64,000 nucleotides of DNA, taken from assembly GCA_023657465.1 (NCBI GenBank), contig JAGTJX010000001.1:297090-361089 (forward strand). The letters run 5' to 3'. This stretch comes from Lysobacteraceae bacterium. GTDB taxonomy: Bacteria; Bdellovibrionota; UBA1018; JAGTJX01. Within the stretch, counting starts at the first letter, position 1. Each line of letters opens with the position of its first letter. The notes under the pieces are model-generated. The model was not told the origin of the DNA. It worked only from the letters and a program-made list of their open reading frames with translations, and did not search any database. Below, one piece after another: positions 1 to 64,000 of the stretch. The translations under genes were made by a program, and so were the position numbers.

Positions 1-1439
1 TTGGTTTCTGAGTGGTGCGAGTTAAACACTGGGTGAACAAGAATTTTAGACTGTCTTGAGAGTGATGCTGGAATACTCCAAGCAGTGGAATCAACTGTAG
101 TCATCCACTCACTGCTCTTGTATTCAACAGCAAAACAAGACGCGAGATCCAACCAGTTTTGCTTAGTCGTGGTTTCATCAAAGGAAACTCTGACTGAATC
201 CTTTAGCCAGTAAGCCCGGATGCTTCTTCTCTCCATTTCGGATTTAATTTTTGTAGCAAGCGTACTGCCAACTTCAAGTTCAATTGTATCAAAGAAGGAG
301 TCAGACTTTAGCTTGAATCCAAACTTCTTCACCACTAATGCGAAGAGTGCTGTGAACTCATGGACGCGTGACGCTATTTGCTTAATTCCTTCTGGGCCAT
401 GATAAACCGCATACATGCTTGAAATAATTGCAAGCAGCACTTGAGCGGTACAAATATTACTGCTCGCCTTCTCCCTGCGAATATGTTGTTCGCGTGTTTG
501 AAGTGCGAGTCTGTATGCAGTTTTACCTTGAGCATCTTTCGATACTCCGACGATTCTTCCAGGAATGAGTCTTTTGAAATCATCTTTTGTGGACATGTAA
601 GCAGCGTGCGGTCCGCCGAAGCCCATTGGCACACCAAACCTCTGCGAAGTTCCAACTGCAATATCAGCACCTAATTCTCCTGGTGGTTTTAACAGCGCAA
701 GAGAAAGAAGGTCACAAATCATGATGACCATACAGTTTGACTGTTTGGCTTTCTTAATGAGTTCTTCGTAATTTTCAATTTTTCCACTCGCCTTTGGATA
801 TTGAAGTACGATCGCAAGTGGATTGGATGAGAACGTTTCTTTTAAGGTGTCAACTTGTGTGATTTTAATTCCAAGAGGCTGAGTTCTTGTTTTGATTACT
901 TCTACTGTTTGTTCAAAAATATCTTGATCGATAATCACAGGACGATCGGAAGTCTTGTTTTGTGAATAGAAGCAAAGATTCACTGCTTCTGCAGCAGCAG
1001 TCGCTTCATCTAAGAGCGATGCGTTTGAGATCGGAAGCGCTGTCAAATCTGAAATCATTGTTTGAAAGTTGAGAAGCGCCTCAAGTCTGCCTTGTGCAAT
1101 TTCAGCTTGATAAGGCGTATACTGAGTGTACCATCCTGGATTTTCCAAAATTGTTCTCTGAATGACTGAAGGAGTAATTGTATCGTAATAACCCTGACCC
1201 AAATGAGATTGCGTCACTTGATTTTTTTTTGAAATTCTTCTGAGCTCATTCAAAGCATCTGATTCACTCAAGGCTTTTGGAATATCGAGAACTTTTTTTG
1301 CAAGAGCAATATCTCTTGGAACGGCTTGCTCAATTAATTCATTAATCTCGGAAAGGCCGAGTGCCTGAGTCATTTTTTTCTCTTCAGTAGTTCCAATTCC
1401 AAGGTGGCGGCTAGCAAAGTTTTGTTGCTCAAACTTCAT
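1..1439 (-). CDS. gcvP: Glycine dehydrogenase (decarboxylating), P protein, N-terminal half
   Basis: P protein of the glycine cleavage system, a PLP enzyme that decarboxylates glycine and passes the aminomethyl group to the lipoyl arm of GcvH. The frame is open from the ATG at 1439 to the window edge (about 479 codons). It begins MKFEQQNFASRHLGIG and contains YTPYQAEIAQGR, FGVPMGFGGPHAA and REQHIRREKASSNICTAQ, all typical of GcvP. It reads on into HPVFNSHHSET, where the C-terminal half starts, so this is the fused (about 950 aa) form and not split gcvPA/gcvPB. The PLP lysine lies in the missing half. A GGAGAG ribosome site sits about 8 nt before the ATG. No gcvT or gcvH lies upstream, so gcvP starts its own transcript here. 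It is partial only because of the window edge. Confidence 0.93.
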   Translation of the reverse strand, partial: MKFEQQNFASRHLGIGTTEEKKMTQALGLSEINELIEQAVPRDIALAKKVLDIPKALSESDALNELRRISKKNQVTQSHLGQGYYDTITPSVIQRTILENPGWYTQYTPYQAEIAQGRLEALLNFQTMISDLTALPISNASLLDEATAAAEAVNLCFYSQNKTSDRPVIIDQDIFEQTVEVIKTRTQPLGIKITQVDTLKETFSSNPLAIVLQYPKASGKIENYEELIKKAKQSNCMVIMICDLLSLALLKPPGELGADIAVGTSQRFGVPMGFGGPHAAYMSTKDDFKRLIPGRIVGVSKDAQGKTAYRLALQTREQHIRREKASSNICTAQVLLAIISSMYAVYHGPEGIKQIASRVHEFTALFALVVKKFGFKLKSDSFFDTIELEVGSTLATKIKSEMERRSIRAYWLKDSVRVSFDETTTKQNWLDLASCFAVEYKSSEWMTTVDSTAWSIPASLSRQSKILVHPVFNSHHSET

Positions 1440-1552
1440 ATATATTCTCTCCGATTTCCTTTGTCTGACTCTATCAATTTTAGATTTTCCTTGACACACT
1501 TTTTTTATAAATTGCTTTTCAAACTAGTTTCTTCGGGTATTTTCTAACCGAC

Positions 1553-1858
1553 ATGCAATCCCAAGAACAAACCCAACCTATCCGCTTAACCGACGAACAG
1601 TTGATCAAGCAAATCAACGCAGCTTTTGTTAATTCTCACGCTCATGGCCAAAAAGAATCCTCTGCTCAAGAACTCCAAAGAATTCTTACCAGTCCTGCGC
1701 TAGGTGCCATCTTAAGATCTATTAGAATTTTAGCTTCTGAAGAAGGAATCACGGAAATGGTTGCCGCTGAAAATGTAGTAGATGCCATGCAAAGTTTAGA
1801 CTCAATTTGGACTCAGTACTTGATTCAAGAAGGTCTTGCCCGCATTAAACAGGTTTAA
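1553..1858 (+). CDS. Small hypothetical protein, 101 aa
   Basis: No family was recognised. The predicted protein is soluble, mostly helical, and has no signal peptide or membrane segment. It is rich in Gln and Ala, with a hydrophobic central helix around residues 45-65 (ALGAILRSIRILASEEGI). It is transcribed divergently from gcvP across a 113-bp gap and ends 6 bp from the convergent TonB-family gene. No clear Shine-Dalgarno sequence precedes the ATG. A TTGACA box at 1491-1496 could be a -35 element, but no convincing -10 sits 17 bp downstream. Support is mainly the open frame filling an otherwise empty slot between two real genes, so it is probably but not certainly a gene. Confidence 0.55.
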   Translation: MQSQEQTQPIRLTDEQLIKQINAAFVNSHAHGQKESSAQELQRILTSPALGAILRSIRILASEEGITEMVAAENVVDAMQSLDSIWTQYLIQEGLARIKQV

Positions 1859-1864
1859 TGGCAA

Positions 1865-2668
1865 CTAAGTCCTCAGTAAGAAATCCCAGCGAATCTGAAT
1901 ATTACCTGAGGCGTCTGACAAACCTCCGGGAGGATTAGGAAAAGGACCTGCACTATTAAAGGCTTTGATTGCTGCATCATCAAGCGCTCTTGTTCCAGAT
2001 TCTTCCAACACCCTTACTTCTACAACCTCTCCCTTTGTGTTTAAAACGACAACGGTTTTTGTGAGGTACTCCATTTCGGAAGCAAGTCTTCTTCCTTTTC
2101 TAAACATACCTTCAATTTGTTTTCTTAAGATGGGCTGCCACGCTTGGTCAAGTTGGGTTCTAATTCTTTGAAAATATCCATAGAAAACAAACTCTTTTGT
2201 ATTGAGAGCTGTCTCACCTGCCTCTTCAAATCCTTTTACGAAATCTCCACCCGCAGGGCGTTCCTGTTGAATCGCCTGAGAGAACTGTGAGTAATTGCTT
2301 TTAAACATATCTCCAGATTTTGTTCCGCTATTATCTTTTGGAACAAGAGAGACACCAAGATTCGCAAGCTTAGGTTTAGCTACAGCTTTTTCTCTGAGGG
2401 TAGAGTTTCTTGCAACTGTCTGTTTAATAACAGTTCTATTCTTTTCTCCTAAGAATGCTTTTTTGTCTGGAGTAACAACTTCTTCTCCTTGGTCACTTTT
2501 TACAATAGCTTGATTTTTTGAGTCCTTGGAATCGATCCATTCAATTTGAACAACAGAGCTTTGCATTTGGTTTTGAATAATTCCAATCGCAATGAGGAAC
2601 AAAATAAACAACAAATGAATCGTCAACGAAATGACGACTGGATGTTGTAATTTGTGTCTCGTTTCCAT
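1865..2668 (-). CDS. TonB-family energy transducer-like protein
   Basis: Inner-membrane-anchored periplasmic protein of 267 aa. One N-terminal membrane segment (about residues 10-32, VVISLTIHLLFILFLIAIGI) is followed by a charged linker and a C-terminal TonB-type domain (about 165-267). Typical motifs of that domain are QAWQPILRKQIEG, TKTVVVLNTKGEVVEVRVLEESG and ALDDAAIKAFNSAGPFPNPP. Members of this family couple the ExbB/ExbD proton motor to outer-membrane receptors or stabilise the envelope. No exbB/exbD genes are adjacent and the usual Pro-Lys-rich linker is weak, so the partner is unknown. It lies just downstream of PBP1A on the same strand (57-bp gap) and may be co-transcribed with it. 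Confidence 0.82.
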   Translation of the reverse strand: METRHKLQHPVVISLTIHLLFILFLIAIGIIQNQMQSSVVQIEWIDSKDSKNQAIVKSDQGEEVVTPDKKAFLGEKNRTVIKQTVARNSTLREKAVAKPKLANLGVSLVPKDNSGTKSGDMFKSNYSQFSQAIQQERPAGGDFVKGFEEAGETALNTKEFVFYGYFQRIRTQLDQAWQPILRKQIEGMFRKGRRLASEMEYLTKTVVVLNTKGEVVEVRVLEESGTRALDDAAIKAFNSAGPFPNPPGGLSDASGNIQIRWDFLLRT

Positions 2669-2725
2669 TGACTTTTACTCTCCCATGGACGCTTCGGGGC
2701 ATTATTTGATCTTCTTTAAGTTTAT

Positions 2726-5254
2726 TTAATCTTCCTTGAGGAATTCGCCAGAATCAGCAGGTGCTGACTCCATAGAGGGATTAGAGCTTCTCTCAACTGG
2801 TATGGTGCCTTCTATGAACACTTCTTGGATCGCTTGAGGTGATCTAGGTCCAGTGAGCTTACCCGTTCGCTTATCGACGTAGGTATGCACGACTCCTGCA
2901 GGAACAGGGAAGTCCACCGGTGGATAATTTTTGACTGCTTCATTCATGTACTCTAGCCATATGGGGAGAGCTGCGTTTGCGCCTGTTTCACCTGGCCCCA
3001 TGCTTTGGGAGTCGTCAAATCCTACCCAAACACCTGTGAGTAAGTTAGGAGTATAACCCATAAACCATGCATCTTTATAATCGTTCGTCGTTCCTGTTTT
3101 TCCTGCTGCTGGACGGCCTAACGATTTTGCTTTTCTTCCTGAACCGAAATCAACAACCTCACGCATGAGTTTAGTCATGATGAAGGCAATTCTTGGATCT
3201 AAGACTTGGTTGGGATCTTTTGAATATGCATCTGCACTCCACCCACTCATACGGACTGAAGGTGACGGGTTCGGTGTAGGTTCACCACTTGTTGGATCAA
3301 TCGAAACAACGGTTGCACTTGGTGATGGGATTGGATCTGCTCCCATTTGCGGTTGCGTAGATTGTTCTGAGTCAATTTTTTCTAAGGTCTTTCCATTTGC
3401 ACCTTCAACTTTTGTATAAAACGCAGGTGCAAACTTTCGCCCCTGTCTCCCAAACGCAGCGTAAACCTGTACGAGTTCATATAGTGAAATAACCGACGAG
3501 CCTAGAGAGATTGAAAGATCATGATTAAATTCACTAATAAATCCTAGTCTCTTAGCGTATTCGATCAAATACTCCACACCAATTGCCTGGACCATTTTAA
3601 TTGTTGGAATGTTACGCGAGTGAATGAGCGCTTCTCTTAAGGTTGTATCTCCGTAAAATTTTTCTTCGTAGTTTCCGGGCTTCCACTTTCCGTACTCCTT
3701 GTCATCATAAACAATAGGAGCGTCGACGATCACACTTGCAGCTGTAAAACCTTTTTCGAGTGCGGCTGAAAAAATAATTGGCTTAAAAGCTGAGCCCGGT
3801 TGTCTCTTTGCTTGAATGGCTCTGTTGAAGTTAGATCGTTCAAAATCGTAGCCTCCCGTCATTGCCAGAACTGCACCACTGTTTAAATCAACTGAAAGAA
3901 GTGCACCCTGAATGACGGGGTGTTGTTCGAGTGTGTACCACTTTCCCTCTTTATCATTTTTAACCCAACGACAGAGGATCACATCGCCAGGTGTGAGTGG
4001 CGTTTTCTGAAGATACTCTTTTGCCCAGTTGAGATCTTCTGCAGACATGAGACCTACTTCACCTGCTACTTGAATTTTTACTGTTTTAGATTTTGGTTCA
4101 GAGGTTAGAACTACAGCTTCTAAAAACTCTTCCGAATTTATTTCTCTTTTAGTTAAAGATTCAAGCGTTCCTTCATTCGTTAGATGAACTGCTGTAACTA
4201 GTTTTTTATTAAGTGCCTCGAGAACATCTTCATTATGTTTTTTTATTTCATCTTCAGTGTTTAAGTGTTTGATCGGTCCTCGGTAGCCTTTACGCTTATC
4301 CGCTGCTCTTAAACCAGTTGCAAGTGCTCTTTGCGCAACTCTATAGAGCCTTGGGCTTCCTGCTAGATGTACTTTGAGACCATCTTCATAAACAGCCTTC
4401 TCACCATAGCGCTGAATGAGATGTTTTCTGATATGCTCAATCAAATAAGACGCTTCAGATTTAATTTGTTCCTCTGATGGATAGAGCTTCACTTGCATGA
4501 TGGCAGCTTTCTTATATTCATTCTCAGTAATTGCCTTTACCTCGAACATTCTTTTCAAAACGTAGAGCTGTCTTTCTTTTGCTCTTTTTGGATTGAGGAG
4601 TGGAGAAAACTTACCTGGTGCTCTTGGCATACCTGCCAAAATGGCCATTTCTGCGAGAGTGAGTTCACTTACATTCTTGTGATAATAGGCTCGAGCAGCA
4701 GCTTGTACACCATGAGCTCCATGCCCCAAGTAGATTTGATTCAAATAAATATACAGAATCTGTTGTTTAGTCAGGTTGCTCTCAAGTCTATAGGCAATGA
4801 GGACCTCTTTAAGTTTTCTAACAATATTTCTGTCAGGAGTTAGGAAAAGCGACTTTGCAACTTGTTGAGTGATAGTGCTTCCTCCTTGAACCACGTGACC
4901 TGCCATAAGGTTTGCGATTGCTGCCCTTAGAATTGAAACAAAACTAATTCCAGTATGCTTAAAGAAAGTATCGTCTTCTGCTGCAACAAATGCATTAACG
5001 AGTTGCTCTGGAATTTTTTCATAAGGAACAACGTATCTACGTTCTTTATAAAACTCCGCAACGACTTCATCACGACCACCATCATGTGCAATAAACTGCG
5101 TAATTCCTGGAGGCTCATAATCTGCTATAGATTGAAACGAAGGAATATCTCCTGCAACCTTGAGCATGATGAGAATGAGTAAGCCTCCTACGAGTGTAGT
5201 CCCTGTTCCTAAAACCAAAATAATGCTGCGATAACTTGGTTTAATGGGACTCAT
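2726..5254 (-). CDS. mrcA: Penicillin-binding protein 1A (bifunctional peptidoglycan synthase)
   Basis: Class A PBP of 842 aa that polymerises glycan strands and cross-links peptides in the periplasm. An N-terminal membrane anchor (about 10-33) is followed by a GT51 glycosyltransferase domain. Its catalytic Glu93 lies in AAEDDTFFKHTG, with GGSTITQQVAKSLFL and NQIYLGHGAHGVQAAARAYY after it. An OB-like insert follows, then the transpeptidase domain with nucleophile Ser488 in RQPGSAFKPI, the SRN triad and KTGTTNDYKDAW. A Pro/Ser/Thr-rich insert (about residues 615-650) and an acidic tail are present. Its start overlaps the end of the upstream lipoprotein gene by 14 bp, which implies translational coupling. 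All catalytic motifs are intact. The split between mrcA and ponA naming is conventional only. Confidence 0.95.
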   Translation of the reverse strand: MSPIKPSYRSIILVLGTGTTLVGGLLILIMLKVAGDIPSFQSIADYEPPGITQFIAHDGGRDEVVAEFYKERRYVVPYEKIPEQLVNAFVAAEDDTFFKHTGISFVSILRAAIANLMAGHVVQGGSTITQQVAKSLFLTPDRNIVRKLKEVLIAYRLESNLTKQQILYIYLNQIYLGHGAHGVQAAARAYYHKNVSELTLAEMAILAGMPRAPGKFSPLLNPKRAKERQLYVLKRMFEVKAITENEYKKAAIMQVKLYPSEEQIKSEASYLIEHIRKHLIQRYGEKAVYEDGLKVHLAGSPRLYRVAQRALATGLRAADKRKGYRGPIKHLNTEDEIKKHNEDVLEALNKKLVTAVHLTNEGTLESLTKREINSEEFLEAVVLTSEPKSKTVKIQVAGEVGLMSAEDLNWAKEYLQKTPLTPGDVILCRWVKNDKEGKWYTLEQHPVIQGALLSVDLNSGAVLAMTGGYDFERSNFNRAIQAKRQPGSAFKPIIFSAALEKGFTAASVIVDAPIVYDDKEYGKWKPGNYEEKFYGDTTLREALIHSRNIPTIKMVQAIGVEYLIEYAKRLGFISEFNHDLSISLGSSVISLYELVQVYAAFGRQGRKFAPAFYTKVEGANGKTLEKIDSEQSTQPQMGADPIPSPSATVVSIDPTSGEPTPNPSPSVRMSGWSADAYSKDPNQVLDPRIAFIMTKLMREVVDFGSGRKAKSLGRPAAGKTGTTNDYKDAWFMGYTPNLLTGVWVGFDDSQSMGPGETGANAALPIWLEYMNEAVKNYPPVDFPVPAGVVHTYVDKRTGKLTGPRSPQAIQEVFIEGTIPVERSSNPSMESAPADSGEFLKED

Positions 5255-6125
5255 TTTTATCCTTTAACTCTTTTAACCAGGGCTTTAGCTTCTGAAGCTC
5301 TTGTTTTATGTATTTTTTCCCCAAAAATAAATGCTTAGATCTGGAGCTAGAATCAATTTGTTCGTTATGATTTTCCGGGAATTGAATAAAAAATCTATTT
5401 TCACTCTGCTCACCGGGAAATTCTTTTACAAGAAAAACTACAGGGTTTACCGTTTCGTTTTTTGTAAGCTCCAAATAAGTTTCTTTTGTTTTTGGCTTTA
5501 GACACGACTCGCTTGCATCGTCGATCCAACCACACCCCTTAAGTGAAGGCATAATTTTTTCTATGTAATTTGATTGGTCGAAAAAAACCCAACTTCCAGA
5601 ATCATTGTTTGCAACTAAAAACTCAGCAGAAACCCTTCCTTTGTTTTTTAAAGAAAAGATTTTTTCTAGCTTCTTTTGCAGTTCCTTTTTTTCAAATTTT
5701 TCCAACTCCTTATAGATTTGAGTCAAGTTCCAATCAGCCTTATTCACACTCTCAGATGCAATGTGCACCCCTGCCATTACAGCTGCTGTCTCTAGTGCAA
5801 TGATTTTATTAATTTGAATTCCTTCAAGTTCGATTTGTCTAATCGCTCCAATAATTACTGCAGGAGACTTTGGCATAGCTCCTAAGACAAGAGTGATTCC
5901 AAACTGATTATCTTTTTGAACTGTTGGCCCATACTCCTCACTTTCTTTTAGTGGAGTCACAAGGGGCGTCGGGCCCATAGGCTGTTCAGGTTGTGGTCCA
6001 TACGAATCCTTTGAATTGGATGTTTTTTGTGTGGTTGAGCAACTATAAAAGCCCGCCATGACCATTACGAAGATCGTGAGTAAAAGCGTTCTATTTTTTT
6101 GATTCTGCCGATTTCCAGTAAGCAA
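5241..6125 (-). CDS. Patatin-like lipoprotein lacking the catalytic serine motif (putative pseudoenzyme)
   Basis: A 294-aa secreted lipoprotein: hydrophobic signal sequence followed by the lipobox AGFYSC, lipidated at about Cys29. After a Pro-rich spacer, the segment from about residue 75 (GITLVLGAMPKSPAVIIGAI) through EGIQINKIIALETAAVMAGV follows the start of patatin/RssA-type phospholipases step by step (GxxLxGGGxKG, helix, then EGIxIDxIxGTSxGALxGA). The oxyanion glycines are changed to GAMPKS and the GxSxG nucleophile elbow to ALETA. No DGG/DGA motif is seen. If the fold is right, the enzyme is inactive. It overlaps tlyA by 35 bp upstream and PBP1A by 14 bp downstream, suggesting a role in wall growth. 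The remote homology is my inference. Confidence 0.6.
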   Translation of the reverse strand: MLTGNRQNQKNRTLLLTIFVMVMAGFYSCSTTQKTSNSKDSYGPQPEQPMGPTPLVTPLKESEEYGPTVQKDNQFGITLVLGAMPKSPAVIIGAIRQIELEGIQINKIIALETAAVMAGVHIASESVNKADWNLTQIYKELEKFEKKELQKKLEKIFSLKNKGRVSAEFLVANNDSGSWVFFDQSNYIEKIMPSLKGCGWIDDASESCLKPKTKETYLELTKNETVNPVVFLVKEFPGEQSENRFFIQFPENHNEQIDSSSRSKHLFLGKKYIKQELQKLKPWLKELKDKNESH

Positions 6126-6837
6126 GATATTCGATGTTTCCGTCTGTCCCTGTAATAGGAGAGGTTATCAGTCCTAGCCTAATCCTTCCATATTTTTGAA
6201 AGCATTCTGTTACGTTTTGAATTGCTCGTTCTCTTGCTGCTAAGTTTTTGACGATTCCACCTTTTTCAATACTGTCTGGACCGACTTCAAACTGTGGTTT
6301 TATGAGAGTAATCCAAACCGTTTCGGTATGACTTACGCGTGCCAGAGCTTCAGCAATTTTAGTTAATGAAATAAAGGAAACATCAACTACGATGACGTCT
6401 GGGGATCCGCTGATGTCATCACTTTTCATTGTTTTTGCATTAAATTTTTCAATAACTTTTACTTTCGGATTTGATCTTATTTTCCAATCCAACTGATTAT
6501 GCCCTACATCGAGCGCGACGACTTCCTTCGCTTTTCTTTCTAAAAGAACTTCAGTGAATCCTCCAGTAGATGCACCTACATCGAGAGCTTGTAGTCCTTG
6601 AACATCAATTTTGAACTCATTTAAAGCCGCAATAAGTTTGAGTGCGCCTCTAGATACATACCCATGATCTTCGGATCTCAGTCTTACAACTACATCTTCC
6701 GCTACGAGAGTTCCTGGTTTTGTACAAGGCTCATCATCAACGATCACCTGATCTGCCATAATGAGCGCTTGCGCTCTCTCTCGCGAAGGAGCTAGCCCTC
6801 TTTCTTTCAGCAGAATATCTATTCGTTTTTTTGTCAT
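6091..6837 (-). CDS. tlyA: TlyA family rRNA 2'-O-methyltransferase / hemolysin A family
   Basis: A 248-aa protein with an N-terminal S4 RNA-binding domain (about 1-60, RIDILLKERGLAPSRERAQ) and an FtsJ-type SAM methyltransferase domain. The SAM site reads ALDVGASTGGFTEVLL, followed by DVSFISLTKIAEAL and LIKPQFEVG, which carries the catalytic Lys. Family members methylate 2'-OH groups of cytidine in 16S and 23S rRNA; some were named hemolysins from early phenotypes. Its start overlaps the xseB stop by 4 bp (ATGA), a common xseB-tlyA arrangement. The length is normal and the motifs are intact. Confidence 0.92.
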   Translation of the reverse strand: MTKKRIDILLKERGLAPSRERAQALIMADQVIVDDEPCTKPGTLVAEDVVVRLRSEDHGYVSRGALKLIAALNEFKIDVQGLQALDVGASTGGFTEVLLERKAKEVVALDVGHNQLDWKIRSNPKVKVIEKFNAKTMKSDDISGSPDVIVVDVSFISLTKIAEALARVSHTETVWITLIKPQFEVGPDSIEKGGIVKNLAARERAIQNVTECFQKYGRIRLGLITSPITGTDGNIEYLAYWKSAESKK

Positions 6838-7073
6838 TCAGTCTGAGACGGATCAAACGGCTTAAGGGTAGAGTCTAAGTCTGATTTTCCTTGAACAAGT
6901 ACTTCAATTTTCTTCTCAGCTTGGGAGAGGTAAGTTTGGCAGAAACGACTGAGTTTAACGCCTTCTTCGAATTGCTTGAGTGAATCCTCAAGGCTCACAT
7001 CTCCAGACTCTAGTTTTTTAACTATGTTTTGGAGCTGCTCAATCGCCTGTTCAAAAGAAACGTTTTGTCCCAT
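6834..7073 (-). CDS. xseB: Exodeoxyribonuclease VII small subunit
   Basis: A 79-aa small subunit of exonuclease VII, which binds XseA and takes part in single-strand DNA degradation in repair. The family pattern FEQAIEQLQNIVKKLESGD, then SLEDSLKQFEEGVKLSRFC and LSQAEKKIEVL, is complete and predicts two coiled-coil helices. It is the first gene of a minus-strand operon xseB-tlyA-lipoprotein-PBP1A-TonB. xseA is not in the window. The 139-bp gap to the divergent transglycosylase gene at 7213 must hold its promoter. Confidence 0.93.
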   Translation of the reverse strand: MGQNVSFEQAIEQLQNIVKKLESGDVSLEDSLKQFEEGVKLSRFCQTYLSQAEKKIEVLVQGKSDLDSTLKPFDPSQTE

Positions 7074-7212
7074 GATTTCAAGGAACTAACATGTTTGAGC
7101 TTGGGTCGTCTACCCCTTAGACAGAAGCACAAACTCTAGTCACTTAATAGACCTATACTCCATTTTATCGGCTCTCAGCTGGCATAACACATGCAATTAA
7201 GGGTTCTGGACT

Positions 7213-8541
7213 ATGAAAGTTAGTATTCTTTTTTTGATCACATTTGTTTTATCCCAAGAGAGCCAAGGAGCATACTTCAGCCCTAATGACTCTTGGATGA
7301 GTACGCCTTCAAAAGGGGCTGCGAATTCTATTAATGCCAAGTCTATCTATTCTTTAAAAATATTAGACGAAAAACCAACAACAACCTATTCACTAGATCA
7401 AGTTCTCTCTGATCCAGACGCACTATTACCTGAAGAGTTTAGAGTTACTCCTGCATTAAAAGAAATTACAAAGTTTTGGCTCGCAATTTACACTAAGTAC
7501 GACTCCAAACAGACCGTTGTTTTTGATGAGACTCACCCAGAAATGATTTATGAAGTTCTTGACTTCCATGAACTAGAAAAAAAATCTAGAAATAGAATGG
7601 TTTATGAGATCGTTAGAGAGCAAAGAATAAAAAAAACACTGGCTGAATATCAATCTGCATTTCAATCGTTAAAAAGAAAAAAATATATAAAGAAAAAAAC
7701 CGCTGCGGAACAAAAAATATTATCAGCTCTATCTAAACTGGGTCATAAACATTCATTAAAAGAATTAGCAGATAATCTTAAAATTCAAACTGGCCAAAGA
7801 GACGCTCTTGTAGACGGTCTCTCACAATGGGAGCCTTTTGCAGGAAAAATTGAAACTATTTTTAAAGCAGTCGGAGTTCCAGCAGAGCTCGCTCGTTTAA
7901 GTCTAGTTGAAAGCAGTTTTAATCTCAAAGCGACATCTAAGGTTGGAGCGGTTGGCGTCTGGCAATTCATGGAATCATCAGGAAAACACTTCTTAAGAAT
8001 CTCCCCTGACAAAGGCATTGATGAAAGACGCTCTCCAATTAAGTCAGCGGTTGCAGCAGCAAAAATGTTGAAGCAAAACTACCGTGGTCTCAAGAGTTGG
8101 CCTTTTGCTGTTATCGCCTACAACTCTGGAATGAAGAAAATCATTCGAAACCCTAAAACTTTTAAAAACGACCACGGCTTATCAGAAGTCATTCGCCTCT
8201 GCGGTGGACCAAAAGGGTTAGGTTGGGCTGGTAAAAACTATTTCCCTGAGTTTCTTGCTATGCTTCACGCCGAAAAATACAGAAATCAGTTTTTTAACTT
8301 TGCTGAGCCTAAGTCACTTCAAGGTGTTGCATTCATTACCGTCAATTCAAAGGAATCACTTTTACAATACGCCGTTAAAAACGGAATAGATGCTGCAGCA
8401 TTGATGGGACTAAACCCAGACATTAAATCTCCTTATCAGAAAATCCCTAAAGGAACCTTAATTGCAATTCCTGATAAACATGACCGTTTTCAATTATTGC
8501 TAAGTACTGAGTTTAATAAACAACGCAATCACTCGGGTTGA
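7213..8541 (+). CDS. Membrane-bound lytic murein transglycosylase (MltD-like, SLT domain)
   Basis: A 442-aa secreted muramidase-type enzyme that cleaves the MurNAc-GlcNAc bond with 1,6-anhydro product formation. A short signal peptide (MKVSILFLITFVLSQESQGA) is followed by a charged helical region and then the SLT domain (about 210-330). The catalytic Glu is in RLSLVESSFN, followed by SKVGAVGVWQFMESSGK and FAVIAYNSGMKKI. The C-terminal part (about 375-430) looks like a degenerate LysM module ending in IPKGTLIAIPD. There is no lipobox, so it is probably periplasmic rather than outer-membrane lipidated. The 3' end overlaps the convergent 887-aa gene by 13 bp. Confidence 0.88.
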   Translation: MKVSILFLITFVLSQESQGAYFSPNDSWMSTPSKGAANSINAKSIYSLKILDEKPTTTYSLDQVLSDPDALLPEEFRVTPALKEITKFWLAIYTKYDSKQTVVFDETHPEMIYEVLDFHELEKKSRNRMVYEIVREQRIKKTLAEYQSAFQSLKRKKYIKKKTAAEQKILSALSKLGHKHSLKELADNLKIQTGQRDALVDGLSQWEPFAGKIETIFKAVGVPAELARLSLVESSFNLKATSKVGAVGVWQFMESSGKHFLRISPDKGIDERRSPIKSAVAAAKMLKQNYRGLKSWPFAVIAYNSGMKKIIRNPKTFKNDHGLSEVIRLCGGPKGLGWAGKNYFPEFLAMLHAEKYRNQFFNFAEPKSLQGVAFITVNSKESLLQYAVKNGIDAAALMGLNPDIKSPYQKIPKGTLIAIPDKHDRFQLLLSTEFNKQRNHSG

Positions 8542-11192
8542 TAGACGTTGATGACACCTGGTTGTGAAAGGTGTAATTGTACTGATTGGCGATCACCAGA
8601 TGGCTTCTCTAGAGAGATCAAAAGTAACCCTTTAGGAACCTGAACTCCAACCATGTTTCTTATTTTTGCAGATGCTTGTGCAGTTGGAATAAGAATTTGC
8701 TCTTCATCGCTTAGGTTCCCATCAAAGAAATATAGCTCTGGGATGAGTTTTTTTGATGCTCTTCCTGGATCTAATCTGACGTTATTACCGATGAATTGAA
8801 GAGGGATTTTACCATAAACCATTCCACTATCAGAGCTTACGCCACCTTCAAGCATCTTTAGGAATCTCTCTACTTGTCTATCTTTCAATATATCAACTCT
8901 TAGTTTTACTTGATTATTATTTGGGAAAACCAAGTGCCTATGACTAAATCCATCCGACGCTCTTACGTCTACGTTTATTGGGTAATTGCCGAATGTTTGA
9001 ATTTTTACTGAACTTACTGTCTGACCTGACTTAACTCCTGAGAGGACTTCAGTTCCTACCCATTCAATACCAAGCATCTGCGCAGAAGGTTTATCTAATG
9101 ATACCGTTGCTGTTTTCTCTTCAGCTTTTGTAAAGTCTAAGAATGAAATATGACCTCTCATTATTGGAATCGCGACAGCAGCTAGTTTCTTAGTTTCATT
9201 ATTCTTCACTTTTACGAGAAGCATTCCAGGCTGAACTTTTGTATAAAGTTTATCTCCGGGCGCTCTGTCTGAATTTGAAATTGTGTTCTCCTCTAATAAA
9301 GAGGTCGATCCAACAAGTGCCCAGTTTGGATGATTTCTGATGAGCAAGAATCCTTCTCCATCAATATTCTTAACGGTTTGTTCGAGTTCGCTTTTATTAA
9401 TAAGAGGAATGTTTCCTAGATTTGCTCCGTAATAAAGAGTTGGAACAGATCTTTCTTCATTGGTGAGTAGCCATTCTTTAGCATTGGGTTGAGTGGGTAT
9501 CTTATTAAGTGAATAAGTCAGAACATCAAGCTGCTCACTATTCTTTGAGAGCCATCGATCAAAACAAACACCTTGCTTGCACACTTTTTCAACAACTTGG
9601 ATAGGTTCTGGTACAGGCGCAGGAGGTACATAACCTATGACTGGTTCTGGACCTATTGGCATGTCTGGTTCTACGTCTAAGGCCACCTCTTCTTTTACTG
9701 GCTCATTTGTTCTGACTAAACCGGCAACATTAGCCACTGGATCAAGCGGTAAACTTTTTTCTTTTTTTGGTTCTGGAGTCGTAGGAGGCGGTGTTGTGTT
9801 ATTCGGCTTAATAGTAACTATCAGAGTTTCTTTTGCTGGTGCCTTAGTAATTACGGGAGGAGCAAGTGTCCAAGCTCTTGCAACTACTACTGGCTCTACT
9901 TCTTTTTTAGCTTCGGGGGCACCTGTTACTATTAGAGGCGCTGCAATTGCTTGAACTTGAGGCTCAGGCTTTGGCTCTTGTACTACTTGTGGATCGTCTT
10001 GTACGACTGGAATTGAAGGAGCAAGATACTCTTCGGTCACTTCAACTTTTGGAGAATCTATTACGACTGAAACTTCATCTTTCTTTGTTTCAGGCTTTAC
10101 TACTGAAACCTCTTTCACTTTGGCTACTGCTTGTATAACTGGTTGCACTTGTATGACCGGCAATTCAGGTTTAACGTCTACTGACTTAGTAAGTGCGACT
10201 GGAGTTATTTTTTCATGAGTACTCACCACTTCTGGTTTTGAATACTCAGCAGATTTAACTTCTTGTTTTAAGTGAACTTCAGCCATTTGTAGCAATTGTT
10301 CGGATTCACTCGGTTTGATTACGACTGGTTGCGCAACCTCTACCTTTTTAATTACTTTTGCAGAATGAGCTGGAGCTTTTACAATTCTTCTACGAATTAC
10401 TTTTTTAACAAGCTGAGTAGGCTTAGCTATAAGTTGCTTCTTTTTAGTAAAAGCTTTTGCTTTAACAACTGGATGTGCCTTTGGTAGTGAGATTTCTTCA
10501 TTGAAGATTTCGTTTATAACTGGAAAGTCTAGTTCATCACTTTGGATAGTCATTTCAGACATGTCACCTATAAGTGAAGCAACAAACGTGTTACGAAGAC
10601 TTTGCATTTTTGAATACTCATCTTCAGCTTTCGGAGCTTCAACTACCGCTGGAGTATTGCTATCTAAGCTAACATTGATATCAGAATTGGTAGTCTCATG
10701 TTCAAGAGTAGAGTAAACTTCTACTGGTCTAGCCACTTTTACCGTCGTAGGAATGAGCTTTTCCGTAATCATGCTTAACTCGATTTTTGGAATGGCTTTT
10801 CTAATTGTTTTTTTCGAAGGTCTGGCAATTAAATTAACGTGATGCGCTATAACTGGGGCTGCTTTCCTAGTTATGATTGGAGGTAGAGGCGCTCCAGGGA
10901 CCCTTCTGTTGTTTGTTACAAACTTTCTATATTGATATTTCTTCACTACTAGCTGATCAAGAATGACTTCTTTATCAGTAAGAGTATCGCTCGCTAGCTC
11001 TACTTCTGGAAAAGAAAACGAATTTGTAAAACTCAAATTTATAGGCGTTTTCAACTCTTCTTTTATAAATTTTGTAGTGACTACAGAACAAAATCCTAGG
11101 CCGCACAAACCCGTTATTGCCCCGGCAAGAAAACTTGGGAGCAACGCAAATCCAGACACGTCCTTGTGACTAGCTGCTAATGGTTTTTTCAC
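8529..11192 (-). CDS. Large membrane-anchored protein with long Pro/Val/Lys-rich spacer, function unknown
   Basis: No family was recognised in this 887-aa protein. A single membrane segment near the N-terminus (about 15-40, with LLPSFLAGAITGLCGLGF) predicts a type II anchor with the rest in the periplasm. Residues about 45-555 are low-complexity and rich in Pro, Val, Lys, Glu and Ala, with repeated VxKPE/PKxEV-like units and no predicted fold. Residues about 560-887 look globular and beta-rich (two Cys near EKVCKQGVCFDRW, then a long Gly/Val-rich region). The architecture resembles a periplasm-spanning tether or TonB-like stalk. It lies 80 bp downstream of atpC behind a weak terminator. The frame is intact and long, so it is a real gene. 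Confidence 0.85.
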   Translation of the reverse strand: MKKPLAASHKDVSGFALLPSFLAGAITGLCGLGFCSVVTTKFIKEELKTPINLSFTNSFSFPEVELASDTLTDKEVILDQLVVKKYQYRKFVTNNRRVPGAPLPPIITRKAAPVIAHHVNLIARPSKKTIRKAIPKIELSMITEKLIPTTVKVARPVEVYSTLEHETTNSDINVSLDSNTPAVVEAPKAEDEYSKMQSLRNTFVASLIGDMSEMTIQSDELDFPVINEIFNEEISLPKAHPVVKAKAFTKKKQLIAKPTQLVKKVIRRRIVKAPAHSAKVIKKVEVAQPVVIKPSESEQLLQMAEVHLKQEVKSAEYSKPEVVSTHEKITPVALTKSVDVKPELPVIQVQPVIQAVAKVKEVSVVKPETKKDEVSVVIDSPKVEVTEEYLAPSIPVVQDDPQVVQEPKPEPQVQAIAAPLIVTGAPEAKKEVEPVVVARAWTLAPPVITKAPAKETLIVTIKPNNTTPPPTTPEPKKEKSLPLDPVANVAGLVRTNEPVKEEVALDVEPDMPIGPEPVIGYVPPAPVPEPIQVVEKVCKQGVCFDRWLSKNSEQLDVLTYSLNKIPTQPNAKEWLLTNEERSVPTLYYGANLGNIPLINKSELEQTVKNIDGEGFLLIRNHPNWALVGSTSLLEENTISNSDRAPGDKLYTKVQPGMLLVKVKNNETKKLAAVAIPIMRGHISFLDFTKAEEKTATVSLDKPSAQMLGIEWVGTEVLSGVKSGQTVSSVKIQTFGNYPINVDVRASDGFSHRHLVFPNNNQVKLRVDILKDRQVERFLKMLEGGVSSDSGMVYGKIPLQFIGNNVRLDPGRASKKLIPELYFFDGNLSDEEQILIPTAQASAKIRNMVGVQVPKGLLLISLEKPSGDRQSVQLHLSQPGVINVYQPE

Positions 11193-11251
11193 TAATATTT
11201 CCTACTCTTTAAGAATAGAAACATATTAATCAATGGTCAATGTGTAAGTCT

Positions 11252-11270
11252 AAAACATCACGGTGTGATG
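11252..11270 (-). terminator. Weak intrinsic terminator after atpC
   Basis: Directly after the atpC stop, the minus strand reads CATCAC-ACC-GTGATG followed by TTTTAG. This is a perfect 6-bp stem with a 3-nt loop and a short U run. The stem is only half GC, so termination may be partial and allow read-through into the 887-aa gene. Confidence 0.5.
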
Positions 11271-11272
11271 AT

Positions 11273-14002
<2,730 letters not shown>

Positions 14003-14004
14003 AA

Positions 14005-15513
14005 TTAGACTTTAAACTTTGCTCCGAACTCTTTTAGTACTGCTTCGAGTTTTGGTTTTACTTCTGCATCGATCGCCTTTTTAGTTTCAAGATGTGTGAA
14101 AATATCAGGACTGTTTTTTCTGATATAAGCAAACAACTCTTTTTCATACTGAACGAGTTGTTTCACAGGAATCGTGTCGCAATATCCATTAGATCCAGCA
14201 AAAATGATGATGACTTGTTCTTCGATCTTCATTGGAACGTATTGGCCCTGCTTGAGCAACTCAACTAAGCGCTGACCACGAGCAAGTTGTTTTTGCGTCG
14301 CAGGATCAAGATCTGATCCAAACTGAGCAAAAGCCGCTTTCTCTCTGTACTGAGCAAGGTCAAGACGCAAAGTTCCTGAAATTTGTTTCATTGCTTTAAT
14401 TTGAGCAGATCCGCCGACGCGTGAAACTGAAATACCGACGTTCACCGCAGGACGTACTCCTGAGTAGAAAAGATCTGCCTCTAGGAAGATCTGTCCGTCT
14501 GTAATCGAAATAACGTTTGTAGGAATATATCCAGAAACGTCACCCGCCTGAGTTTCAATAATCGGAAGAGCTGTAAGAGAACCGCCACCCAATTTTTTGG
14601 ATAATTTTGCGGCACGCTCAAGTAGACGTGAGTGAATATAAAACACGTCTCCTGGATAAGCTTCGCGGCCTGGAGGACGACGAAGCAAGAGTGAGAGCTG
14701 GCGATACGCCTGCGCTTGTTTTGTTAAGTCATCATAAACAATGAGTGCGTGTTGTCCGTTATCACGGAAGTACTCACCCATCGCCACTCCTGCATACGGA
14801 GCCAAGAACTGTAGAGGAGCTTTGTCTGCAGCAGAAGCCATAACAACAATCGTGTGTTCAAGAGCGCCTTCAGATCTGAGCTTCTCAACAACCTGAGCAA
14901 CTGTGGATTGCTTCTGACCGATAGCTACGTAGATACAGTAAACGCCTTTGCCTTTTTGATTGATGATTGTATCAACAGCAATTGCGGTTTTACCGGTCTG
15001 GCGATCTCCAATGATCAATTCGCGCTGACCGCGACCAATTGGAATCATGGCGTCGATAGCCTTGATCCCTGTTTGCATTGGCTCATTAACTGACTGACGA
15101 TCAATGATACCTGGTGCTTTTACTTCTACTTTTGAAAAATGTTTTGCATTGATCTCACCCTTACCATCGATTGGCTGACCTAGAACGTTCACTACGCGAC
15201 CTAAAAGCTCTGGGCCAACTGGAACCTGAACAATCTTGCCTGTTCTTTTAACGGTGCTGCCTTCACGAATCTGAGTGTCGTCACCAAGAATAACAATACC
15301 AACGTTGTCTTCTTCAAGGTTCAGAACCATGCCGTAGATTCCTGATCCGAAATCCACAAGCTCACCCGCCATTGCTTTTTCAAGTCCATAAACCTTAGCA
15401 ACACCATCACCGACGGCGATAACCGATCCCGTCTCAGAAACGTCGACCTTCTTATCAAAGTCTGCGAGCTGTGATTTTAGTACCTGTACAATTTCGTCTG
15501 ATCTAATCAACAT
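14005..15513 (-). CDS. atpA: ATP synthase F1 subunit alpha
   Basis: A 502-aa nucleotide-binding non-catalytic subunit. It has P-loop [15 protein letters not shown] (about 169-176 for the GxxxxGKT core), the arginine-finger region [20 protein letters not shown] and the [22 protein letters not shown] stretch. All are standard. The start codon overlaps the atpH stop by one base (TAATG). Confidence 0.98.
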
Positions 15514-16073
15514 TAGTTCATTCCCTTCGTTTTATATTCTACAAACCGTTCTTTTAAACGATCTAACTGAGTTCTTAATGTTCCATCGTAAGTAAGACCG
15601 CCGATGGTCACTTTCAATCCTGCTAATAAGTTTTCGTCTTTTTCTTGTCTAAGAAAAACTGGCTTACCCATCTTCTTCTCAAAGCTTTGAGCGAGAGACT
15701 TAAGTTCTGTTTCTTCAATTTTTTCAGAAGAAATAACATCTCCCACAAGCTTGCCTTCAGATTCAGCTACAATCTTTTCAAGTTCATTTGCAATCTCATC
15801 TAAGAAAGATGCGCGACCCTTTTCAGCAATAAGAGTAATCCACTTACTGGCTAATGGTGCAGATCCCATTTTTGAAAGAATGGCTCCCAAAGCTTCTGCT
15901 TTTTCTTTAGTGGAGAAAGAGGGTGATTCAAGAAGAACTTTAAACTCTTTATTTTCAAGAACAAGCACAGAAACATTTCTAGCAACCTGAATGGTTGCGG
16001 CCAGAGCATGTTGAGCCGTTGCTCCTGGAGAAATTTCAAACAATGCCTGTGCATATGACTTCACTGCGCTCAT
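15513..16073 (-). CDS. atpH: ATP synthase F1 subunit delta
   Basis: A 186-aa peripheral-stalk connector (OSCP homologue). It has the N-terminal helical bundle beginning [13 protein letters not shown] and the C-terminal [20 protein letters not shown] with SLRTQLDRL-type ending ([13 protein letters not shown]). It links the top of F1 to the b subunits. It overlaps atpF by ATGA. Confidence 0.94.
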
Positions 16074-16543
16074 TGTGATGCCTCAACTAGCTTTGTAAAT
16101 ATTTTTCTAAAGTTTTGTTTATCATTTTGAGTGAGTTGCTTCTGAACTCCTGCTTCAATCTTTGCCACAAGAAGAATACCGAATTCACTAATCAGCTCTG
16201 CCTTAAGATCTGCTGAAGCTGCCTTTGCAGAAGCCTCAGCATCAGAGCGGATCTGATTTGCAAGAGTAGAAGCCTTATTAATCAACTGTTCTGAAATTTG
16301 TTTTGCTTGAGCCTCGAAATCTTTAGATAACTTCTCAACCTCTAAATCCATCTGTGAAAGCTTTGCAGTGATTTCTTTTTTTTGCTGTTCTGCAGACCAT
16401 TTTTGCTTTGCTGTTTCAACGAGATCTTTTTCGATTTTATCGCTTCGCTCAGAAACGTGGGCAACGAGTGGTGCTCTTACATATTTGAAAAGAATACCTA
16501 CAAGCATGAGAATATTAATTGCTGGCAAAATTAAGTCTGTCAT
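16070..16543 (-). CDS. atpF: ATP synthase Fo subunit b
   Basis: A 157-aa peripheral-stalk subunit with a short N-terminal membrane segment (LPAINILMLVGILFKYV) followed by a long charged coiled-coil. Two consecutive b-type genes occur here. This one has KYVRAPLVAHVSERSDKI after the membrane helix, as in a standard b. It overlaps both neighbours by ATGA-type junctions. Confidence 0.88.
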   Translation of the reverse strand: MTDLILPAINILMLVGILFKYVRAPLVAHVSERSDKIEKDLVETAKQKWSAEQQKKEITAKLSQMDLEVEKLSKDFEAQAKQISEQLINKASTLANQIRSDAEASAKAASADLKAELISEFGILLVAKIEAGVQKQLTQNDKQNFRKIFTKLVEASQ

Positions 16544-16986
16544 GGGTTTTGTCTCAACAATAGTTTAGTAGCTGCTTGAGTTGCAATGCTCTCAACTTCT
16601 GCTTCCAAACTTTTTCTAATTTTTTCTTTTTCTTGAGTGAGCGCAGTAATCGCAGCTTGGGTAGTATTTTTTGCTTCGTTTCTAGCCGCGCCTAAGATCT
16701 CTGCTTCTTTTTTCTTTGCGTCAGATAGAATCTCGTCCATGCGACCCCTCGCTTTTTTCTGCGCGAGTGTCATTTGGGCTTCATATTCATTTAGTTTTTC
16801 TTTGAGCTCAGCCAAAACACGCTCAGATTCAACTCGATCAGAGACTGTTTTTTTATGACGTTTTTCTAATAATTTTTGGAAAGGCTTAAAATAAACGATC
16901 GTGAGAAATGCATACAAAATCGCAATAAGTACGAACTGTATATAAAATGTCTGATCCAAGCCTAATTGAGTAGCAATTTCTGACAC
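16540..16986 (-). CDS. ATP synthase Fo subunit b' (second b-type subunit)
   Basis: A 148-aa b-type protein, first gene of the atp operon. It has one membrane helix (about 14-34, FYIQFVLIAILYAFLTIVYF) and then KPFQKLLEKRHKKTVSDRVE and a coiled-coil. Paired b/b' genes predict a heterodimeric peripheral stalk. The start is GTG at 16986. An AGGGAG Shine-Dalgarno lies 8 nt upstream, inside the 3' arm of a hairpin (see 16993-17019). Confidence 0.85.
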   Translation of the reverse strand: MSEIATQLGLDQTFYIQFVLIAILYAFLTIVYFKPFQKLLEKRHKKTVSDRVESERVLAELKEKLNEYEAQMTLAQKKARGRMDEILSDAKKKEAEILGAARNEAKNTTQAAITALTQEKEKIRKSLEAEVESIATQAATKLLLRQNP

Positions 16987-16992
16987 TTTGGA

Positions 16993-17019
16993 GACTCCCT
17001 TTGATGGCGTGAGGGAGTC
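16993..17019 (-). promoter_or_regulatory. Hairpin covering the ribosome site of the first atp gene
   Basis: GACTCCCT (16993-17000) and AGGGAGTC (17012-17019) form a perfect 8-bp stem with an 11-nt loop in the 56-bp gap between bactofilin and atpF'. On the minus-strand transcript the downstream arm contains GGGAG, the only Shine-Dalgarno for the GTG start. No U tract follows, so it is not an intrinsic terminator. It could limit translation of the operon or mark RNA processing. Confidence 0.5.
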
Positions 17020-17042
17020 GTAACATGTTCATAATTCTAGGG

Positions 17043-17402
17043 TCAAGCCTGAACCATTTTTGTACTGCCTTCGAAAAGAACTCCTTCGTCAACGCTGAGC
17101 GACGGAGTCATGATTTCACCACGGAATACAGCTGGCTTATGAAGCTCTACTCTGTACTTTGCTTTTAAATTTCCAATGAGCTCACCGCTAATAATGGCAA
17201 CGCCTGCCTCAACATCGGCATGAACCTGTGCGTCTTCACCAATTACAATTGTATCTGGAGTATAAATCTGCCCTTTAAACATTCCATTTATTCTCACGGT
17301 GCCGTGAAATACTAACTTTCCTTCAAACTGACAACCGCGTTCAATTACTCCGGTAATACTAACTTGCGTTGCAGGAACACTCAGATCTTTTTTAGAGCTC
17401 AT
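17043..17402 (-). CDS. Bactofilin (polymer-forming cytoskeletal protein)
   Basis: A 119-aa protein with the right-handed beta-helix pattern of bactofilins: VSITGVIERGCQFEGKLVFH, RINGMFKGQI, TIVIGEDAQVHADVEAGVA, IISGELIGNLKAKYRVEL, FRGEIMTPSLSVDEGVLFEG. Bactofilins polymerise without nucleotide into scaffolds. Its ATG overlaps the parB stop by 4 bp, placing it in the parA-parB operon. In Myxococcus, bactofilins scaffold ParABS components, so a role in positioning the segregation machinery is a reasonable inference. Confidence 0.92.
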   Translation of the reverse strand: MSSKKDLSVPATQVSITGVIERGCQFEGKLVFHGTVRINGMFKGQIYTPDTIVIGEDAQVHADVEAGVAIISGELIGNLKAKYRVELHKPAVFRGEIMTPSLSVDEGVLFEGSTKMVQA

Positions 17403-18358
17403 GATTTATGATTCTGCAGGGCTTGAATGATTCTCTCAAGCTCTTCCGGTCTGCTGTAGTGCACTATAATTTTACCGCGTCTGCTGTTCCCTTTGATTTC
17501 AACCCTTAGAGAGAGCTGTCTACATAAGTCTAAAGCTAAATTTTTAAGACGCTCAGCAACAGCCGTAAGCTGTTTTGCTTCGGCCGATTGGATCAAATGA
17601 GATTCGTTCTGAGGAACTTCTGTGATTTGAGCCTTAGTTTCCTGAACAGCTTCTTCTGCTTTTCTTACTGAGAGGTTCTCAAATAAAATTCTGTTTCTAA
17701 GATTCATTCTCTCATCATGATCATCTAGCGAGAGGATTACCTTCGCGTGACCGAAGCTCAACTTCTGTTTCTTAAGATCTTCCAAGATTGTTTCAGGAAG
17801 CTTGAGAATTCTTAAATGATTCGCAACCGTTGCACGCTCTTTACCCAGCTTCTCTGCGATCTGTTCTTGCGTGAGCGCAAACTCGTTTAAAAGCCTGAAA
17901 TAAGCCTGCGCCTCTTCAACGCAACTTAAGTTTTCTCTTTGAATGTTTTCTAAAATAGCAAGCTCAAGACTTTCTTTATCAGTACTCCTTCTAATAACAA
18001 CCGGAACTTGTTTTAAGCCCGCAAGCTTGGCTGCTCTTAATCTTCTCTCACCAGCAATGAGCTCAAAACCGGTTTCAGTTTTTCTAACTAGTAAAGGCTG
18101 AATGATTCCGTTTGCTTGAATGGATTGAGATAGCTCAGAAAGTGCTTTCTCATCAAACTCACGTCTAGGCTGATAGGGGTTAATTTTTATTTCTTCAACC
18201 ATCGCCATGCTAATTCCTAGATGTCTTTGATTCTGATGAGCTGGCGGCTGAACGCTCACTTGCTCAGCTGAGTTCATCTGATTTATTTGGGGCTGTACTG
18301 CCCCGGGTAGTAGCGAAGCTAATCCTTTACCTAATACAGATCCTTTTTGAGTTTGCAT
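17399..18358 (-). CDS. parB: Chromosome partitioning protein ParB
   Basis: A 319-aa CTP-dependent clamp that loads at parS and spreads. The N-terminal CTPase region has INPYQPRREFDEKALSELSQ, then GFELIAGERRLRAAKLAG and the ENIQRENLS stretch. A helix-turn-helix follows (LTQEQIAEKLGKERATVANH), and a C-terminal dimerisation region ends YSRPEELERIIQAL. The N-terminal 20 residues carry a ParA-contact peptide of the type seen in ParB (GLASLLPG). It is 15 bp downstream of parA. The parS site at 19618-19633 is about 1.3 kb away. Confidence 0.96.
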   Translation of the reverse strand: MQTQKGSVLGKGLASLLPGAVQPQINQMNSAEQVSVQPPAHQNQRHLGISMAMVEEIKINPYQPRREFDEKALSELSQSIQANGIIQPLLVRKTETGFELIAGERRLRAAKLAGLKQVPVVIRRSTDKESLELAILENIQRENLSCVEEAQAYFRLLNEFALTQEQIAEKLGKERATVANHLRILKLPETILEDLKKQKLSFGHAKVILSLDDHDERMNLRNRILFENLSVRKAEEAVQETKAQITEVPQNESHLIQSAEAKQLTAVAERLKNLALDLCRQLSLRVEIKGNSRRGKIIVHYSRPEELERIIQALQNHKS

Positions 18359-18373
18359 GTAAGTCGTACCTTC

Positions 18374-19225
18374 CTAAAGCTGCACCTGAATGTCATCCGT
18401 GGCGATAGCAGTAGTCAGCGCCAATCCTGGTGCTGGTTGTTGTAATGAAATTTGTGTTTGGTTTCTCTTGAGCAATTCATTCGCAAGACTCAGATAAGCG
18501 GAGCAGCCCTTTGAATCTACATCATAAAGAATGATGGGCTTTCCAAAGCTTGTGCATTCACTGAGTTTAATGTTTCTAGGAATAGTCGTTTCAAACACGA
18601 GTGTTCCAAAGTGTGTGCGGACTTCTTTTTCAACTTCTAATGAAAGCTTATTTCTTGTGTCTACCATTGTGAGCAAAATTCCTTCATGCTCGAGCTTAAT
18701 ATTGATGCTTTGCTTAATTAAACTAACGGTATTTAAAAGTTGTGAGAGCCCCTCGAGTGCGAAGTACTCGCATTGAAGTGGGACTAAAAAACTTGTTGCA
18801 GCATTCAAAGCGTTGATCGTGAGCAATCCCAGTGATGGAGGGCAATCGATCAATATATAATCATAATCATCTTCGATTTCAGCTAGGGCATTTTTTAATT
18901 TATTTTCACGAGCGAACGCAGAAACTAATTCAATCTCTGCACCAGATAGATCTGTGTTTGTAGGGGCCAGAAAAAGATGATCCATTTCGGTCGGCTGTAC
19001 GATACTTGACATCTTTTTCTGGCCGATGAGAACACGGTAGGTGGTCTCACCATTATTTACACGATCCTTATTTACTCCAAGTGCTGAAGACGCGTTCCCC
19101 TGTGGATCGAAATCTAAAACGAGTACTTTTCTCTCAGCCATGGCAAGTGAGGCTGCTAGATTAACGGTTGTAGTTGTTTTCCCTACTCCGCCTTTTTGAT
19201 TCGTAATTGCTATAATTCTTGCCAT
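18374..19225 (-). CDS. parA: Chromosome partitioning ATPase ParA
   Basis: A 283-aa deviant Walker ATPase that moves ParB-parS complexes over the nucleoid. The signature KGGVGKTTTTVNLAASLA is at residues 11-28, followed by VLVLDFDPQGNASSALG and DYDYILIDCPPSLGLLTINA. There is no N-terminal HTH extension, so it is the short chromosomal (Soj) type. AGGAG precedes the ATG by about 8 nt. A long leader (about 90 nt) with two inverted repeats separates the likely promoter from the start. Confidence 0.96.
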   Translation of the reverse strand: MARIIAITNQKGGVGKTTTTVNLAASLAMAERKVLVLDFDPQGNASSALGVNKDRVNNGETTYRVLIGQKKMSSIVQPTEMDHLFLAPTNTDLSGAEIELVSAFARENKLKNALAEIEDDYDYILIDCPPSLGLLTINALNAATSFLVPLQCEYFALEGLSQLLNTVSLIKQSINIKLEHEGILLTMVDTRNKLSLEVEKEVRTHFGTLVFETTIPRNIKLSECTSFGKPIILYDVDSKGCSAYLSLANELLKRNQTQISLQQPAPGLALTTAIATDDIQVQL

Positions 19226-19242
19226 TTTTTTGCTCCTAGAGA

Positions 19243-19268
19243 CCTGGGATACTCGTGAGTAGCCCAGG
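19243..19268 (-). promoter_or_regulatory. Stem-loop in the parA leader
   Basis: Arms CCTGGGATACTC (19243-19254) and GAGTAGCCCAGG (19257-19268) pair over 12 bp with one mismatch and a 2-base gap. It sits just upstream of the parA ribosome site, with no U tract. A second inverted repeat, GAGTA (19290-19294) and TACTC (19303-19307), lies 22 bp further up. As DNA either could be an operator; as RNA the first could shield or stabilise the leader. Confidence 0.5.
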
Positions 19269-19324
19269 CTTCTATGTGGTGTGGTGGATGAGTACTTGTG
19301 AATACTCTAAAACCTTCTATAAAA

Positions 19325-19353
19325 AGCGTAAGTCTCATTGGACCAACGTGCAA
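19325..19353 (-). promoter_or_regulatory. Candidate sigma70 promoter for parA-parB-bactofilin
   Basis: On the minus strand TTGCAC (19353-19348), a 17-bp spacer and TACGCT (19330-19325) fit the -35/-10 layout. It lies between the rsmG terminator and parA and would give a leader of about 90 nt. The boxes are moderate matches only. Confidence 0.4.
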
Positions 19354-19415
19354 CAATTATTTGAATATTCTTTTTATGTTTTAATGTCAGCGAATTGACG
19401 TATAGGAGTATCCAA

Positions 19416-19431
19416 TGTTCCACGTGGTGGA
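19416..19431. other. Degenerate parS-like half-site
   Basis: TGTTCCACGTGGTGGA matches 13 of 16 bases of the perfect parS in rsmG; the left half and CACGTG core are exact and the right half is degraded. It lies between the rsmG terminator and the parA promoter, where ParB binding could affect parA expression. Confidence 0.4.
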
Positions 19432-19455
19432 AAAGTTCTCCTGTGGAGAACTTTT
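19431..19455 (-). terminator. Intrinsic terminator after rsmG
   Basis: AAAAGTTCTCC and GGAGAACTTTT form a perfect 11-bp stem with a TGT loop, starting 7 bp after the rsmG stop. On the minus strand the stem ends in CTTTTCC, so the U run is short but an A run faces it on the other arm. It separates mnmG-rsmG from the parAB operon. Confidence 0.75.
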
Positions 19456-19462
19456 CGTGGGT

Positions 19463-20107
19463 CTAGCTTCTATTAATGGCTGCAATTACTCTATACGCTC
19501 CGTCTTTTCCGGCCGTATACTCAACCCTTCCGACTTCTTTTGCTTTTAATCTTTTTAACTTATTCTTTGATGCGGCGAGTTCTTCATCCCATTTCTTTGC
19601 TTTGAGTAGAACTAGGTTGTTCCACGTGGAACATTGGGTAATCACATTTAAAAGCTTCTCTAGCGATCCAACTGCTCTTGCTACTATTGAGGCACCTTCA
19701 ATAATCTCGGGAAACTTCTCAATTCTATTTGCAACAACCTCTACCCTGTCAGTCATTTCAAATTGTTCGACCATAGACTTCAGGAAATCCGCTTTTGATC
19801 TCTCTGATTCGAATAAAACCCATGCTCTATTATAAAGAAGAGCGTGAAGTAGGCCCGGTATACCTCCTCCGGAGCCCCAATCTATGTTTTTCTCTTTTAA
19901 TAGGCCACTTTTCTCCAGTTGAACCACATCTACGACGTTATTGGCTACAAATGAGTCGACTTCAACGATCCTGGTGAGGTTCTGCATTTCATTTTCTGTA
20001 ACAAGCTCAGAGTAGTATTGAATAAGACGATCAATCTGACCTTCATCAAGTTGAACTTCGTGTTTTTTGAGAGCGAAGATAAAGTCGCTATAAATGTCTG
20101 CTTCCAC
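19463..20107 (-). CDS. rsmG: 16S rRNA (guanine527-N7)-methyltransferase
   Basis: A 214-aa SAM methyltransferase acting on G527 of 16S rRNA. It has the SAM motif NIDWGSGGGIPGLLHAL, a form of the usual DIGSGAGFPG, then SERSKADFLKSMVEQF and VVANRIEKFPE, and ASIVARAVGSLEKLL. Its start overlaps the mnmG stop by 20 bp, the common mnmG-rsmG arrangement next to parAB. A parS palindrome is embedded in its coding sequence. Confidence 0.93.
   Translation of the reverse strand: MEADIYSDFIFALKKHEVQLDEGQIDRLIQYYSELVTENEMQNLTRIVEVDSFVANNVVDVVQLEKSGLLKEKNIDWGSGGGIPGLLHALLYNRAWVLFESERSKADFLKSMVEQFEMTDRVEVVANRIEKFPEIIEGASIVARAVGSLEKLLNVITQCSTWNNLVLLKAKKWDEELAASKNKLKRLKAKEVGRVEYTAGKDGAYRVIAAINRS
19618..19633. 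other. parS centromere site
   Basis: TGTTCCACGTGGAACA is a perfect 16-bp palindrome and differs from the TGTTTCACGTGAAACA consensus only by the C/G pair next to the core. It lies within rsmG, encoding CSTWN, about 12-13 kb from oriC and 0.4 kb upstream of parA. ParB HTH domains bind this sequence class. Confidence 0.88.
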
Positions 20108-21977
20108 TGATTTCTTTCTGATTTCTTATGTAAATCATGAGGTTTGCTACTGCTGCTGGGGTTACACCTGAAATTCTTGATGCCTGACCAAGTGTTTCGG
20201 GCCTTGTTTGGTTTAACTTGAGCCTGATCTCATTAGAAATACCCGGAATGTCCTCAAATTTAAGTCCATTCGGAATCTCAGTCCTTTCGCTCTTACGGAC
20301 TCCTTCAAGCATCTGAAGATCTCTATGAATGTAACCTTCATACTTAAGCTCGATCTCAATTTGCTCTTTGATCTCATCTGATGCTTGAGATCCATCGAAT
20401 CCAAGTTCAGTAAGGATATTCCAATCTATATCTGGACGTTTGAGCATCACTGACGCTGATACTCTGTCTTTGATGGCAGTGAGATTGCGCAAGGCTAGTT
20501 TCTGATTTGTTTCGTCTGTAGGATAGAAGAACGATTCTGCCGCCGACTTCTTCCATTTGGCTAACTCATCCATTTTACGATTGAAAATCGCGAATTTATC
20601 ATCATTAAGAATCTTTATTTTCCAAGCCTTCTCAGAGAGCCTTTGATCTGCATTGTCTTCTCGGAGCAAAAGTCTGTACTCCGCTCTTGAAGTAAACATT
20701 CTATATGGTTCATCTGAACCAATCAAAGTAAGGTCATCGATGAGCACACCTATATAACCATCGTTTCTCTCAAGAACAAACGGATCAAGCGAGCTTGCCT
20801 TAAGAGATGCATTGATGCCCGCAATGATTCCCTGTGCACCCGCCTCTTCATATCCAGATGTTCCGTTTACTTGACCCGCGAAAAACAAGCCTTCAATATC
20901 CTTAGACTCAAGAGTTCTCTTGAGTTGCCTAGAATCGACAGCATCGTATTCTACCGCATATCCATATTTTAAAAATCGAGCTCTTTCTAAGCCTTTGATA
21001 TTATGAACAAATTCATCTTGAACGTCGCGGGGTAGGGATGTCGAAATTCCATTTACATAGATTTCAGGCACATCCAGGCCTTCGGGTTCTAAGAATAGCT
21101 GGTGGGAGCGCTTATCACTAAACCGTTTTACTTTATCTTCAATAGAGGGGCAGTATCTAGGTCCAATTCCTGTAATTTGGCCAGAATACATAGGTGATCT
21201 TAATAAGTTTTTAACAATGATCTCATGTGCCTTCTCATTAGTATGAGTAATAAAACAGCTCACCTGCGATAAAACAGGGAAAGGAAGCGATTTTATATAA
21301 AAACTAAATGGAATTGGTTTAATATCGCCTGTCTGAGACTCAAGACCCGCCCAATCAATAGAATCTTTGTCTAAGCGAGGCGGAGTACCTGTTTTCAGTC
21401 TACGAAGTTTGAAGCCCAGGTTTTTTAAGTCTGCGCTTAAATCTTTTGAAGATCTGTCGCCTACTCTACCGCCTTCGGTTTTTTCTTCGCCCATGTGCAT
21501 GATGGCTTGAAGAAAAGTTCCCGAGGTTATTATTACACAGTAAGTATTTATTTTTGTTCCGTCTTTTAAAGTGACTCCTGTAATTTTACTTTTTTCTAGC
21601 ACGAGTCCAGAAATTTCATTTTCCAAAATGGTTAGATTTTCTGTGATTTTAAGCGTTTTTTGCATCTCTTGTGCGTATCTTTTTTTATCACACTGTGCTC
21701 GAGACGATCTAACGGCGGGGCCCTTAGATGCGTTTAGTCTTTTGAATTGGATACCTGTTTTGTCGGTGTTGATTCCCATGAGTCCACCGAGTGCATCGAT
21801 TTCTTTTACGAGCTGGCCTTTTGCAAGTCCGCCAACTGCTGGATTACAAGAAAGAAAACCAATACGAGTTTGATCAAGAGTGATGAGGGCGGTTTTCGTA
21901 CCCATGCGCGCAGAAGCATGAGCAGCCTCTGTCCCTGCATGCCCACCACCAATTACTATGACATCAAAATGTTCCAT
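20088..21977 (-). CDS. mnmG: tRNA uridine-5-carboxymethylaminomethyl modification enzyme MnmG
   Basis: A 629-aa FAD enzyme that with MnmE installs cmnm5 on wobble U34 of tRNAs. The FAD site is DVIVIGGGHAGTEAAHASAR (residues 5-24), followed by FLSCNPAVGGLAKGQLVKEI and GIQFKRLNASKGPAVRSSRA, then GYEEAGAQGIIAGINASLK. The C-terminal helical tail matches the family (LNQTRPETLGQASRISGVTP). Its partner mnmE is at 27.6-29 kb on the same strand. Confidence 0.97.
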   Translation of the reverse strand: MEHFDVIVIGGGHAGTEAAHASARMGTKTALITLDQTRIGFLSCNPAVGGLAKGQLVKEIDALGGLMGINTDKTGIQFKRLNASKGPAVRSSRAQCDKKRYAQEMQKTLKITENLTILENEISGLVLEKSKITGVTLKDGTKINTYCVIITSGTFLQAIMHMGEEKTEGGRVGDRSSKDLSADLKNLGFKLRRLKTGTPPRLDKDSIDWAGLESQTGDIKPIPFSFYIKSLPFPVLSQVSCFITHTNEKAHEIIVKNLLRSPMYSGQITGIGPRYCPSIEDKVKRFSDKRSHQLFLEPEGLDVPEIYVNGISTSLPRDVQDEFVHNIKGLERARFLKYGYAVEYDAVDSRQLKRTLESKDIEGLFFAGQVNGTSGYEEAGAQGIIAGINASLKASSLDPFVLERNDGYIGVLIDDLTLIGSDEPYRMFTSRAEYRLLLREDNADQRLSEKAWKIKILNDDKFAIFNRKMDELAKWKKSAAESFFYPTDETNQKLALRNLTAIKDRVSASVMLKRPDIDWNILTELGFDGSQASDEIKEQIEIELKYEGYIHRDLQMLEGVRKSERTEIPNGLKFEDIPGISNEIRLKLNQTRPETLGQASRISGVTPAAVANLMIYIRNQKEISGSRHL

Positions 21978-22026
21978 GATCGTGGAGATGGTCTAACGAT
22001 TTTTATAGGTTGTGTCAAATATAGCT

Positions 22027-22347
22027 TCAAGGTCCCTTACGAACGGGGAGGCCTGCCTCTGCCCAGTCATCAAAACCACCCAGATTTGTAGCCTTGAACC
22101 CTTTTTCAGTTAGCATTTGTGCAGCCATTCCAGATCTTCGGCCAGATCTACAGTAGAGGATGATCTCTTTAGACTTATCTAACACTTTTAAGAAGTCTTC
22201 ATACTTTTGATTGCCTTCTTCCATTTCATAGAGAGAAAACCAAGTTGCAGGCTCAGCCATGCCTTCGCTCACTTCATCTAGTTCACGAACGTCTATGAGA
22301 AGAGCTTTTTTGTCTTTAATAAGGGAGAACGCTTCTTGGTGAGTCAT
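22027..22347 (-). CDS. Rhodanese-like sulfurtransferase domain protein
   Basis: A 106-aa single-domain rhodanese, probably cytoplasmic. It has ALLIDVRELDEVSEGM near the start, the active-site loop YCRSGRRSGMAAQML with the persulfide Cys at about 67, and the ending NLGGFDDWAEAGLPV. The six-residue CRSGRR loop is the single-domain GlpE/PspE-like type. It sits between the GT87 gene (5-bp gap) and mnmG (49-bp gap). A sulfur-relay role in tRNA modification with the neighbouring mnmG is possible but unproven. Confidence 0.88.
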   Translation of the reverse strand: MTHQEAFSLIKDKKALLIDVRELDEVSEGMAEPATWFSLYEMEEGNQKYEDFLKVLDKSKEIILYCRSGRRSGMAAQMLTEKGFKATNLGGFDDWAEAGLPVRKGP

Positions 22348-22352
22348 TACTT

Positions 22353-23525
22353 TTAAATATGTCTAGGGTTACTTTGAGTCAAGGCTGATGACTTAATAGA
22401 AAACCAAACAAGCCCAGTACAAACAACTAGTGACTTAAATGAATAGAACTCAAGAGACTGTCCAAATGAACCCAAAGTTCGAGCGGTTACAGCACCTAAT
22501 AATAGAGGGAACCAAAACCAAATTTCGTTTACCTCTCTTTTGCCAGCTCGATCAACGACATAGACCGTAAGAGGTAGGCACCATACAAATAAATGAAACC
22601 AAGCGAGTGGATGAAGGACAACTCCAGCCGCTAACCAAAAAAACGTACGTGGAATAAGACTGAGTCCTGAAAATAAATAAAGAGCAACCACGGCTCCTAA
22701 CACAAATACAATTCCATTCACTCCTAGCTCAGGAAGAGCATGAGCAGAAAACGAGCCATTCACTCGGTGAACCATTGCTGGAATTCCTTGGTTATCTCTT
22801 CCAAGCACTGCCTTACCCGGTTCAAGTGCTTGAGAACCTGAGCTTGCAGCATCTTTCCAATCACTCATAATATTCATTCCATGAGTTGTAGTGAGAGAGG
22901 CGATCAAAGTTACTGTGCTGATAACTATAAAAAAGATTGATCCTACTTTTAAAATATTTTTCTTAGTAAATACACCAAAAGCACCAAGAATCGACGGACC
23001 CTTAATTGACATAAGATAAACAATTCCTGCTGCATATTTTGGAAGTTTATTATTATTAAGCTTTTCAAGTAAAAATAGAACGAGCGCTAAAACTAGTACC
23101 TCTACTTGGCCATCGATAAAATGAACTGCCCAAATTCCCCAAAATGCCATCACTGAAACAGAAACCGAGAAGAAAGAAAACCCAAGCCGCATTAAACTAA
23201 AGAAAATGCTTACTAAACTTCCCACATTCGTCGCTGCCCAAAGCGCCTTTGCTACTGATAAAGGAAATAATGCGTAAGGAATGAAACAAAATATCCACCA
23301 AGGTGGATATTTAAACACCATTCCACCATCTCGCTCTATAGAGTAGATCGGCTCATGATGAAGGTAAGACGATGCAGCTCTATACATAACAACGAAGTCA
23401 TGACCATTATCCGCTGTATCAAAGAATAAAAAAATGAGTGCCAGGGAGAATAAAACCCAGAACAGGTTTCGATAAATCTTATTTTCGTTGAGGAGCGTGC
23501 TTATTGATGTAGTCGATAATTTCAT
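22353..23525 (-). CDS. GT87-family integral membrane glycosyltransferase
   Basis: A 390-aa protein with about nine or ten membrane segments. The periplasmic motif [20 protein letters not shown] and the [20 protein letters not shown] segment match the GT87/DUF2029 family of polyprenol-phosphate-mannose-dependent transferases. It overlaps icmB by 47 bp at the annotated ATG. No later ATG precedes the first membrane segment, so the overlap is probably real. The donor and acceptor cannot be read from sequence. It is an odd neighbour for an acyl-CoA operon. Confidence 0.75.
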
Positions 23526-23895
23526 TGAGGCTTGCTCCAGGAGTAAAGACCATCTGAACTCCCATTTTTCTTAGACCATCAATATCTTCTTCTGGTATGA
23601 TGCCGCCCACAAGATAAAGAACGTCTTTCATGCCGGCTTTTTTAACATTAGAAATCACTTCAGGAACAAGGACGTTATGTGCACCAGAGAGAATACTCAT
23701 TCCAATCACCTGAACATCCTCATCGATTGCCGCTCTCACAATCATTTCTGGAGTTTGATGAAGCCCTGTATAGATAACCTCAAATCCTGCATCCCTAAGT
23801 GCGCGCGCAATCACCTTCGCTCCACGGTCATGTCCGTCTAGCCCTGGCTTAGCAATCAGTACTCGGATTTTGGATTGATCTTTTTTTTCTGACAT
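23479..23895 (-). CDS. icmB: B12-binding small subunit of acyl-CoA mutase (isobutyryl-CoA mutase type)
   Basis: A 138-aa cobalamin-binding domain. The base-off/His-on motif is [13 protein letters not shown] (His at about 22), with [14 protein letters not shown] and [18 protein letters not shown] for the Rossmann-like core. The size equals free-standing small subunits (about 136 aa) of isobutyryl-CoA and hydroxyisobutyryl-CoA mutases. It overlaps the large-subunit stop by one base. The symbol rests on specificity residues in the large subunit; a generic label would be mutase C-terminal subunit. Confidence 0.82.
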
Positions 23896-25559
23896 TAAAA
23901 GCTTCCTACGTCTCTATAGATTCCGTAAACGCCTCTTAAAGTATCACAAACCTCTTGGAGTGTTGCGTAATTTTTAACAGCTTCGATGATGGATGGCATC
24001 ATGTTCTTGCCTGCTTCTGCATCTTTCTTCACTTGATCGATCGAGCTCTGCCATTTTGCATTGTCTCGTCTTGCTCGGAGTGCCTTCACTTTATCAGCCT
24101 GCTTCTTCTCTACCGAGCGGTCAATATAGAGTGTATCCATCGTGCGCTTGGCCTCGATTGTTTTATATTTATTTACTCCTACCATGACCTTGTCATTAGT
24201 CTCCATTTGACGTTGGAAGCGATAAGCAGAATTTGCAATTTCTGCCTGTGGATATCCTTTTTCGACAGCCTCTACGATCCCACCCATTTCGTATATTTTA
24301 TTGATGTAGTCCATCGCTTCTTTTTCTACTCGGTGGGTAAGTGATTCGATAAAATAAGAACCACCCAATGGATCCGCTACGTGAGCAACTCCCGTTTCTT
24401 CTGCGATAATTTGTTGTGTACGAAGCGCGATCATCACAGCCTCGTCTGTTGGGAGAGCCAGTGTTTCGTCCATTGAATTTGTATGTAATGAATTTACTCC
24501 GCCTAAGACGCCAGCAAGTGCTTGGATTGCTACTCTGACAATATTATTGAAGGGTTGCTGTGCCGTGAGAGATACGCCAGCAGTCTGCGCATGGGTTCTC
24601 AGCATCCAAGACTTTGGATTCTTAGCCTTGTACTTCTCGCGCATGAGCTTTGCCCATATTCTTCGAGCCGCTCTGAACTTCGCAATTTCTTCGAAAAAAT
24701 CATTATGAATATCAAAAAAGAATGAAAGTCTGGGTGCGAACTCATCAATATCCATTCCGCGCTTCATGCATTCTTCTACATAGCCAAGACCATCTGCGAG
24801 AGTAAACGCAAGTTCCTGTACAGCCGTCGCCCCAGCTTCTCTAATATGATAGCCCGAAATACTCACTGTGTTCCAATTTGGATAGTGCTCAGTACCAAAC
24901 TCAATCGTGTCAGTAACTAGTGCCACTGCAGGACGAATGGGAAAGAGCCACTCTTTCTGTGCAATGTATTCTTTCAAAATATCATTTTGAAGAGTTCCGC
25001 GGATTTTCTCCTTGGGAACACCGTTTTTCTCAGCAAGTGCAAAGTACATGGCGAGAATGACAATCGCAGGACCATTGATTGTCATTGAAGTTGTGACTTC
25101 TCCCAATGGAATGCCTACGAAGAGCTCTTCCATGTCTTCAATTGAAGAGATAGAGACGCCACACTTACCGACTTCGCCTTGCCCCTTAGGTGAATCAGCG
25201 TCGTAACCCATGAGTGTTGGCATATCAAACGCTGTTGATAAACCGGTTTGTCCCTGTGCAAGTAGTAGCTTAAATCTTTTGTTGGTTTCTGCAGGTGAAG
25301 AGAATCCAGCAAACTGTCTCATCGTCCAGAGCTTGCCTCTATACATGTTACTTTGAACACCGCGTGTATAAGGGTATTCTCCTGGGAATCCCAAATCTTT
25401 TAAGTAATCAAATCCGATTTCATCTAAATCCTTCGGAGTAGAAAGAAGAGGAAGCTCCATATCACTAATCGTAGTGAACGGGACATTACGAGGTGGAACC
25501 TTTTTTTCGGATTCCTTTACCTTCTTCTCCCAGTTTTGTAGCTCTTTTTCAAAAGACAT
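23895..25559 (-). CDS. icmA: Acyl-CoA mutase large subunit, residues of isobutyryl-CoA mutase
   Basis: A B12-dependent carbon-skeleton mutase of 554 aa from the ATG at 25559; an upstream ATG at 25595 would overlap the dehydrogenase gene, and 25559 has AAGGA before it. The TIM-barrel body is complete ([46 protein letters not shown]). By family knowledge, methylmalonyl-CoA mutase uses Tyr89 and Arg207, and isobutyryl-CoA mutase has Phe and Gln there. Here MRQFAGF gives Phe83 and EYIAQKEW gives Gln201, with the same 118-residue spacing. The reaction is then isobutyryl-CoA to n-butyryl-CoA. Neighbours fit: butyryl-CoA-type dehydrogenase and hydroxybutyryl-CoA dehydrogenase. No MeaB/MeaI GTPase is nearby. 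Confidence 0.8.
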
Positions 25560-25566
25560 AATTATT

Positions 25567-26724
25567 TTAATCCTTAGCCAACTCTTGGGCTGCAATCACA
25601 AGTCTTTGAATTTCTGATGTACCTTCGTAAATCTCAGTAATTCTTGCATCTCTAAAGTTACGTTCAACAACATATTCCTTTGTGTATCCGTAGCCACCAT
25701 GAACTTGAATCGCTTTGTCTGTAATATAGTTAGACGCCTCAGATGCAGAAAGCTTTGCCATCGCAGCTTCCTTGGTAAACGGCTCTCCTGCATCTTTTTT
25801 AACAGCCGCATGCCAAGTGAGGAGGCGCGCGGCTTGGAGTCTTAACGCCATTTCTGCAATGAAAAACTGAATGGCCTGAAGCTTTGCGATTGGGGCACCG
25901 AATTGTTCACGTTCTGAAGCAAACTTCTTAGATGCATCAAATGCGCACCTTGCAATTCCTAGGGCTTGAGAGGCAATTCCGATACGACCGCCATCAAGTG
26001 TAGTCATGGCGATTTTGAATCCTTCGCCTTCTTTACCTAGTAAACATTCGTCAGAAACGAATACATCATCGAAAAAAAGCTGTGCTGTTGAAGAAGCAGT
26101 AATTCCAAGTTTATCTTCTAACTTAGAAACAACAAAACCTTTTGCTTTGGTATCTACAATGAATGCGCAGATAGACTTGTGTCTTAAAGCGGGATCTGTC
26201 GTTGCAAATACAATTGCGTAATCTGCCTCTTTGCCATTGGTGATCCAGTTTTTAGTTCCACTGATGGTGTAACCACCTTGTGTTTTTGTCGCTTTAACTT
26301 TTAGTCCTGCTGGATCAGATCCGTGGCCTGGCTCAGAAAGAGCGAAACAGCCAAGTTTTTTACCTTGAGCAAGTGGTTTTAAATATTTTTCTTTTTGTAT
26401 GTCGCTACCAAACTTTGCAATAGGCGCGCAAACAAGGGAGTTGTTCACGGACATAATCACACCTGTGGATGCACATGCCGCAGAAACTTCTTCCATCGCA
26501 ATCGCGTAGGAAACCGTATCCATCCCTGCTCCACCCCATTTTTCCTCAACCATCATTCCCATGAGTCCCATCTCGGACATTTCTGCAATGATTTCTGTTG
26601 GAAAACGGCCCGTCTCATCTAACTCTTTAGCAACTGGAGCTATTTTAGCTTTTGCTAATGCCCTTACCTGTTCTTGAATCATTTTTTGAGATTCGTCTAA
26701 ATTTGGCCAACCTGTTTTACTCAT
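25567..26724 (-). CDS. Acyl-CoA dehydrogenase, short-chain/butyryl type
   Basis: A 385-aa flavoprotein oxidising acyl-CoA to trans-2-enoyl-CoA and passing electrons to ETF. The ATG at 26724 overlaps the hbd stop (ATGA) and gives family length; the longer frame to 26763 adds an unlikely tail. Signatures are [36 protein letters not shown]-type [16 protein letters not shown] and [12 protein letters not shown]. The catalytic Glu367 in [14 protein letters not shown] is placed as in butyryl-CoA dehydrogenases. In this operon it would act on butyryl-CoA made by the mutase. Confidence 0.92.
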
Positions 26725-27575
26725 GACTGATAAAAGCCTCTTCCAGTTTTTTTCCCCAACCAACCTGCCGCAACATACTGCTTTAAAAGTGGTGATGGTC
26801 TATATTTTGTATCACCCAAGCCTTCGTGCAGCACGTTCATAATAGCTAAACAAGTATCTAGACCAATAAAGTCAGCCAAAGCAAGTGGACCCATGGGTTG
26901 ATTTGTACCTAGCTTCATTGCTGTATCAATATCTTCAACAGAGGCTATTCCTTCATGAACGACTGTTGCAGCCTCGTTGATCATGGGCATAAGAATCCTA
27001 TTCACAATGAAACCAGGAAAGTCCTTTGACACAACAACTGTTTTTCCCATTTTGTCTGAAACAGATCGAATTGCCGCAAATGTCTCATCAGAGGTTTGAA
27101 TACCCTTGATTCCTTCAATAAGTTTCATCACAGGAACTGGATTCATAAAATGCATTCCAACCACCTGTTCGGGGCGCTTAGTTTTTGCAGCAATCTCCGT
27201 AATACTGATTGAAGAAGTATTTGAAGCAAGAATTGCTGAAGACTTACAGACTTCGTCAAGTTTTTTGAAGGTTTCAAACTTAAGCGTAGGAATTTCTGCA
27301 ATTGCTTCAATTGCTAGGTCTACATCATTAAACGACTCAATCCCAAGGCCAGGCGTAATATGTGAGAGAATTTTTTTCAAATCATTCTCTGTATTTTTTT
27401 GTTTTTCTACCTGTTTTTTCAAATGGGCTTCAATCTTAGACTTACCTTGGGTTGCCACTTCCAAACTAATATCAGCAAGAATAACTTCGTATCCGGCCTG
27501 AGCAGAAACCTGTGCGATTCCGCCTCCCATTTGTCCAGCCCCTAAAACACCAATTTTTTTAATTTCTTTAGACAT
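26721..27575 (-). CDS. hbd: 3-hydroxybutyryl-CoA dehydrogenase
   Basis: A 284-aa NAD(P)-dependent enzyme interconverting acetoacetyl-CoA and 3-hydroxybutyryl-CoA. The Rossmann site is KKIGVLGAGQMGGGIAQ (residues 6-22), followed by ILASNTSSISITEIA, the catalytic His142 in VVGMHFMNPVPVMKL and DFPGFIVNRILMPMINEA. The C-terminal domain has DTAMKLGTNQPMGPLALADF. It is the first gene of the hbd-acd-icmA-icmB operon. The missing step between acd and hbd (crotonase) is not in the window. Confidence 0.94.
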   Translation of the reverse strand: MSKEIKKIGVLGAGQMGGGIAQVSAQAGYEVILADISLEVATQGKSKIEAHLKKQVEKQKNTENDLKKILSHITPGLGIESFNDVDLAIEAIAEIPTLKFETFKKLDEVCKSSAILASNTSSISITEIAAKTKRPEQVVGMHFMNPVPVMKLIEGIKGIQTSDETFAAIRSVSDKMGKTVVVSKDFPGFIVNRILMPMINEAATVVHEGIASVEDIDTAMKLGTNQPMGPLALADFIGLDTCLAIMNVLHEGLGDTKYRPSPLLKQYVAAGWLGKKTGRGFYQS

Positions 27576-27582
27576 TTTCTTC

Positions 27583-28983
27583 TCACTTTCCTATGCAAAA
27601 TTCTGAAAATAATTTTCCTAATATATCATCTGTACTTGTTTCACCAATAAGTCCTGATAAGTGTGCCAAACACTGTCTAATATCCGCAGCAAAAAGTTCG
27701 TATTCGGGTGCGTTTATTGCTCGCCTGAGGTCTTCTTTACTTTGGCGAATAGCATTCAAATGATTAATATGCGTCAACACTAGTTCTCCTGGAGCCCGGA
27801 TAACCTTATCTGAGATTGCTTTTAAGATAACCGAGATAACCTCATCAATACCCCTGCCTGTTTGTGATGAAACAAATACTGGCTCAATAGTACAGATGTT
27901 ACTAAACAATTCTAAAAGTTTTTTACATTCTTCTTTATTCACTAAATCGGATTTATTTAAAACGATAACTACCCTTTTATTTACTTGAGTTATATCTTCT
28001 AAAATCTTTTTAACTTGGTTTATCTCTGGATTTTTGGAGTCCACAACACAAATTACGAGCTCTGATTCACTTGCTGCATTTTTTGATTTTTCAATTCCTA
28101 GAGATTCAATTTGATCAACACTTTTTCTAATACCTGCTGTATCTGAGAGTCTAAGTGTTGCGCTTTTTGACTCGTTTTTTAAAGTAATCGATTCACGTAC
28201 GACATCTCTTGTTGTTCCTGCAATTTCAGAAACAATGGAACGGTCCTCACCGAGAAGGAGATTAAAAAAACTCGACTTACCTGCGTTTGGCATACCTATG
28301 ATTGCTGTTGGTACGCCGTTTTGAATTTGTTTTCCTCTTTCAAAGCTTTTTTCAACTTGCTCTAGCTTAGGGAGAATATCTTTAACTTGTTCTTTAAGTC
28401 TTTTTAGTTCGAGCTCTTCAATATCCTGGTCGGAAAAGTCAATGCCAATTTCTGAAAGCATTGCAGACTGTCTCAACTGTGCTGATACCTCTTTGACCCA
28501 TTTATTCTGTAATCCACTCATTTTTTCGAGCGCAAGCTCTGCTGCTGTTTGGTTTTTGGACTCAATAAGCTCTGGAATGGCTTGCGCTTGGTCAAGTGTG
28601 ATTTTCCCAGATCTTACTGCGCGGAAAGAAAACTCTCCTGGGAGAGCCTGTCTTCCTCCAAGCTTTATAATCTCTGAGATGAGTGTTTGTGCAATATATG
28701 CACTCGCGTGAATTGAAATCTCTACAGAATCTTCCCCTGTAAAACTATTAGGATTTTGAAAAAAAACGACAACTGAGTCATCTATTTTGTTTTTATTCTG
28801 ATTGAAGAGATTAGAGCGTGTTGCAACTCTAGGAATAAACTCTTGAGTGCTCTTCCCTGTTAGTTTTGATAATATTTGTAAAGAATTCTTACCTGAAAAA
28901 CGAACTGTTGCAATTGCGCCGCCTAATGCTCCCGAGAGTGCAACAATTGTGTCTTCGTTAAAGTAATTACTTTTACCGTGCAC
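27583..28983 (-). CDS. mnmE: tRNA modification GTPase MnmE
   Basis: A 466-aa GTPase that works with MnmG on U34. An N-terminal formyl-THF-binding domain (DTIVALSGALGGAIATVRFS) and helical domain flank the G domain. Its P-loop is IGMPNAGKSSFFNLL (about 226-240), with DTAGIRKS and LNKSDL. The C-terminal CIGK motif carries the conserved Cys. It is 7 bp from hbd on the same strand and 5 bp from yidC upstream, the common rnpA-yidD-yidC-mnmE order. Confidence 0.97.
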   Translation of the reverse strand: MHGKSNYFNEDTIVALSGALGGAIATVRFSGKNSLQILSKLTGKSTQEFIPRVATRSNLFNQNKNKIDDSVVVFFQNPNSFTGEDSVEISIHASAYIAQTLISEIIKLGGRQALPGEFSFRAVRSGKITLDQAQAIPELIESKNQTAAELALEKMSGLQNKWVKEVSAQLRQSAMLSEIGIDFSDQDIEELELKRLKEQVKDILPKLEQVEKSFERGKQIQNGVPTAIIGMPNAGKSSFFNLLLGEDRSIVSEIAGTTRDVVRESITLKNESKSATLRLSDTAGIRKSVDQIESLGIEKSKNAASESELVICVVDSKNPEINQVKKILEDITQVNKRVVIVLNKSDLVNKEECKKLLELFSNICTIEPVFVSSQTGRGIDEVISVILKAISDKVIRAPGELVLTHINHLNAIRQSKEDLRRAINAPEYELFAADIRQCLAHLSGLIGETSTDDILGKLFSEFCIGK

Positions 28984-28988
28984 AAACC

Positions 28989-30521
28989 CTATGCCTTTAC
29001 TGGCTGTTGATTAGGTCCCAGTTTTTTATTGAGCGCCATTTGCTGTATGATGCTAACGAGTGCGTTTGTTAACATATAAAGCGTTAATCCAGATGGAAGA
29101 GTCACCATCATTGCTCCAAAAATAACCGGCATGAATTGCATCATTTTCTGTTGAACTGGATCGGTGGATGTAGTCGGCGTCATCTTCTGCTGAAGCCACA
29201 TTGATCCTGTCAAAAGCACAGGGGTAATATATAGAGGATCTTTCACAGACAAATCACGAATCCAAAAGAAGAATGGCGTCTGATAGAGCTCTACCGAATT
29301 ATACAAAACTTGATAGAGCGCAAAAAATACCGGCATCTGAATTAACATCGGAATGCATCCCATCATTGGGTTTGCATTACTGGTTTTCATTAGCGAGAGC
29401 ATTTCTCGGTTCAGAGCTTCTTTGTCGTTTTCATATTTTTTCTTTAATTTTTCGATTTGTGGCTGAAGTTTCGCCATTTCTTTCATGCTTTTCATGCTTT
29501 TATAAGTAAGAGGATAGGTTATGATCTTAATCAGAATCGTTAAGAAAATAATCGCTAATCCGTAGTTCTTTGTAAATAAATAAAGCCAATTCATCACCCT
29601 GAGAAGTGGGTATGCAACTACAGTAAACATTCCAAAGTCGACCGTGTGATCAAGGGTGGGTTCAAAAGCTCTTAGTGCCATAAGATCTTTTGGTCCAAAA
29701 TAAACTCTAAGTGGAATCTCAATACTATTGCCTTGAATAGGGAATACAAGTCCTGCCTGAGCGGCTTTTCCACCCATGGGCTGAATGAGTCCACGCGCTG
29801 TGATTGAGCTGTCATTAACAATTGAAACTAAAAAATAATGTCCAATACCTGCAATCCATTTTGTCGCAAGTGGAAACTCTTTTACTTCAATGGTGTCGTT
29901 GAGATGGAATCTTTCAATTTTATCTCCTGTCCACATCGCAAGAAGCCTGTCTCTCTCTTCTTCATCTTTTTCTACTAGCTGTGATTTTAAGAGAACGAAT
30001 AAAAACTTTGGTTTTTTTGAACCCTTAAACTCAGCTTTAATTTTTGCGTTAAGAACGCCGCTATTGGGAGTGAGTTCACGAGTTATTTTTAAGTTTGTAT
30101 CTTCATAAGTCCAAACACTTCCCTTTTCAGTCTGTGTGAGGCTTCCGAGAACTGTGGGTAGATAAGAATATTCTTGATCATCTAATGCAATTTGAATCGA
30201 CTCATCAAAATTAGTTACAGATTTTAGATCTATTTGTGCAGAATCGTTTGCAATAGATGTCTTGTATTGATTGAGCTTCCAGTTTGAAACCCAGTAAGAA
30301 GAATTTGGAGTTTCAATTCTTGCCTGTGATGAATCCAGTGTTAACGTTTTTTTTGTTGTTACTTGATTTTCTGTTTTTGGTGCTGCTATGGCTGCTGGTG
30401 CTGATTGGACTTGGGCTGCTTCCACTGCTGCCTTTTGTGCGTTTGGTTCAACATAAAATTTCTGCCAACCTAGAAACACTGCCGTTGAAATTACGATGAT
30501 AGCTAATGTTCGTTTATCCAT
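28989..30521 (-). CDS. yidC: Membrane protein insertase YidC
   Basis: A 510-aa inner-membrane insertase, Gram-negative type. An N-terminal anchor (MDKRTLAIIVISTAVFLGW) is followed by an Ala/Pro/Gln linker, a large periplasmic beta domain (about 60-290) and five C-terminal membrane segments. Characteristic stretches are KIITYPLTYKSMKSMKEMAK and NPMMGCIPMLIQMPVFFALY, ending QQMALNKKLG. The groove Arg is replaced by Lys in the ILIKIITYPL segment. The length is typical of the two-part YidC family. Confidence 0.96.
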   Translation of the reverse strand: MDKRTLAIIVISTAVFLGWQKFYVEPNAQKAAVEAAQVQSAPAAIAAPKTENQVTTKKTLTLDSSQARIETPNSSYWVSNWKLNQYKTSIANDSAQIDLKSVTNFDESIQIALDDQEYSYLPTVLGSLTQTEKGSVWTYEDTNLKITRELTPNSGVLNAKIKAEFKGSKKPKFLFVLLKSQLVEKDEEERDRLLAMWTGDKIERFHLNDTIEVKEFPLATKWIAGIGHYFLVSIVNDSSITARGLIQPMGGKAAQAGLVFPIQGNSIEIPLRVYFGPKDLMALRAFEPTLDHTVDFGMFTVVAYPLLRVMNWLYLFTKNYGLAIIFLTILIKIITYPLTYKSMKSMKEMAKLQPQIEKLKKKYENDKEALNREMLSLMKTSNANPMMGCIPMLIQMPVFFALYQVLYNSVELYQTPFFFWIRDLSVKDPLYITPVLLTGSMWLQQKMTPTTSTDPVQQKMMQFMPVIFGAMMVTLPSGLTLYMLTNALVSIIQQMALNKKLGPNQQPVKA

Positions 30522-30771
30522 GTTGATAGCTCCTTAGTTTCTTAGATGTATATGGGTGACAGCTTGATACTCGTTTAATAGCCAACCACGTTCCTGCGAT
30601 AGGTCCTTTTTCTTCAATCATTCTAAAGGAGTAGTGCGAACAACTCTCTTCAAAGCGGCATCCGTTTCCAGCGCCAAGAAGTGTGTGAATCGCAGGAGAA
30701 ATAATCCATTGATAAAATCGAATGCTACTTTTTAAAATGGCGACTAGGCCATGCTTCAACCAAATTAACAC
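30514..30771 (-). CDS. yidD: Membrane protein insertion efficiency factor YidD
   Basis: An 85-aa protein with the YidD pattern: IRFYQWIISPAIHTLLG, CRFEESCSHYSFRMIEEKG and GTWLAIKRVSSCHPY. Three Cys positions are conserved. It starts inside rnpA (47-bp overlap) and overlaps yidC by 8 bp. The usual GGxDPVP ending is replaced by a short SKKLRSYQHG tail. A TTG at codon 5 is an alternative start. Confidence 0.9.
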   Translation of the reverse strand: MLIWLKHGLVAILKSSIRFYQWIISPAIHTLLGAGNGCRFEESCSHYSFRMIEEKGPIAGTWLAIKRVSSCHPYTSKKLRSYQHG

Positions 30772-31069
30772 GCAGTCCTTTAATGTAATGACGATCTATT
30801 TTCTTATACGCGGGTATTACCACATTATAGTCATTGCTCCCAAGTAATCCCTTGAGTGTATTAAACGAAGCACGAATCGTTCTTTTAACGCGATTACGCT
30901 CTACAGAGCTCCCCTTGGCCTTCAGTGTAATTCCAAGACGATAATGTCCAATTTCGTTTTTTTTTTTAAAGATCGTACAATAACTCAAGCGAAAAACCTC
31001 CGCTCCATCAAAAAAGCGAAGAAATTCAACACGATTAACTAAGCGATATGAGTTATTTACTCGCAACAC
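30725..31069 (-). CDS. rnpA: Ribonuclease P protein component
   Basis: A 114-aa basic protein that assists the RNase P RNA in tRNA 5' maturation. The RNR motif is [20 protein letters not shown], preceded by [12 protein letters not shown]; the N-terminal [20 protein letters not shown] is typical. It overlaps rpmH by 17 bp at its 5' end and yidD by 47 bp at its 3' end. Confidence 0.93.
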
Positions 31070-31202
31070 GAACGGCTAAACGCTTACGGCCTCGAGCGCG
31101 GCGTCTTTTCACTACTTTTTTTCCGCCTTTTGTTTTCATGCGGGCGCGGAAACCGTGGGTGCGAGCTCTTTTTGTACGACTGGGTTGGTAAGTTCTTTTC
31201 AT
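31053..31202 (-). CDS. rpmH: 50S ribosomal protein L34
   Basis: A 49-aa very basic protein reading [20 protein letters not shown], then [20 protein letters not shown] and RLAVRVASK, the standard L34 sequence with a slightly longer tail. The ATG is at 31202 and the stop at 31053. It is the first gene of the minus-strand rpmH-rnpA-yidD-yidC-mnmE run and diverges from dnaA across 78 bp. No Shine-Dalgarno is visible before the ATG. Confidence 0.97.
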
Positions 31203-31214
31203 AAAGTGGAATTG

Positions 31215-31243
31215 GAATTACTTCACACACAAGTCATTGTCAA
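31215..31243 (-). promoter_or_regulatory. Candidate rpmH promoter
   Basis: On the minus strand TTGACA (31243-31238), a 17-bp spacer and TAATTC (31220-31215) form a good sigma70 promoter. Transcription would begin about 6 nt before the rpmH ATG, giving an almost leaderless mRNA, consistent with the missing ribosome site. Confidence 0.5.
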
Positions 31244-31280
31244 GAAATTCAGCCCATGCTACCGACTGAAGTTCTGCTTT

Positions 31281-32687
31281 ATGAGAACATTTAATTCTGA
31301 AGAAAATAAAGATTGGCCAATTGTCTGGCGATCGGCTTACGAACTGTTGGAAAAGTCTTATGGCTCTTCTGGACTTCTCAAGGCATGGGTTCAACCTCTT
31401 GTTTGGAATGAAATGACTACAGAGGGCGGCGAAATTCATGTTTCTTTTTTTGCAACTACCCCCACTCAATATGACTATGTGATCAGAAACTTCAAAGATC
31501 GAATCGAGTCTGCTCTTGAACAAATAACAGGAAGTAAATGTAAAATTTCTCTTGTTCAAAATTCAGAAATCAACACAAACACTGCTCCTTTTGAACCAAA
31601 AACTGCTGAGGTTCTCCTTTCGAAGGATGCTCATTCTGAACCTAAAATTACATCTTTTTCTACTCAGAGTCGTGTTCTAGATGACCGTTACACTTTTGAT
31701 ACTTTTGTCGTTGGTTCAAGCAACCAATTTGCTCATGCCTCGGCTGTTGCAGTAGCAGAAAAACCTGGGGCTCAGTACAACCCCCTTTTTATTTATTCTT
31801 CTCCTGGACTGGGCAAAACCCACTTACTTCATGCAATCGGAAACTACGTTCTTAGTCAAAAAAAGAACGCAAAAGTTCAGTATGTCTCCGCCGAACAGTT
31901 TGGAAATGAATTGATTGTGGGGATTAAAGATAAAGGAGATATGGCCGCATTCAGAAGAAAGTGGCGTGACTCTTTTGATGTTTTACTCATTGATGATATT
32001 CAGTTTATTGCTGGAAAAGAAGCAATCCAAGAAGAGTTTTTCCACACTTTTAACGCCCTTTATTCCTCTCGTAGGCAAATTGTTGTAACGAGTGACCGTC
32101 CACCTAAAGACATTCGTGAAATGGAAGAGCGTATCCGCACTCGCTTTGAGATGGGCTTAGTTTCTGACATTCAGCCGCCTGAAATCGAAACACGTATTGC
32201 AATTTTAAAAGCTAAAGCAGAGCGAGATGATCTTTATTTGCCAGATGAAGTTGCAACACTCATCGCAACCCATGTAAAAGGCAACGTTCGCGTACTTGAG
32301 GGGTTCCTTGTAAAACTTCAAGCAGATGCTGCACTTACGGGGACTGAGATCTCTTTGGAAATGGCAAAAAATCTACTCCAAATTCGTCTTCCTGAGGAAA
32401 CGCCAGAATCTAGTGTTGAACAAATTCAGGCAGCTGTAGCTAAATATTTTCATATTCGTGTTCAAGATTTAAAATCTAAAGAGAGAACACAAAATATTGC
32501 TTCTGCACGACACATTGCAATGTATTTAATTAGAAAATACACACCTCTGACTTATCAAGAAGTTGCGAAGTTTTTTGGCGGAAGAGATCACTCAACAGTC
32601 ATTCATGCAGTAAAAAGAATCGCAGACTCTGTTGAAACAGACCCTGAGCTCAACCGAATTGTTACAGCAATTCAATCCTCTATCTAA
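31281..32687 (+). CDS. dnaA: Chromosomal replication initiator protein DnaA
   Basis: A 468-aa AAA+ initiator. The start is set at ATG 31281 (MRTFNSEENKDWPIVWRSAY); the frame extends to 31155, but that part overlaps rpmH and is not DnaA-like. Domain I is about 1-85 and domain II is short. Walker A SSPGLGKTHLLHAIGNYV is at about 173-181, Walker B VLLIDDIQFIAGKEAIQEEF at about 236, and sensor motifs follow. The domain IV signature is ASARHIAMYLIRKYTPLTYQ with GGRDHSTVIHAVKRI. oriC lies immediately downstream. Confidence 0.97.
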   Translation: MRTFNSEENKDWPIVWRSAYELLEKSYGSSGLLKAWVQPLVWNEMTTEGGEIHVSFFATTPTQYDYVIRNFKDRIESALEQITGSKCKISLVQNSEINTNTAPFEPKTAEVLLSKDAHSEPKITSFSTQSRVLDDRYTFDTFVVGSSNQFAHASAVAVAEKPGAQYNPLFIYSSPGLGKTHLLHAIGNYVLSQKKNAKVQYVSAEQFGNELIVGIKDKGDMAAFRRKWRDSFDVLLIDDIQFIAGKEAIQEEFFHTFNALYSSRRQIVVTSDRPPKDIREMEERIRTRFEMGLVSDIQPPEIETRIAILKAKAERDDLYLPDEVATLIATHVKGNVRVLEGFLVKLQADAALTGTEISLEMAKNLLQIRLPEETPESSVEQIQAAVAKYFHIRVQDLKSKERTQNIASARHIAMYLIRKYTPLTYQEVAKFFGGRDHSTVIHAVKRIADSVETDPELNRIVTAIQSSI

Positions 32688-32992
32688 GATTTCTTAAAGT
32701 AGAAAATTTTGTGAATTGTTTTGTGGCTTAATACAGTTTTAATCATTGTACTTCACAAGCTCATCATACGCTATTCACAGTATTATTAACAAAAATGAGA
32801 GTTATTCACTGTTAACTCAGTGGGTTAATATTATTTTAATCTTCTTATTCACAAATTCATGGTGAAAATCTATGTGGTAAGTTGTGGTGTCTTGCGTTAA
32901 AAGAGTTACTCACTATTTTTTATTTTTATTCACCACTGGTTATTCAGGGTGAGGAAATTGAATTTGTCTTTTGTAATCAGTGTCCTATCACG

Positions 32993-33009
32993 TTATCCAC
33001 TGTTCCACA
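32993..33009 (+). promoter_or_regulatory. Paired DnaA boxes next to the unwinding element
   Basis: TTATCCACT and TGTTCCACA share one base and lie 4 bp before the trio tract. In Bacillus-type origins a pair of boxes at this position anchors the DnaA filament that engages the trios. Confidence 0.75.
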
Positions 33010-33013
33010 TTAC

Positions 33014-33042
33014 CTACTACTACTACTACTTTTATATATATA
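33014..33042 (+). promoter_or_regulatory. DnaA-trio tract and AT-rich DNA unwinding element
   Basis: Five perfect CTA repeats (33014-33028) give five 5'-TAG-3' trios on the minus strand, the DnaA-trio motif that DnaA binds as single strand. They are followed by CTTTTATATATATAA, the likely melting site. The order boxes-trio-AT tract is the basal unwinding system order. Confidence 0.85.
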
Positions 33043-33106
33043 ACTCTTCTTTTCTCTCTCTTATAAGTTTGATAGTGAATAACTCTCTAGGGGAGGGATC
33101 AACCAA

Positions 33107-34212
33107 ATGAAGTTTACAGTAGATCAGCCAGAGTTGCTTTCAGCACTCCAGTCTTTACAGTCCGTTGTAGAAAAAAAGAATACCGTTCTTATTTTAGGTA
33201 ACGTTCTTTGCCAAGTTGATGATGGAAAGCTTTCTTTATCAGCTACTGATTTGGAAGTAGGAATGACCATCACCCTACCCGTTCATTCTGACTTCAATGG
33301 AAAGATCACTATTCCATCTAAACAGTTTCTAGAAATCATCAGAGAGTACAAACCAAAACCAGTCACCATTCAGAAAAAAACAAATAATTGGGTTGAGATC
33401 ATTCAAGAAAAATCAACAGCAGATCTTGTGAGTCTTCCAGCAGATCAATTTCCTCAAATGGTTCAATTTAAAGAACGAGGATATTTCCAAGTAAAAAATG
33501 AAGCCTTGATCGACATGATTAATAAAACGGCGTTTGCAGTTTCTTCAGACGCAGCTAGATATAATTTAAACGGTGTATTTGTAGAACAAACTACAGCGGG
33601 TTTAACAAGAATGGTTGCAACAGATGGACATCGCCTATCTTATGTTGATCAAGAGATATTCTTAAAAGCACCTGATCTGAAAAAGGGATTCATTATTCCT
33701 AGAAAAGGATTACAAGAGCTAAAAAAGGTTATTGAGAAATCTGTAGAACCAGTTTCGTTAGCCTTTGATAAGGGATACTTATTTTTAAACTCTAGAGAGA
33801 CGTATCTTTTTGTAAAACTCATTGACGGAGAATATCCTGATTATAAACAAGTCATTCCTAAAGTTGTCGATCGATCTGTAAAACTAGACACACAACAATT
33901 TTTAAGTGCATTAAGACGAGTTATTCTTTTTGCAGATGAAAGAAGTAAAGGAATCAAACTCAGTATTAAACCAAACCTAGTGGTAATCCAGGCAACAAAT
34001 CCAGATCTAGGAGCTATTGTTGAAGAGCTTCCAGCTCAATATCAGGGAGAAGCGATAGATATTGGTTTTAATGCGAGATACATGCTCGACTGTTTGCCTT
34101 CAATTAATTCTAATGAGCTTGAATTTTCTTTTAAAGACAAATCAAGTCCTGGAATCATTCAAGGCATTAATAGTAAAAACCATACTTATGTTATTATGCC
34201 AATGCGTGTGTA

Positions 34213-34213
<1 letters not shown>
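33107..34213 (+). CDS. dnaN: DNA polymerase III subunit beta (sliding clamp)
   Basis: A 368-aa processivity clamp with three similar domains. It starts MKFTVDQPELLSALQSLQSV after GGGGAGGG, includes RYNLNGVFVEQTTAGLTRMVATDGHRLSYV, and ends NHTYVIMPMRV, the conserved C-terminal MPMR motif. Its stop overlaps the recF start by one base (TAATG), suggesting coupled translation. Confidence 0.97.
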
Positions 34214-38833
<4,620 letters not shown>

Positions 38834-38855
38834 TCTTTTTAAGAAAAGAGTATTT

Positions 38856-41339
38856 ATGAGTGAAAATCAAACACCAGCTCCACCGGAGCAGAATTTTGTG
38901 AACGTGAATATTGAAGATGAGATGAGAGGTGCTTATCTCGACTACGCAATGAGTGTTATTGTCGGTCGCGCGCTTCCAGATGTTCGCGATGGATTAAAGC
39001 CCGTTCACCGAAGGGTTTTGTATGCAATGTATGACTTAGGGAATACTCACGATAAACCCTACAAAAAATCAGCGCGGGTTGTCGGTGATGTGATTGGTAA
39101 GTATCACCCACACGGCGATACAGCGGTTTACGACACCATTGTTCGTATGGCTCAGGACTTTTCTCTTAGATATCCTCTTATTGATGGGCAAGGAAACTTC
39201 GGCTCAATCGATGGAGATTCTGCAGCGGCTATGCGTTACACAGAAATACGCATGGATAAAATCACGAGTGAAATTCTTGCAGATCTTGAAAAAGAAACGG
39301 TAGATTTTGCTCCAAACTACGACGATTCATTAAAAGAGCCAAGTGTATTGCCAGCGCGAATTCCAAACTTATTGATTAATGGGTCTGCTGGGATTGCGGT
39401 TGGTATGGCAACAAACATACCTCCGCATAATTTAACAGAAGTTGTTGAAGCTACTATTGCTCTGATTCAAAATCCACAGCTTAAAACAGACGATTTATTA
39501 CAGTTTGTCAAAGGCCCAGATTTCCCAACTGCAGGAATCATGTATGGCGGAGATAATATTAAAGTTATTTACCATACCGGTCGTGGTTCAATAACGATTC
39601 GTGGAAAAGCAGAAATTGAAACACATAAGAATGACCGTGAAAAAATCATTATTACGGAACTCCCTTATCAAGTAAATAAAGCGCGTCTGATCGAAAAAAT
39701 TGCAGATCTTGTAAGAGATAAGCGCTTAGAGGGAATTTCAGACCTAAGAGATGAATCTGATCGTACGGGAATGAGAGTAGTTGTAGATATTAAAAAAGGC
39801 GAAAGCGGTAATGTTGTTCTTAATCGTCTTTATAGTATGACCCAACTTCAAGAAAATTTTGGAGTTAATCTACTTGCGATTCATAATAATCAGCCTAAGG
39901 TTTTCAACCTAAAGGATATGATTTGGGCGTTTGTTGAGCATAGAAAAGAAGTTGTTTTAAGAAGAACCTTCTATGAACTCAAGAAAGCTGAGGCCCGAGC
40001 ACATGTATTAGAAGGCTTAAAAATTGCTGTTGAAAACCTAGATGCAGTTGTAGCTCTTATTCGTGCAGCAGAAAATCCAGATACAGCAAGACGTGGATTA
40101 ATTGAAAAATTTGCTCTCTCTGAGATACAAGCAAAAGAGATCTTAGAAATGAGACTTCAGCGCTTAACAGGTCTTGAGCGTGATAAAATCATTGCCGATT
40201 ATAAAGCGATCTTAAAAGTGATCACTGAACTAAAGAAAATTCTGTCGAGTGATGCACTTGTTTTTGAAATTATCACTAATGACCTTGTAGACATTAAAAC
40301 AAGATACGGTGATAAGCGCCGCACTCAGATCACAATCAATGAAAACTCAGATGTAGATGTCGAAGATCTTATTGATGATGTTCCTACTCTCGTTACAATT
40401 ACGCATCAGGGTTATATTAAGAGATCTGATCCTGCTCAGTTCAGGGTTCAAAATCGCGGTGGTAAAGGCGTAAAAGCAGTTACTATGGGTGATACAGATT
40501 TTGTTACATCATTTTACTCAACTACAAACAAGTCACACCTCCTTTGTATTACGGACAAAGGTAGGCTTTATTGGCTAAAGGTTTACAAAATTCCTGAGGC
40601 GTCTCGAGTGGCTAAGGGTCGCGCGATTGTGAATCTGCTTAATCTCCAGGCAGGTGAGAAAGTGAAAGCAACTCTCGCAGTTACTGAGTTTAGTGAAAAT
40701 GAATTCATTACTTTTGTGACTAAAAAAGGAATCATTAAGAAAACAGCACTTTCTGAATTTAAAAACATCCGTCAAGCTGGCGTTATCGCAATTTCAATTG
40801 AAGAAGGAGATGATTTGATTGCCTCAAAGATTTCTAACGGCAAACAAGACATCTTCATCTGTACGCGTGAAGGAATCAGCATTAGATTTTCCGAAGACGA
40901 TGTTCGCTCAATGGGTAGGTCTGCATACGGCGTTAAGGGCGTTACTCTTGAAGAAGGAGATAGCGTGGTTGGTTTTGAAGTTCTTGAGCAAGATTCAACT
41001 TCAGAAATTCTAGTCATCACAGAATTTGGTTATGGAAAACGTACTCCAGTTGCTGAGTATAGAAAACAAAGTCGTGGTGGAAAAGGTATTATCACCATGA
41101 AGACGACGGAAAAGAATGGAAAAGTCGTAGCAACTTGTTTTGTAAAACCTAAAGACAATGTCATGCTTGTTTCTGATAAAGGCCAAATGATCAGAGTCAT
41201 GGTTGAGCAAATTTCTGAACAAGGAAGAAACACTCAGGGTGTAAGAGTCATGAATGTAGATGCTGAAGAGAAAGTAGTAGCGATGGAGTACATCTCAGAT
41301 GATGATGCCGCCGCAACAGCACTCAGCACAGACGCGTAA
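38856..41339 (+). CDS. gyrA: DNA gyrase subunit A
   Basis: An 827-aa breakage-rejoining subunit. ATG 38856 ([20 protein letters not shown]) is chosen; the frame extends to 38775 but only inside the fabH-like gene. The DNA gate has [40 protein letters not shown] and the catalytic Tyr128 in [10 protein letters not shown]. The quinolone region reads [10 protein letters not shown], the wild-type-like form. The C-terminal beta-pinwheel repeats include the GyrA-box [10 protein letters not shown] Glu/Asp/Ala-rich tail closes it. Confidence 0.98.
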
Positions 41340-41343
41340 GCAG

Positions 41344-42174
41344 ATGTTTACAGAGATCAAAATAATTCTTTTTATTATTCTCTCGTTTGGGCTTATCAAT
41401 TGCTCATCTAAAACAAGTACCAAGCACTATGTCCTAGCTGAAAAGCTATGGCAGGAAGGTCGTTATGCAGCTGCAGTTACGGAGTACGAGAAAGTAACAA
41501 GACTTGATCCCGGTGGAAAACTAGGGTTACAGTCAGTGTTTCGTGCAGCAATGACTCAAATGCTATTCACTTCTCAGTATAATGAGGCAATAGAGAAGTT
41601 TCTTCTCTACATTAGATTAGCTGAACCAAGTCAGAACGTATTTGAAGCAAAAAAACAAATTGCTGAAATATATTTTTCAAAGCTTCAAGATTACGATCAG
41701 GCTATAAAGCAAATTAAGTATATCGAAAAAACAGAAACGCCTCCAATGAATGAGACCGTCGAGCTTAAGTTTAGAGTGGCAAAAAGTTTTTACTATCTTA
41801 AGAAATTTGATTTCGCTGTTCAGGAACTTAATGAATTAATTTCTGCTTATAAAAACTCTCATATTGAAGAGCGTGCACTTTTTGAAAAGGTACAGACCTT
41901 AACGACATGGGCATCACAGAAAAATGAGATTTACCCAAAAGCCCACGAAGCACTGAATGAGTATTTTAAAAAATACCCTAAAAGCGATAATCAAATTGAA
42001 GCTCAGTTTTTAAGAGCGGCTGCTTTTGAAGAACAAGAGAAACTAGAACAGGCATTAGAAATTTATGAGTCTATTAAGCAAACCTATGCTTCTCCAAAAG
42101 TAATACTGATCAAGCTCACCAGAATTCAAGAGCGTCTTGCAAAGAAAAGTACCCCACAGGCCAATAAAAAGTGA
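41344..42174 (+). CDS. TPR-repeat lipoprotein (BamD/YbgF-like)
   Basis: A 276-aa lipoprotein from ATG 41344, 4 bp after gyrA. The signal MFTEIKIILFIILSFGLINC ends in a lipobox with lipidated Cys20. The mature part is a string of TPR-like helix pairs: YVLAEKLWQEGRYAAAVTEY, FTSQYNEAIEKFLLYIRLAE, KLQDYDQAIKQIKYIEK, YYLKKFDFAVQELNELIS, and QEKLEQALEIYESIKQ. This resembles outer-membrane-assembly or cell-division scaffold lipoproteins such as BamD and CpoB, but the exact family is not clear. The upstream frame to 41299 overlaps gyrA and was rejected. Confidence 0.82.
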   Translation: MFTEIKIILFIILSFGLINCSSKTSTKHYVLAEKLWQEGRYAAAVTEYEKVTRLDPGGKLGLQSVFRAAMTQMLFTSQYNEAIEKFLLYIRLAEPSQNVFEAKKQIAEIYFSKLQDYDQAIKQIKYIEKTETPPMNETVELKFRVAKSFYYLKKFDFAVQELNELISAYKNSHIEERALFEKVQTLTTWASQKNEIYPKAHEALNEYFKKYPKSDNQIEAQFLRAAAFEEQEKLEQALEIYESIKQTYASPKVILIKLTRIQERLAKKSTPQANKK

Positions 42175-42386
42175 ATTCAAATCAGGAAAATGAATGGGCC
42201 AAGCAATTGAAACTTTTTGTTGGTGTTTCTACATTATTAACAAGCTATTCAATAGGTGGAGTTGGCGTGGGTTACTTAGGTTTTATTTATTTAGGTTTGC
42301 CAAAAATACTCAGTGTAGTTACAGGAGTGTTTGGTTTAACTCTAGGAATACTAAAAATTATGCAGTGGGTTAATAAAAATCAATGA
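42171..42386 (+). CDS. AtpZ/AtpI-like small membrane protein of the ATP synthase cluster
   Basis: A 71-aa protein with two membrane segments (about 16-37 and 42-65) separated by a short turn, GVGVGYLGFIYLGLPKILS. This is the AtpZ/AtpQ-like layout found before atpI-atpB. It starts with GTG at 42171, overlapping the previous stop (GTGA). It probably assists Fo assembly or ion supply. The identification is by layout and position. Confidence 0.7.
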   Translation: MNSNQENEWAKQLKLFVGVSTLLTSYSIGGVGVGYLGFIYLGLPKILSVVTGVFGLTLGILKIMQWVNKNQ

Positions 42387-42793
42387 GCCTGACTTTAAAA
42401 CAAATCAATCAATGGACTAAGCGACTGGTCGTTTCAGCTTTAGTCTATTTGCTAGTTGGATCAGGAATTATACTATTTTTAATAAAGCAAAAATATTTGG
42501 CGCATCTATTTGTATTTATTGAATTTTGTCTTCTTTCTTTAGCGAGCATATATTTTTTATCAAGACTCATAGCTGATCTGATTCGTGTCATGACGGCGGA
42601 TGAAGACTCAAAAATTGATTTCACGGTTGGGGCAGCTATTTGGGGTTTCTTGAAGTTCCTCACACTCGGAATAACGATTTGGAGAATGATCCAAACTACA
42701 GATGAATTTGGCCTTGCTTTAGCACTCGGCGTCGGAACTTTGTTTATGGTACCGATGAGTTCCGCATTGATGCACAAATGGAAGAGGATTTAA
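42383..42793 (+). CDS. atpI: AtpI-like ATP synthase assembly protein
   Basis: A 136-aa protein with four predicted membrane segments (about 16-33, 40-62, 84-103, 112-128). It lies between the atpZ-like gene (ATGA overlap) and atpB (4-bp gap), the usual atpI position. AtpI helps assemble the c-ring. Sequence similarity in this family is low, so the call leans on topology and context. Confidence 0.7.
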   Translation: MSLTLKQINQWTKRLVVSALVYLLVGSGIILFLIKQKYLAHLFVFIEFCLLSLASIYFLSRLIADLIRVMTADEDSKIDFTVGAAIWGFLKFLTLGITIWRMIQTTDEFGLALALGVGTLFMVPMSSALMHKWKRI

Positions 42794-42797
42794 GTTA

Positions 42798-43511
42798 ATG
42801 CACGATTCGCATGGATTTAATTGGCTAAGCAAACTAGCAGAGCTCACACAGCAGCCCATTCACGTGGTGACAACTGTTGTTGTGATTGCACTGCTTATGA
42901 TCACAACTATCATCGCTAGAGCGCAGCTCATTTCTTATCAACAAAATAAAAATGAAGGCCTAGTTCCTGAAAAAAAACTAACATTTAGAAACTTTTTTGA
43001 AATCGTTGCAGAAAGTCTATTTGGGCTTTGTGAAAGCGTGATGAGCAGACACGAAGCAGAACATTATTTTCCAGTGATTGGTGGGCTCTTCGTATTTATC
43101 TTCTCATGCAATTTGTTAGGGCTCATTCCAGGCTTTTTACCGCCCACAGATAATTTAAATACTACACTTGCTTTAGGTCTCTTTGTGTTTCTCTATTATA
43201 ATTACACTGGTTTAAAAGCCAATGGACTCAGTTATCTGAAACATTTTTTAGGACCTGTTTTATGGCTGGCCCCACTGATGCTCGTTATCGAACTTGCATC
43301 ACATATTTTTCGCCCGATTTCCTTAGCTCTTCGTTTGCGAGGAAATATTATGGGCGATCACGTTGTGCTTGGGATTTTCAGTCAATTGGTGCCATTGGTT
43401 CTACCTGTAGTTTTTTATGGGCTGGGCTTGTTTGTGGCTTTCGTTCAGGCTTTCGTTTTCTGTTTGATGACGATGGTCTATATTTCTCTATCAACTGCAC
43501 ACGATCATTAA
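42798..43511 (+). CDS. atpB: ATP synthase Fo subunit a
   Basis: A 237-aa stator subunit carrying the ion half-channels. The essential Arg lies in [20 protein letters not shown] (about 180), with [17 protein letters not shown] and [13 protein letters not shown]. Six hydrophobic segments are visible. It ends [17 protein letters not shown]. It is separated from the F1 operon by the origin; both lie within about 20 kb. Confidence 0.95.
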
Positions 43512-43525
43512 TGAAAGGAAAAAAC

Positions 43526-43840
43526 ATGATCTTTAAAAAAGCGTTAGTAGTATTGGGTTCGTTCACAGCAATGATGTTTAGCACTGTAGCTATGGCATCT
43601 GAAACAGCAACAACAGGAGGCGATCAGTATGCATCTCTAGCAGCTGCCCTCGCAATCGGTATTGCCGCCTTCGGAGGCGCATTAGGTCAAGGCAAAACAG
43701 CAGCAGCAGCTCTTGATGGTATTGCTCGTAATCCAGCAGCATCAGGAAAGGTTTTCGTTCCAATGATCATCGGTCTTGCACTGATTGAATCCTTGGTTCT
43801 TTACGCATTCGTTATCGCATTCGTAAAAATCAAAATTTGA
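43526..43840 (+). CDS. atpE: ATP synthase Fo subunit c
   Basis: A 104-aa rotor-ring subunit from ATG 43526, with GAAAGGA just upstream; the frame from 43511 lacks a ribosome site. The first 25 residues ([20 protein letters not shown] then VAMA) look like a cleavable signal peptide. The hairpin has [20 protein letters not shown] and the ion-binding Glu88 in [14 protein letters not shown]. Gln55, Glu88, Ser89 and Tyr93 match the Na+-site positions of Ilyobacter c (Q32, E65, S66, Y70), but the Thr67 equivalent is Leu90. The coupling ion cannot be decided. Confidence 0.94.
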
Positions 43841-43857
43841 GTTTGCGATGGACATGG

Positions 43858-43878
43858 GAAAATAGCAGAGCTATTTTC
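43858..43878 (+). other. Perfect hairpin after atpE
   Basis: GAAAATAGC (43858-43866) and GCTATTTTC (43870-43878) pair over 9 bp with an AGA loop, 18 bp past the atpE stop. There is no U run beyond the stem, so this is more likely a 3'-end-protecting or processing hairpin than the terminator itself, which follows at 43914. Confidence 0.55.
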
Positions 43879-43913
43879 TGTGCTGTCTTACGAAAAAGAT
43901 CCAATTTAAGAGA

Positions 43914-43948
43914 ACCCACTTTGGAAATTCTAGAGTGGGTCTTTTTTT
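43914..43948 (+). terminator. Intrinsic terminator of the gyrA-atpE side
   Basis: ACCCACT (43914-43920) and AGTGGGT (43934-43940) form a 7-bp GC-rich stem with a 13-nt loop, followed by CTTTTTTT (43941-43948). It ends the plus-strand run and lies between the convergent atpE and uvrA; on the minus strand the stem is followed by TCTCTT only, a weaker stop. Confidence 0.85.
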
Positions 43949-43971
43949 ATCAAAAATTTTAAAAATAAAAT

Positions 43972-46533
43972 CTATAGGACTTTTGCCAAGAATTCGGCAG
44001 TACTACTTTTTTTTGATTTTGAAACTTGTTCGGGAGTTCCAGCCGCGATGATTTCACCACCCGCGGCGCCGCCATCGGGCCCCATGTCGATTACCCAGTC
44101 AGCGTTCTTAATGATGTCGAGATTATGTTCAATAACTATGACGGTGTTCCCTTGATCTCTAAGTTTAAGAAGAATTTCAATTAATTTGGAAACATCTTCA
44201 AAATGCAGTCCCGTTGAAGGCTCATCTAATATGTATAAAGTTTTTCCCGTACTTATTTTGGAGAGCTCTTTTGAGAGCTTAATTCTTTGTGCTTCCCCAC
44301 CAGAAAGTGTGGTCGCGCTCTGACCCAGGTTGATGTAGTCAAGTCCCACATCACAGAGAACTTTAAGTCGAGATTTTAAAAAATACACCGCATCAAAAAA
44401 CTCAAGCGCCTCTCTTACTGACATCGCAAGAACATCAGCAATCGATTTTCCTTTATATCTAATATCAAGAGTTTCTCTATTGTAACGAGACCCTTTACAA
44501 GTATCGCACGTTACAAAAACGTCGGGAAGGAAGTGCATTGCAACTCGTTTTAATCCTCCTCCCTCACAACTTTCACATCTTCCACCCTTAACATTAAAAG
44601 AAAATCTTCCAGGTTTATATCCCCTGATTTTTGATTCAGGAAGAGAAGCAAAGAGGTCTCTAATGAATTTAAATAATCCAGTATATGTAGATGGATTGGA
44701 TCTAGGTGTTCGGCCAATCGGAGATTGATCTACATCAATAATTTTATCAAAGTGCTCAATGCCAGAGATTTTATCTATTTTAATGTTAGCAGTTTCTGAT
44801 CCATAAATTTCTTTGGCGATAAGTGGATAAAGAGTGTCGATGATGAGAGTGCTCTTGCCGCTGCCAGAAATTCCAGTAACGCATGTGAAAAGTCCAACCG
44901 GGATATTGGTTGACACGTTTTTTAAATTATTATCATTAGCCCCAACGATTTTGATGAGCTTCGTTGGATCAGTGAGTTTTCTGTTTTTGGGTACTGGGAT
45001 TGATTTTTTACCCGAAAGGAATAATCCTGTAACGCTTTTAGAATCTTTCTTAATATCTGCGAATGTTCCTTGAGAAACTATTTCTCCACCGAGCCTTCCT
45101 GCTCCAGGACCGATATCTAAGATCCAATCAGAGTGCTCCATCGTATCGTGATCGTGTTCAACCACGAGAACAGAGTTACCCGCATCTCTTAGTCGTTTTA
45201 GAATTTTAATGAGTTTATGGTTGTCTCTTGAGTGAAGGCCAATACTAGGCTCATCAAGCACATACGTAACTCCTACAAGTTGACTTCCAATTTGTGAAGC
45301 AAGTCGGATTCTTTGGGCTTCTCCTCCTGAAAGACTTTTGGCTGAACGGGAGAGACTTAAGTAACCCACTCCAACATCGCTTAAGAAACTACAACGACTA
45401 GAGATTTCTTTAATGATACGCGAGGCAACCATTTTTTCTCTTCCAGTAAGTGGGCAATGATCAAAGTATTTTTCAAGTTCATTAATCGGAAGACTGACTA
45501 GAGAATTAATGTTTGATCCACCGACAAAAAAATGAAGTGATTCTTTTCGCAATCTAGCTCCATTACAGTCATGGCAAATCTCGACGATATTAAAGAGAGG
45601 CTTCTCTTCGCCGTGCGATTCATCAACATCTTCAGTCTCCTCGTGTTCGTTTAGTGTGCCAAGCCCATTGCAGCTCGGGCACGCTCCCATGGGACTATTA
45701 AACGAAAATGTTCTTGGTTCCGGTTCAGGATAGCTGATCCCACAATCTGTACAGGCAAATTTTTCTGAATAGAGTACTTCGGTAGGCTTAGTAGAGGTTC
45801 CTATGACAGACTCTAAAATAAGCGAGCCTCCACCCATTCTCAAAGCTAGTTCTACAGACTCACTCAGTCTTGATAATATTTGAGAGCGGTCATCTTTAAG
45901 AATGAAGCGATCAACAAACACGTCGATCGTATGTTTTTTAGATTTATCTATGGTGATATCGTCAGATAGATCGTGAGTCACTCCATCTACCCTTACACGA
46001 ACAAAACCCTTCATTCTAAGATCGTGAAGTTCTTTTAGGTGCTCGCCTTTTCTCTCTTTTATAATAGGAGAAAGTATTGCGATTTTTGTTTGATTATCTA
46101 ATGAGAGGATTTGATCGACGATTTGTTGTGGAGTTTGAGACTGAATGGGTTTCTTACAGTTATAACAAACAGGTTTACCAATTCTTGAATAGAGTAGTCT
46201 TAAAAAGTCATAGACTTCAGTAACAGTTCCAACGGTAGACCTTGGATTATAATTAATAGTTTTCTGGTCGATAGAAATAGTCGGGCTAAGTCCAGTAATG
46301 GAATCACAGTCGGGCTTCTCCATTTGATCAATAAACTGCCTAGCGTAAACAGAAAGACTTTCGATGTATCGTCTTTGTCCTTCTGCATAGATAGTGTCAA
46401 AGGCAAGCGAGGACTTTCCTGAACCAGATGGGCCAGTGAGTACTACAAGTTTTTCTCTAGGGATAGAGACTGTGATGTTTTTTAGATTATGAATCCGCGC
46501 GCCGCGAATAGAAATCTGGTCATCGCTGTACAT
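43972..46533 (-). CDS. uvrA: UvrABC system protein A, lacking most of the insertion domain
   Basis: An 853-aa excision-repair damage sensor from ATG 46533 ([20 protein letters not shown]); usual length is about 940. Both ATPase cassettes are intact: [15 protein letters not shown] with [15 protein letters not shown], and [15 protein letters not shown] with [16 protein letters not shown]. The UvrB-binding domain and both zinc modules ([10 protein letters not shown]...CPSC and CESCEGG...CDTC) are present. Between CPSCNGLG and CHDCNGARL only 27 mostly acidic residues remain, where E. coli UvrA has about 120. It overlaps pgm by 14 bp. Confidence 0.95.
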
Positions 46534-47911
46534 CAGATTTTGCTTGCTCCAAAGCGCGATCAACCATGGATCTCATCTCTGCGAGATAGTTCTCAGACTC
46601 AGCTTCGAATCTAAGTACTAAAACAGGCTGTGTGTTTGAGGCTCTAATTAAGCACCAGCCCTGTTTTGTTTCAATACGAACCCCATCAATGTCATTGATT
46701 TTGTTTGTTTTAGAGAGAAGCTCCTTAGCGCGAGCCACGATTTGAAATTTATGTTCATCTGGGCAATCCACTCGAATTTCAGGCGTGTTAAAAGTTTTTG
46801 GTAGATCCGCTAGTAATGAAGAGGCAGGTTTTGAAATATTTTGAACTATTTCATAAAGTCTAATTGCTCCATAAATTGCATCATCATAACCAAAGTATCG
46901 ATCAGCAAAGAAAATATGTCCCGACATCTCCCCTGCAAGTAGTGCCTTGGATTCTTTCATTTTTGATTTGATAAGAGAGTGCCCTGTTTTCCACATGATG
47001 GGAACGCCGCCGTTTTTGGCGATGTCTTGGTAAAGTTTGTGGCTCGATTTTACTTCAGAAATAATAGTTGCACCCGGATTGTGGGCGAGAACGTCTCTTG
47101 CGTAGATAATCATGAGCTCGTCACCATAGATAACGTTTCCTCTTTCATCTACTACGCCAATTCGGTCAGAGTCTCCGTCAAACCCCACACCGAAGTCTGC
47201 TTTTTCTCTTTTAACGGTTTCAATAAGAACTTTTAGATTTTCAGGAACAGTTGGATCAGGGTGGTGATTAGGGAAACGTCCGTCAAGTTCACAATAAAGA
47301 GGTATGACGGTTGCACCAAGTCGTTCAAATAAAATAGGAGCAACGGTAGAAGCTGTGCCATTACCAGCATCTAAAACAATTTTTTTATTTTTTAGACCAG
47401 GAAATTTGCTTACTTGAAAATCAATATAAGCATCAATGATGCCATAAGAACTTAACGTCCCAGGAGCCGCATCTAGTTTAGGATGGCTTTCCATAATTTT
47501 TCTTAAGTCTTGGATTTGGGATCCATGAAGAGAACCCTTGCCCAAGCAAATTTTAAAACCATTATATTCGGCAGGATTATGAGATCCAGTGATCATGATT
47601 GCACCGTCTAGATTAAGATGGAAAACACTGAAGTAAGTAAGTGGCGTTGGGCATACACCAAGATCAATGACATCGAAGCCTGACTTTAATAATCCTCGGA
47701 TAACCGCTTCGGCGTATTCATCGCTTGATAGCCTGCAATCGCGACCGACAGATACCAGTGGTTTTTTTCTAGAGTCTTCAAGTTTTGTTACGTTCTTTTT
47801 AAAATAAACAGCATAAGCCACTGCAAGCGCTTCTGCGAATTCAGAAGTGAGGTCAATCCCAGCAAGCCCTCTCACGTCGTATTCTCTAAAAATATGTTTT
47901 GGGATAGTCAT
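46520..47911 (-). CDS. Phosphomannomutase/phosphoglucomutase
   Basis: A 463-aa alpha-D-phosphohexomutase interconverting 1- and 6-phosphates of mannose and/or glucose for envelope polysaccharides. The active phosphoserine (about 110) is in [16 protein letters not shown], the Mg site is [16 protein letters not shown] (about 247), the sugar-binding loop is [12 protein letters not shown], and the phosphate-binding loop is [16 protein letters not shown]. This is the AlgC/ManB type by length and motifs. It overlaps pdxA by ATGA. Confidence 0.92.
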
Positions 47912-48891
47912 GTTTTTTCCTTTCGCTTTCTTCTAGCAAGATCAATGGCGAGCTCAATAGCGGCAACCATACTATCAGGATTTGCTCGGTTTTTCCCGGC
48001 AATATCGAATGCTGTACCATGATCAACAGAAGTTCTAATAATTGGGAGTCCAAGTGTTAGATTAACTGTTTTTGAAAAATCGAGCATCTTAACAGGTATT
48101 AATACTTGATCGTGATACATGCCCACTACTGCGTCGAATCGCTTGGTTTTGGGTTTATTCATCTCAAGGGCAAAAAACGTGTCTGCTGGAAAGGGGCCAA
48201 AGGAGTGTTTTTGGTCTATGGCTGGAACAATGATGTGAATTTCTTCATTTCCAAATAACCCCGCTTCGCCTGCATGTGGGTTAAGCGCAAGAATAGCAAT
48301 TCTGGGTTTCTTAACGCCAAAAAGATTTTTTAGGCCGTCATAAACCTGTTTTATTGTTTCAGAGATAGCTTCCTTAGACATCGACATAGAAACGGCACTC
48401 AGCGCCAAGTGTGTTGTTACTAATGCAACCCTAAGATGTTGATTCAAGAGCATCATCGTTACTTTTTTTGTTTGAGTGATTGCCGCGAGCATGTCCGTGT
48501 GACCATTGAAGTGGTAGCCCCCTTTTTGGAGGCGTTCCTTTGAAATGGGCCCCGTAACCATTGCCGCACACTCTCCAGAGAGACAGAGTTTAGCTGCGAC
48601 TTCTATAGACCAACCAGCCTGAAACCCCGGCACAAAGTAAGACGAGGTGTTAGGAGCCGCTAAAATTGAATGATTTTTGGAAAGCCCCTTTAGCTTTTCT
48701 TTGTTTCCAATGATTAAAAAAGAAACTTGGTTCTTATATTTTTTTTGGATTCGAGCGAGTGCTTTTTTTGTAACCTCTGGACCGATACCGTCTGGGTCAC
48801 CTGGAGTTATTGCAATTTTCAAGGGGCTCTTCTTAAGAGGAAAACGCTTATTTTGCGATATAGATGTATGAATCCGCACGTTTTCTTTCAA
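47908..48891 (-). CDS. pdxA: 4-hydroxythreonine-4-phosphate dehydrogenase
   Basis: NAD-dependent enzyme of pyridoxal phosphate synthesis. It has KIAITPGDPDGIGPEVTKKA, the metal-site His in GGYHFNGHTDMLAAIT, ALNPHAGEAGLFGNEEIHII and AVVGMYHDQVLIPVKML, and ends near RTSVDHGTAFDIAGKN. The ATG at 48891 adds a 23-residue lead and overlaps the preceding gene by 44 bp. A TTG at 48822 (LKIAITPGD) fits the family N-terminus and leaves a 25-bp gap, so it may be the true start. It follows a SurA-type gene, as in E. coli surA-pdxA. Confidence 0.92.
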   Translation of the reverse strand: MKENVRIHTSISQNKRFPLKKSPLKIAITPGDPDGIGPEVTKKALARIQKKYKNQVSFLIIGNKEKLKGLSKNHSILAAPNTSSYFVPGFQAGWSIEVAAKLCLSGECAAMVTGPISKERLQKGGYHFNGHTDMLAAITQTKKVTMMLLNQHLRVALVTTHLALSAVSMSMSKEAISETIKQVYDGLKNLFGVKKPRIAILALNPHAGEAGLFGNEEIHIIVPAIDQKHSFGPFPADTFFALEMNKPKTKRFDAVVGMYHDQVLIPVKMLDFSKTVNLTLGLPIIRTSVDHGTAFDIAGKNRANPDSMVAAIELAIDLARRKRKEKT

Positions 48892-49789
48892 TCCAAAGCT
48901 GAATCTGATGTTGAAACTCAGTAACCATGAGTTGATTTCGGATTTCTTCTTTTGATTTTTCTAATTTTTCTTCTTGTCCAGTTTTGAGGTCTGCAAGGCG
49001 GATAATAAAGAACGATGACTTTTCATCACCAAGAACCTCGCTGGTTTCTCCGATTTTGAGCTTCATTACCTGAGAACGAATTTGAGGGTTCATCTCGTCC
49101 TCAGTGAAAACTCCGAGCTCCCCACCAGTAGTCGCACTCGGGTCGTCGCTAAAGCGTTTAGCGATTTCTGAGAAAACTTCACCCGCACGAATAGCTTGAG
49201 ACGCTCTCTGAAGTGTTTCTTTTGCTCCAGCCGCAGACTTGTAGTTTGCAACTGTAGCCCTAATGATTTGGATTTTGTAAGAATAGTTTCCAACTCCAGA
49301 CTTAGCTACCTGGTGATTGTAAAAATAGTTCTTCACATCATCATCTGAAATAAACACTCTCGAACGAATCTCCCTATCGATGAGAGATTTTTTTGAAAGA
49401 CTAGATTTAATTAAGTCGTAATAATCGCTAAATTCATAACCCTGCTCCTTAAGCGTTGCTTTAAGCTGAGTGCGTCCAATTTTGTTATTGATTTGGATAT
49501 TATTTATTTCAGACTCAACTTCAGAGTTAGAAACTGGAAACGTCTGAGAGATCATCGAGTCGTCGATCAAGAAAGCGGTTACCTCTCCTTGAGTTGCAGA
49601 TGAGCCACGTGCGGATATGGTAGACCCAGCAAACATCGGGTCTAGTTGAGCGCGAAGTGGAAGGGTTCTTCTAAAGTGTGAGACATCAGAGGTGAGAATG
49701 AGGTCCTTGTTTACAAAAGCTTCTGTTCGATCGAGCAAAACAGGGTCAGCTTGCAAGCAAGTAAGCATAAAGAGTTTTGTGAAAAGCAT
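48848..49789 (-). CDS. SurA-like periplasmic chaperone with one parvulin domain
   Basis: A 313-aa secreted protein with a short signal (MLFTKLFMLTCLQA). A SurA_N-like helical part (about 20-155: LLDRTEAFVNKDLILTSDV, then LKEQGYEFSDYYDLIKSSL) is followed by one parvulin prolyl isomerase domain (about 165-270: YSYKIQIIRATVANYKSAAG, FSEIAKRFSDDPSATTGGEL, GVFTEDEMNPQIRSQVMKL). It probably escorts outer-membrane proteins. Position next to pdxA supports SurA relationship. The signal peptide is unusually short. Confidence 0.85.
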   Translation of the reverse strand: MLFTKLFMLTCLQADPVLLDRTEAFVNKDLILTSDVSHFRRTLPLRAQLDPMFAGSTISARGSSATQGEVTAFLIDDSMISQTFPVSNSEVESEINNIQINNKIGRTQLKATLKEQGYEFSDYYDLIKSSLSKKSLIDREIRSRVFISDDDVKNYFYNHQVAKSGVGNYSYKIQIIRATVANYKSAAGAKETLQRASQAIRAGEVFSEIAKRFSDDPSATTGGELGVFTEDEMNPQIRSQVMKLKIGETSEVLGDEKSSFFIIRLADLKTGQEEKLEKSKEEIRNQLMVTEFQHQIQLWIERKRADSYIYIAK

Positions 49790-49841
49790 GCGAACACAAT
49801 CGCCTAAAAACGATTAAAATGCAACGAGATGCGCCGCGTCT

Positions 49842-50660
49842 TTATTTTGAAAGAAGGGCTTCGTTAATAGTAACTTTTGCTTTTTTTCGAAGCTCTGCCA
49901 TGTATTGATCAAAGAGTCTAATGCGCTTCTCTTCAAAAACGAGGCGTTTGATCTTTGCTTGATCCACATCATCCCATGAGCGGATTGAAGTAAGCTTAAT
50001 GATGTAGAGCCCCGTAGGTGTGCGGACGATGTCAGAAACTTTGCCAGGAGAGCGGAGTTTTAAAGATTCATCGTAATATTTTGGGTCTAGACGATCTTTG
50101 GTTTGAAAATCAATATCACCACCCATAGGTGCAGACGCACCTTCAGAGTATTTTTGAGCGATCTCAGCAAAACTCATGCTCTCGTCTTTGAGGTGAGCTT
50201 GAATTTTCTTCATTTTTTCATTAGCTACTTTTACTTCCTGTGGTGAAGCGTTTGATCTTAGAGTCACATAGATATGACTGGTTCTTATTTCAGGAAACTT
50301 AGAGAAATAAGCCTTAGCGTCGTCATCAGTGACGTTAATTTTTTCAATGTCCTTACCTAGTTTTTTCTCAACAACAGCCTGGAAAAGAACGCTATTCATT
50401 TTCTCTTGTACATCTGGATCTTTATCTAAACCCATCGAGCGAGCCTCTTGAACGGCGAGCTCTCTTTTAATGACGTCTTCTAGAACTTCTTTTTTTGAAG
50501 GAACTTTGAATTGAAAAAACTTCAAATTTTCTTGATAACGCTTGTTGAAAACCTCAGCGCTAATGATTTTGTTATTAATTTTTGCGAGATCAGCAGCAAA
50601 AGAACAATTGGAGCTGAGGGCGGTTAAAATCCCAAAAGAGAAAAAAGTTATTTGGTTCAT
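49842..50660 (-). CDS. Periplasmic PpiC-type peptidyl-prolyl isomerase
   Basis: A 272-aa exported parvulin. The signal peptide ends about residue 23 (LTALSSNCSFAADL). An N-terminal SurA/PrsA-like helical region (FNKRYQENLKFFQFKVPSKK, VIKRELAVQEARSMGLDKDP) precedes the isomerase domain (about 130-235: IRTSHIYVTLRSNASPQE, MSFAEIAQKYSEGASAPMGG, DIDFQTKDRLDPKYYDESL). It lies 4 bp after mfd and 52 bp before the SurA-like gene. The two foldases are paralogues of different architecture. Confidence 0.86.
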   Translation of the reverse strand: MNQITFFSFGILTALSSNCSFAADLAKINNKIISAEVFNKRYQENLKFFQFKVPSKKEVLEDVIKRELAVQEARSMGLDKDPDVQEKMNSVLFQAVVEKKLGKDIEKINVTDDDAKAYFSKFPEIRTSHIYVTLRSNASPQEVKVANEKMKKIQAHLKDESMSFAEIAQKYSEGASAPMGGDIDFQTKDRLDPKYYDESLKLRSPGKVSDIVRTPTGLYIIKLTSIRSWDDVDQAKIKRLVFEEKRIRLFDQYMAELRKKAKVTINEALLSK

Positions 50661-50664
50661 AGCG

Positions 50665-53600
50665 TTAGTGTATCAGCGGTTTTAAGGTATCTTCAATATG
50701 AAAGTAGAGTCGCTGAGGGCTCACCGTCGGAAAATTGACGATAAGCTTTGAGTCAGGTGTAATTTTGATATCCCCTGATTTACTTTGCATGAGTGTAACG
50801 ATTTTTCCTGGACTCAACTTACTGCTCATCCCAGGTCCAAGGGTGATCTTCTCTTTGCTTGCGACAAGGGAGTCCAGTCCATATTTAATAAGAAGATGCT
50901 TAAGCCTGACTACCCAGAGCAGATTCACGGCTTCTGGAGGGAGGTTTCCATATCGGTCTCTCAATTCTTCTTCGATCTGCTGTAGGGCAGCGTCAGTTTT
51001 AGCGGAAGAGATTCTTCTATAAAGAGTCAGTCGTTGATGAACATCGGGAATATAAGACTCATCTAGGTAGGCAGAAAACGGAATTTTGATTTCAGGCTCA
51101 ACAGCAGACACTGGAATCACGTGACCTGGGCTAGCTTTGAGTTCGATGATTGCCTCTTCAAGAAGTTGTGTATAGAGCTCGAATCCCACCGCAGCAATAT
51201 GTCCTGACTGCTCAGCACCCAAGAGATTTCCACCACCCCTAATCTCAAGATCATAAGAGGCAATATTAAATCCACTTCCTAAATCAATAAATCTTTGAAT
51301 GACATCAAGTCTCTGCTTGGCTTCGCTAGTGAGTGTCTCAGGTGAGGGAACCAAGAGATAGGCATAAGCGCGAGACGTGCTTCTCCCTACCCTTCCTCGA
51401 AGCTGATAGAGCTGTGCGAGTCCAAACGAATCGGCACGGTTGATGATGATGGTGTTTGCAGAGCTGACATCAAGTCCTGATTCAATGATGGTCGTGCATA
51501 CAAGCACATTGGTTTTCTTCTCAAAAAAATCAAGCATCACTTGCTCTAGTTCCTCTGGAGCCATTTGAGCATGTCCAACTCCAGCGGTAGATTCAGGTAC
51601 AAGTTCTTTAATTCTATTCGCAATTTCAAAAATTGTATCAACCCTATTGTGAACGAAAAAAACTTGTCCGCCTCTTGCCAGTTCAAAAAGAATAGCCTTC
51701 TTAATGAGCTCTTCATCGTAACGAGAGAGATAGGTACGAATAGGAAGACGATCAAGGGGTGGCGTGGTCATTGCGCTAATATCTCTTAAACCAGAGAGAG
51801 ACATTTGAAGAGTTCTAGGAATTGGAGTTGCGGTGAGTGTGAGAAAATGTGTATTGAGCTTGAGTGCTTTGAGTTTTTCTTTATGTTCAACTCCGAAACG
51901 ATGCTCTTCATCAATAATCACTAGACCGAGATCTTTAAATCCCACATCTTTTGAGAGAAGTCTGTGAGTTCCGATCACGATATCTACTTTCCCTTCCTTA
52001 GAATCAGATAGAGTAGTCTTTTGTTCTTGTTTAGATTTAAACCGAGAGAGTGAAGCGATTTTTATTGGAGTATTCTTCATTCGGTTTCTAAAAGAGTTTT
52101 CATGTTGATGGCAAAGTACAGTTGTGGGAACTAGTACGGCAACTTGTTTACCAGAGTGAACGGCCAAGAAGGCAGCACGCATAGCAACTTCGGTCTTCCC
52201 GAAGCCAACATCACCGCAGACGAGCCTATCCATCAATTTGCCTGTTGTTAGATCTTCAATGCAATCGTCGATGGCTTTTAGTTGATCTTTTGTTTCTTCA
52301 AAAGGAAATGAGTCTTCGAATTGCATATACTGTTCATCTACACCCAAAAACGTCTCACCTCTTTGAAGGGAGCGCTTTGCGTAAAGATCGACTAAGTCGA
52401 TTGCCATTTTTCTAAGCGAATCTTTTACCTTTTGTTTTGTTTTTTCAAAATGATTGGTGCCTAGCCTGTCTAGAGAAACAGAATCGGGTCCACCGTGATA
52501 TTTTTGAATGAGATGAAGCCTATGAACAGGGAGGTAAAGCTTATCTTTGCCGTGGTACTCAAGAATGAGAAACTCAGAAATTGAATCATTAGAACCAAAA
52601 CGAATTAATCCACGATAAACCCCAATGCCGTGATCAAGATGAACAATCGTATCATCGACTGAAAGGTCTGAAAGTGATTTTAATCCAATCCAGTCAGAAA
52701 CGGCGCGATCGGTGGATCTCGCGAGCGTTGATTTTATTTTTTTGGTGCCCAGAAGATCTTCGTCGCGCAATATTGCGAGCTTTTCTGCAGGCCATCTTAA
52801 TGAGCTTGAATATCTTGATATTTCAAAAGAAATTGACTGAAAGTTAATTCCGCGCTCTGAGAGAAGGTGCTGAATCCTTTGAAGTGAGCTTTCTGTTCTG
52901 CACGCAATCTTAACTGTCCAAGAAAACTTAATCCAGCCAGAAAGTTTTTCAAAAAATTCTTCAACACCATTAAGACTAAAATCAATCACAATTCGGTGAT
53001 GTTGTTTGATGTTCTTCGTAATCTCTGGGTCTGGTTCTTCTGCTTCCAAATACCCTGGCTGCGAGAGAAGTACAGAATCAAAATAGAGTTTAGTGTTTTT
53101 CTCGATATTAGGTCTTGTGTGGCCCTCAAATAAATAAAGCTCACCTGGCGTTGGAGAAATCAAGTTTTGATCGGAGAGGGACGCCTCAGCCCGTTTTAGT
53201 TCATCAATGAATTGATCAAATTGATTTTTACATCCAAGTTCATCCACACAGATTATTTTGTGATTGGAATTAAGATAATGAGTGAAGCAAGCGCTCTCGT
53301 CGTATGCATAGGCACACCAGAAGTCAGAGTGATCAGGGTAAAATCCTGATTCAATTTGGTCTAGAACAGGATCTCGACTTTTTTTAGAAATTCCAAGAGC
53401 GTCAGCACGCTCCTTTGCTAGTGAGCGGATTTTATGTTTGTTGTCTGAGCTAATAATAAACTCTCGTGCCGGAATAATGAGAACACTCTTTACAACCGAG
53501 TCGCTCGGAAGGCTTTTTTGAGTGGTACGATCATAAAACCTAATTCGTTCAATCGTTTCATCGAAAAACTCGATACGAAGTGGTTTTTCATGCTGAGGAG

Positions 53601-54126
53601 AAAAGAGATCAAGAATTTCTCCGCGAACTGAAAAAGTTCCAGGGTCTTCGACTAAGTCAACTTTTTGGTAGCCGCGGTCAAATAGGTTTTTTGTCCATTC
53701 ATGCCGATTGGCAACTTTTTGGCCAACGGTGAGTGTGAGGGACTTCTTTTGAAAAAGTTCTTTTGGGAGAGTTCTTTGGAGGAGGCCTAGCTCGGTAGTT
53801 ATAAACAGGGCAGGTTCTGTGCTAACGGCTGCCGACAGCGCGCGTAGTCGTAAATATCTAGACTCAAGACTGGGAGAAATAGATGAATAAGGAGAGTAGT
53901 TCCAGGTTGGAACTAAAAATACAGGAGCCTTTAACTCAATAAGATCGTCGAATAACTCTCGAGCTGCATCATCGCTCGGGCAAGTAATAACGGTTTGGGT
54001 TTGGGTTTTTTTTATCCACGAATCTACTACCAAAGCATGACTGAGGGTTTGGGAGCCCTGAACGCGAATCGGCACATCTAGTTTTTGAGAGGATTCAATT
54101 ATGTCTATAACGTTGCTAGATGTCAT
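50665..54126 (-). CDS. mfd: Transcription-repair coupling factor
   Basis: A 1153-aa translocase from ATG 54126 ([20 protein letters not shown], preceded by AAAAAGG) that removes stalled RNA polymerase and recruits UvrA. N-terminal UvrB-like module ([20 protein letters not shown]), RNA polymerase-interacting domain ([14 protein letters not shown]), helicase motifs [20 protein letters not shown] (about 640), [20 protein letters not shown] (about 737), [14 protein letters not shown] and the translocation motif [18 protein letters not shown]. The length is normal. uvrA is five genes downstream. Confidence 0.97.
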
Positions 54127-54141
54127 GGTAGCCTTTTTCGA

Positions 54142-54501
54142 ATGGTACAACAGTGGCAAGTGTATGGGTTACAGCTTTTCTTAGGCTGTTGTATAGCAGC
54201 CCTCTTGATTACTTTTCGTTGGGTAGTGCAGAAAAAAAATCGCCCAAACGCAACGCGCCTCATACAACCTAGAACCTTTTCGTTTCGATTTCACTATCAC
54301 CTAGGGTTTCTGCTGTCTTTTGGTTTTTTGATGTTCGCATTTATTGTCCTCCCGCTGGTGGAATCAATTGGAAGATCGGGAGCAGATCCAAGTACCAGAG
54401 CACGAGGGTTTTTTAGTCTAATATTGTCAGGTTTTTTTCTTTTTCTTGCCATATCATACGGAGTTAAAAAGGGAGACTTCAAGTGGAAGCGACCGGAATA
54501 A
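54142..54501 (+). CDS. Divergent NuoA-like membrane subunit (A')
   Basis: A 119-aa protein with three membrane segments (about 9-27, 52-75, 92-110) in the NuoA layout, ending YGVKKGDFKWKRPE, comparable to IKKGALEWD of the canonical NuoA at 62659. The conserved NuoA loop (ECG...RFSVRFY) and the DVE motif are lost. The ATG at 54142 is 15 bp from the divergent mfd ATG and lacks a good ribosome site. Identification rests on topology, tail similarity and position at the head of the cluster. Confidence 0.6.
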   Translation: MVQQWQVYGLQLFLGCCIAALLITFRWVVQKKNRPNATRLIQPRTFSFRFHYHLGFLLSFGFLMFAFIVLPLVESIGRSGADPSTRARGFFSLILSGFFLFLAISYGVKKGDFKWKRPE

Positions 54502-54893
54502 CTGGCTGGGCAGAAAAAAACTCATTTAAGTATTATTTGGTGCCTAGCACCTGCTGCTCATCTGAGTGGATTCAGGCAGCAAGCTGTAGATATGATTTGG
54601 AGAGATTTGGTTGTGTTGAGGTTCTTTCTCCTGAGGAGGCAGAACTTCTCATTATTCAGGGTTTTGTAAACGAAGCCATGGCAGGAGAACTGAAAGAAAC
54701 CTACTCAAAAATGCCTCACCCCAAAAAAGTACTCGCATTAGGTGCATGCGCATCTCAAGGCGGCTCCTTTTTTGAAAAAGGAGTTTCAGCTCACGAGCTA
54801 TTTCCCGTAGATGTTTGGGCAGCGGGCTGCCCTCCTAGACCCGAAGCGATCATGAATGCAATATTGGTTTTGCAAAAAGGATCACATAAATGA
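54483..54893 (+). CDS. nuoB: NuoB-like iron-sulfur subunit (B')
   Basis: A 136-aa homologue of the complex I subunit holding cluster N2. Starts with GTG at 54483, overlapping A' by 19 bp. All four N2 ligands are present: tandem Cys24-Cys25 in STCCSSEW, Cys89 in LGACASQGG and Cys116 in AAGCPPRPEA. The stretch YDLERFGCVEVLSPEEAELL parallels [20 protein letters not shown] of the canonical NuoB at 63026. It is shorter at both ends than canonical NuoB. It is a true paralogue with a retained cofactor site. Confidence 0.85.
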   Translation: MEATGITGWAEKNSFKYYLVPSTCCSSEWIQAASCRYDLERFGCVEVLSPEEAELLIIQGFVNEAMAGELKETYSKMPHPKKVLALGACASQGGSFFEKGVSAHELFPVDVWAAGCPPRPEAIMNAILVLQKGSHK

Positions 54894-55972
54894 AGGTAGG
54901 TCCTATCGACCCAAGACTTCCGGGTGTTTTTTCTGTAGAGCTTGACCTAGAGGGCGACTGGATAAAGAGCGCAAAAACAAATTTTGGTTTTACTGTAAAA
55001 GGTATTGAACAAACCCTTCTTAATAAGCCAAGAAAAATAGCACCTTTTTTTTCAGGTAAGATGGACTCAGAGGCGGCATTTTTTTATGAGCTCGCACTCT
55101 CGCGTGGAATTGAAAGTGTTTCTAATTTTGAACCGAACGTTCGAACGCAAACGGCGAGACTTATTTTTTGTGAGCTTTCTAGAGTTTCTGCACACCTAAA
55201 AACAATTGCGCTTATTTCTAAAGAGGTAGAGATCAACCCGGCCTTTCATTATCTTATGAGAGAAAGAGAAAAGATTTTAGATCTTTTTGAGCTCGCAACT
55301 GGATCTAGGCATAGCTTAAATATTTGTAGGCCAGGAGGCTTTTCGGATGAAATATCAGAAGGCTTTATTGAAAGAGTAAGGGATCTATCTCGAGATATTA
55401 AGTCTCACCTACTTGAAACTCACGCACTTCTCTCGGAAAACCTTAGCTTCAAAAAAAGAACACAAGGTAAAGGCGTGGTTTCTAAGGAAACCATTCTTAA
55501 AAAGGACTTAGATGGTGTGCTGGCGAGATCTGTTGGCATCTCTCGTGACTTAAGAATTTCAGATGAAATTTATATTAAAAACGGCTGGAACCCGTCTGTT
55601 TGTCCAGACGCAATTAGTAACAAAAGAAGCGATATTTATAGTCGTTTTTTTGTTTGGATGGCTGAAATAGAAGAGAGCATTTTGTTTCTTGAAAAAGTCT
55701 GCTTTTCGATCCCATTAGACCAACCCGTTACACAAGAAATTAAAAAAAATGTTTCTGGTCAGAAAAGTGTTCAAATAGAAACACAAAGAGGAGAACTTAC
55801 TCTGGATGTTTCGGTGCCTGAGGAGATGGAGTTTGGATATGAGACGTCTTGGAAAACTCCATCAAAAAAAATCATTCAATGTGTGAACGAAGCCCTGTTT
55901 GGAGCAAGAACAGAAGATGTTTATTTGATTCTACTTAGTTTAAATTTCAGTGTTTCTGAGGTGGACGCATGA
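54890..55972 (+). CDS. nuoD: NuoD-like 49-kDa subunit, quinone-site motif lost (D')
   Basis: A 360-aa divergent NuoD relative. The start GPIDPRLPGVFSVELDLEGD aligns with the family [20 protein letters not shown] but lacks both His of HPSTHG. GFTVKGIEQTLLNKP replaces GFLHRGIEKLAE-type sequence. The C-terminal GELTLDVSVPEEMEFGYETS and TEDVYLILLSLNFSVSEVDA follow the family ending without the conserved DIVxGExDR. There is no NuoC gene or domain. It overlaps both neighbours by ATGA. It probably docks B' and H without the usual quinone chemistry. Confidence 0.72.
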   Translation: MKVGPIDPRLPGVFSVELDLEGDWIKSAKTNFGFTVKGIEQTLLNKPRKIAPFFSGKMDSEAAFFYELALSRGIESVSNFEPNVRTQTARLIFCELSRVSAHLKTIALISKEVEINPAFHYLMREREKILDLFELATGSRHSLNICRPGGFSDEISEGFIERVRDLSRDIKSHLLETHALLSENLSFKKRTQGKGVVSKETILKKDLDGVLARSVGISRDLRISDEIYIKNGWNPSVCPDAISNKRSDIYSRFFVWMAEIEESILFLEKVCFSIPLDQPVTQEIKKNVSGQKSVQIETQRGELTLDVSVPEEMEFGYETSWKTPSKKIIQCVNEALFGARTEDVYLILLSLNFSVSEVDA

Positions 55973-56934
55973 TTGAGTTAAGACTTGTTGAATTCTTTCT
56001 TATTTTCCCGTTGTTTGTTCTCATTACGAAGTTTGCTGAAAGGAAATGGTTTGCAGACGCACAGACACGCGTGGGACCTAATTTGATTGGAGCAAGAGGC
56101 CTCCCTCAACCTGCAGCAGATTTTTTTAATTTATTGTTAAAAAGAGGTTATTCACTCGGCAGTAACAGATCAGTTTTTCTCATGATCTTTATTTGTGCTT
56201 GGTCGGGTTCACTTTTATTTCTTTCACCAACAACAGCAAATATGGCAGTAGGCGAAGGGTCATACTCATTATTTGGAATTATTTGTTTAATCCTTTTTCA
56301 GCTCATTTTGCAGATCATGTTAAGTTGGAGTACATCCCAAGAACGAGAATACCTAAGGATTACTAAGAGCCAAACGCTTTTCTTGCCCGCAGCGTTAGTT
56401 CTGCTGCTTGTAGTTATTTTTATGGGAGTGAAGGCAGGATCTTTTAACTGGGCTGGTGTGATTAGAGCGCAAGAAGGAACACCTCTTAACTGGGGTATTT
56501 TTTACTTATTTCCAATTGGACTCATTGAAATGATTCTTTTTTCAATCGGAGGAATGATTTTATTTAGAGTTTCCCCGCTTTTTGATTTTCCAATTTCAGA
56601 TGTTTTTGGTGGAGTAGACTCAGTTTTACTAGGCGTAATACAGAACCTCTATTTTTATTTATTTTCAGTTTTTATGGTGGGTCTTTTTTTTGGAGGATGG
56701 AACCTGCCTTTTGGATTCAGGCAGTCTGGGATACCTGGTGTTTTTTTGAGTTTAATAGAACTTGCTTGGGTACTGTTTAAATCAGCATTTGTTTCAGTTT
56801 CAATTAAGATCATTCTTGAGCCAATTGCAAAAATGGATGCGGATCAATCTCTATCATTGCTCTGGAGATATGCGGCTCCTGCGGCAACAATAGGACTTAT
56901 TATTGTGGGGGTTTATCAATGGATCATTCTATAG
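55969..56934 (+). CDS. nuoH: NuoH-like membrane subunit (divergent)
   Basis: A 321-aa protein with about eight membrane segments. The NuoH start ERKWFADAQTRVGPNLIGAR then GLPQPAADFFNLLLKRG is well kept. The loop around SNSKYALLGALRA reads STSQEREYLRITKSQ, and AETNRxPFDLPEGESELVAGY is reduced to RVSPLFDFPISDVFGGVDS. So several acidic residues of the quinone-entry and E-channel loops are gone. It overlaps NuoI by 16 bp. Confidence 0.85.
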   Translation: MIELRLVEFFLIFPLFVLITKFAERKWFADAQTRVGPNLIGARGLPQPAADFFNLLLKRGYSLGSNRSVFLMIFICAWSGSLLFLSPTTANMAVGEGSYSLFGIICLILFQLILQIMLSWSTSQEREYLRITKSQTLFLPAALVLLLVVIFMGVKAGSFNWAGVIRAQEGTPLNWGIFYLFPIGLIEMILFSIGGMILFRVSPLFDFPISDVFGGVDSVLLGVIQNLYFYLFSVFMVGLFFGGWNLPFGFRQSGIPGVFLSLIELAWVLFKSAFVSVSIKIILEPIAKMDADQSLSLLWRYAAPAATIGLIIVGVYQWIIL

Positions 56935-57452
56935 ACCAGTCCTGGCGTAAAAATATTGTTAGAGCAAGAAACGAGTTTTTTGCACTTGTCACATCGTTCT
57001 TCAGATCGACAGGCGTAATTTTCCCTTATTTTTTTGGAATTGGAACACATAGAAAAGTTATTACGGAAGAATATCCAGACCCCGTTTCATCTCGTACTGA
57101 GTCAGATTTGCCCGCCAAAACAAGGGGACAGCTTTCAAACGAAATGAATCTTTGCACTGGGTGTGGAGTTTGTGTAGAAGTCTGCCCAGCACAATGTATT
57201 GAGATGGAAGCAGAGAAAAGCCCTGACCCCGATAAAAAATGGGTTTCAAAGTTTAATATCGATCACTCAAAGTGCTTGTTCTGCGGACTTTGTGTTTCTG
57301 TCTGTGAGCCAAATTCGATTACACATACAAAGGTTTTCTCTCCATCTTCAACTCAGCTACCACAATTCATTAAAAAGTATGGCAAAGGCGATATTTCTCC
57401 AGACCAAAAAGAAAAGTGGAGAAGAATGAAGGAGCAGGAAAGAACATGGTAG
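56919..57452 (+). CDS. nuoI: NuoI-like 2[4Fe-4S] subunit
   Basis: A 177-aa ferredoxin-like subunit with two complete clusters: CTGCGVCVEVCPAQCIEM and CLFCGLCVSVCEPNSIT (Pro after the last Cys is replaced by Glu in the second). The N-terminal amphipathic helix SWRKNIVRARNEFFALVTSF matches NuoI. It would carry electrons to N2 in B'. The C-terminal 35 residues are charged and unlike the usual short tail. It keeps the strongest similarity of the whole cluster. Confidence 0.9.
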   Translation: MDHSIDQSWRKNIVRARNEFFALVTSFFRSTGVIFPYFFGIGTHRKVITEEYPDPVSSRTESDLPAKTRGQLSNEMNLCTGCGVCVEVCPAQCIEMEAEKSPDPDKKWVSKFNIDHSKCLFCGLCVSVCEPNSITHTKVFSPSSTQLPQFIKKYGKGDISPDQKEKWRRMKEQERTW

Positions 57453-57919
57453 ATATACCCACGCTATTTGCAGCCGTACTCTGTTTATTTCTTTTATTTT
57501 CTCACACCACAAAAAAAATTATTTTTTTTACATGGTTAGTCAGTCTATTTATCGCCGTTAAGCATCTTTGTTTTGGCTCAGATTTTATTGGTTTGGGAGT
57601 TATTTTTGAAAGCTCACTTTTTGCGTACGTTTTGTTTCTAGTTACCGAGGGGGAACCGGCAAGGGTGAATAAAAAACAAATTATAAAAATAGTTTTTTCA
57701 GTTTTAACAACAATCGGTCTAGCAGGCACACTCATTTGGATTATTTATGAGAAGACTCATGAATTGTTTGCTAGCGCGAGTGTAGAAAACACAAGCTTGT
57801 CAGAGCTTTCTCAAAGGATTCTCGGAGGACATTTTTTGGCTGTTGAGGGGCTCCTTTTAATCGCCTTTTTAATATTAGTTGGGTTAGGTCTTAACTTGAG
57901 AAAAGAGAGTAAATCATGA
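57446..57919 (+). CDS. nuoJ: NuoJ-like membrane subunit (divergent)
   Basis: A 157-aa protein from ATG 57446, with AGGAAAG 5 nt upstream and the nuoI stop inside the first codons; the frame opens at 57416. Five membrane segments (about 5-20, 26-40, 48-66, 76-102, 125-148) fit NuoJ. The region SDFIGLGVIFESSLFAYVLF sits where NuoJ has ADFLALVQILVYVGAVMVLF, and the conserved Tyr-Gly pi-bulge segment is lost. Called by order and topology. Confidence 0.65.
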   Translation: MVDIPTLFAAVLCLFLLFSHTTKKIIFFTWLVSLFIAVKHLCFGSDFIGLGVIFESSLFAYVLFLVTEGEPARVNKKQIIKIVFSVLTTIGLAGTLIWIIYEKTHELFASASVENTSLSELSQRILGGHFLAVEGLLLIAFLILVGLGLNLRKESKS

Positions 57920-58164
57920 GTTGGGAGCCGTTGATTCTCTATTCAATTGGATTTGGTTTTTTAATGGGAAAAAGAAACATCATTGGAGTTCTTTGTGGTC
58001 TCCAAATTTGTGCCATGAGTATGATTAGCTTTTGTACAACGGGTGGTCCAGAGGCGACTGCGATATGCTTGATCATTCTCATTTGTTCGGGACTCAGTGG
58101 TGTTGTTGGAATTTCAGCACTCTCCCGAAGAGAGTTGCAAGGAAGTATGAGTAATGAAGAATAA
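57916..58164 (+). CDS. nuoK: NuoK-like membrane subunit without the two key glutamates
   Basis: An 82-aa protein with three membrane segments, in the NuoK slot. GKRNIIGVLCGLQICAMSMI aligns with the NuoK motif RRNLILLLLGLELMLNAVNL, placing Gln30 where the essential TM2 Glu (E36 in E. coli) lies. The TM3 Glu (E72) position falls in CSGLSGVVGI, with Ser61 and no acid. The usual length is about 100 aa. It overlaps nuoJ (ATGA) and the NuoL-like gene (11 bp). Confidence 0.75.
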   Translation: MSWEPLILYSIGFGFLMGKRNIIGVLCGLQICAMSMISFCTTGGPEATAICLIILICSGLSGVVGISALSRRELQGSMSNEE

Positions 58165-59743
58165 AGAAACTCTTTTATTGAGCATTTTTTTTGGAGCGAT
58201 TTGGGTTTTAGCTGCGGGTTTCTTTTGGTGGAGAATGGCGTTTGATGGGGCCAGCCCTCTGCTAATCACAGACACTGGGCTATTTGGCATCCAAGAACTC
58301 AAAGTGGACTTGGTTGCCATGGGTGTCGTTTTACTTTCTGGCGTTGTTTTTCTTAGAACATCAATGATCCAAGACGTCTCTCCAAGGATTCTAGTTTCTC
58401 TCGTCTTGTCTGCAGTAGGACTACTATTTTGTTCAACTGCAAATCAGTTTTGGTATTTTTCGATAGGACTTTTATTCTTTATTCTCTCTCAGGCAGTTAG
58501 CTCACAGCAGTCAAAAAACAGAAACTCGTTTAGCCTTGTTTTCATCTCAGTTCTTGGTACGGGACTAGAGCCATACTATAGCTCAGCTCCACAGTGGTTT
58601 TTGGGAATCTTCTTTTCATTTTTTATTATTGTAGCGTTTAAATTTTTTCCTAATACGATTAAAATAGATAATGATCTCATAGACTTTAAATCAGTAAGAG
58701 CTTGGCTGCTGCATGAAGTTCCGGCGATGGGTGCAGCAATTTTTTTCATTAAGAAGGCACCTCTTTTTTTGCAAGAGCAAGATGCGCTTACACTTAAAAT
58801 TCTTTTGTCGTTTTTATCTATTGTAACTTTGATTCGGTCGTATGCTCTTAAAGGCAGCGTGCAGAGATCTCAGTTTTTCTTGGCTACCCTAGGTCTTCTA
58901 GTTGTCTATGGCTTGGGAGCACGTCTATCAACAGAGTGGATGCCTTCAGCTATAGTTGCTTTTGTTGCATTGTTTGTAGCTACTCAGTCAGGATTTGGAT
59001 CTTATTTGTCTGCTCGATGGGCAAGCTTGTCTCTCTTTTTGATTCTATGTTCACCATTTTCTGTTTTTGGTCATGGAATCATTGCGTCAACAGCAAGTGA
59101 AGAGTTTATAATGAATATTTGGATTTGTGTTCTTCCTCTCGTTTTCTTTGGATTGGGATTGGGTGGTTTATTTGCTTTGAATCTATTGAGCCCTGAAGAG
59201 GGAAATACTAAAGCGACAGGCCTAGTTTCAGGTTTTTTTCTTTTTTTACTTTCAATTCAGTTTTTATGGAAAGGGGTTTGGATTAGCGAAGCAGATATTA
59301 CAGCAATTTCAGAGGCAGGAGCCTGGGCACCGATTTCAATTATTTTCATACTCAGCGTAACCACGCTCACGACTCACCGAGCTATTGAGAGAATTTTTTC
59401 TGAATTTAGTCAAAAGCTTGGATTTCAAGATCAGGTTTGGCTTTCTGGAGTCGGGATCCTTTCAGATAAGACTCTGTCTATTGTGACTGAGTTCGAAAAA
59501 AGGGTTTTTCAAACAGGACTAGGCAAAATACTGAAAACAAGTCTCGACGTTACTTCACGCGGAGTGGTGATGGGAGAAGAGTTATTGTTTCTAAAGACCG
59601 CGAACTTGACGAAACGAACTGTTCTGAGAGCCACTCATTGGATCAAGAGCAGTCAAACCACAGATGCGCAATATTATTTAATATTTGGCATTGGAACCGT
59701 AGTGTTGGTTCTGTTACATTTTTTATTAAATGCATCTCTCTAA
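58154..59743 (+). CDS. Highly divergent NuoL-like membrane protein
   Basis: A 529-aa protein with about eleven hydrophobic segments and a C-terminal amphipathic stretch and last membrane helix (TDAQYYLIFGIGTVVLVLLH) like the NuoL lateral helix end. Order between K and M and the segment KVDLVAMGVVLLSGVVFLR support NuoL. None of the NuoL core motifs ([32 protein letters not shown]) can be found. It is either a very degenerate NuoL or a different protein in its slot. Confidence 0.6.
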   Translation: MKNKETLLLSIFFGAIWVLAAGFFWWRMAFDGASPLLITDTGLFGIQELKVDLVAMGVVLLSGVVFLRTSMIQDVSPRILVSLVLSAVGLLFCSTANQFWYFSIGLLFFILSQAVSSQQSKNRNSFSLVFISVLGTGLEPYYSSAPQWFLGIFFSFFIIVAFKFFPNTIKIDNDLIDFKSVRAWLLHEVPAMGAAIFFIKKAPLFLQEQDALTLKILLSFLSIVTLIRSYALKGSVQRSQFFLATLGLLVVYGLGARLSTEWMPSAIVAFVALFVATQSGFGSYLSARWASLSLFLILCSPFSVFGHGIIASTASEEFIMNIWICVLPLVFFGLGLGGLFALNLLSPEEGNTKATGLVSGFFLFLLSIQFLWKGVWISEADITAISEAGAWAPISIIFILSVTTLTTHRAIERIFSEFSQKLGFQDQVWLSGVGILSDKTLSIVTEFEKRVFQTGLGKILKTSLDVTSRGVVMGEELLFLKTANLTKRTVLRATHWIKSSQTTDAQYYLIFGIGTVVLVLLHFLLNASL

Positions 59744-61178
59744 TCTACTCATTTTAATGATTGTGTCGCCGCTCCTAGGAGCTGTTTCACAAGCTTTTAA
59801 ACCCAATCGAATATTTTCGTTTTTAGCCTCATCAATACCTACAGCGATTTTATTTTTTGTTTTTTTTCAAGCAGATTGGACAACTGGTAAAGATCTTTTC
59901 TTTTTTAGAACCGAGTGGATTCCCCATTATCAAGCAGAGTTATTCTTAAGAATAAATGGAATTAACTTCTTAGCACTACTAACGGTTTGCTTGGTTTCAA
60001 ATGTATTGCTCGCTTCGTTTTGGAAGAAGAAAGAGTATGAGCCCGCTCTCAGTAGCATGGTGCTCCTAACCCAGGCATTTTCAATTATTTCGCTTTTATC
60101 AGGCGATCTTTTTGTACAGGCTGTATTCTGGGGTGCCACGGCGATTCCCATTTATTTTTTATCAGCTTTGTTTGGATCAAAGTCTGGACGCTCAGGATTT
60201 CATTTTTTAATTCACTCAATGTTAGGTGTATTCTTGTTCTTCATTGGAGTTCTGCTCGTTTATTATTTTTCACAACCACACTCGTTTGATATGGCTGCAA
60301 TAAAAGCAGGACTATTTCAACAATCTACTGATAGTTTTTTGGGTATAGCCGTTCCTGAGTGGGCATTTCTTTTTATCTGTTTTGGGGTTTTTCTTAGACT
60401 GCCCCTTTTTCCTTTTACTGGATGGATGACGGCTCTCACTGAAGAGCTATCAGTTGAAATGCTCGTTACTCATGTTGGAATTTTTCTTACATCTACAGTA
60501 GTTATTTTTTCACAAATCATTATATCTGTTTTTGGTAAGCAACTTACCAACTTCTCATTGGTGTTTTTAGTTATTGGCTTTTTAAATGCATTTATTGGGG
60601 TCTTGCTTCTTGTTTCAGGGAAAAGCTTCCCTCGGATTATTTCTGCTGTTGGTATGTTATTTTTTGGAATCGCAATCATCGCTCTTGGCAGCAACAACAC
60701 GTTTTCTGTTTTAAGTATTGTTTTATCAGGGCTGTCTGTAGGAATGAGTGTTGCAGGACTTGCTTGGATCTATTCTTGTTTGGAAGCCAGAGAGTATCTC
60801 TGGGATCGAACGGGCTGGAAGTCCACAGGTTTGTTTTTTTCTTTACAGTCGATCATTTTCTCAAACATTGCTTTTGTACCAGCTACGAGTGGATTCATAC
60901 CTTTAGCGCTTGTTCTGAGCGGTGTTTTTAAGAAAGACCCAGTAGTTGCGACTATCTGCGTGATTATAGGAATGCTTTTGGCTTATGCAGTTTTTAGGAT
61001 TCATGACGAAAAAATATCTGGATCAAGTGGAGAAAAAATTAAGCTGGATGCAAGGGAGAAGTCCATTGGGATCTTGATTGTTTTTTTGATTGTACTTCTT
61101 GGTGTTTGGCCAAAAGAACTCATTAAAGTTTCTCAACCAGCAGTTGTAGAGCTGCTTAAGGTAGTGCAGCAGCCGTGA
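59730..61178 (+). CDS. nuoM: NuoM-like antiporter-type subunit, pump residues changed
   Basis: A 482-aa protein with about fourteen membrane segments. FVQAVFWGATAIPIYFLSAL parallels the NuoM motif FFFFWEMMLVPMYFLIA but has Gly135 for the essential TM5 Glu. LRLPLFPFTGWMTALTEE parallels VKMPMVPLHGWLPDAH with Arg223 for the TM7 Lys. The TM8 Lys is replaced in VGIFLTSTVV, and LKRLIAYSS is not kept. Homology is clear, and proton transport by the normal path is doubtful. Confidence 0.8.
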   Translation: MHLSNLLILMIVSPLLGAVSQAFKPNRIFSFLASSIPTAILFFVFFQADWTTGKDLFFFRTEWIPHYQAELFLRINGINFLALLTVCLVSNVLLASFWKKKEYEPALSSMVLLTQAFSIISLLSGDLFVQAVFWGATAIPIYFLSALFGSKSGRSGFHFLIHSMLGVFLFFIGVLLVYYFSQPHSFDMAAIKAGLFQQSTDSFLGIAVPEWAFLFICFGVFLRLPLFPFTGWMTALTEELSVEMLVTHVGIFLTSTVVIFSQIIISVFGKQLTNFSLVFLVIGFLNAFIGVLLLVSGKSFPRIISAVGMLFFGIAIIALGSNNTFSVLSIVLSGLSVGMSVAGLAWIYSCLEAREYLWDRTGWKSTGLFFSLQSIIFSNIAFVPATSGFIPLALVLSGVFKKDPVVATICVIIGMLLAYAVFRIHDEKISGSSGEKIKLDAREKSIGILIVFLIVLLGVWPKELIKVSQPAVVELLKVVQQP

Positions 61179-62626
61179 ACGGGATGGCGCTTCTTCCTGA
61201 GCTTATGCTGCTCCTCACTCTCGTCGGGCTGCTCGTAGGTGAAACTATTTACAGTGGAGAGTCCAGGCGTCTTCTCACTTCAATCGCACTCATTGGCCAA
61301 CTAGCGGCACTGGTACAGGTACTCCTAGTTTATCAAAGCGGAGCACAGCTTATCTTAGAGAAAACAGCAGCAATTGATGGAATTGCAATTTTCTTCAAAT
61401 TCTTTTTTATTTTATTTGGAGTTATTTCTTCAGCTATTTCTGTTTTCTCAATAGAAATTAAAGACGGAATTAAGGCAGAGTTTCATATTTTCCAACTAGG
61501 CGCATTATTGTTTCTTTGTTTGTTAGCTTCAGCAGTTAATTTGATGTTGATATCGGTGTGTTTGCTAGCTCTAAACATCACTTGTTACTTTCTGTCTTCG
61601 TTTTCTATTAGAGACAAGTCTCGAACTAGTGCGGGTGAGAAAATCTATCTTTTTACAAGTGCCTCATTTTTTCTTTTCTTAATTCCAGTTGTTGTTCTGT
61701 TTGGCTTCACACATTCGTTGTCACTCTTTGAAATAAGAGAAGCGCTAGTGGCGCAGCCCCTTTCTCCAGTTGCCGCGGCAACACTCACCGGGTTTTTATT
61801 CTCTTCGCTCTTGATTCAATGTGGTGTTTTTCCGTTTCATTTTTGGTTTGTCGATGCACTAGAGGGGACTCCAACACCAACAGAGTTTTTTATGATTACA
61901 GCCATTCGTGGAGCGGGTTTTATTATATTACTTAGAATCTTGGGAGAGTGGATGTCTATTCCTTCTGCCCCCTTTGGTAATTTTTGGAAAGAAATACTTG
62001 TTGTTGGCGCTCTTGCGTCAATAGGAGTTGGTGCAGTCTCGGCAAATTTCCAAAGTAGACTGAAGCGACTGCTCGCCTACTTGGTTGTCGCTGAAACAGG
62101 ATATTGGATTTTGGCGCTTACTGAGCTTGATACAGGAAGTGTAGCGGCGGCGCTTTTTGGGTACATGTGTGACGCATTGTCGCTTTGTGGCGCATATCTG
62201 ATGTTTTCCGAAAATGTGGATAGAACAGGAAATGACTTGATTAATCAATTTGGTGGATTAGCAAAATCTTCTTGGGTTGAATATGCGTGTACAGCGGTTT
62301 TTCTCCTCTCATTCGTAGGAGTGCCCCCACTTCCAGGGTTTTATGGAAAGTGGCTTGTTATTGGAACTATGTTTAGAAATGGTAACTATGCTCTTGGAAT
62401 CGCCGTGTCATTATTTATTTTATTCCAACTTGGAGCAGTAATTAAGTACCTTCATTCCATGATTCATAATGACGGTGCGTCAGAGATTAAAGAGCCGAAA
62501 ACAGCTCTCGCTTTTAGAAGGCGCGCACTTTCTGTCGCACTCGTTTTGCCCCTTCTTTTCTCGGCAGTATATTTGGAAAAGATATTGGTATGGAGTGAGA
62601 CAGCGATTCAGTTCATTTTGTGGTAG
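61175..62626 (+). CDS. nuoN: NuoN-like antiporter-type subunit
   Basis: A 483-aa protein, about fourteen membrane segments, GTG start at 61175 (GTGA overlap). Retained: RLKRLLAYLVVAETGY, FVGVPPLPGFYGKWLVIG and GVFPFHFWFVDALEGTPTPT. Changed: the TM5 Glu motif GLEL is VCLLALN, and the TM7 Lys is Gln in LIQCGVFPFHFW. It is the best preserved of the three antiporter-like subunits and closes the ten-gene cluster, 32 bp before canonical nuoA. Confidence 0.85.
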   Translation: MNGMALLPELMLLLTLVGLLVGETIYSGESRRLLTSIALIGQLAALVQVLLVYQSGAQLILEKTAAIDGIAIFFKFFFILFGVISSAISVFSIEIKDGIKAEFHIFQLGALLFLCLLASAVNLMLISVCLLALNITCYFLSSFSIRDKSRTSAGEKIYLFTSASFFLFLIPVVVLFGFTHSLSLFEIREALVAQPLSPVAAATLTGFLFSSLLIQCGVFPFHFWFVDALEGTPTPTEFFMITAIRGAGFIILLRILGEWMSIPSAPFGNFWKEILVVGALASIGVGAVSANFQSRLKRLLAYLVVAETGYWILALTELDTGSVAAALFGYMCDALSLCGAYLMFSENVDRTGNDLINQFGGLAKSSWVEYACTAVFLLSFVGVPPLPGFYGKWLVIGTMFRNGNYALGIAVSLFILFQLGAVIKYLHSMIHNDGASEIKEPKTALAFRRRALSVALVLPLLFSAVYLEKILVWSETAIQFILW

Positions 62627-62633
62627 CTCCCAC

Positions 62634-62658
62634 CCTCTATAGACATTATAAATAGAGG
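62634..62658 (+). promoter_or_regulatory. Inverted repeat over the ribosome site of nuoA
   Basis: CCTCTAT (62634-62640) and ATAGAGG (62652-62658) form a 7-bp stem with an 11-nt loop. The 3' arm contains AGAGG, the only Shine-Dalgarno candidate, directly against the nuoA ATG. It could lower nuoA translation unless ribosomes arriving from the NuoN-like gene open it. Confidence 0.4.
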
Positions 62659-63018
62659 ATGGATTACATTCCTGTCTTGTTCATGATGACGGCTGGTGCA
62701 GTGGTGTCTGGTGCAGTGATGGTCTTGACCCATGTTTTAGGACCGAAGCTCCCGTCTCGAATGAAAAACGAACCGTTCGAGTGCGGCGTTCCTCCTGTGG
62801 GAGATTCAAAAAGAAGAATCTCTGTTCGTTTTTATTTAGTCGCGATTTTATTTTTACTTTTTGATGTTGAGGGAATTTTTTTTATTCCTTGGGCAGTCGT
62901 TTTTAAAAAGTTTTTGGCTATTAATTTTTTCATTTTATTTGAGATGGGTTTTTTTCTTGTCATTCTATTGGTGGGATTGTTTTACGTAATAAAAAAAGGG
63001 GCGCTGGAATGGGACTAG
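62659..63018 (+). CDS. nuoA: NADH-quinone oxidoreductase subunit A
   Basis: A 119-aa canonical NuoA with three membrane segments. The loop [20 protein letters not shown] with the conserved Cys, [20 protein letters not shown] with the DVE acids, and the tail IKKGALEWD are all present, unlike the A' gene at 54142. It opens a second, standard nuo operon. Confidence 0.96.
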
Positions 63019-63025
63019 CAATTCT

Positions 63026-63535
63026 ATGAGTAAAGACGGCGGAGCTGGTTTTTTAACAACACGAGTTGATGTAATGGTGAACTGGGCAAGGAAGAACTCC
63101 CTGTTTCCACTGCCGTTCGGAACAAGTTGTTGCGGTATCGAAATGATGGCAACACTTTGTTCGGACTATGACATGGCAAGATTCGGCGCAGAAGCGATAC
63201 GTTTCTCTCCTAGACAGAGTGACATGCTCATCGTCGCTGGAATCATTAGCCAAAAAATGGCGCCAGTATTAAAAAATATTTACGAACAAATGAGCGACCC
63301 AAAGTGGGTAATGTCATTCGGTGCTTGTGCTTCTTCTGGTGGAATTTTTAATGTTTATAGTGTCACACAGGGTATCGATACAGTGATTCCGGTGGATGTT
63401 TATGTTCCCGGTTGCCCACCCGCTCCTGAGGGAGTTTTAAACGCACTCGTTCGCTTGCAGGAGGATATCGGCGCCGGGAGAACAAGGTCTCAGATTCGTG
63501 AAATCAATCAGAGACAAGTGGGTAGACACGCATGA
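63026..63535 (+). CDS. nuoB: NADH-quinone oxidoreductase subunit B
   Basis: A 169-aa canonical NuoB. N2 ligands are Cys35-Cys36 in [13 protein letters not shown], the Cys in [12 protein letters not shown] and the Cys in [34 protein letters not shown] is standard. It overlaps nuoC by ATGA and is 7 bp after nuoA. Confidence 0.97.
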
Positions 63536-64000
63536 GTGACGTGAGAACTCCTATCCCTTCAAATGGCGGAGACTGGCTTCCTAAGTTCGGTGGACTGTGG
63601 AAGTCACAGATTGAAATCTTAAAAGATAAATTTTCAGCTTCGATTGAAGAAGTGATGTTTCCTGGTGATGACCCTACAGACGTCCCTGTAGTCTATGTTA
63701 AAAAAGACTCAATTATTGAGGTTCTAAAGTTTGTTAAGGACGAGGCTCAGTTTCAATATAACTTTTTGGCAGATTACACGGCCATCGATGAAGAAGCCCA
63801 GCCAAGATTCGAAGTGGTTTATAACTTATTTAGTCACTCTAAGTTTTCGCGCATTCGCTTTAAAGTAAGGTGTGGAGAGAATGAAGAGATGCCTACTCTT
63901 ATACCTGTTTGGATTGGAGCAAATTGGGCAGAACGAGAAATTTGGGACATGTTCGGAATTCGTTTTAAGGATCATCCCGATCTTCGCAGGATTTTAATGG
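63532..64000 (+). CDS. nuoC: NADH-quinone oxidoreductase subunit C, 5' part
   Basis: The frame from ATG 63532 ([20 protein letters not shown]) stays open to the right edge (156 codons). [20 protein letters not shown], then [20 protein letters not shown] and [14 protein letters not shown] are hallmark NuoC sequences. The ending [11 protein letters not shown] motif places the break near the end of the NuoC domain; whether it is fused to NuoD cannot be seen. Confidence 0.95.

Follow-up and report, generated by a model that had tools for sequence, protein, structure and literature searches.

Does the DNA between dnaA and dnaN in this genome carry the site at which the chromosome would be opened for replication, and does that site depart from those of its relatives? 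In a first-pass annotation of the stretch of 64,000 nucleotides analysed here (the window), a basal unwinding system (BUS) in oriC had been assigned to positions 32988-33042, with a trio array described as unusually regular and two DnaA boxes described as more tightly spaced than usual. The layout that it gave (boxes, five CTA, AT tract) was present, and its span was right to within one base at the end. The features of the locus are the following.

31278-32687, plus strand: dnaA, the initiator (TIGR00362, 492 bits, cut-off 343.9)
32688-33106: oriC, the dnaA-dnaN intergenic region of 419 bp, with the GC-skew switch
32771-32779, plus strand: DnaA-box-like CTATTCACA, 2 mismatches
32802-32810, plus strand: DnaA-box-like TTATTCACT, 2 mismatches
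32845-32853, plus strand: DnaA-box-like TTATTCACA, 1 mismatch
32926-32934, plus strand: DnaA-box-like TTATTCACC, 2 mismatches
32993-33001, plus strand: distal DnaA box of the BUS, TTATCCACT, counterpart of B. subtilis box 6
33001-33009, plus strand: proximal DnaA box of the BUS, TGTTCCACA, counterpart of box 7; base 33001 is common to both boxes
33010-33013: spacer TTAC
33014-33028, minus strand: five DnaA-trios, CTA on the plus strand and 3′-GAT-5′ on the minus strand, the one that DnaA would capture
33031-33043: AT tract, TTTATATATATAA
33107-34213, plus strand: dnaN, the sliding clamp (TIGR00663, 299.8 bits, cut-off 137.65)

The gene order at the site was dnaA-dnaN-recF (recF identified by TIGR00611), the dnaA start codon at 31278 being our choice inside an ORF of 31155-32687. 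The GC-skew plot called for in the first-pass annotation revealed the switch here, with the minimum of cumulative skew over the whole window at 33-34 kb. All skew samples came from one 909-kb contig, of four contigs; left of oriC, skew was negative in 12 of 12 samples (all eight fetched 12-kb stretches and all four window pieces) and right of it positive in 15 of 16 (four of four window pieces and 11 of 12 fetched stretches), one of the positive fetched stretches reaching only +0.004. The sole sampled stretch with negative skew right of oriC was L321 (G000:C4:396000-408000), which an inversion or an island would explain. The position between dnaA and dnaN and the skew switch place the site inside the chromosome origin. 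Within the positive arm of the window, skew was also negative over about 2 kb (44001-46000), adjoining the least stable DNA of the window (43942-43977). An ORF at 37826-38833, lying between gyrB-like and gyrA-like ORFs, resembled by eye a beta-ketoacyl-ACP synthase III (fabH-like).

Beside the trios, the two boxes TTATCCACT and TGTTCCACA form a tandem, co-oriented pair, both on the plus strand; the distal box differs from the consensus at its last base and the proximal box at two bases. The spacer measures 4 nt from the proximal and 12 from the distal box, within the 0-16 bp allowed for a BUS, and the five 3′-GAT-5′ trios exceed the minimum of at least three 3′-NAN-5′. The spacer TTAC is not GC-rich (G/C at one of four positions); by eye, most relatives in family f2 had spacers such as GGCC, CGCC or GCCC, in contrast to TTAC. 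Nine 9-mers of the intergenic region came within two mismatches of TTATCCACA, where 1.4 would be predicted from the remainder of the window; over the whole window, boxes with at most one mismatch were at chance level (17 observed, 14.1 expected). An exact (CTA)5 occurred once in the 2.83-Mb genome, and with one mismatch allowed it was found at 17 places, one of which overlaps the array of the window itself and 14 of which lie at C1:14265-14333. By nearest-neighbour energies, the 30-mer starting at 33014 ranked eighth from the bottom in stability among the 63,970 of the window.

The DnaA of the window was identical to that of B. subtilis at eight of the nine residues named for trio and fork contacts in PMC10721633 (Glu183, Asn187, Ile190, Ile193, Arg202, Lys222, Glu223 and Glu228, B. 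subtilis numbering), the DnaA thus having the residues looked for in a BUS. At the ninth, Asn196 of B. subtilis, it has Lys. The best solved match to this protein was PDB 8btg, the B. subtilis BUS complex. In that complex (PDB 8BTG; PMC10721633), DnaA occupies boxes 6 and 7 with a filament along the trio strand, neighbouring protomers hold the first two bases of each trio, and the central adenine contacts Asn187. By homology, binding, filament formation, melting and helicase loading would take a similar course here. Two DnaA protomers would bind the tandem boxes at 32993-33009 via domain IV, and their AAA+ domains would load a right-handed DnaA filament along 33014-33028 of the minus strand. 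From each 3′-GAT-5′ trio, two bases would enter a pocket between neighbouring protomers; such base capture is predicted to melt the trios and the AT tract, where the helicase would be loaded.

The layout was then compared among relatives. In the class, 58 genomes were searched, with DnaA matched in 51 and DnaN in 50. Four genomes in which dnaN begins at the end of a contig or close to it (G010, G013, G023 and G041) were not read, and the remaining 46 yielded 47 regions, as G017 has two dnaN genes. Of these, 45 had a trio array upstream of dnaN, in almost every case preceded by a box pair that could be recognised; the regions left out were that of G050 (82 bp before dnaN) and that of the second dnaN of G017, and the arrays of G032, G006, G055 and G056 were placed by hand. 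This second dnaN (L196, G017:C41) is 42% identical to that of the window, has no visible unwinding site upstream and perhaps belongs to a foreign contig in the draft genome. An array also preceded dnaN where dnaA lies kilobases away (G043, G017, G015, G030, G012, G022, G024 and G009), and none was found in these loci in the 700 bp after dnaA, indicating that in these genomes the unwinding site stays with dnaN. In G043:C68, G017:C38, G015:C60, G030:C52, G012:C49, G022:C21 and G024:C3, the two genes are divergent and about 10-18 kb apart, with the site upstream of dnaN. Outside the class, 278 genomes matched and 60 regions were taken, 57 at about one per genus from among the matches listed and three from a gapped-pattern search; two of the regions are short, and the largest family, f9, is represented by two regions only.

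The one-base overlap of the boxes, which had been taken as tighter than usual spacing, proved to be the commonest register. Measured by mismatches alone, 24 of the 45 class arrays had an 8-bp register with a 4-nt spacer and 15 a 9-bp register with a 3-nt spacer, frequencies that rule out the overlap as a special feature. Among named loci of other groups (80 taken, nine without a dnaN match, hence 71), a tandem pair with trios was found in 24 under the search rule applied, of which 17 had the 8-bp register and 4 nt. A gapped pattern requiring TTATCCAC matched 19 of 368 phylum genomes, 18 with the 8-bp register and one (G001) with abutting boxes. From the start of box 1 to the first trio, the distance was 21 bp in 40 of the 45 class arrays, in the 8-bp and the 9-bp register alike. 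Of the six arrays in neither register, G039 has six CTA and its distance was taken from a later start; in G003 another 9-mer outscored the second box, the total being also 21; in G006 and G055 the distance was 20 bp; and the boxes of G035 and G032 are poor. PMC8287927 allows up to 3 bp between boxes and reports a spacer from the better box that peaks around 10-13 bp, compared with 12 here. These data suggest that the spacing between box 1 and the trios varies less than does the register of box 2. Neither a fixed 21 bp nor a one-base overlap was described in the passages of the BUS literature consulted.

Might the CTA run be a chance trinucleotide microsatellite, with the adjacent boxes only regulating dnaA/dnaN and the opening taking place elsewhere? 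CTA repeats are able to grow by slippage, and DnaA boxes near dnaA serve autoregulation too in other bacteria. This explanation is nevertheless very improbable in view of the fixed 21 bp from the first box, a distance shared by 40 of 45 arrays that come from six families of a single order, and of the GC-skew switch at the site. In addition, 10,000 dinucleotide shuffles of the 419-bp region, read on both strands, yielded no (CTA)5, against two cases of (CTA)4 and 67 of (CTA)3; a tandem box pair in the same register arose three times in 10,000 such shuffles. It would be somewhat less surprising, but still unlikely, if only the proximal box TGTTCCACA were real and TTATCCACT were bound weakly or not at all, in which case the overlap would be uninformative on protomer spacing. 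The Bdellovibrio consensus NN(A/T)TCCACA (PMC5124646) is fitted fully by the proximal box and by the distal box except for its last base, and one-box BUSs are also predicted in PMC8287927. Against this, the distal box is present in most relatives, where it is often nearer the consensus than the proximal one, and strand separation in B. subtilis in vitro requires the upstream box (PMC8287927).

The site is thus almost certainly the unwinding end of the chromosomal oriC and a standard BUS with two boxes. What was observed directly is the sequence, where it lies relative to the skew switch, that it is conserved and which DnaA residues are kept, and the assignment made in the first-pass annotation agrees with the gene context, the skew switch, the layout in relatives and the base-capture residues of DnaA. 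The regularity of its array held up only in part. All five trios were CTA in 16 of the 45 class arrays; under a stricter rule, at least five CTA in a row were counted in 16 of 35 class arrays, in 19 of 46 from the phylum sample and in two of 40 from the named loci. The array is therefore unusual against named loci of other groups and not within its class or the phylum sample, and the unwinding site of the window is ordinary for its relatives.

The variation lay in the relatives, at the central base of the trio. Read in the phase anchored on the boxes, the 45 class arrays comprised 225 trios, whose top-strand centres were 184 T, 39 G, two C and no A. On the captured strand, 39 of the 41 centres other than A were therefore C, in relatives of the same order; both cases of C on top were in G032, where the array possibly stops at its third trio. 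C-centred trios were present in 18 of the 45 arrays, ranging from single cases (G015, G037, G047 and others) up to five of five (G008), and the window itself retains the common CTA form. TGA or CGA in phase with CTA could be observed at L193 (G008), L183 (G004), L178 (G035), L179 (G028), L186 (G014) and L187 (G025). A different phase for the 18 deviant arrays was considered and rejected, the anchored phase fitting best: it gave 51 A and 39 C as captured centres, compared with 62 G, 23 A, 4 T and 1 C one base towards the boxes and 86 T and 4 C one base away from them. G008 alone is ambiguous, as reading one base towards the boxes places A at four of its five centres; when it was left out, the class centres were 184 T, 34 G and 2 C on top.

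Changes were counted by parsimony on a DnaA tree of the genomes of 43 of the 45 arrays (DnaA proteins of G044 and G053 were not in the set). The centre showed 12 changes from T to G, three from G to T, two from T to C and none from T to A; positions 1 and 3 combined showed 24 transitions and seven transversions. Fisher's p for centre versus positions 1 and 3 was 1.4e-5, a value to be taken as a guide, as the tree is an approximation and changes within one lineage depend on each other; it was 1.6e-4 once the three centre changes exclusive to G008 were removed, with the other positions unaltered. Asn187 was conserved in 48 of 48 class DnaA proteins. Within the order, every DnaA that was read had the same Asn187, Arg202, Glu183 and Glu228; the three class genomes that belong to other families carry His or Lys in place of Arg202. 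Among the residues compared in the DnaA proteins of the order, no change was found that would explain C-centred trios. Outside the class, Asn187 is Thr or Ser in three of 29 readable DnaA proteins (G258, G331 and G268), and the arrays of these three genomes have no C at a trio centre.

In B. subtilis, opening in vitro was about equally fast with C and with A at the centre of trio 1, C at this site was better than G or T in cells, and T at the captured-strand centre performed poorly (PMC10721633); the authors of that study consider that DnaA homologues possibly read a range of sequences. We regard it as evenly balanced whether, in this order, the captured strand has naturally and repeatedly exchanged A for C at the trio centre with Asn187 retained. 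Such a switch would be evidence from nature that DnaA recognises the central base by its amino group, as mutants of B. subtilis suggested, and that recognition is looser than the 3′-NAN-5′ rule by which origins are searched for. The deviant arrays are most constant at the third trio base (T on the captured strand, opposite A on the top strand), so a role of this base, or of a three-base spacing and nothing else, is possible as an alternative account of these arrays. Under the stricter rule, the interior trios with a top centre other than T had G in eight of eight cases in the class, four G, five A and one C in the phylum sample, and five G and two A in the named loci. The preference for C was weaker outside the class, and a requirement for the amino group as an absolute rule is ruled out by the A-on-top centres outside the class (five in the phylum sample and two in the named loci). 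Interior trios CAA, CAG or TAA, with T at the captured centre, were seen at L219 (G261), L226 (G260), L222 (G271), L247 (G256), L016 and L065; of the four phylum genomes among them, three keep Asn187, and the DnaA of G256 is cut by a contig end. The altered trios of the relatives may show how the initiator reads DNA. If the switch from A to C is real, these genomes offer natural DnaA/origin pairs for testing the base-capture model of PMC10721633, and the drift of their trio code has followed a single chemical direction. This drift in the order is more worth following up than the site of the window, and no report of natural C-centred trios was found in listings of the open-licence literature on DnaA-trios.

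Compared with known systems, the site of the window adds another lineage to the BUS, which is predicted in 1755 of 2070 species (PMC8287927). It conforms to the rule of that study (a box, a spacer of up to 16 bp and at least three trios), in which 3′-GAT-5′ is the most frequent trio. The search used there requires A at the trio centre (NAN), whereas some relatives of the window have C, so that fewer trios would be found or the phase shifted; this suggests that origin finders with such a requirement can miss or misplace C-centred trios. With the BUS of B. subtilis (PMC6669920, PMC10721633), the site shares tandem co-oriented boxes, a short spacer, 3′-GAT-5′ trios, AT-rich DNA after them and conserved capture residues. 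It differs in having five exact trios, compared with six in B. subtilis, one of which has 3′-AA-5′, as well as in Lys for Asn196 of DnaA and in a spacer that is not GC-rich; GC-richness belongs to an earlier name for the gap between box and trios and does not enter the 2021 search rule (PMC8287927). With the oriC of Bdellovibrio bacteriovorus (PMC5124646), it shares the location between dnaA and dnaN-recF, the DnaA boxes and the GAT trios. In that species, however, four trios lie near DnaA box 1 and unwinding occurs at the 5′ end of oriC, while in the window there are five, at the dnaN end.
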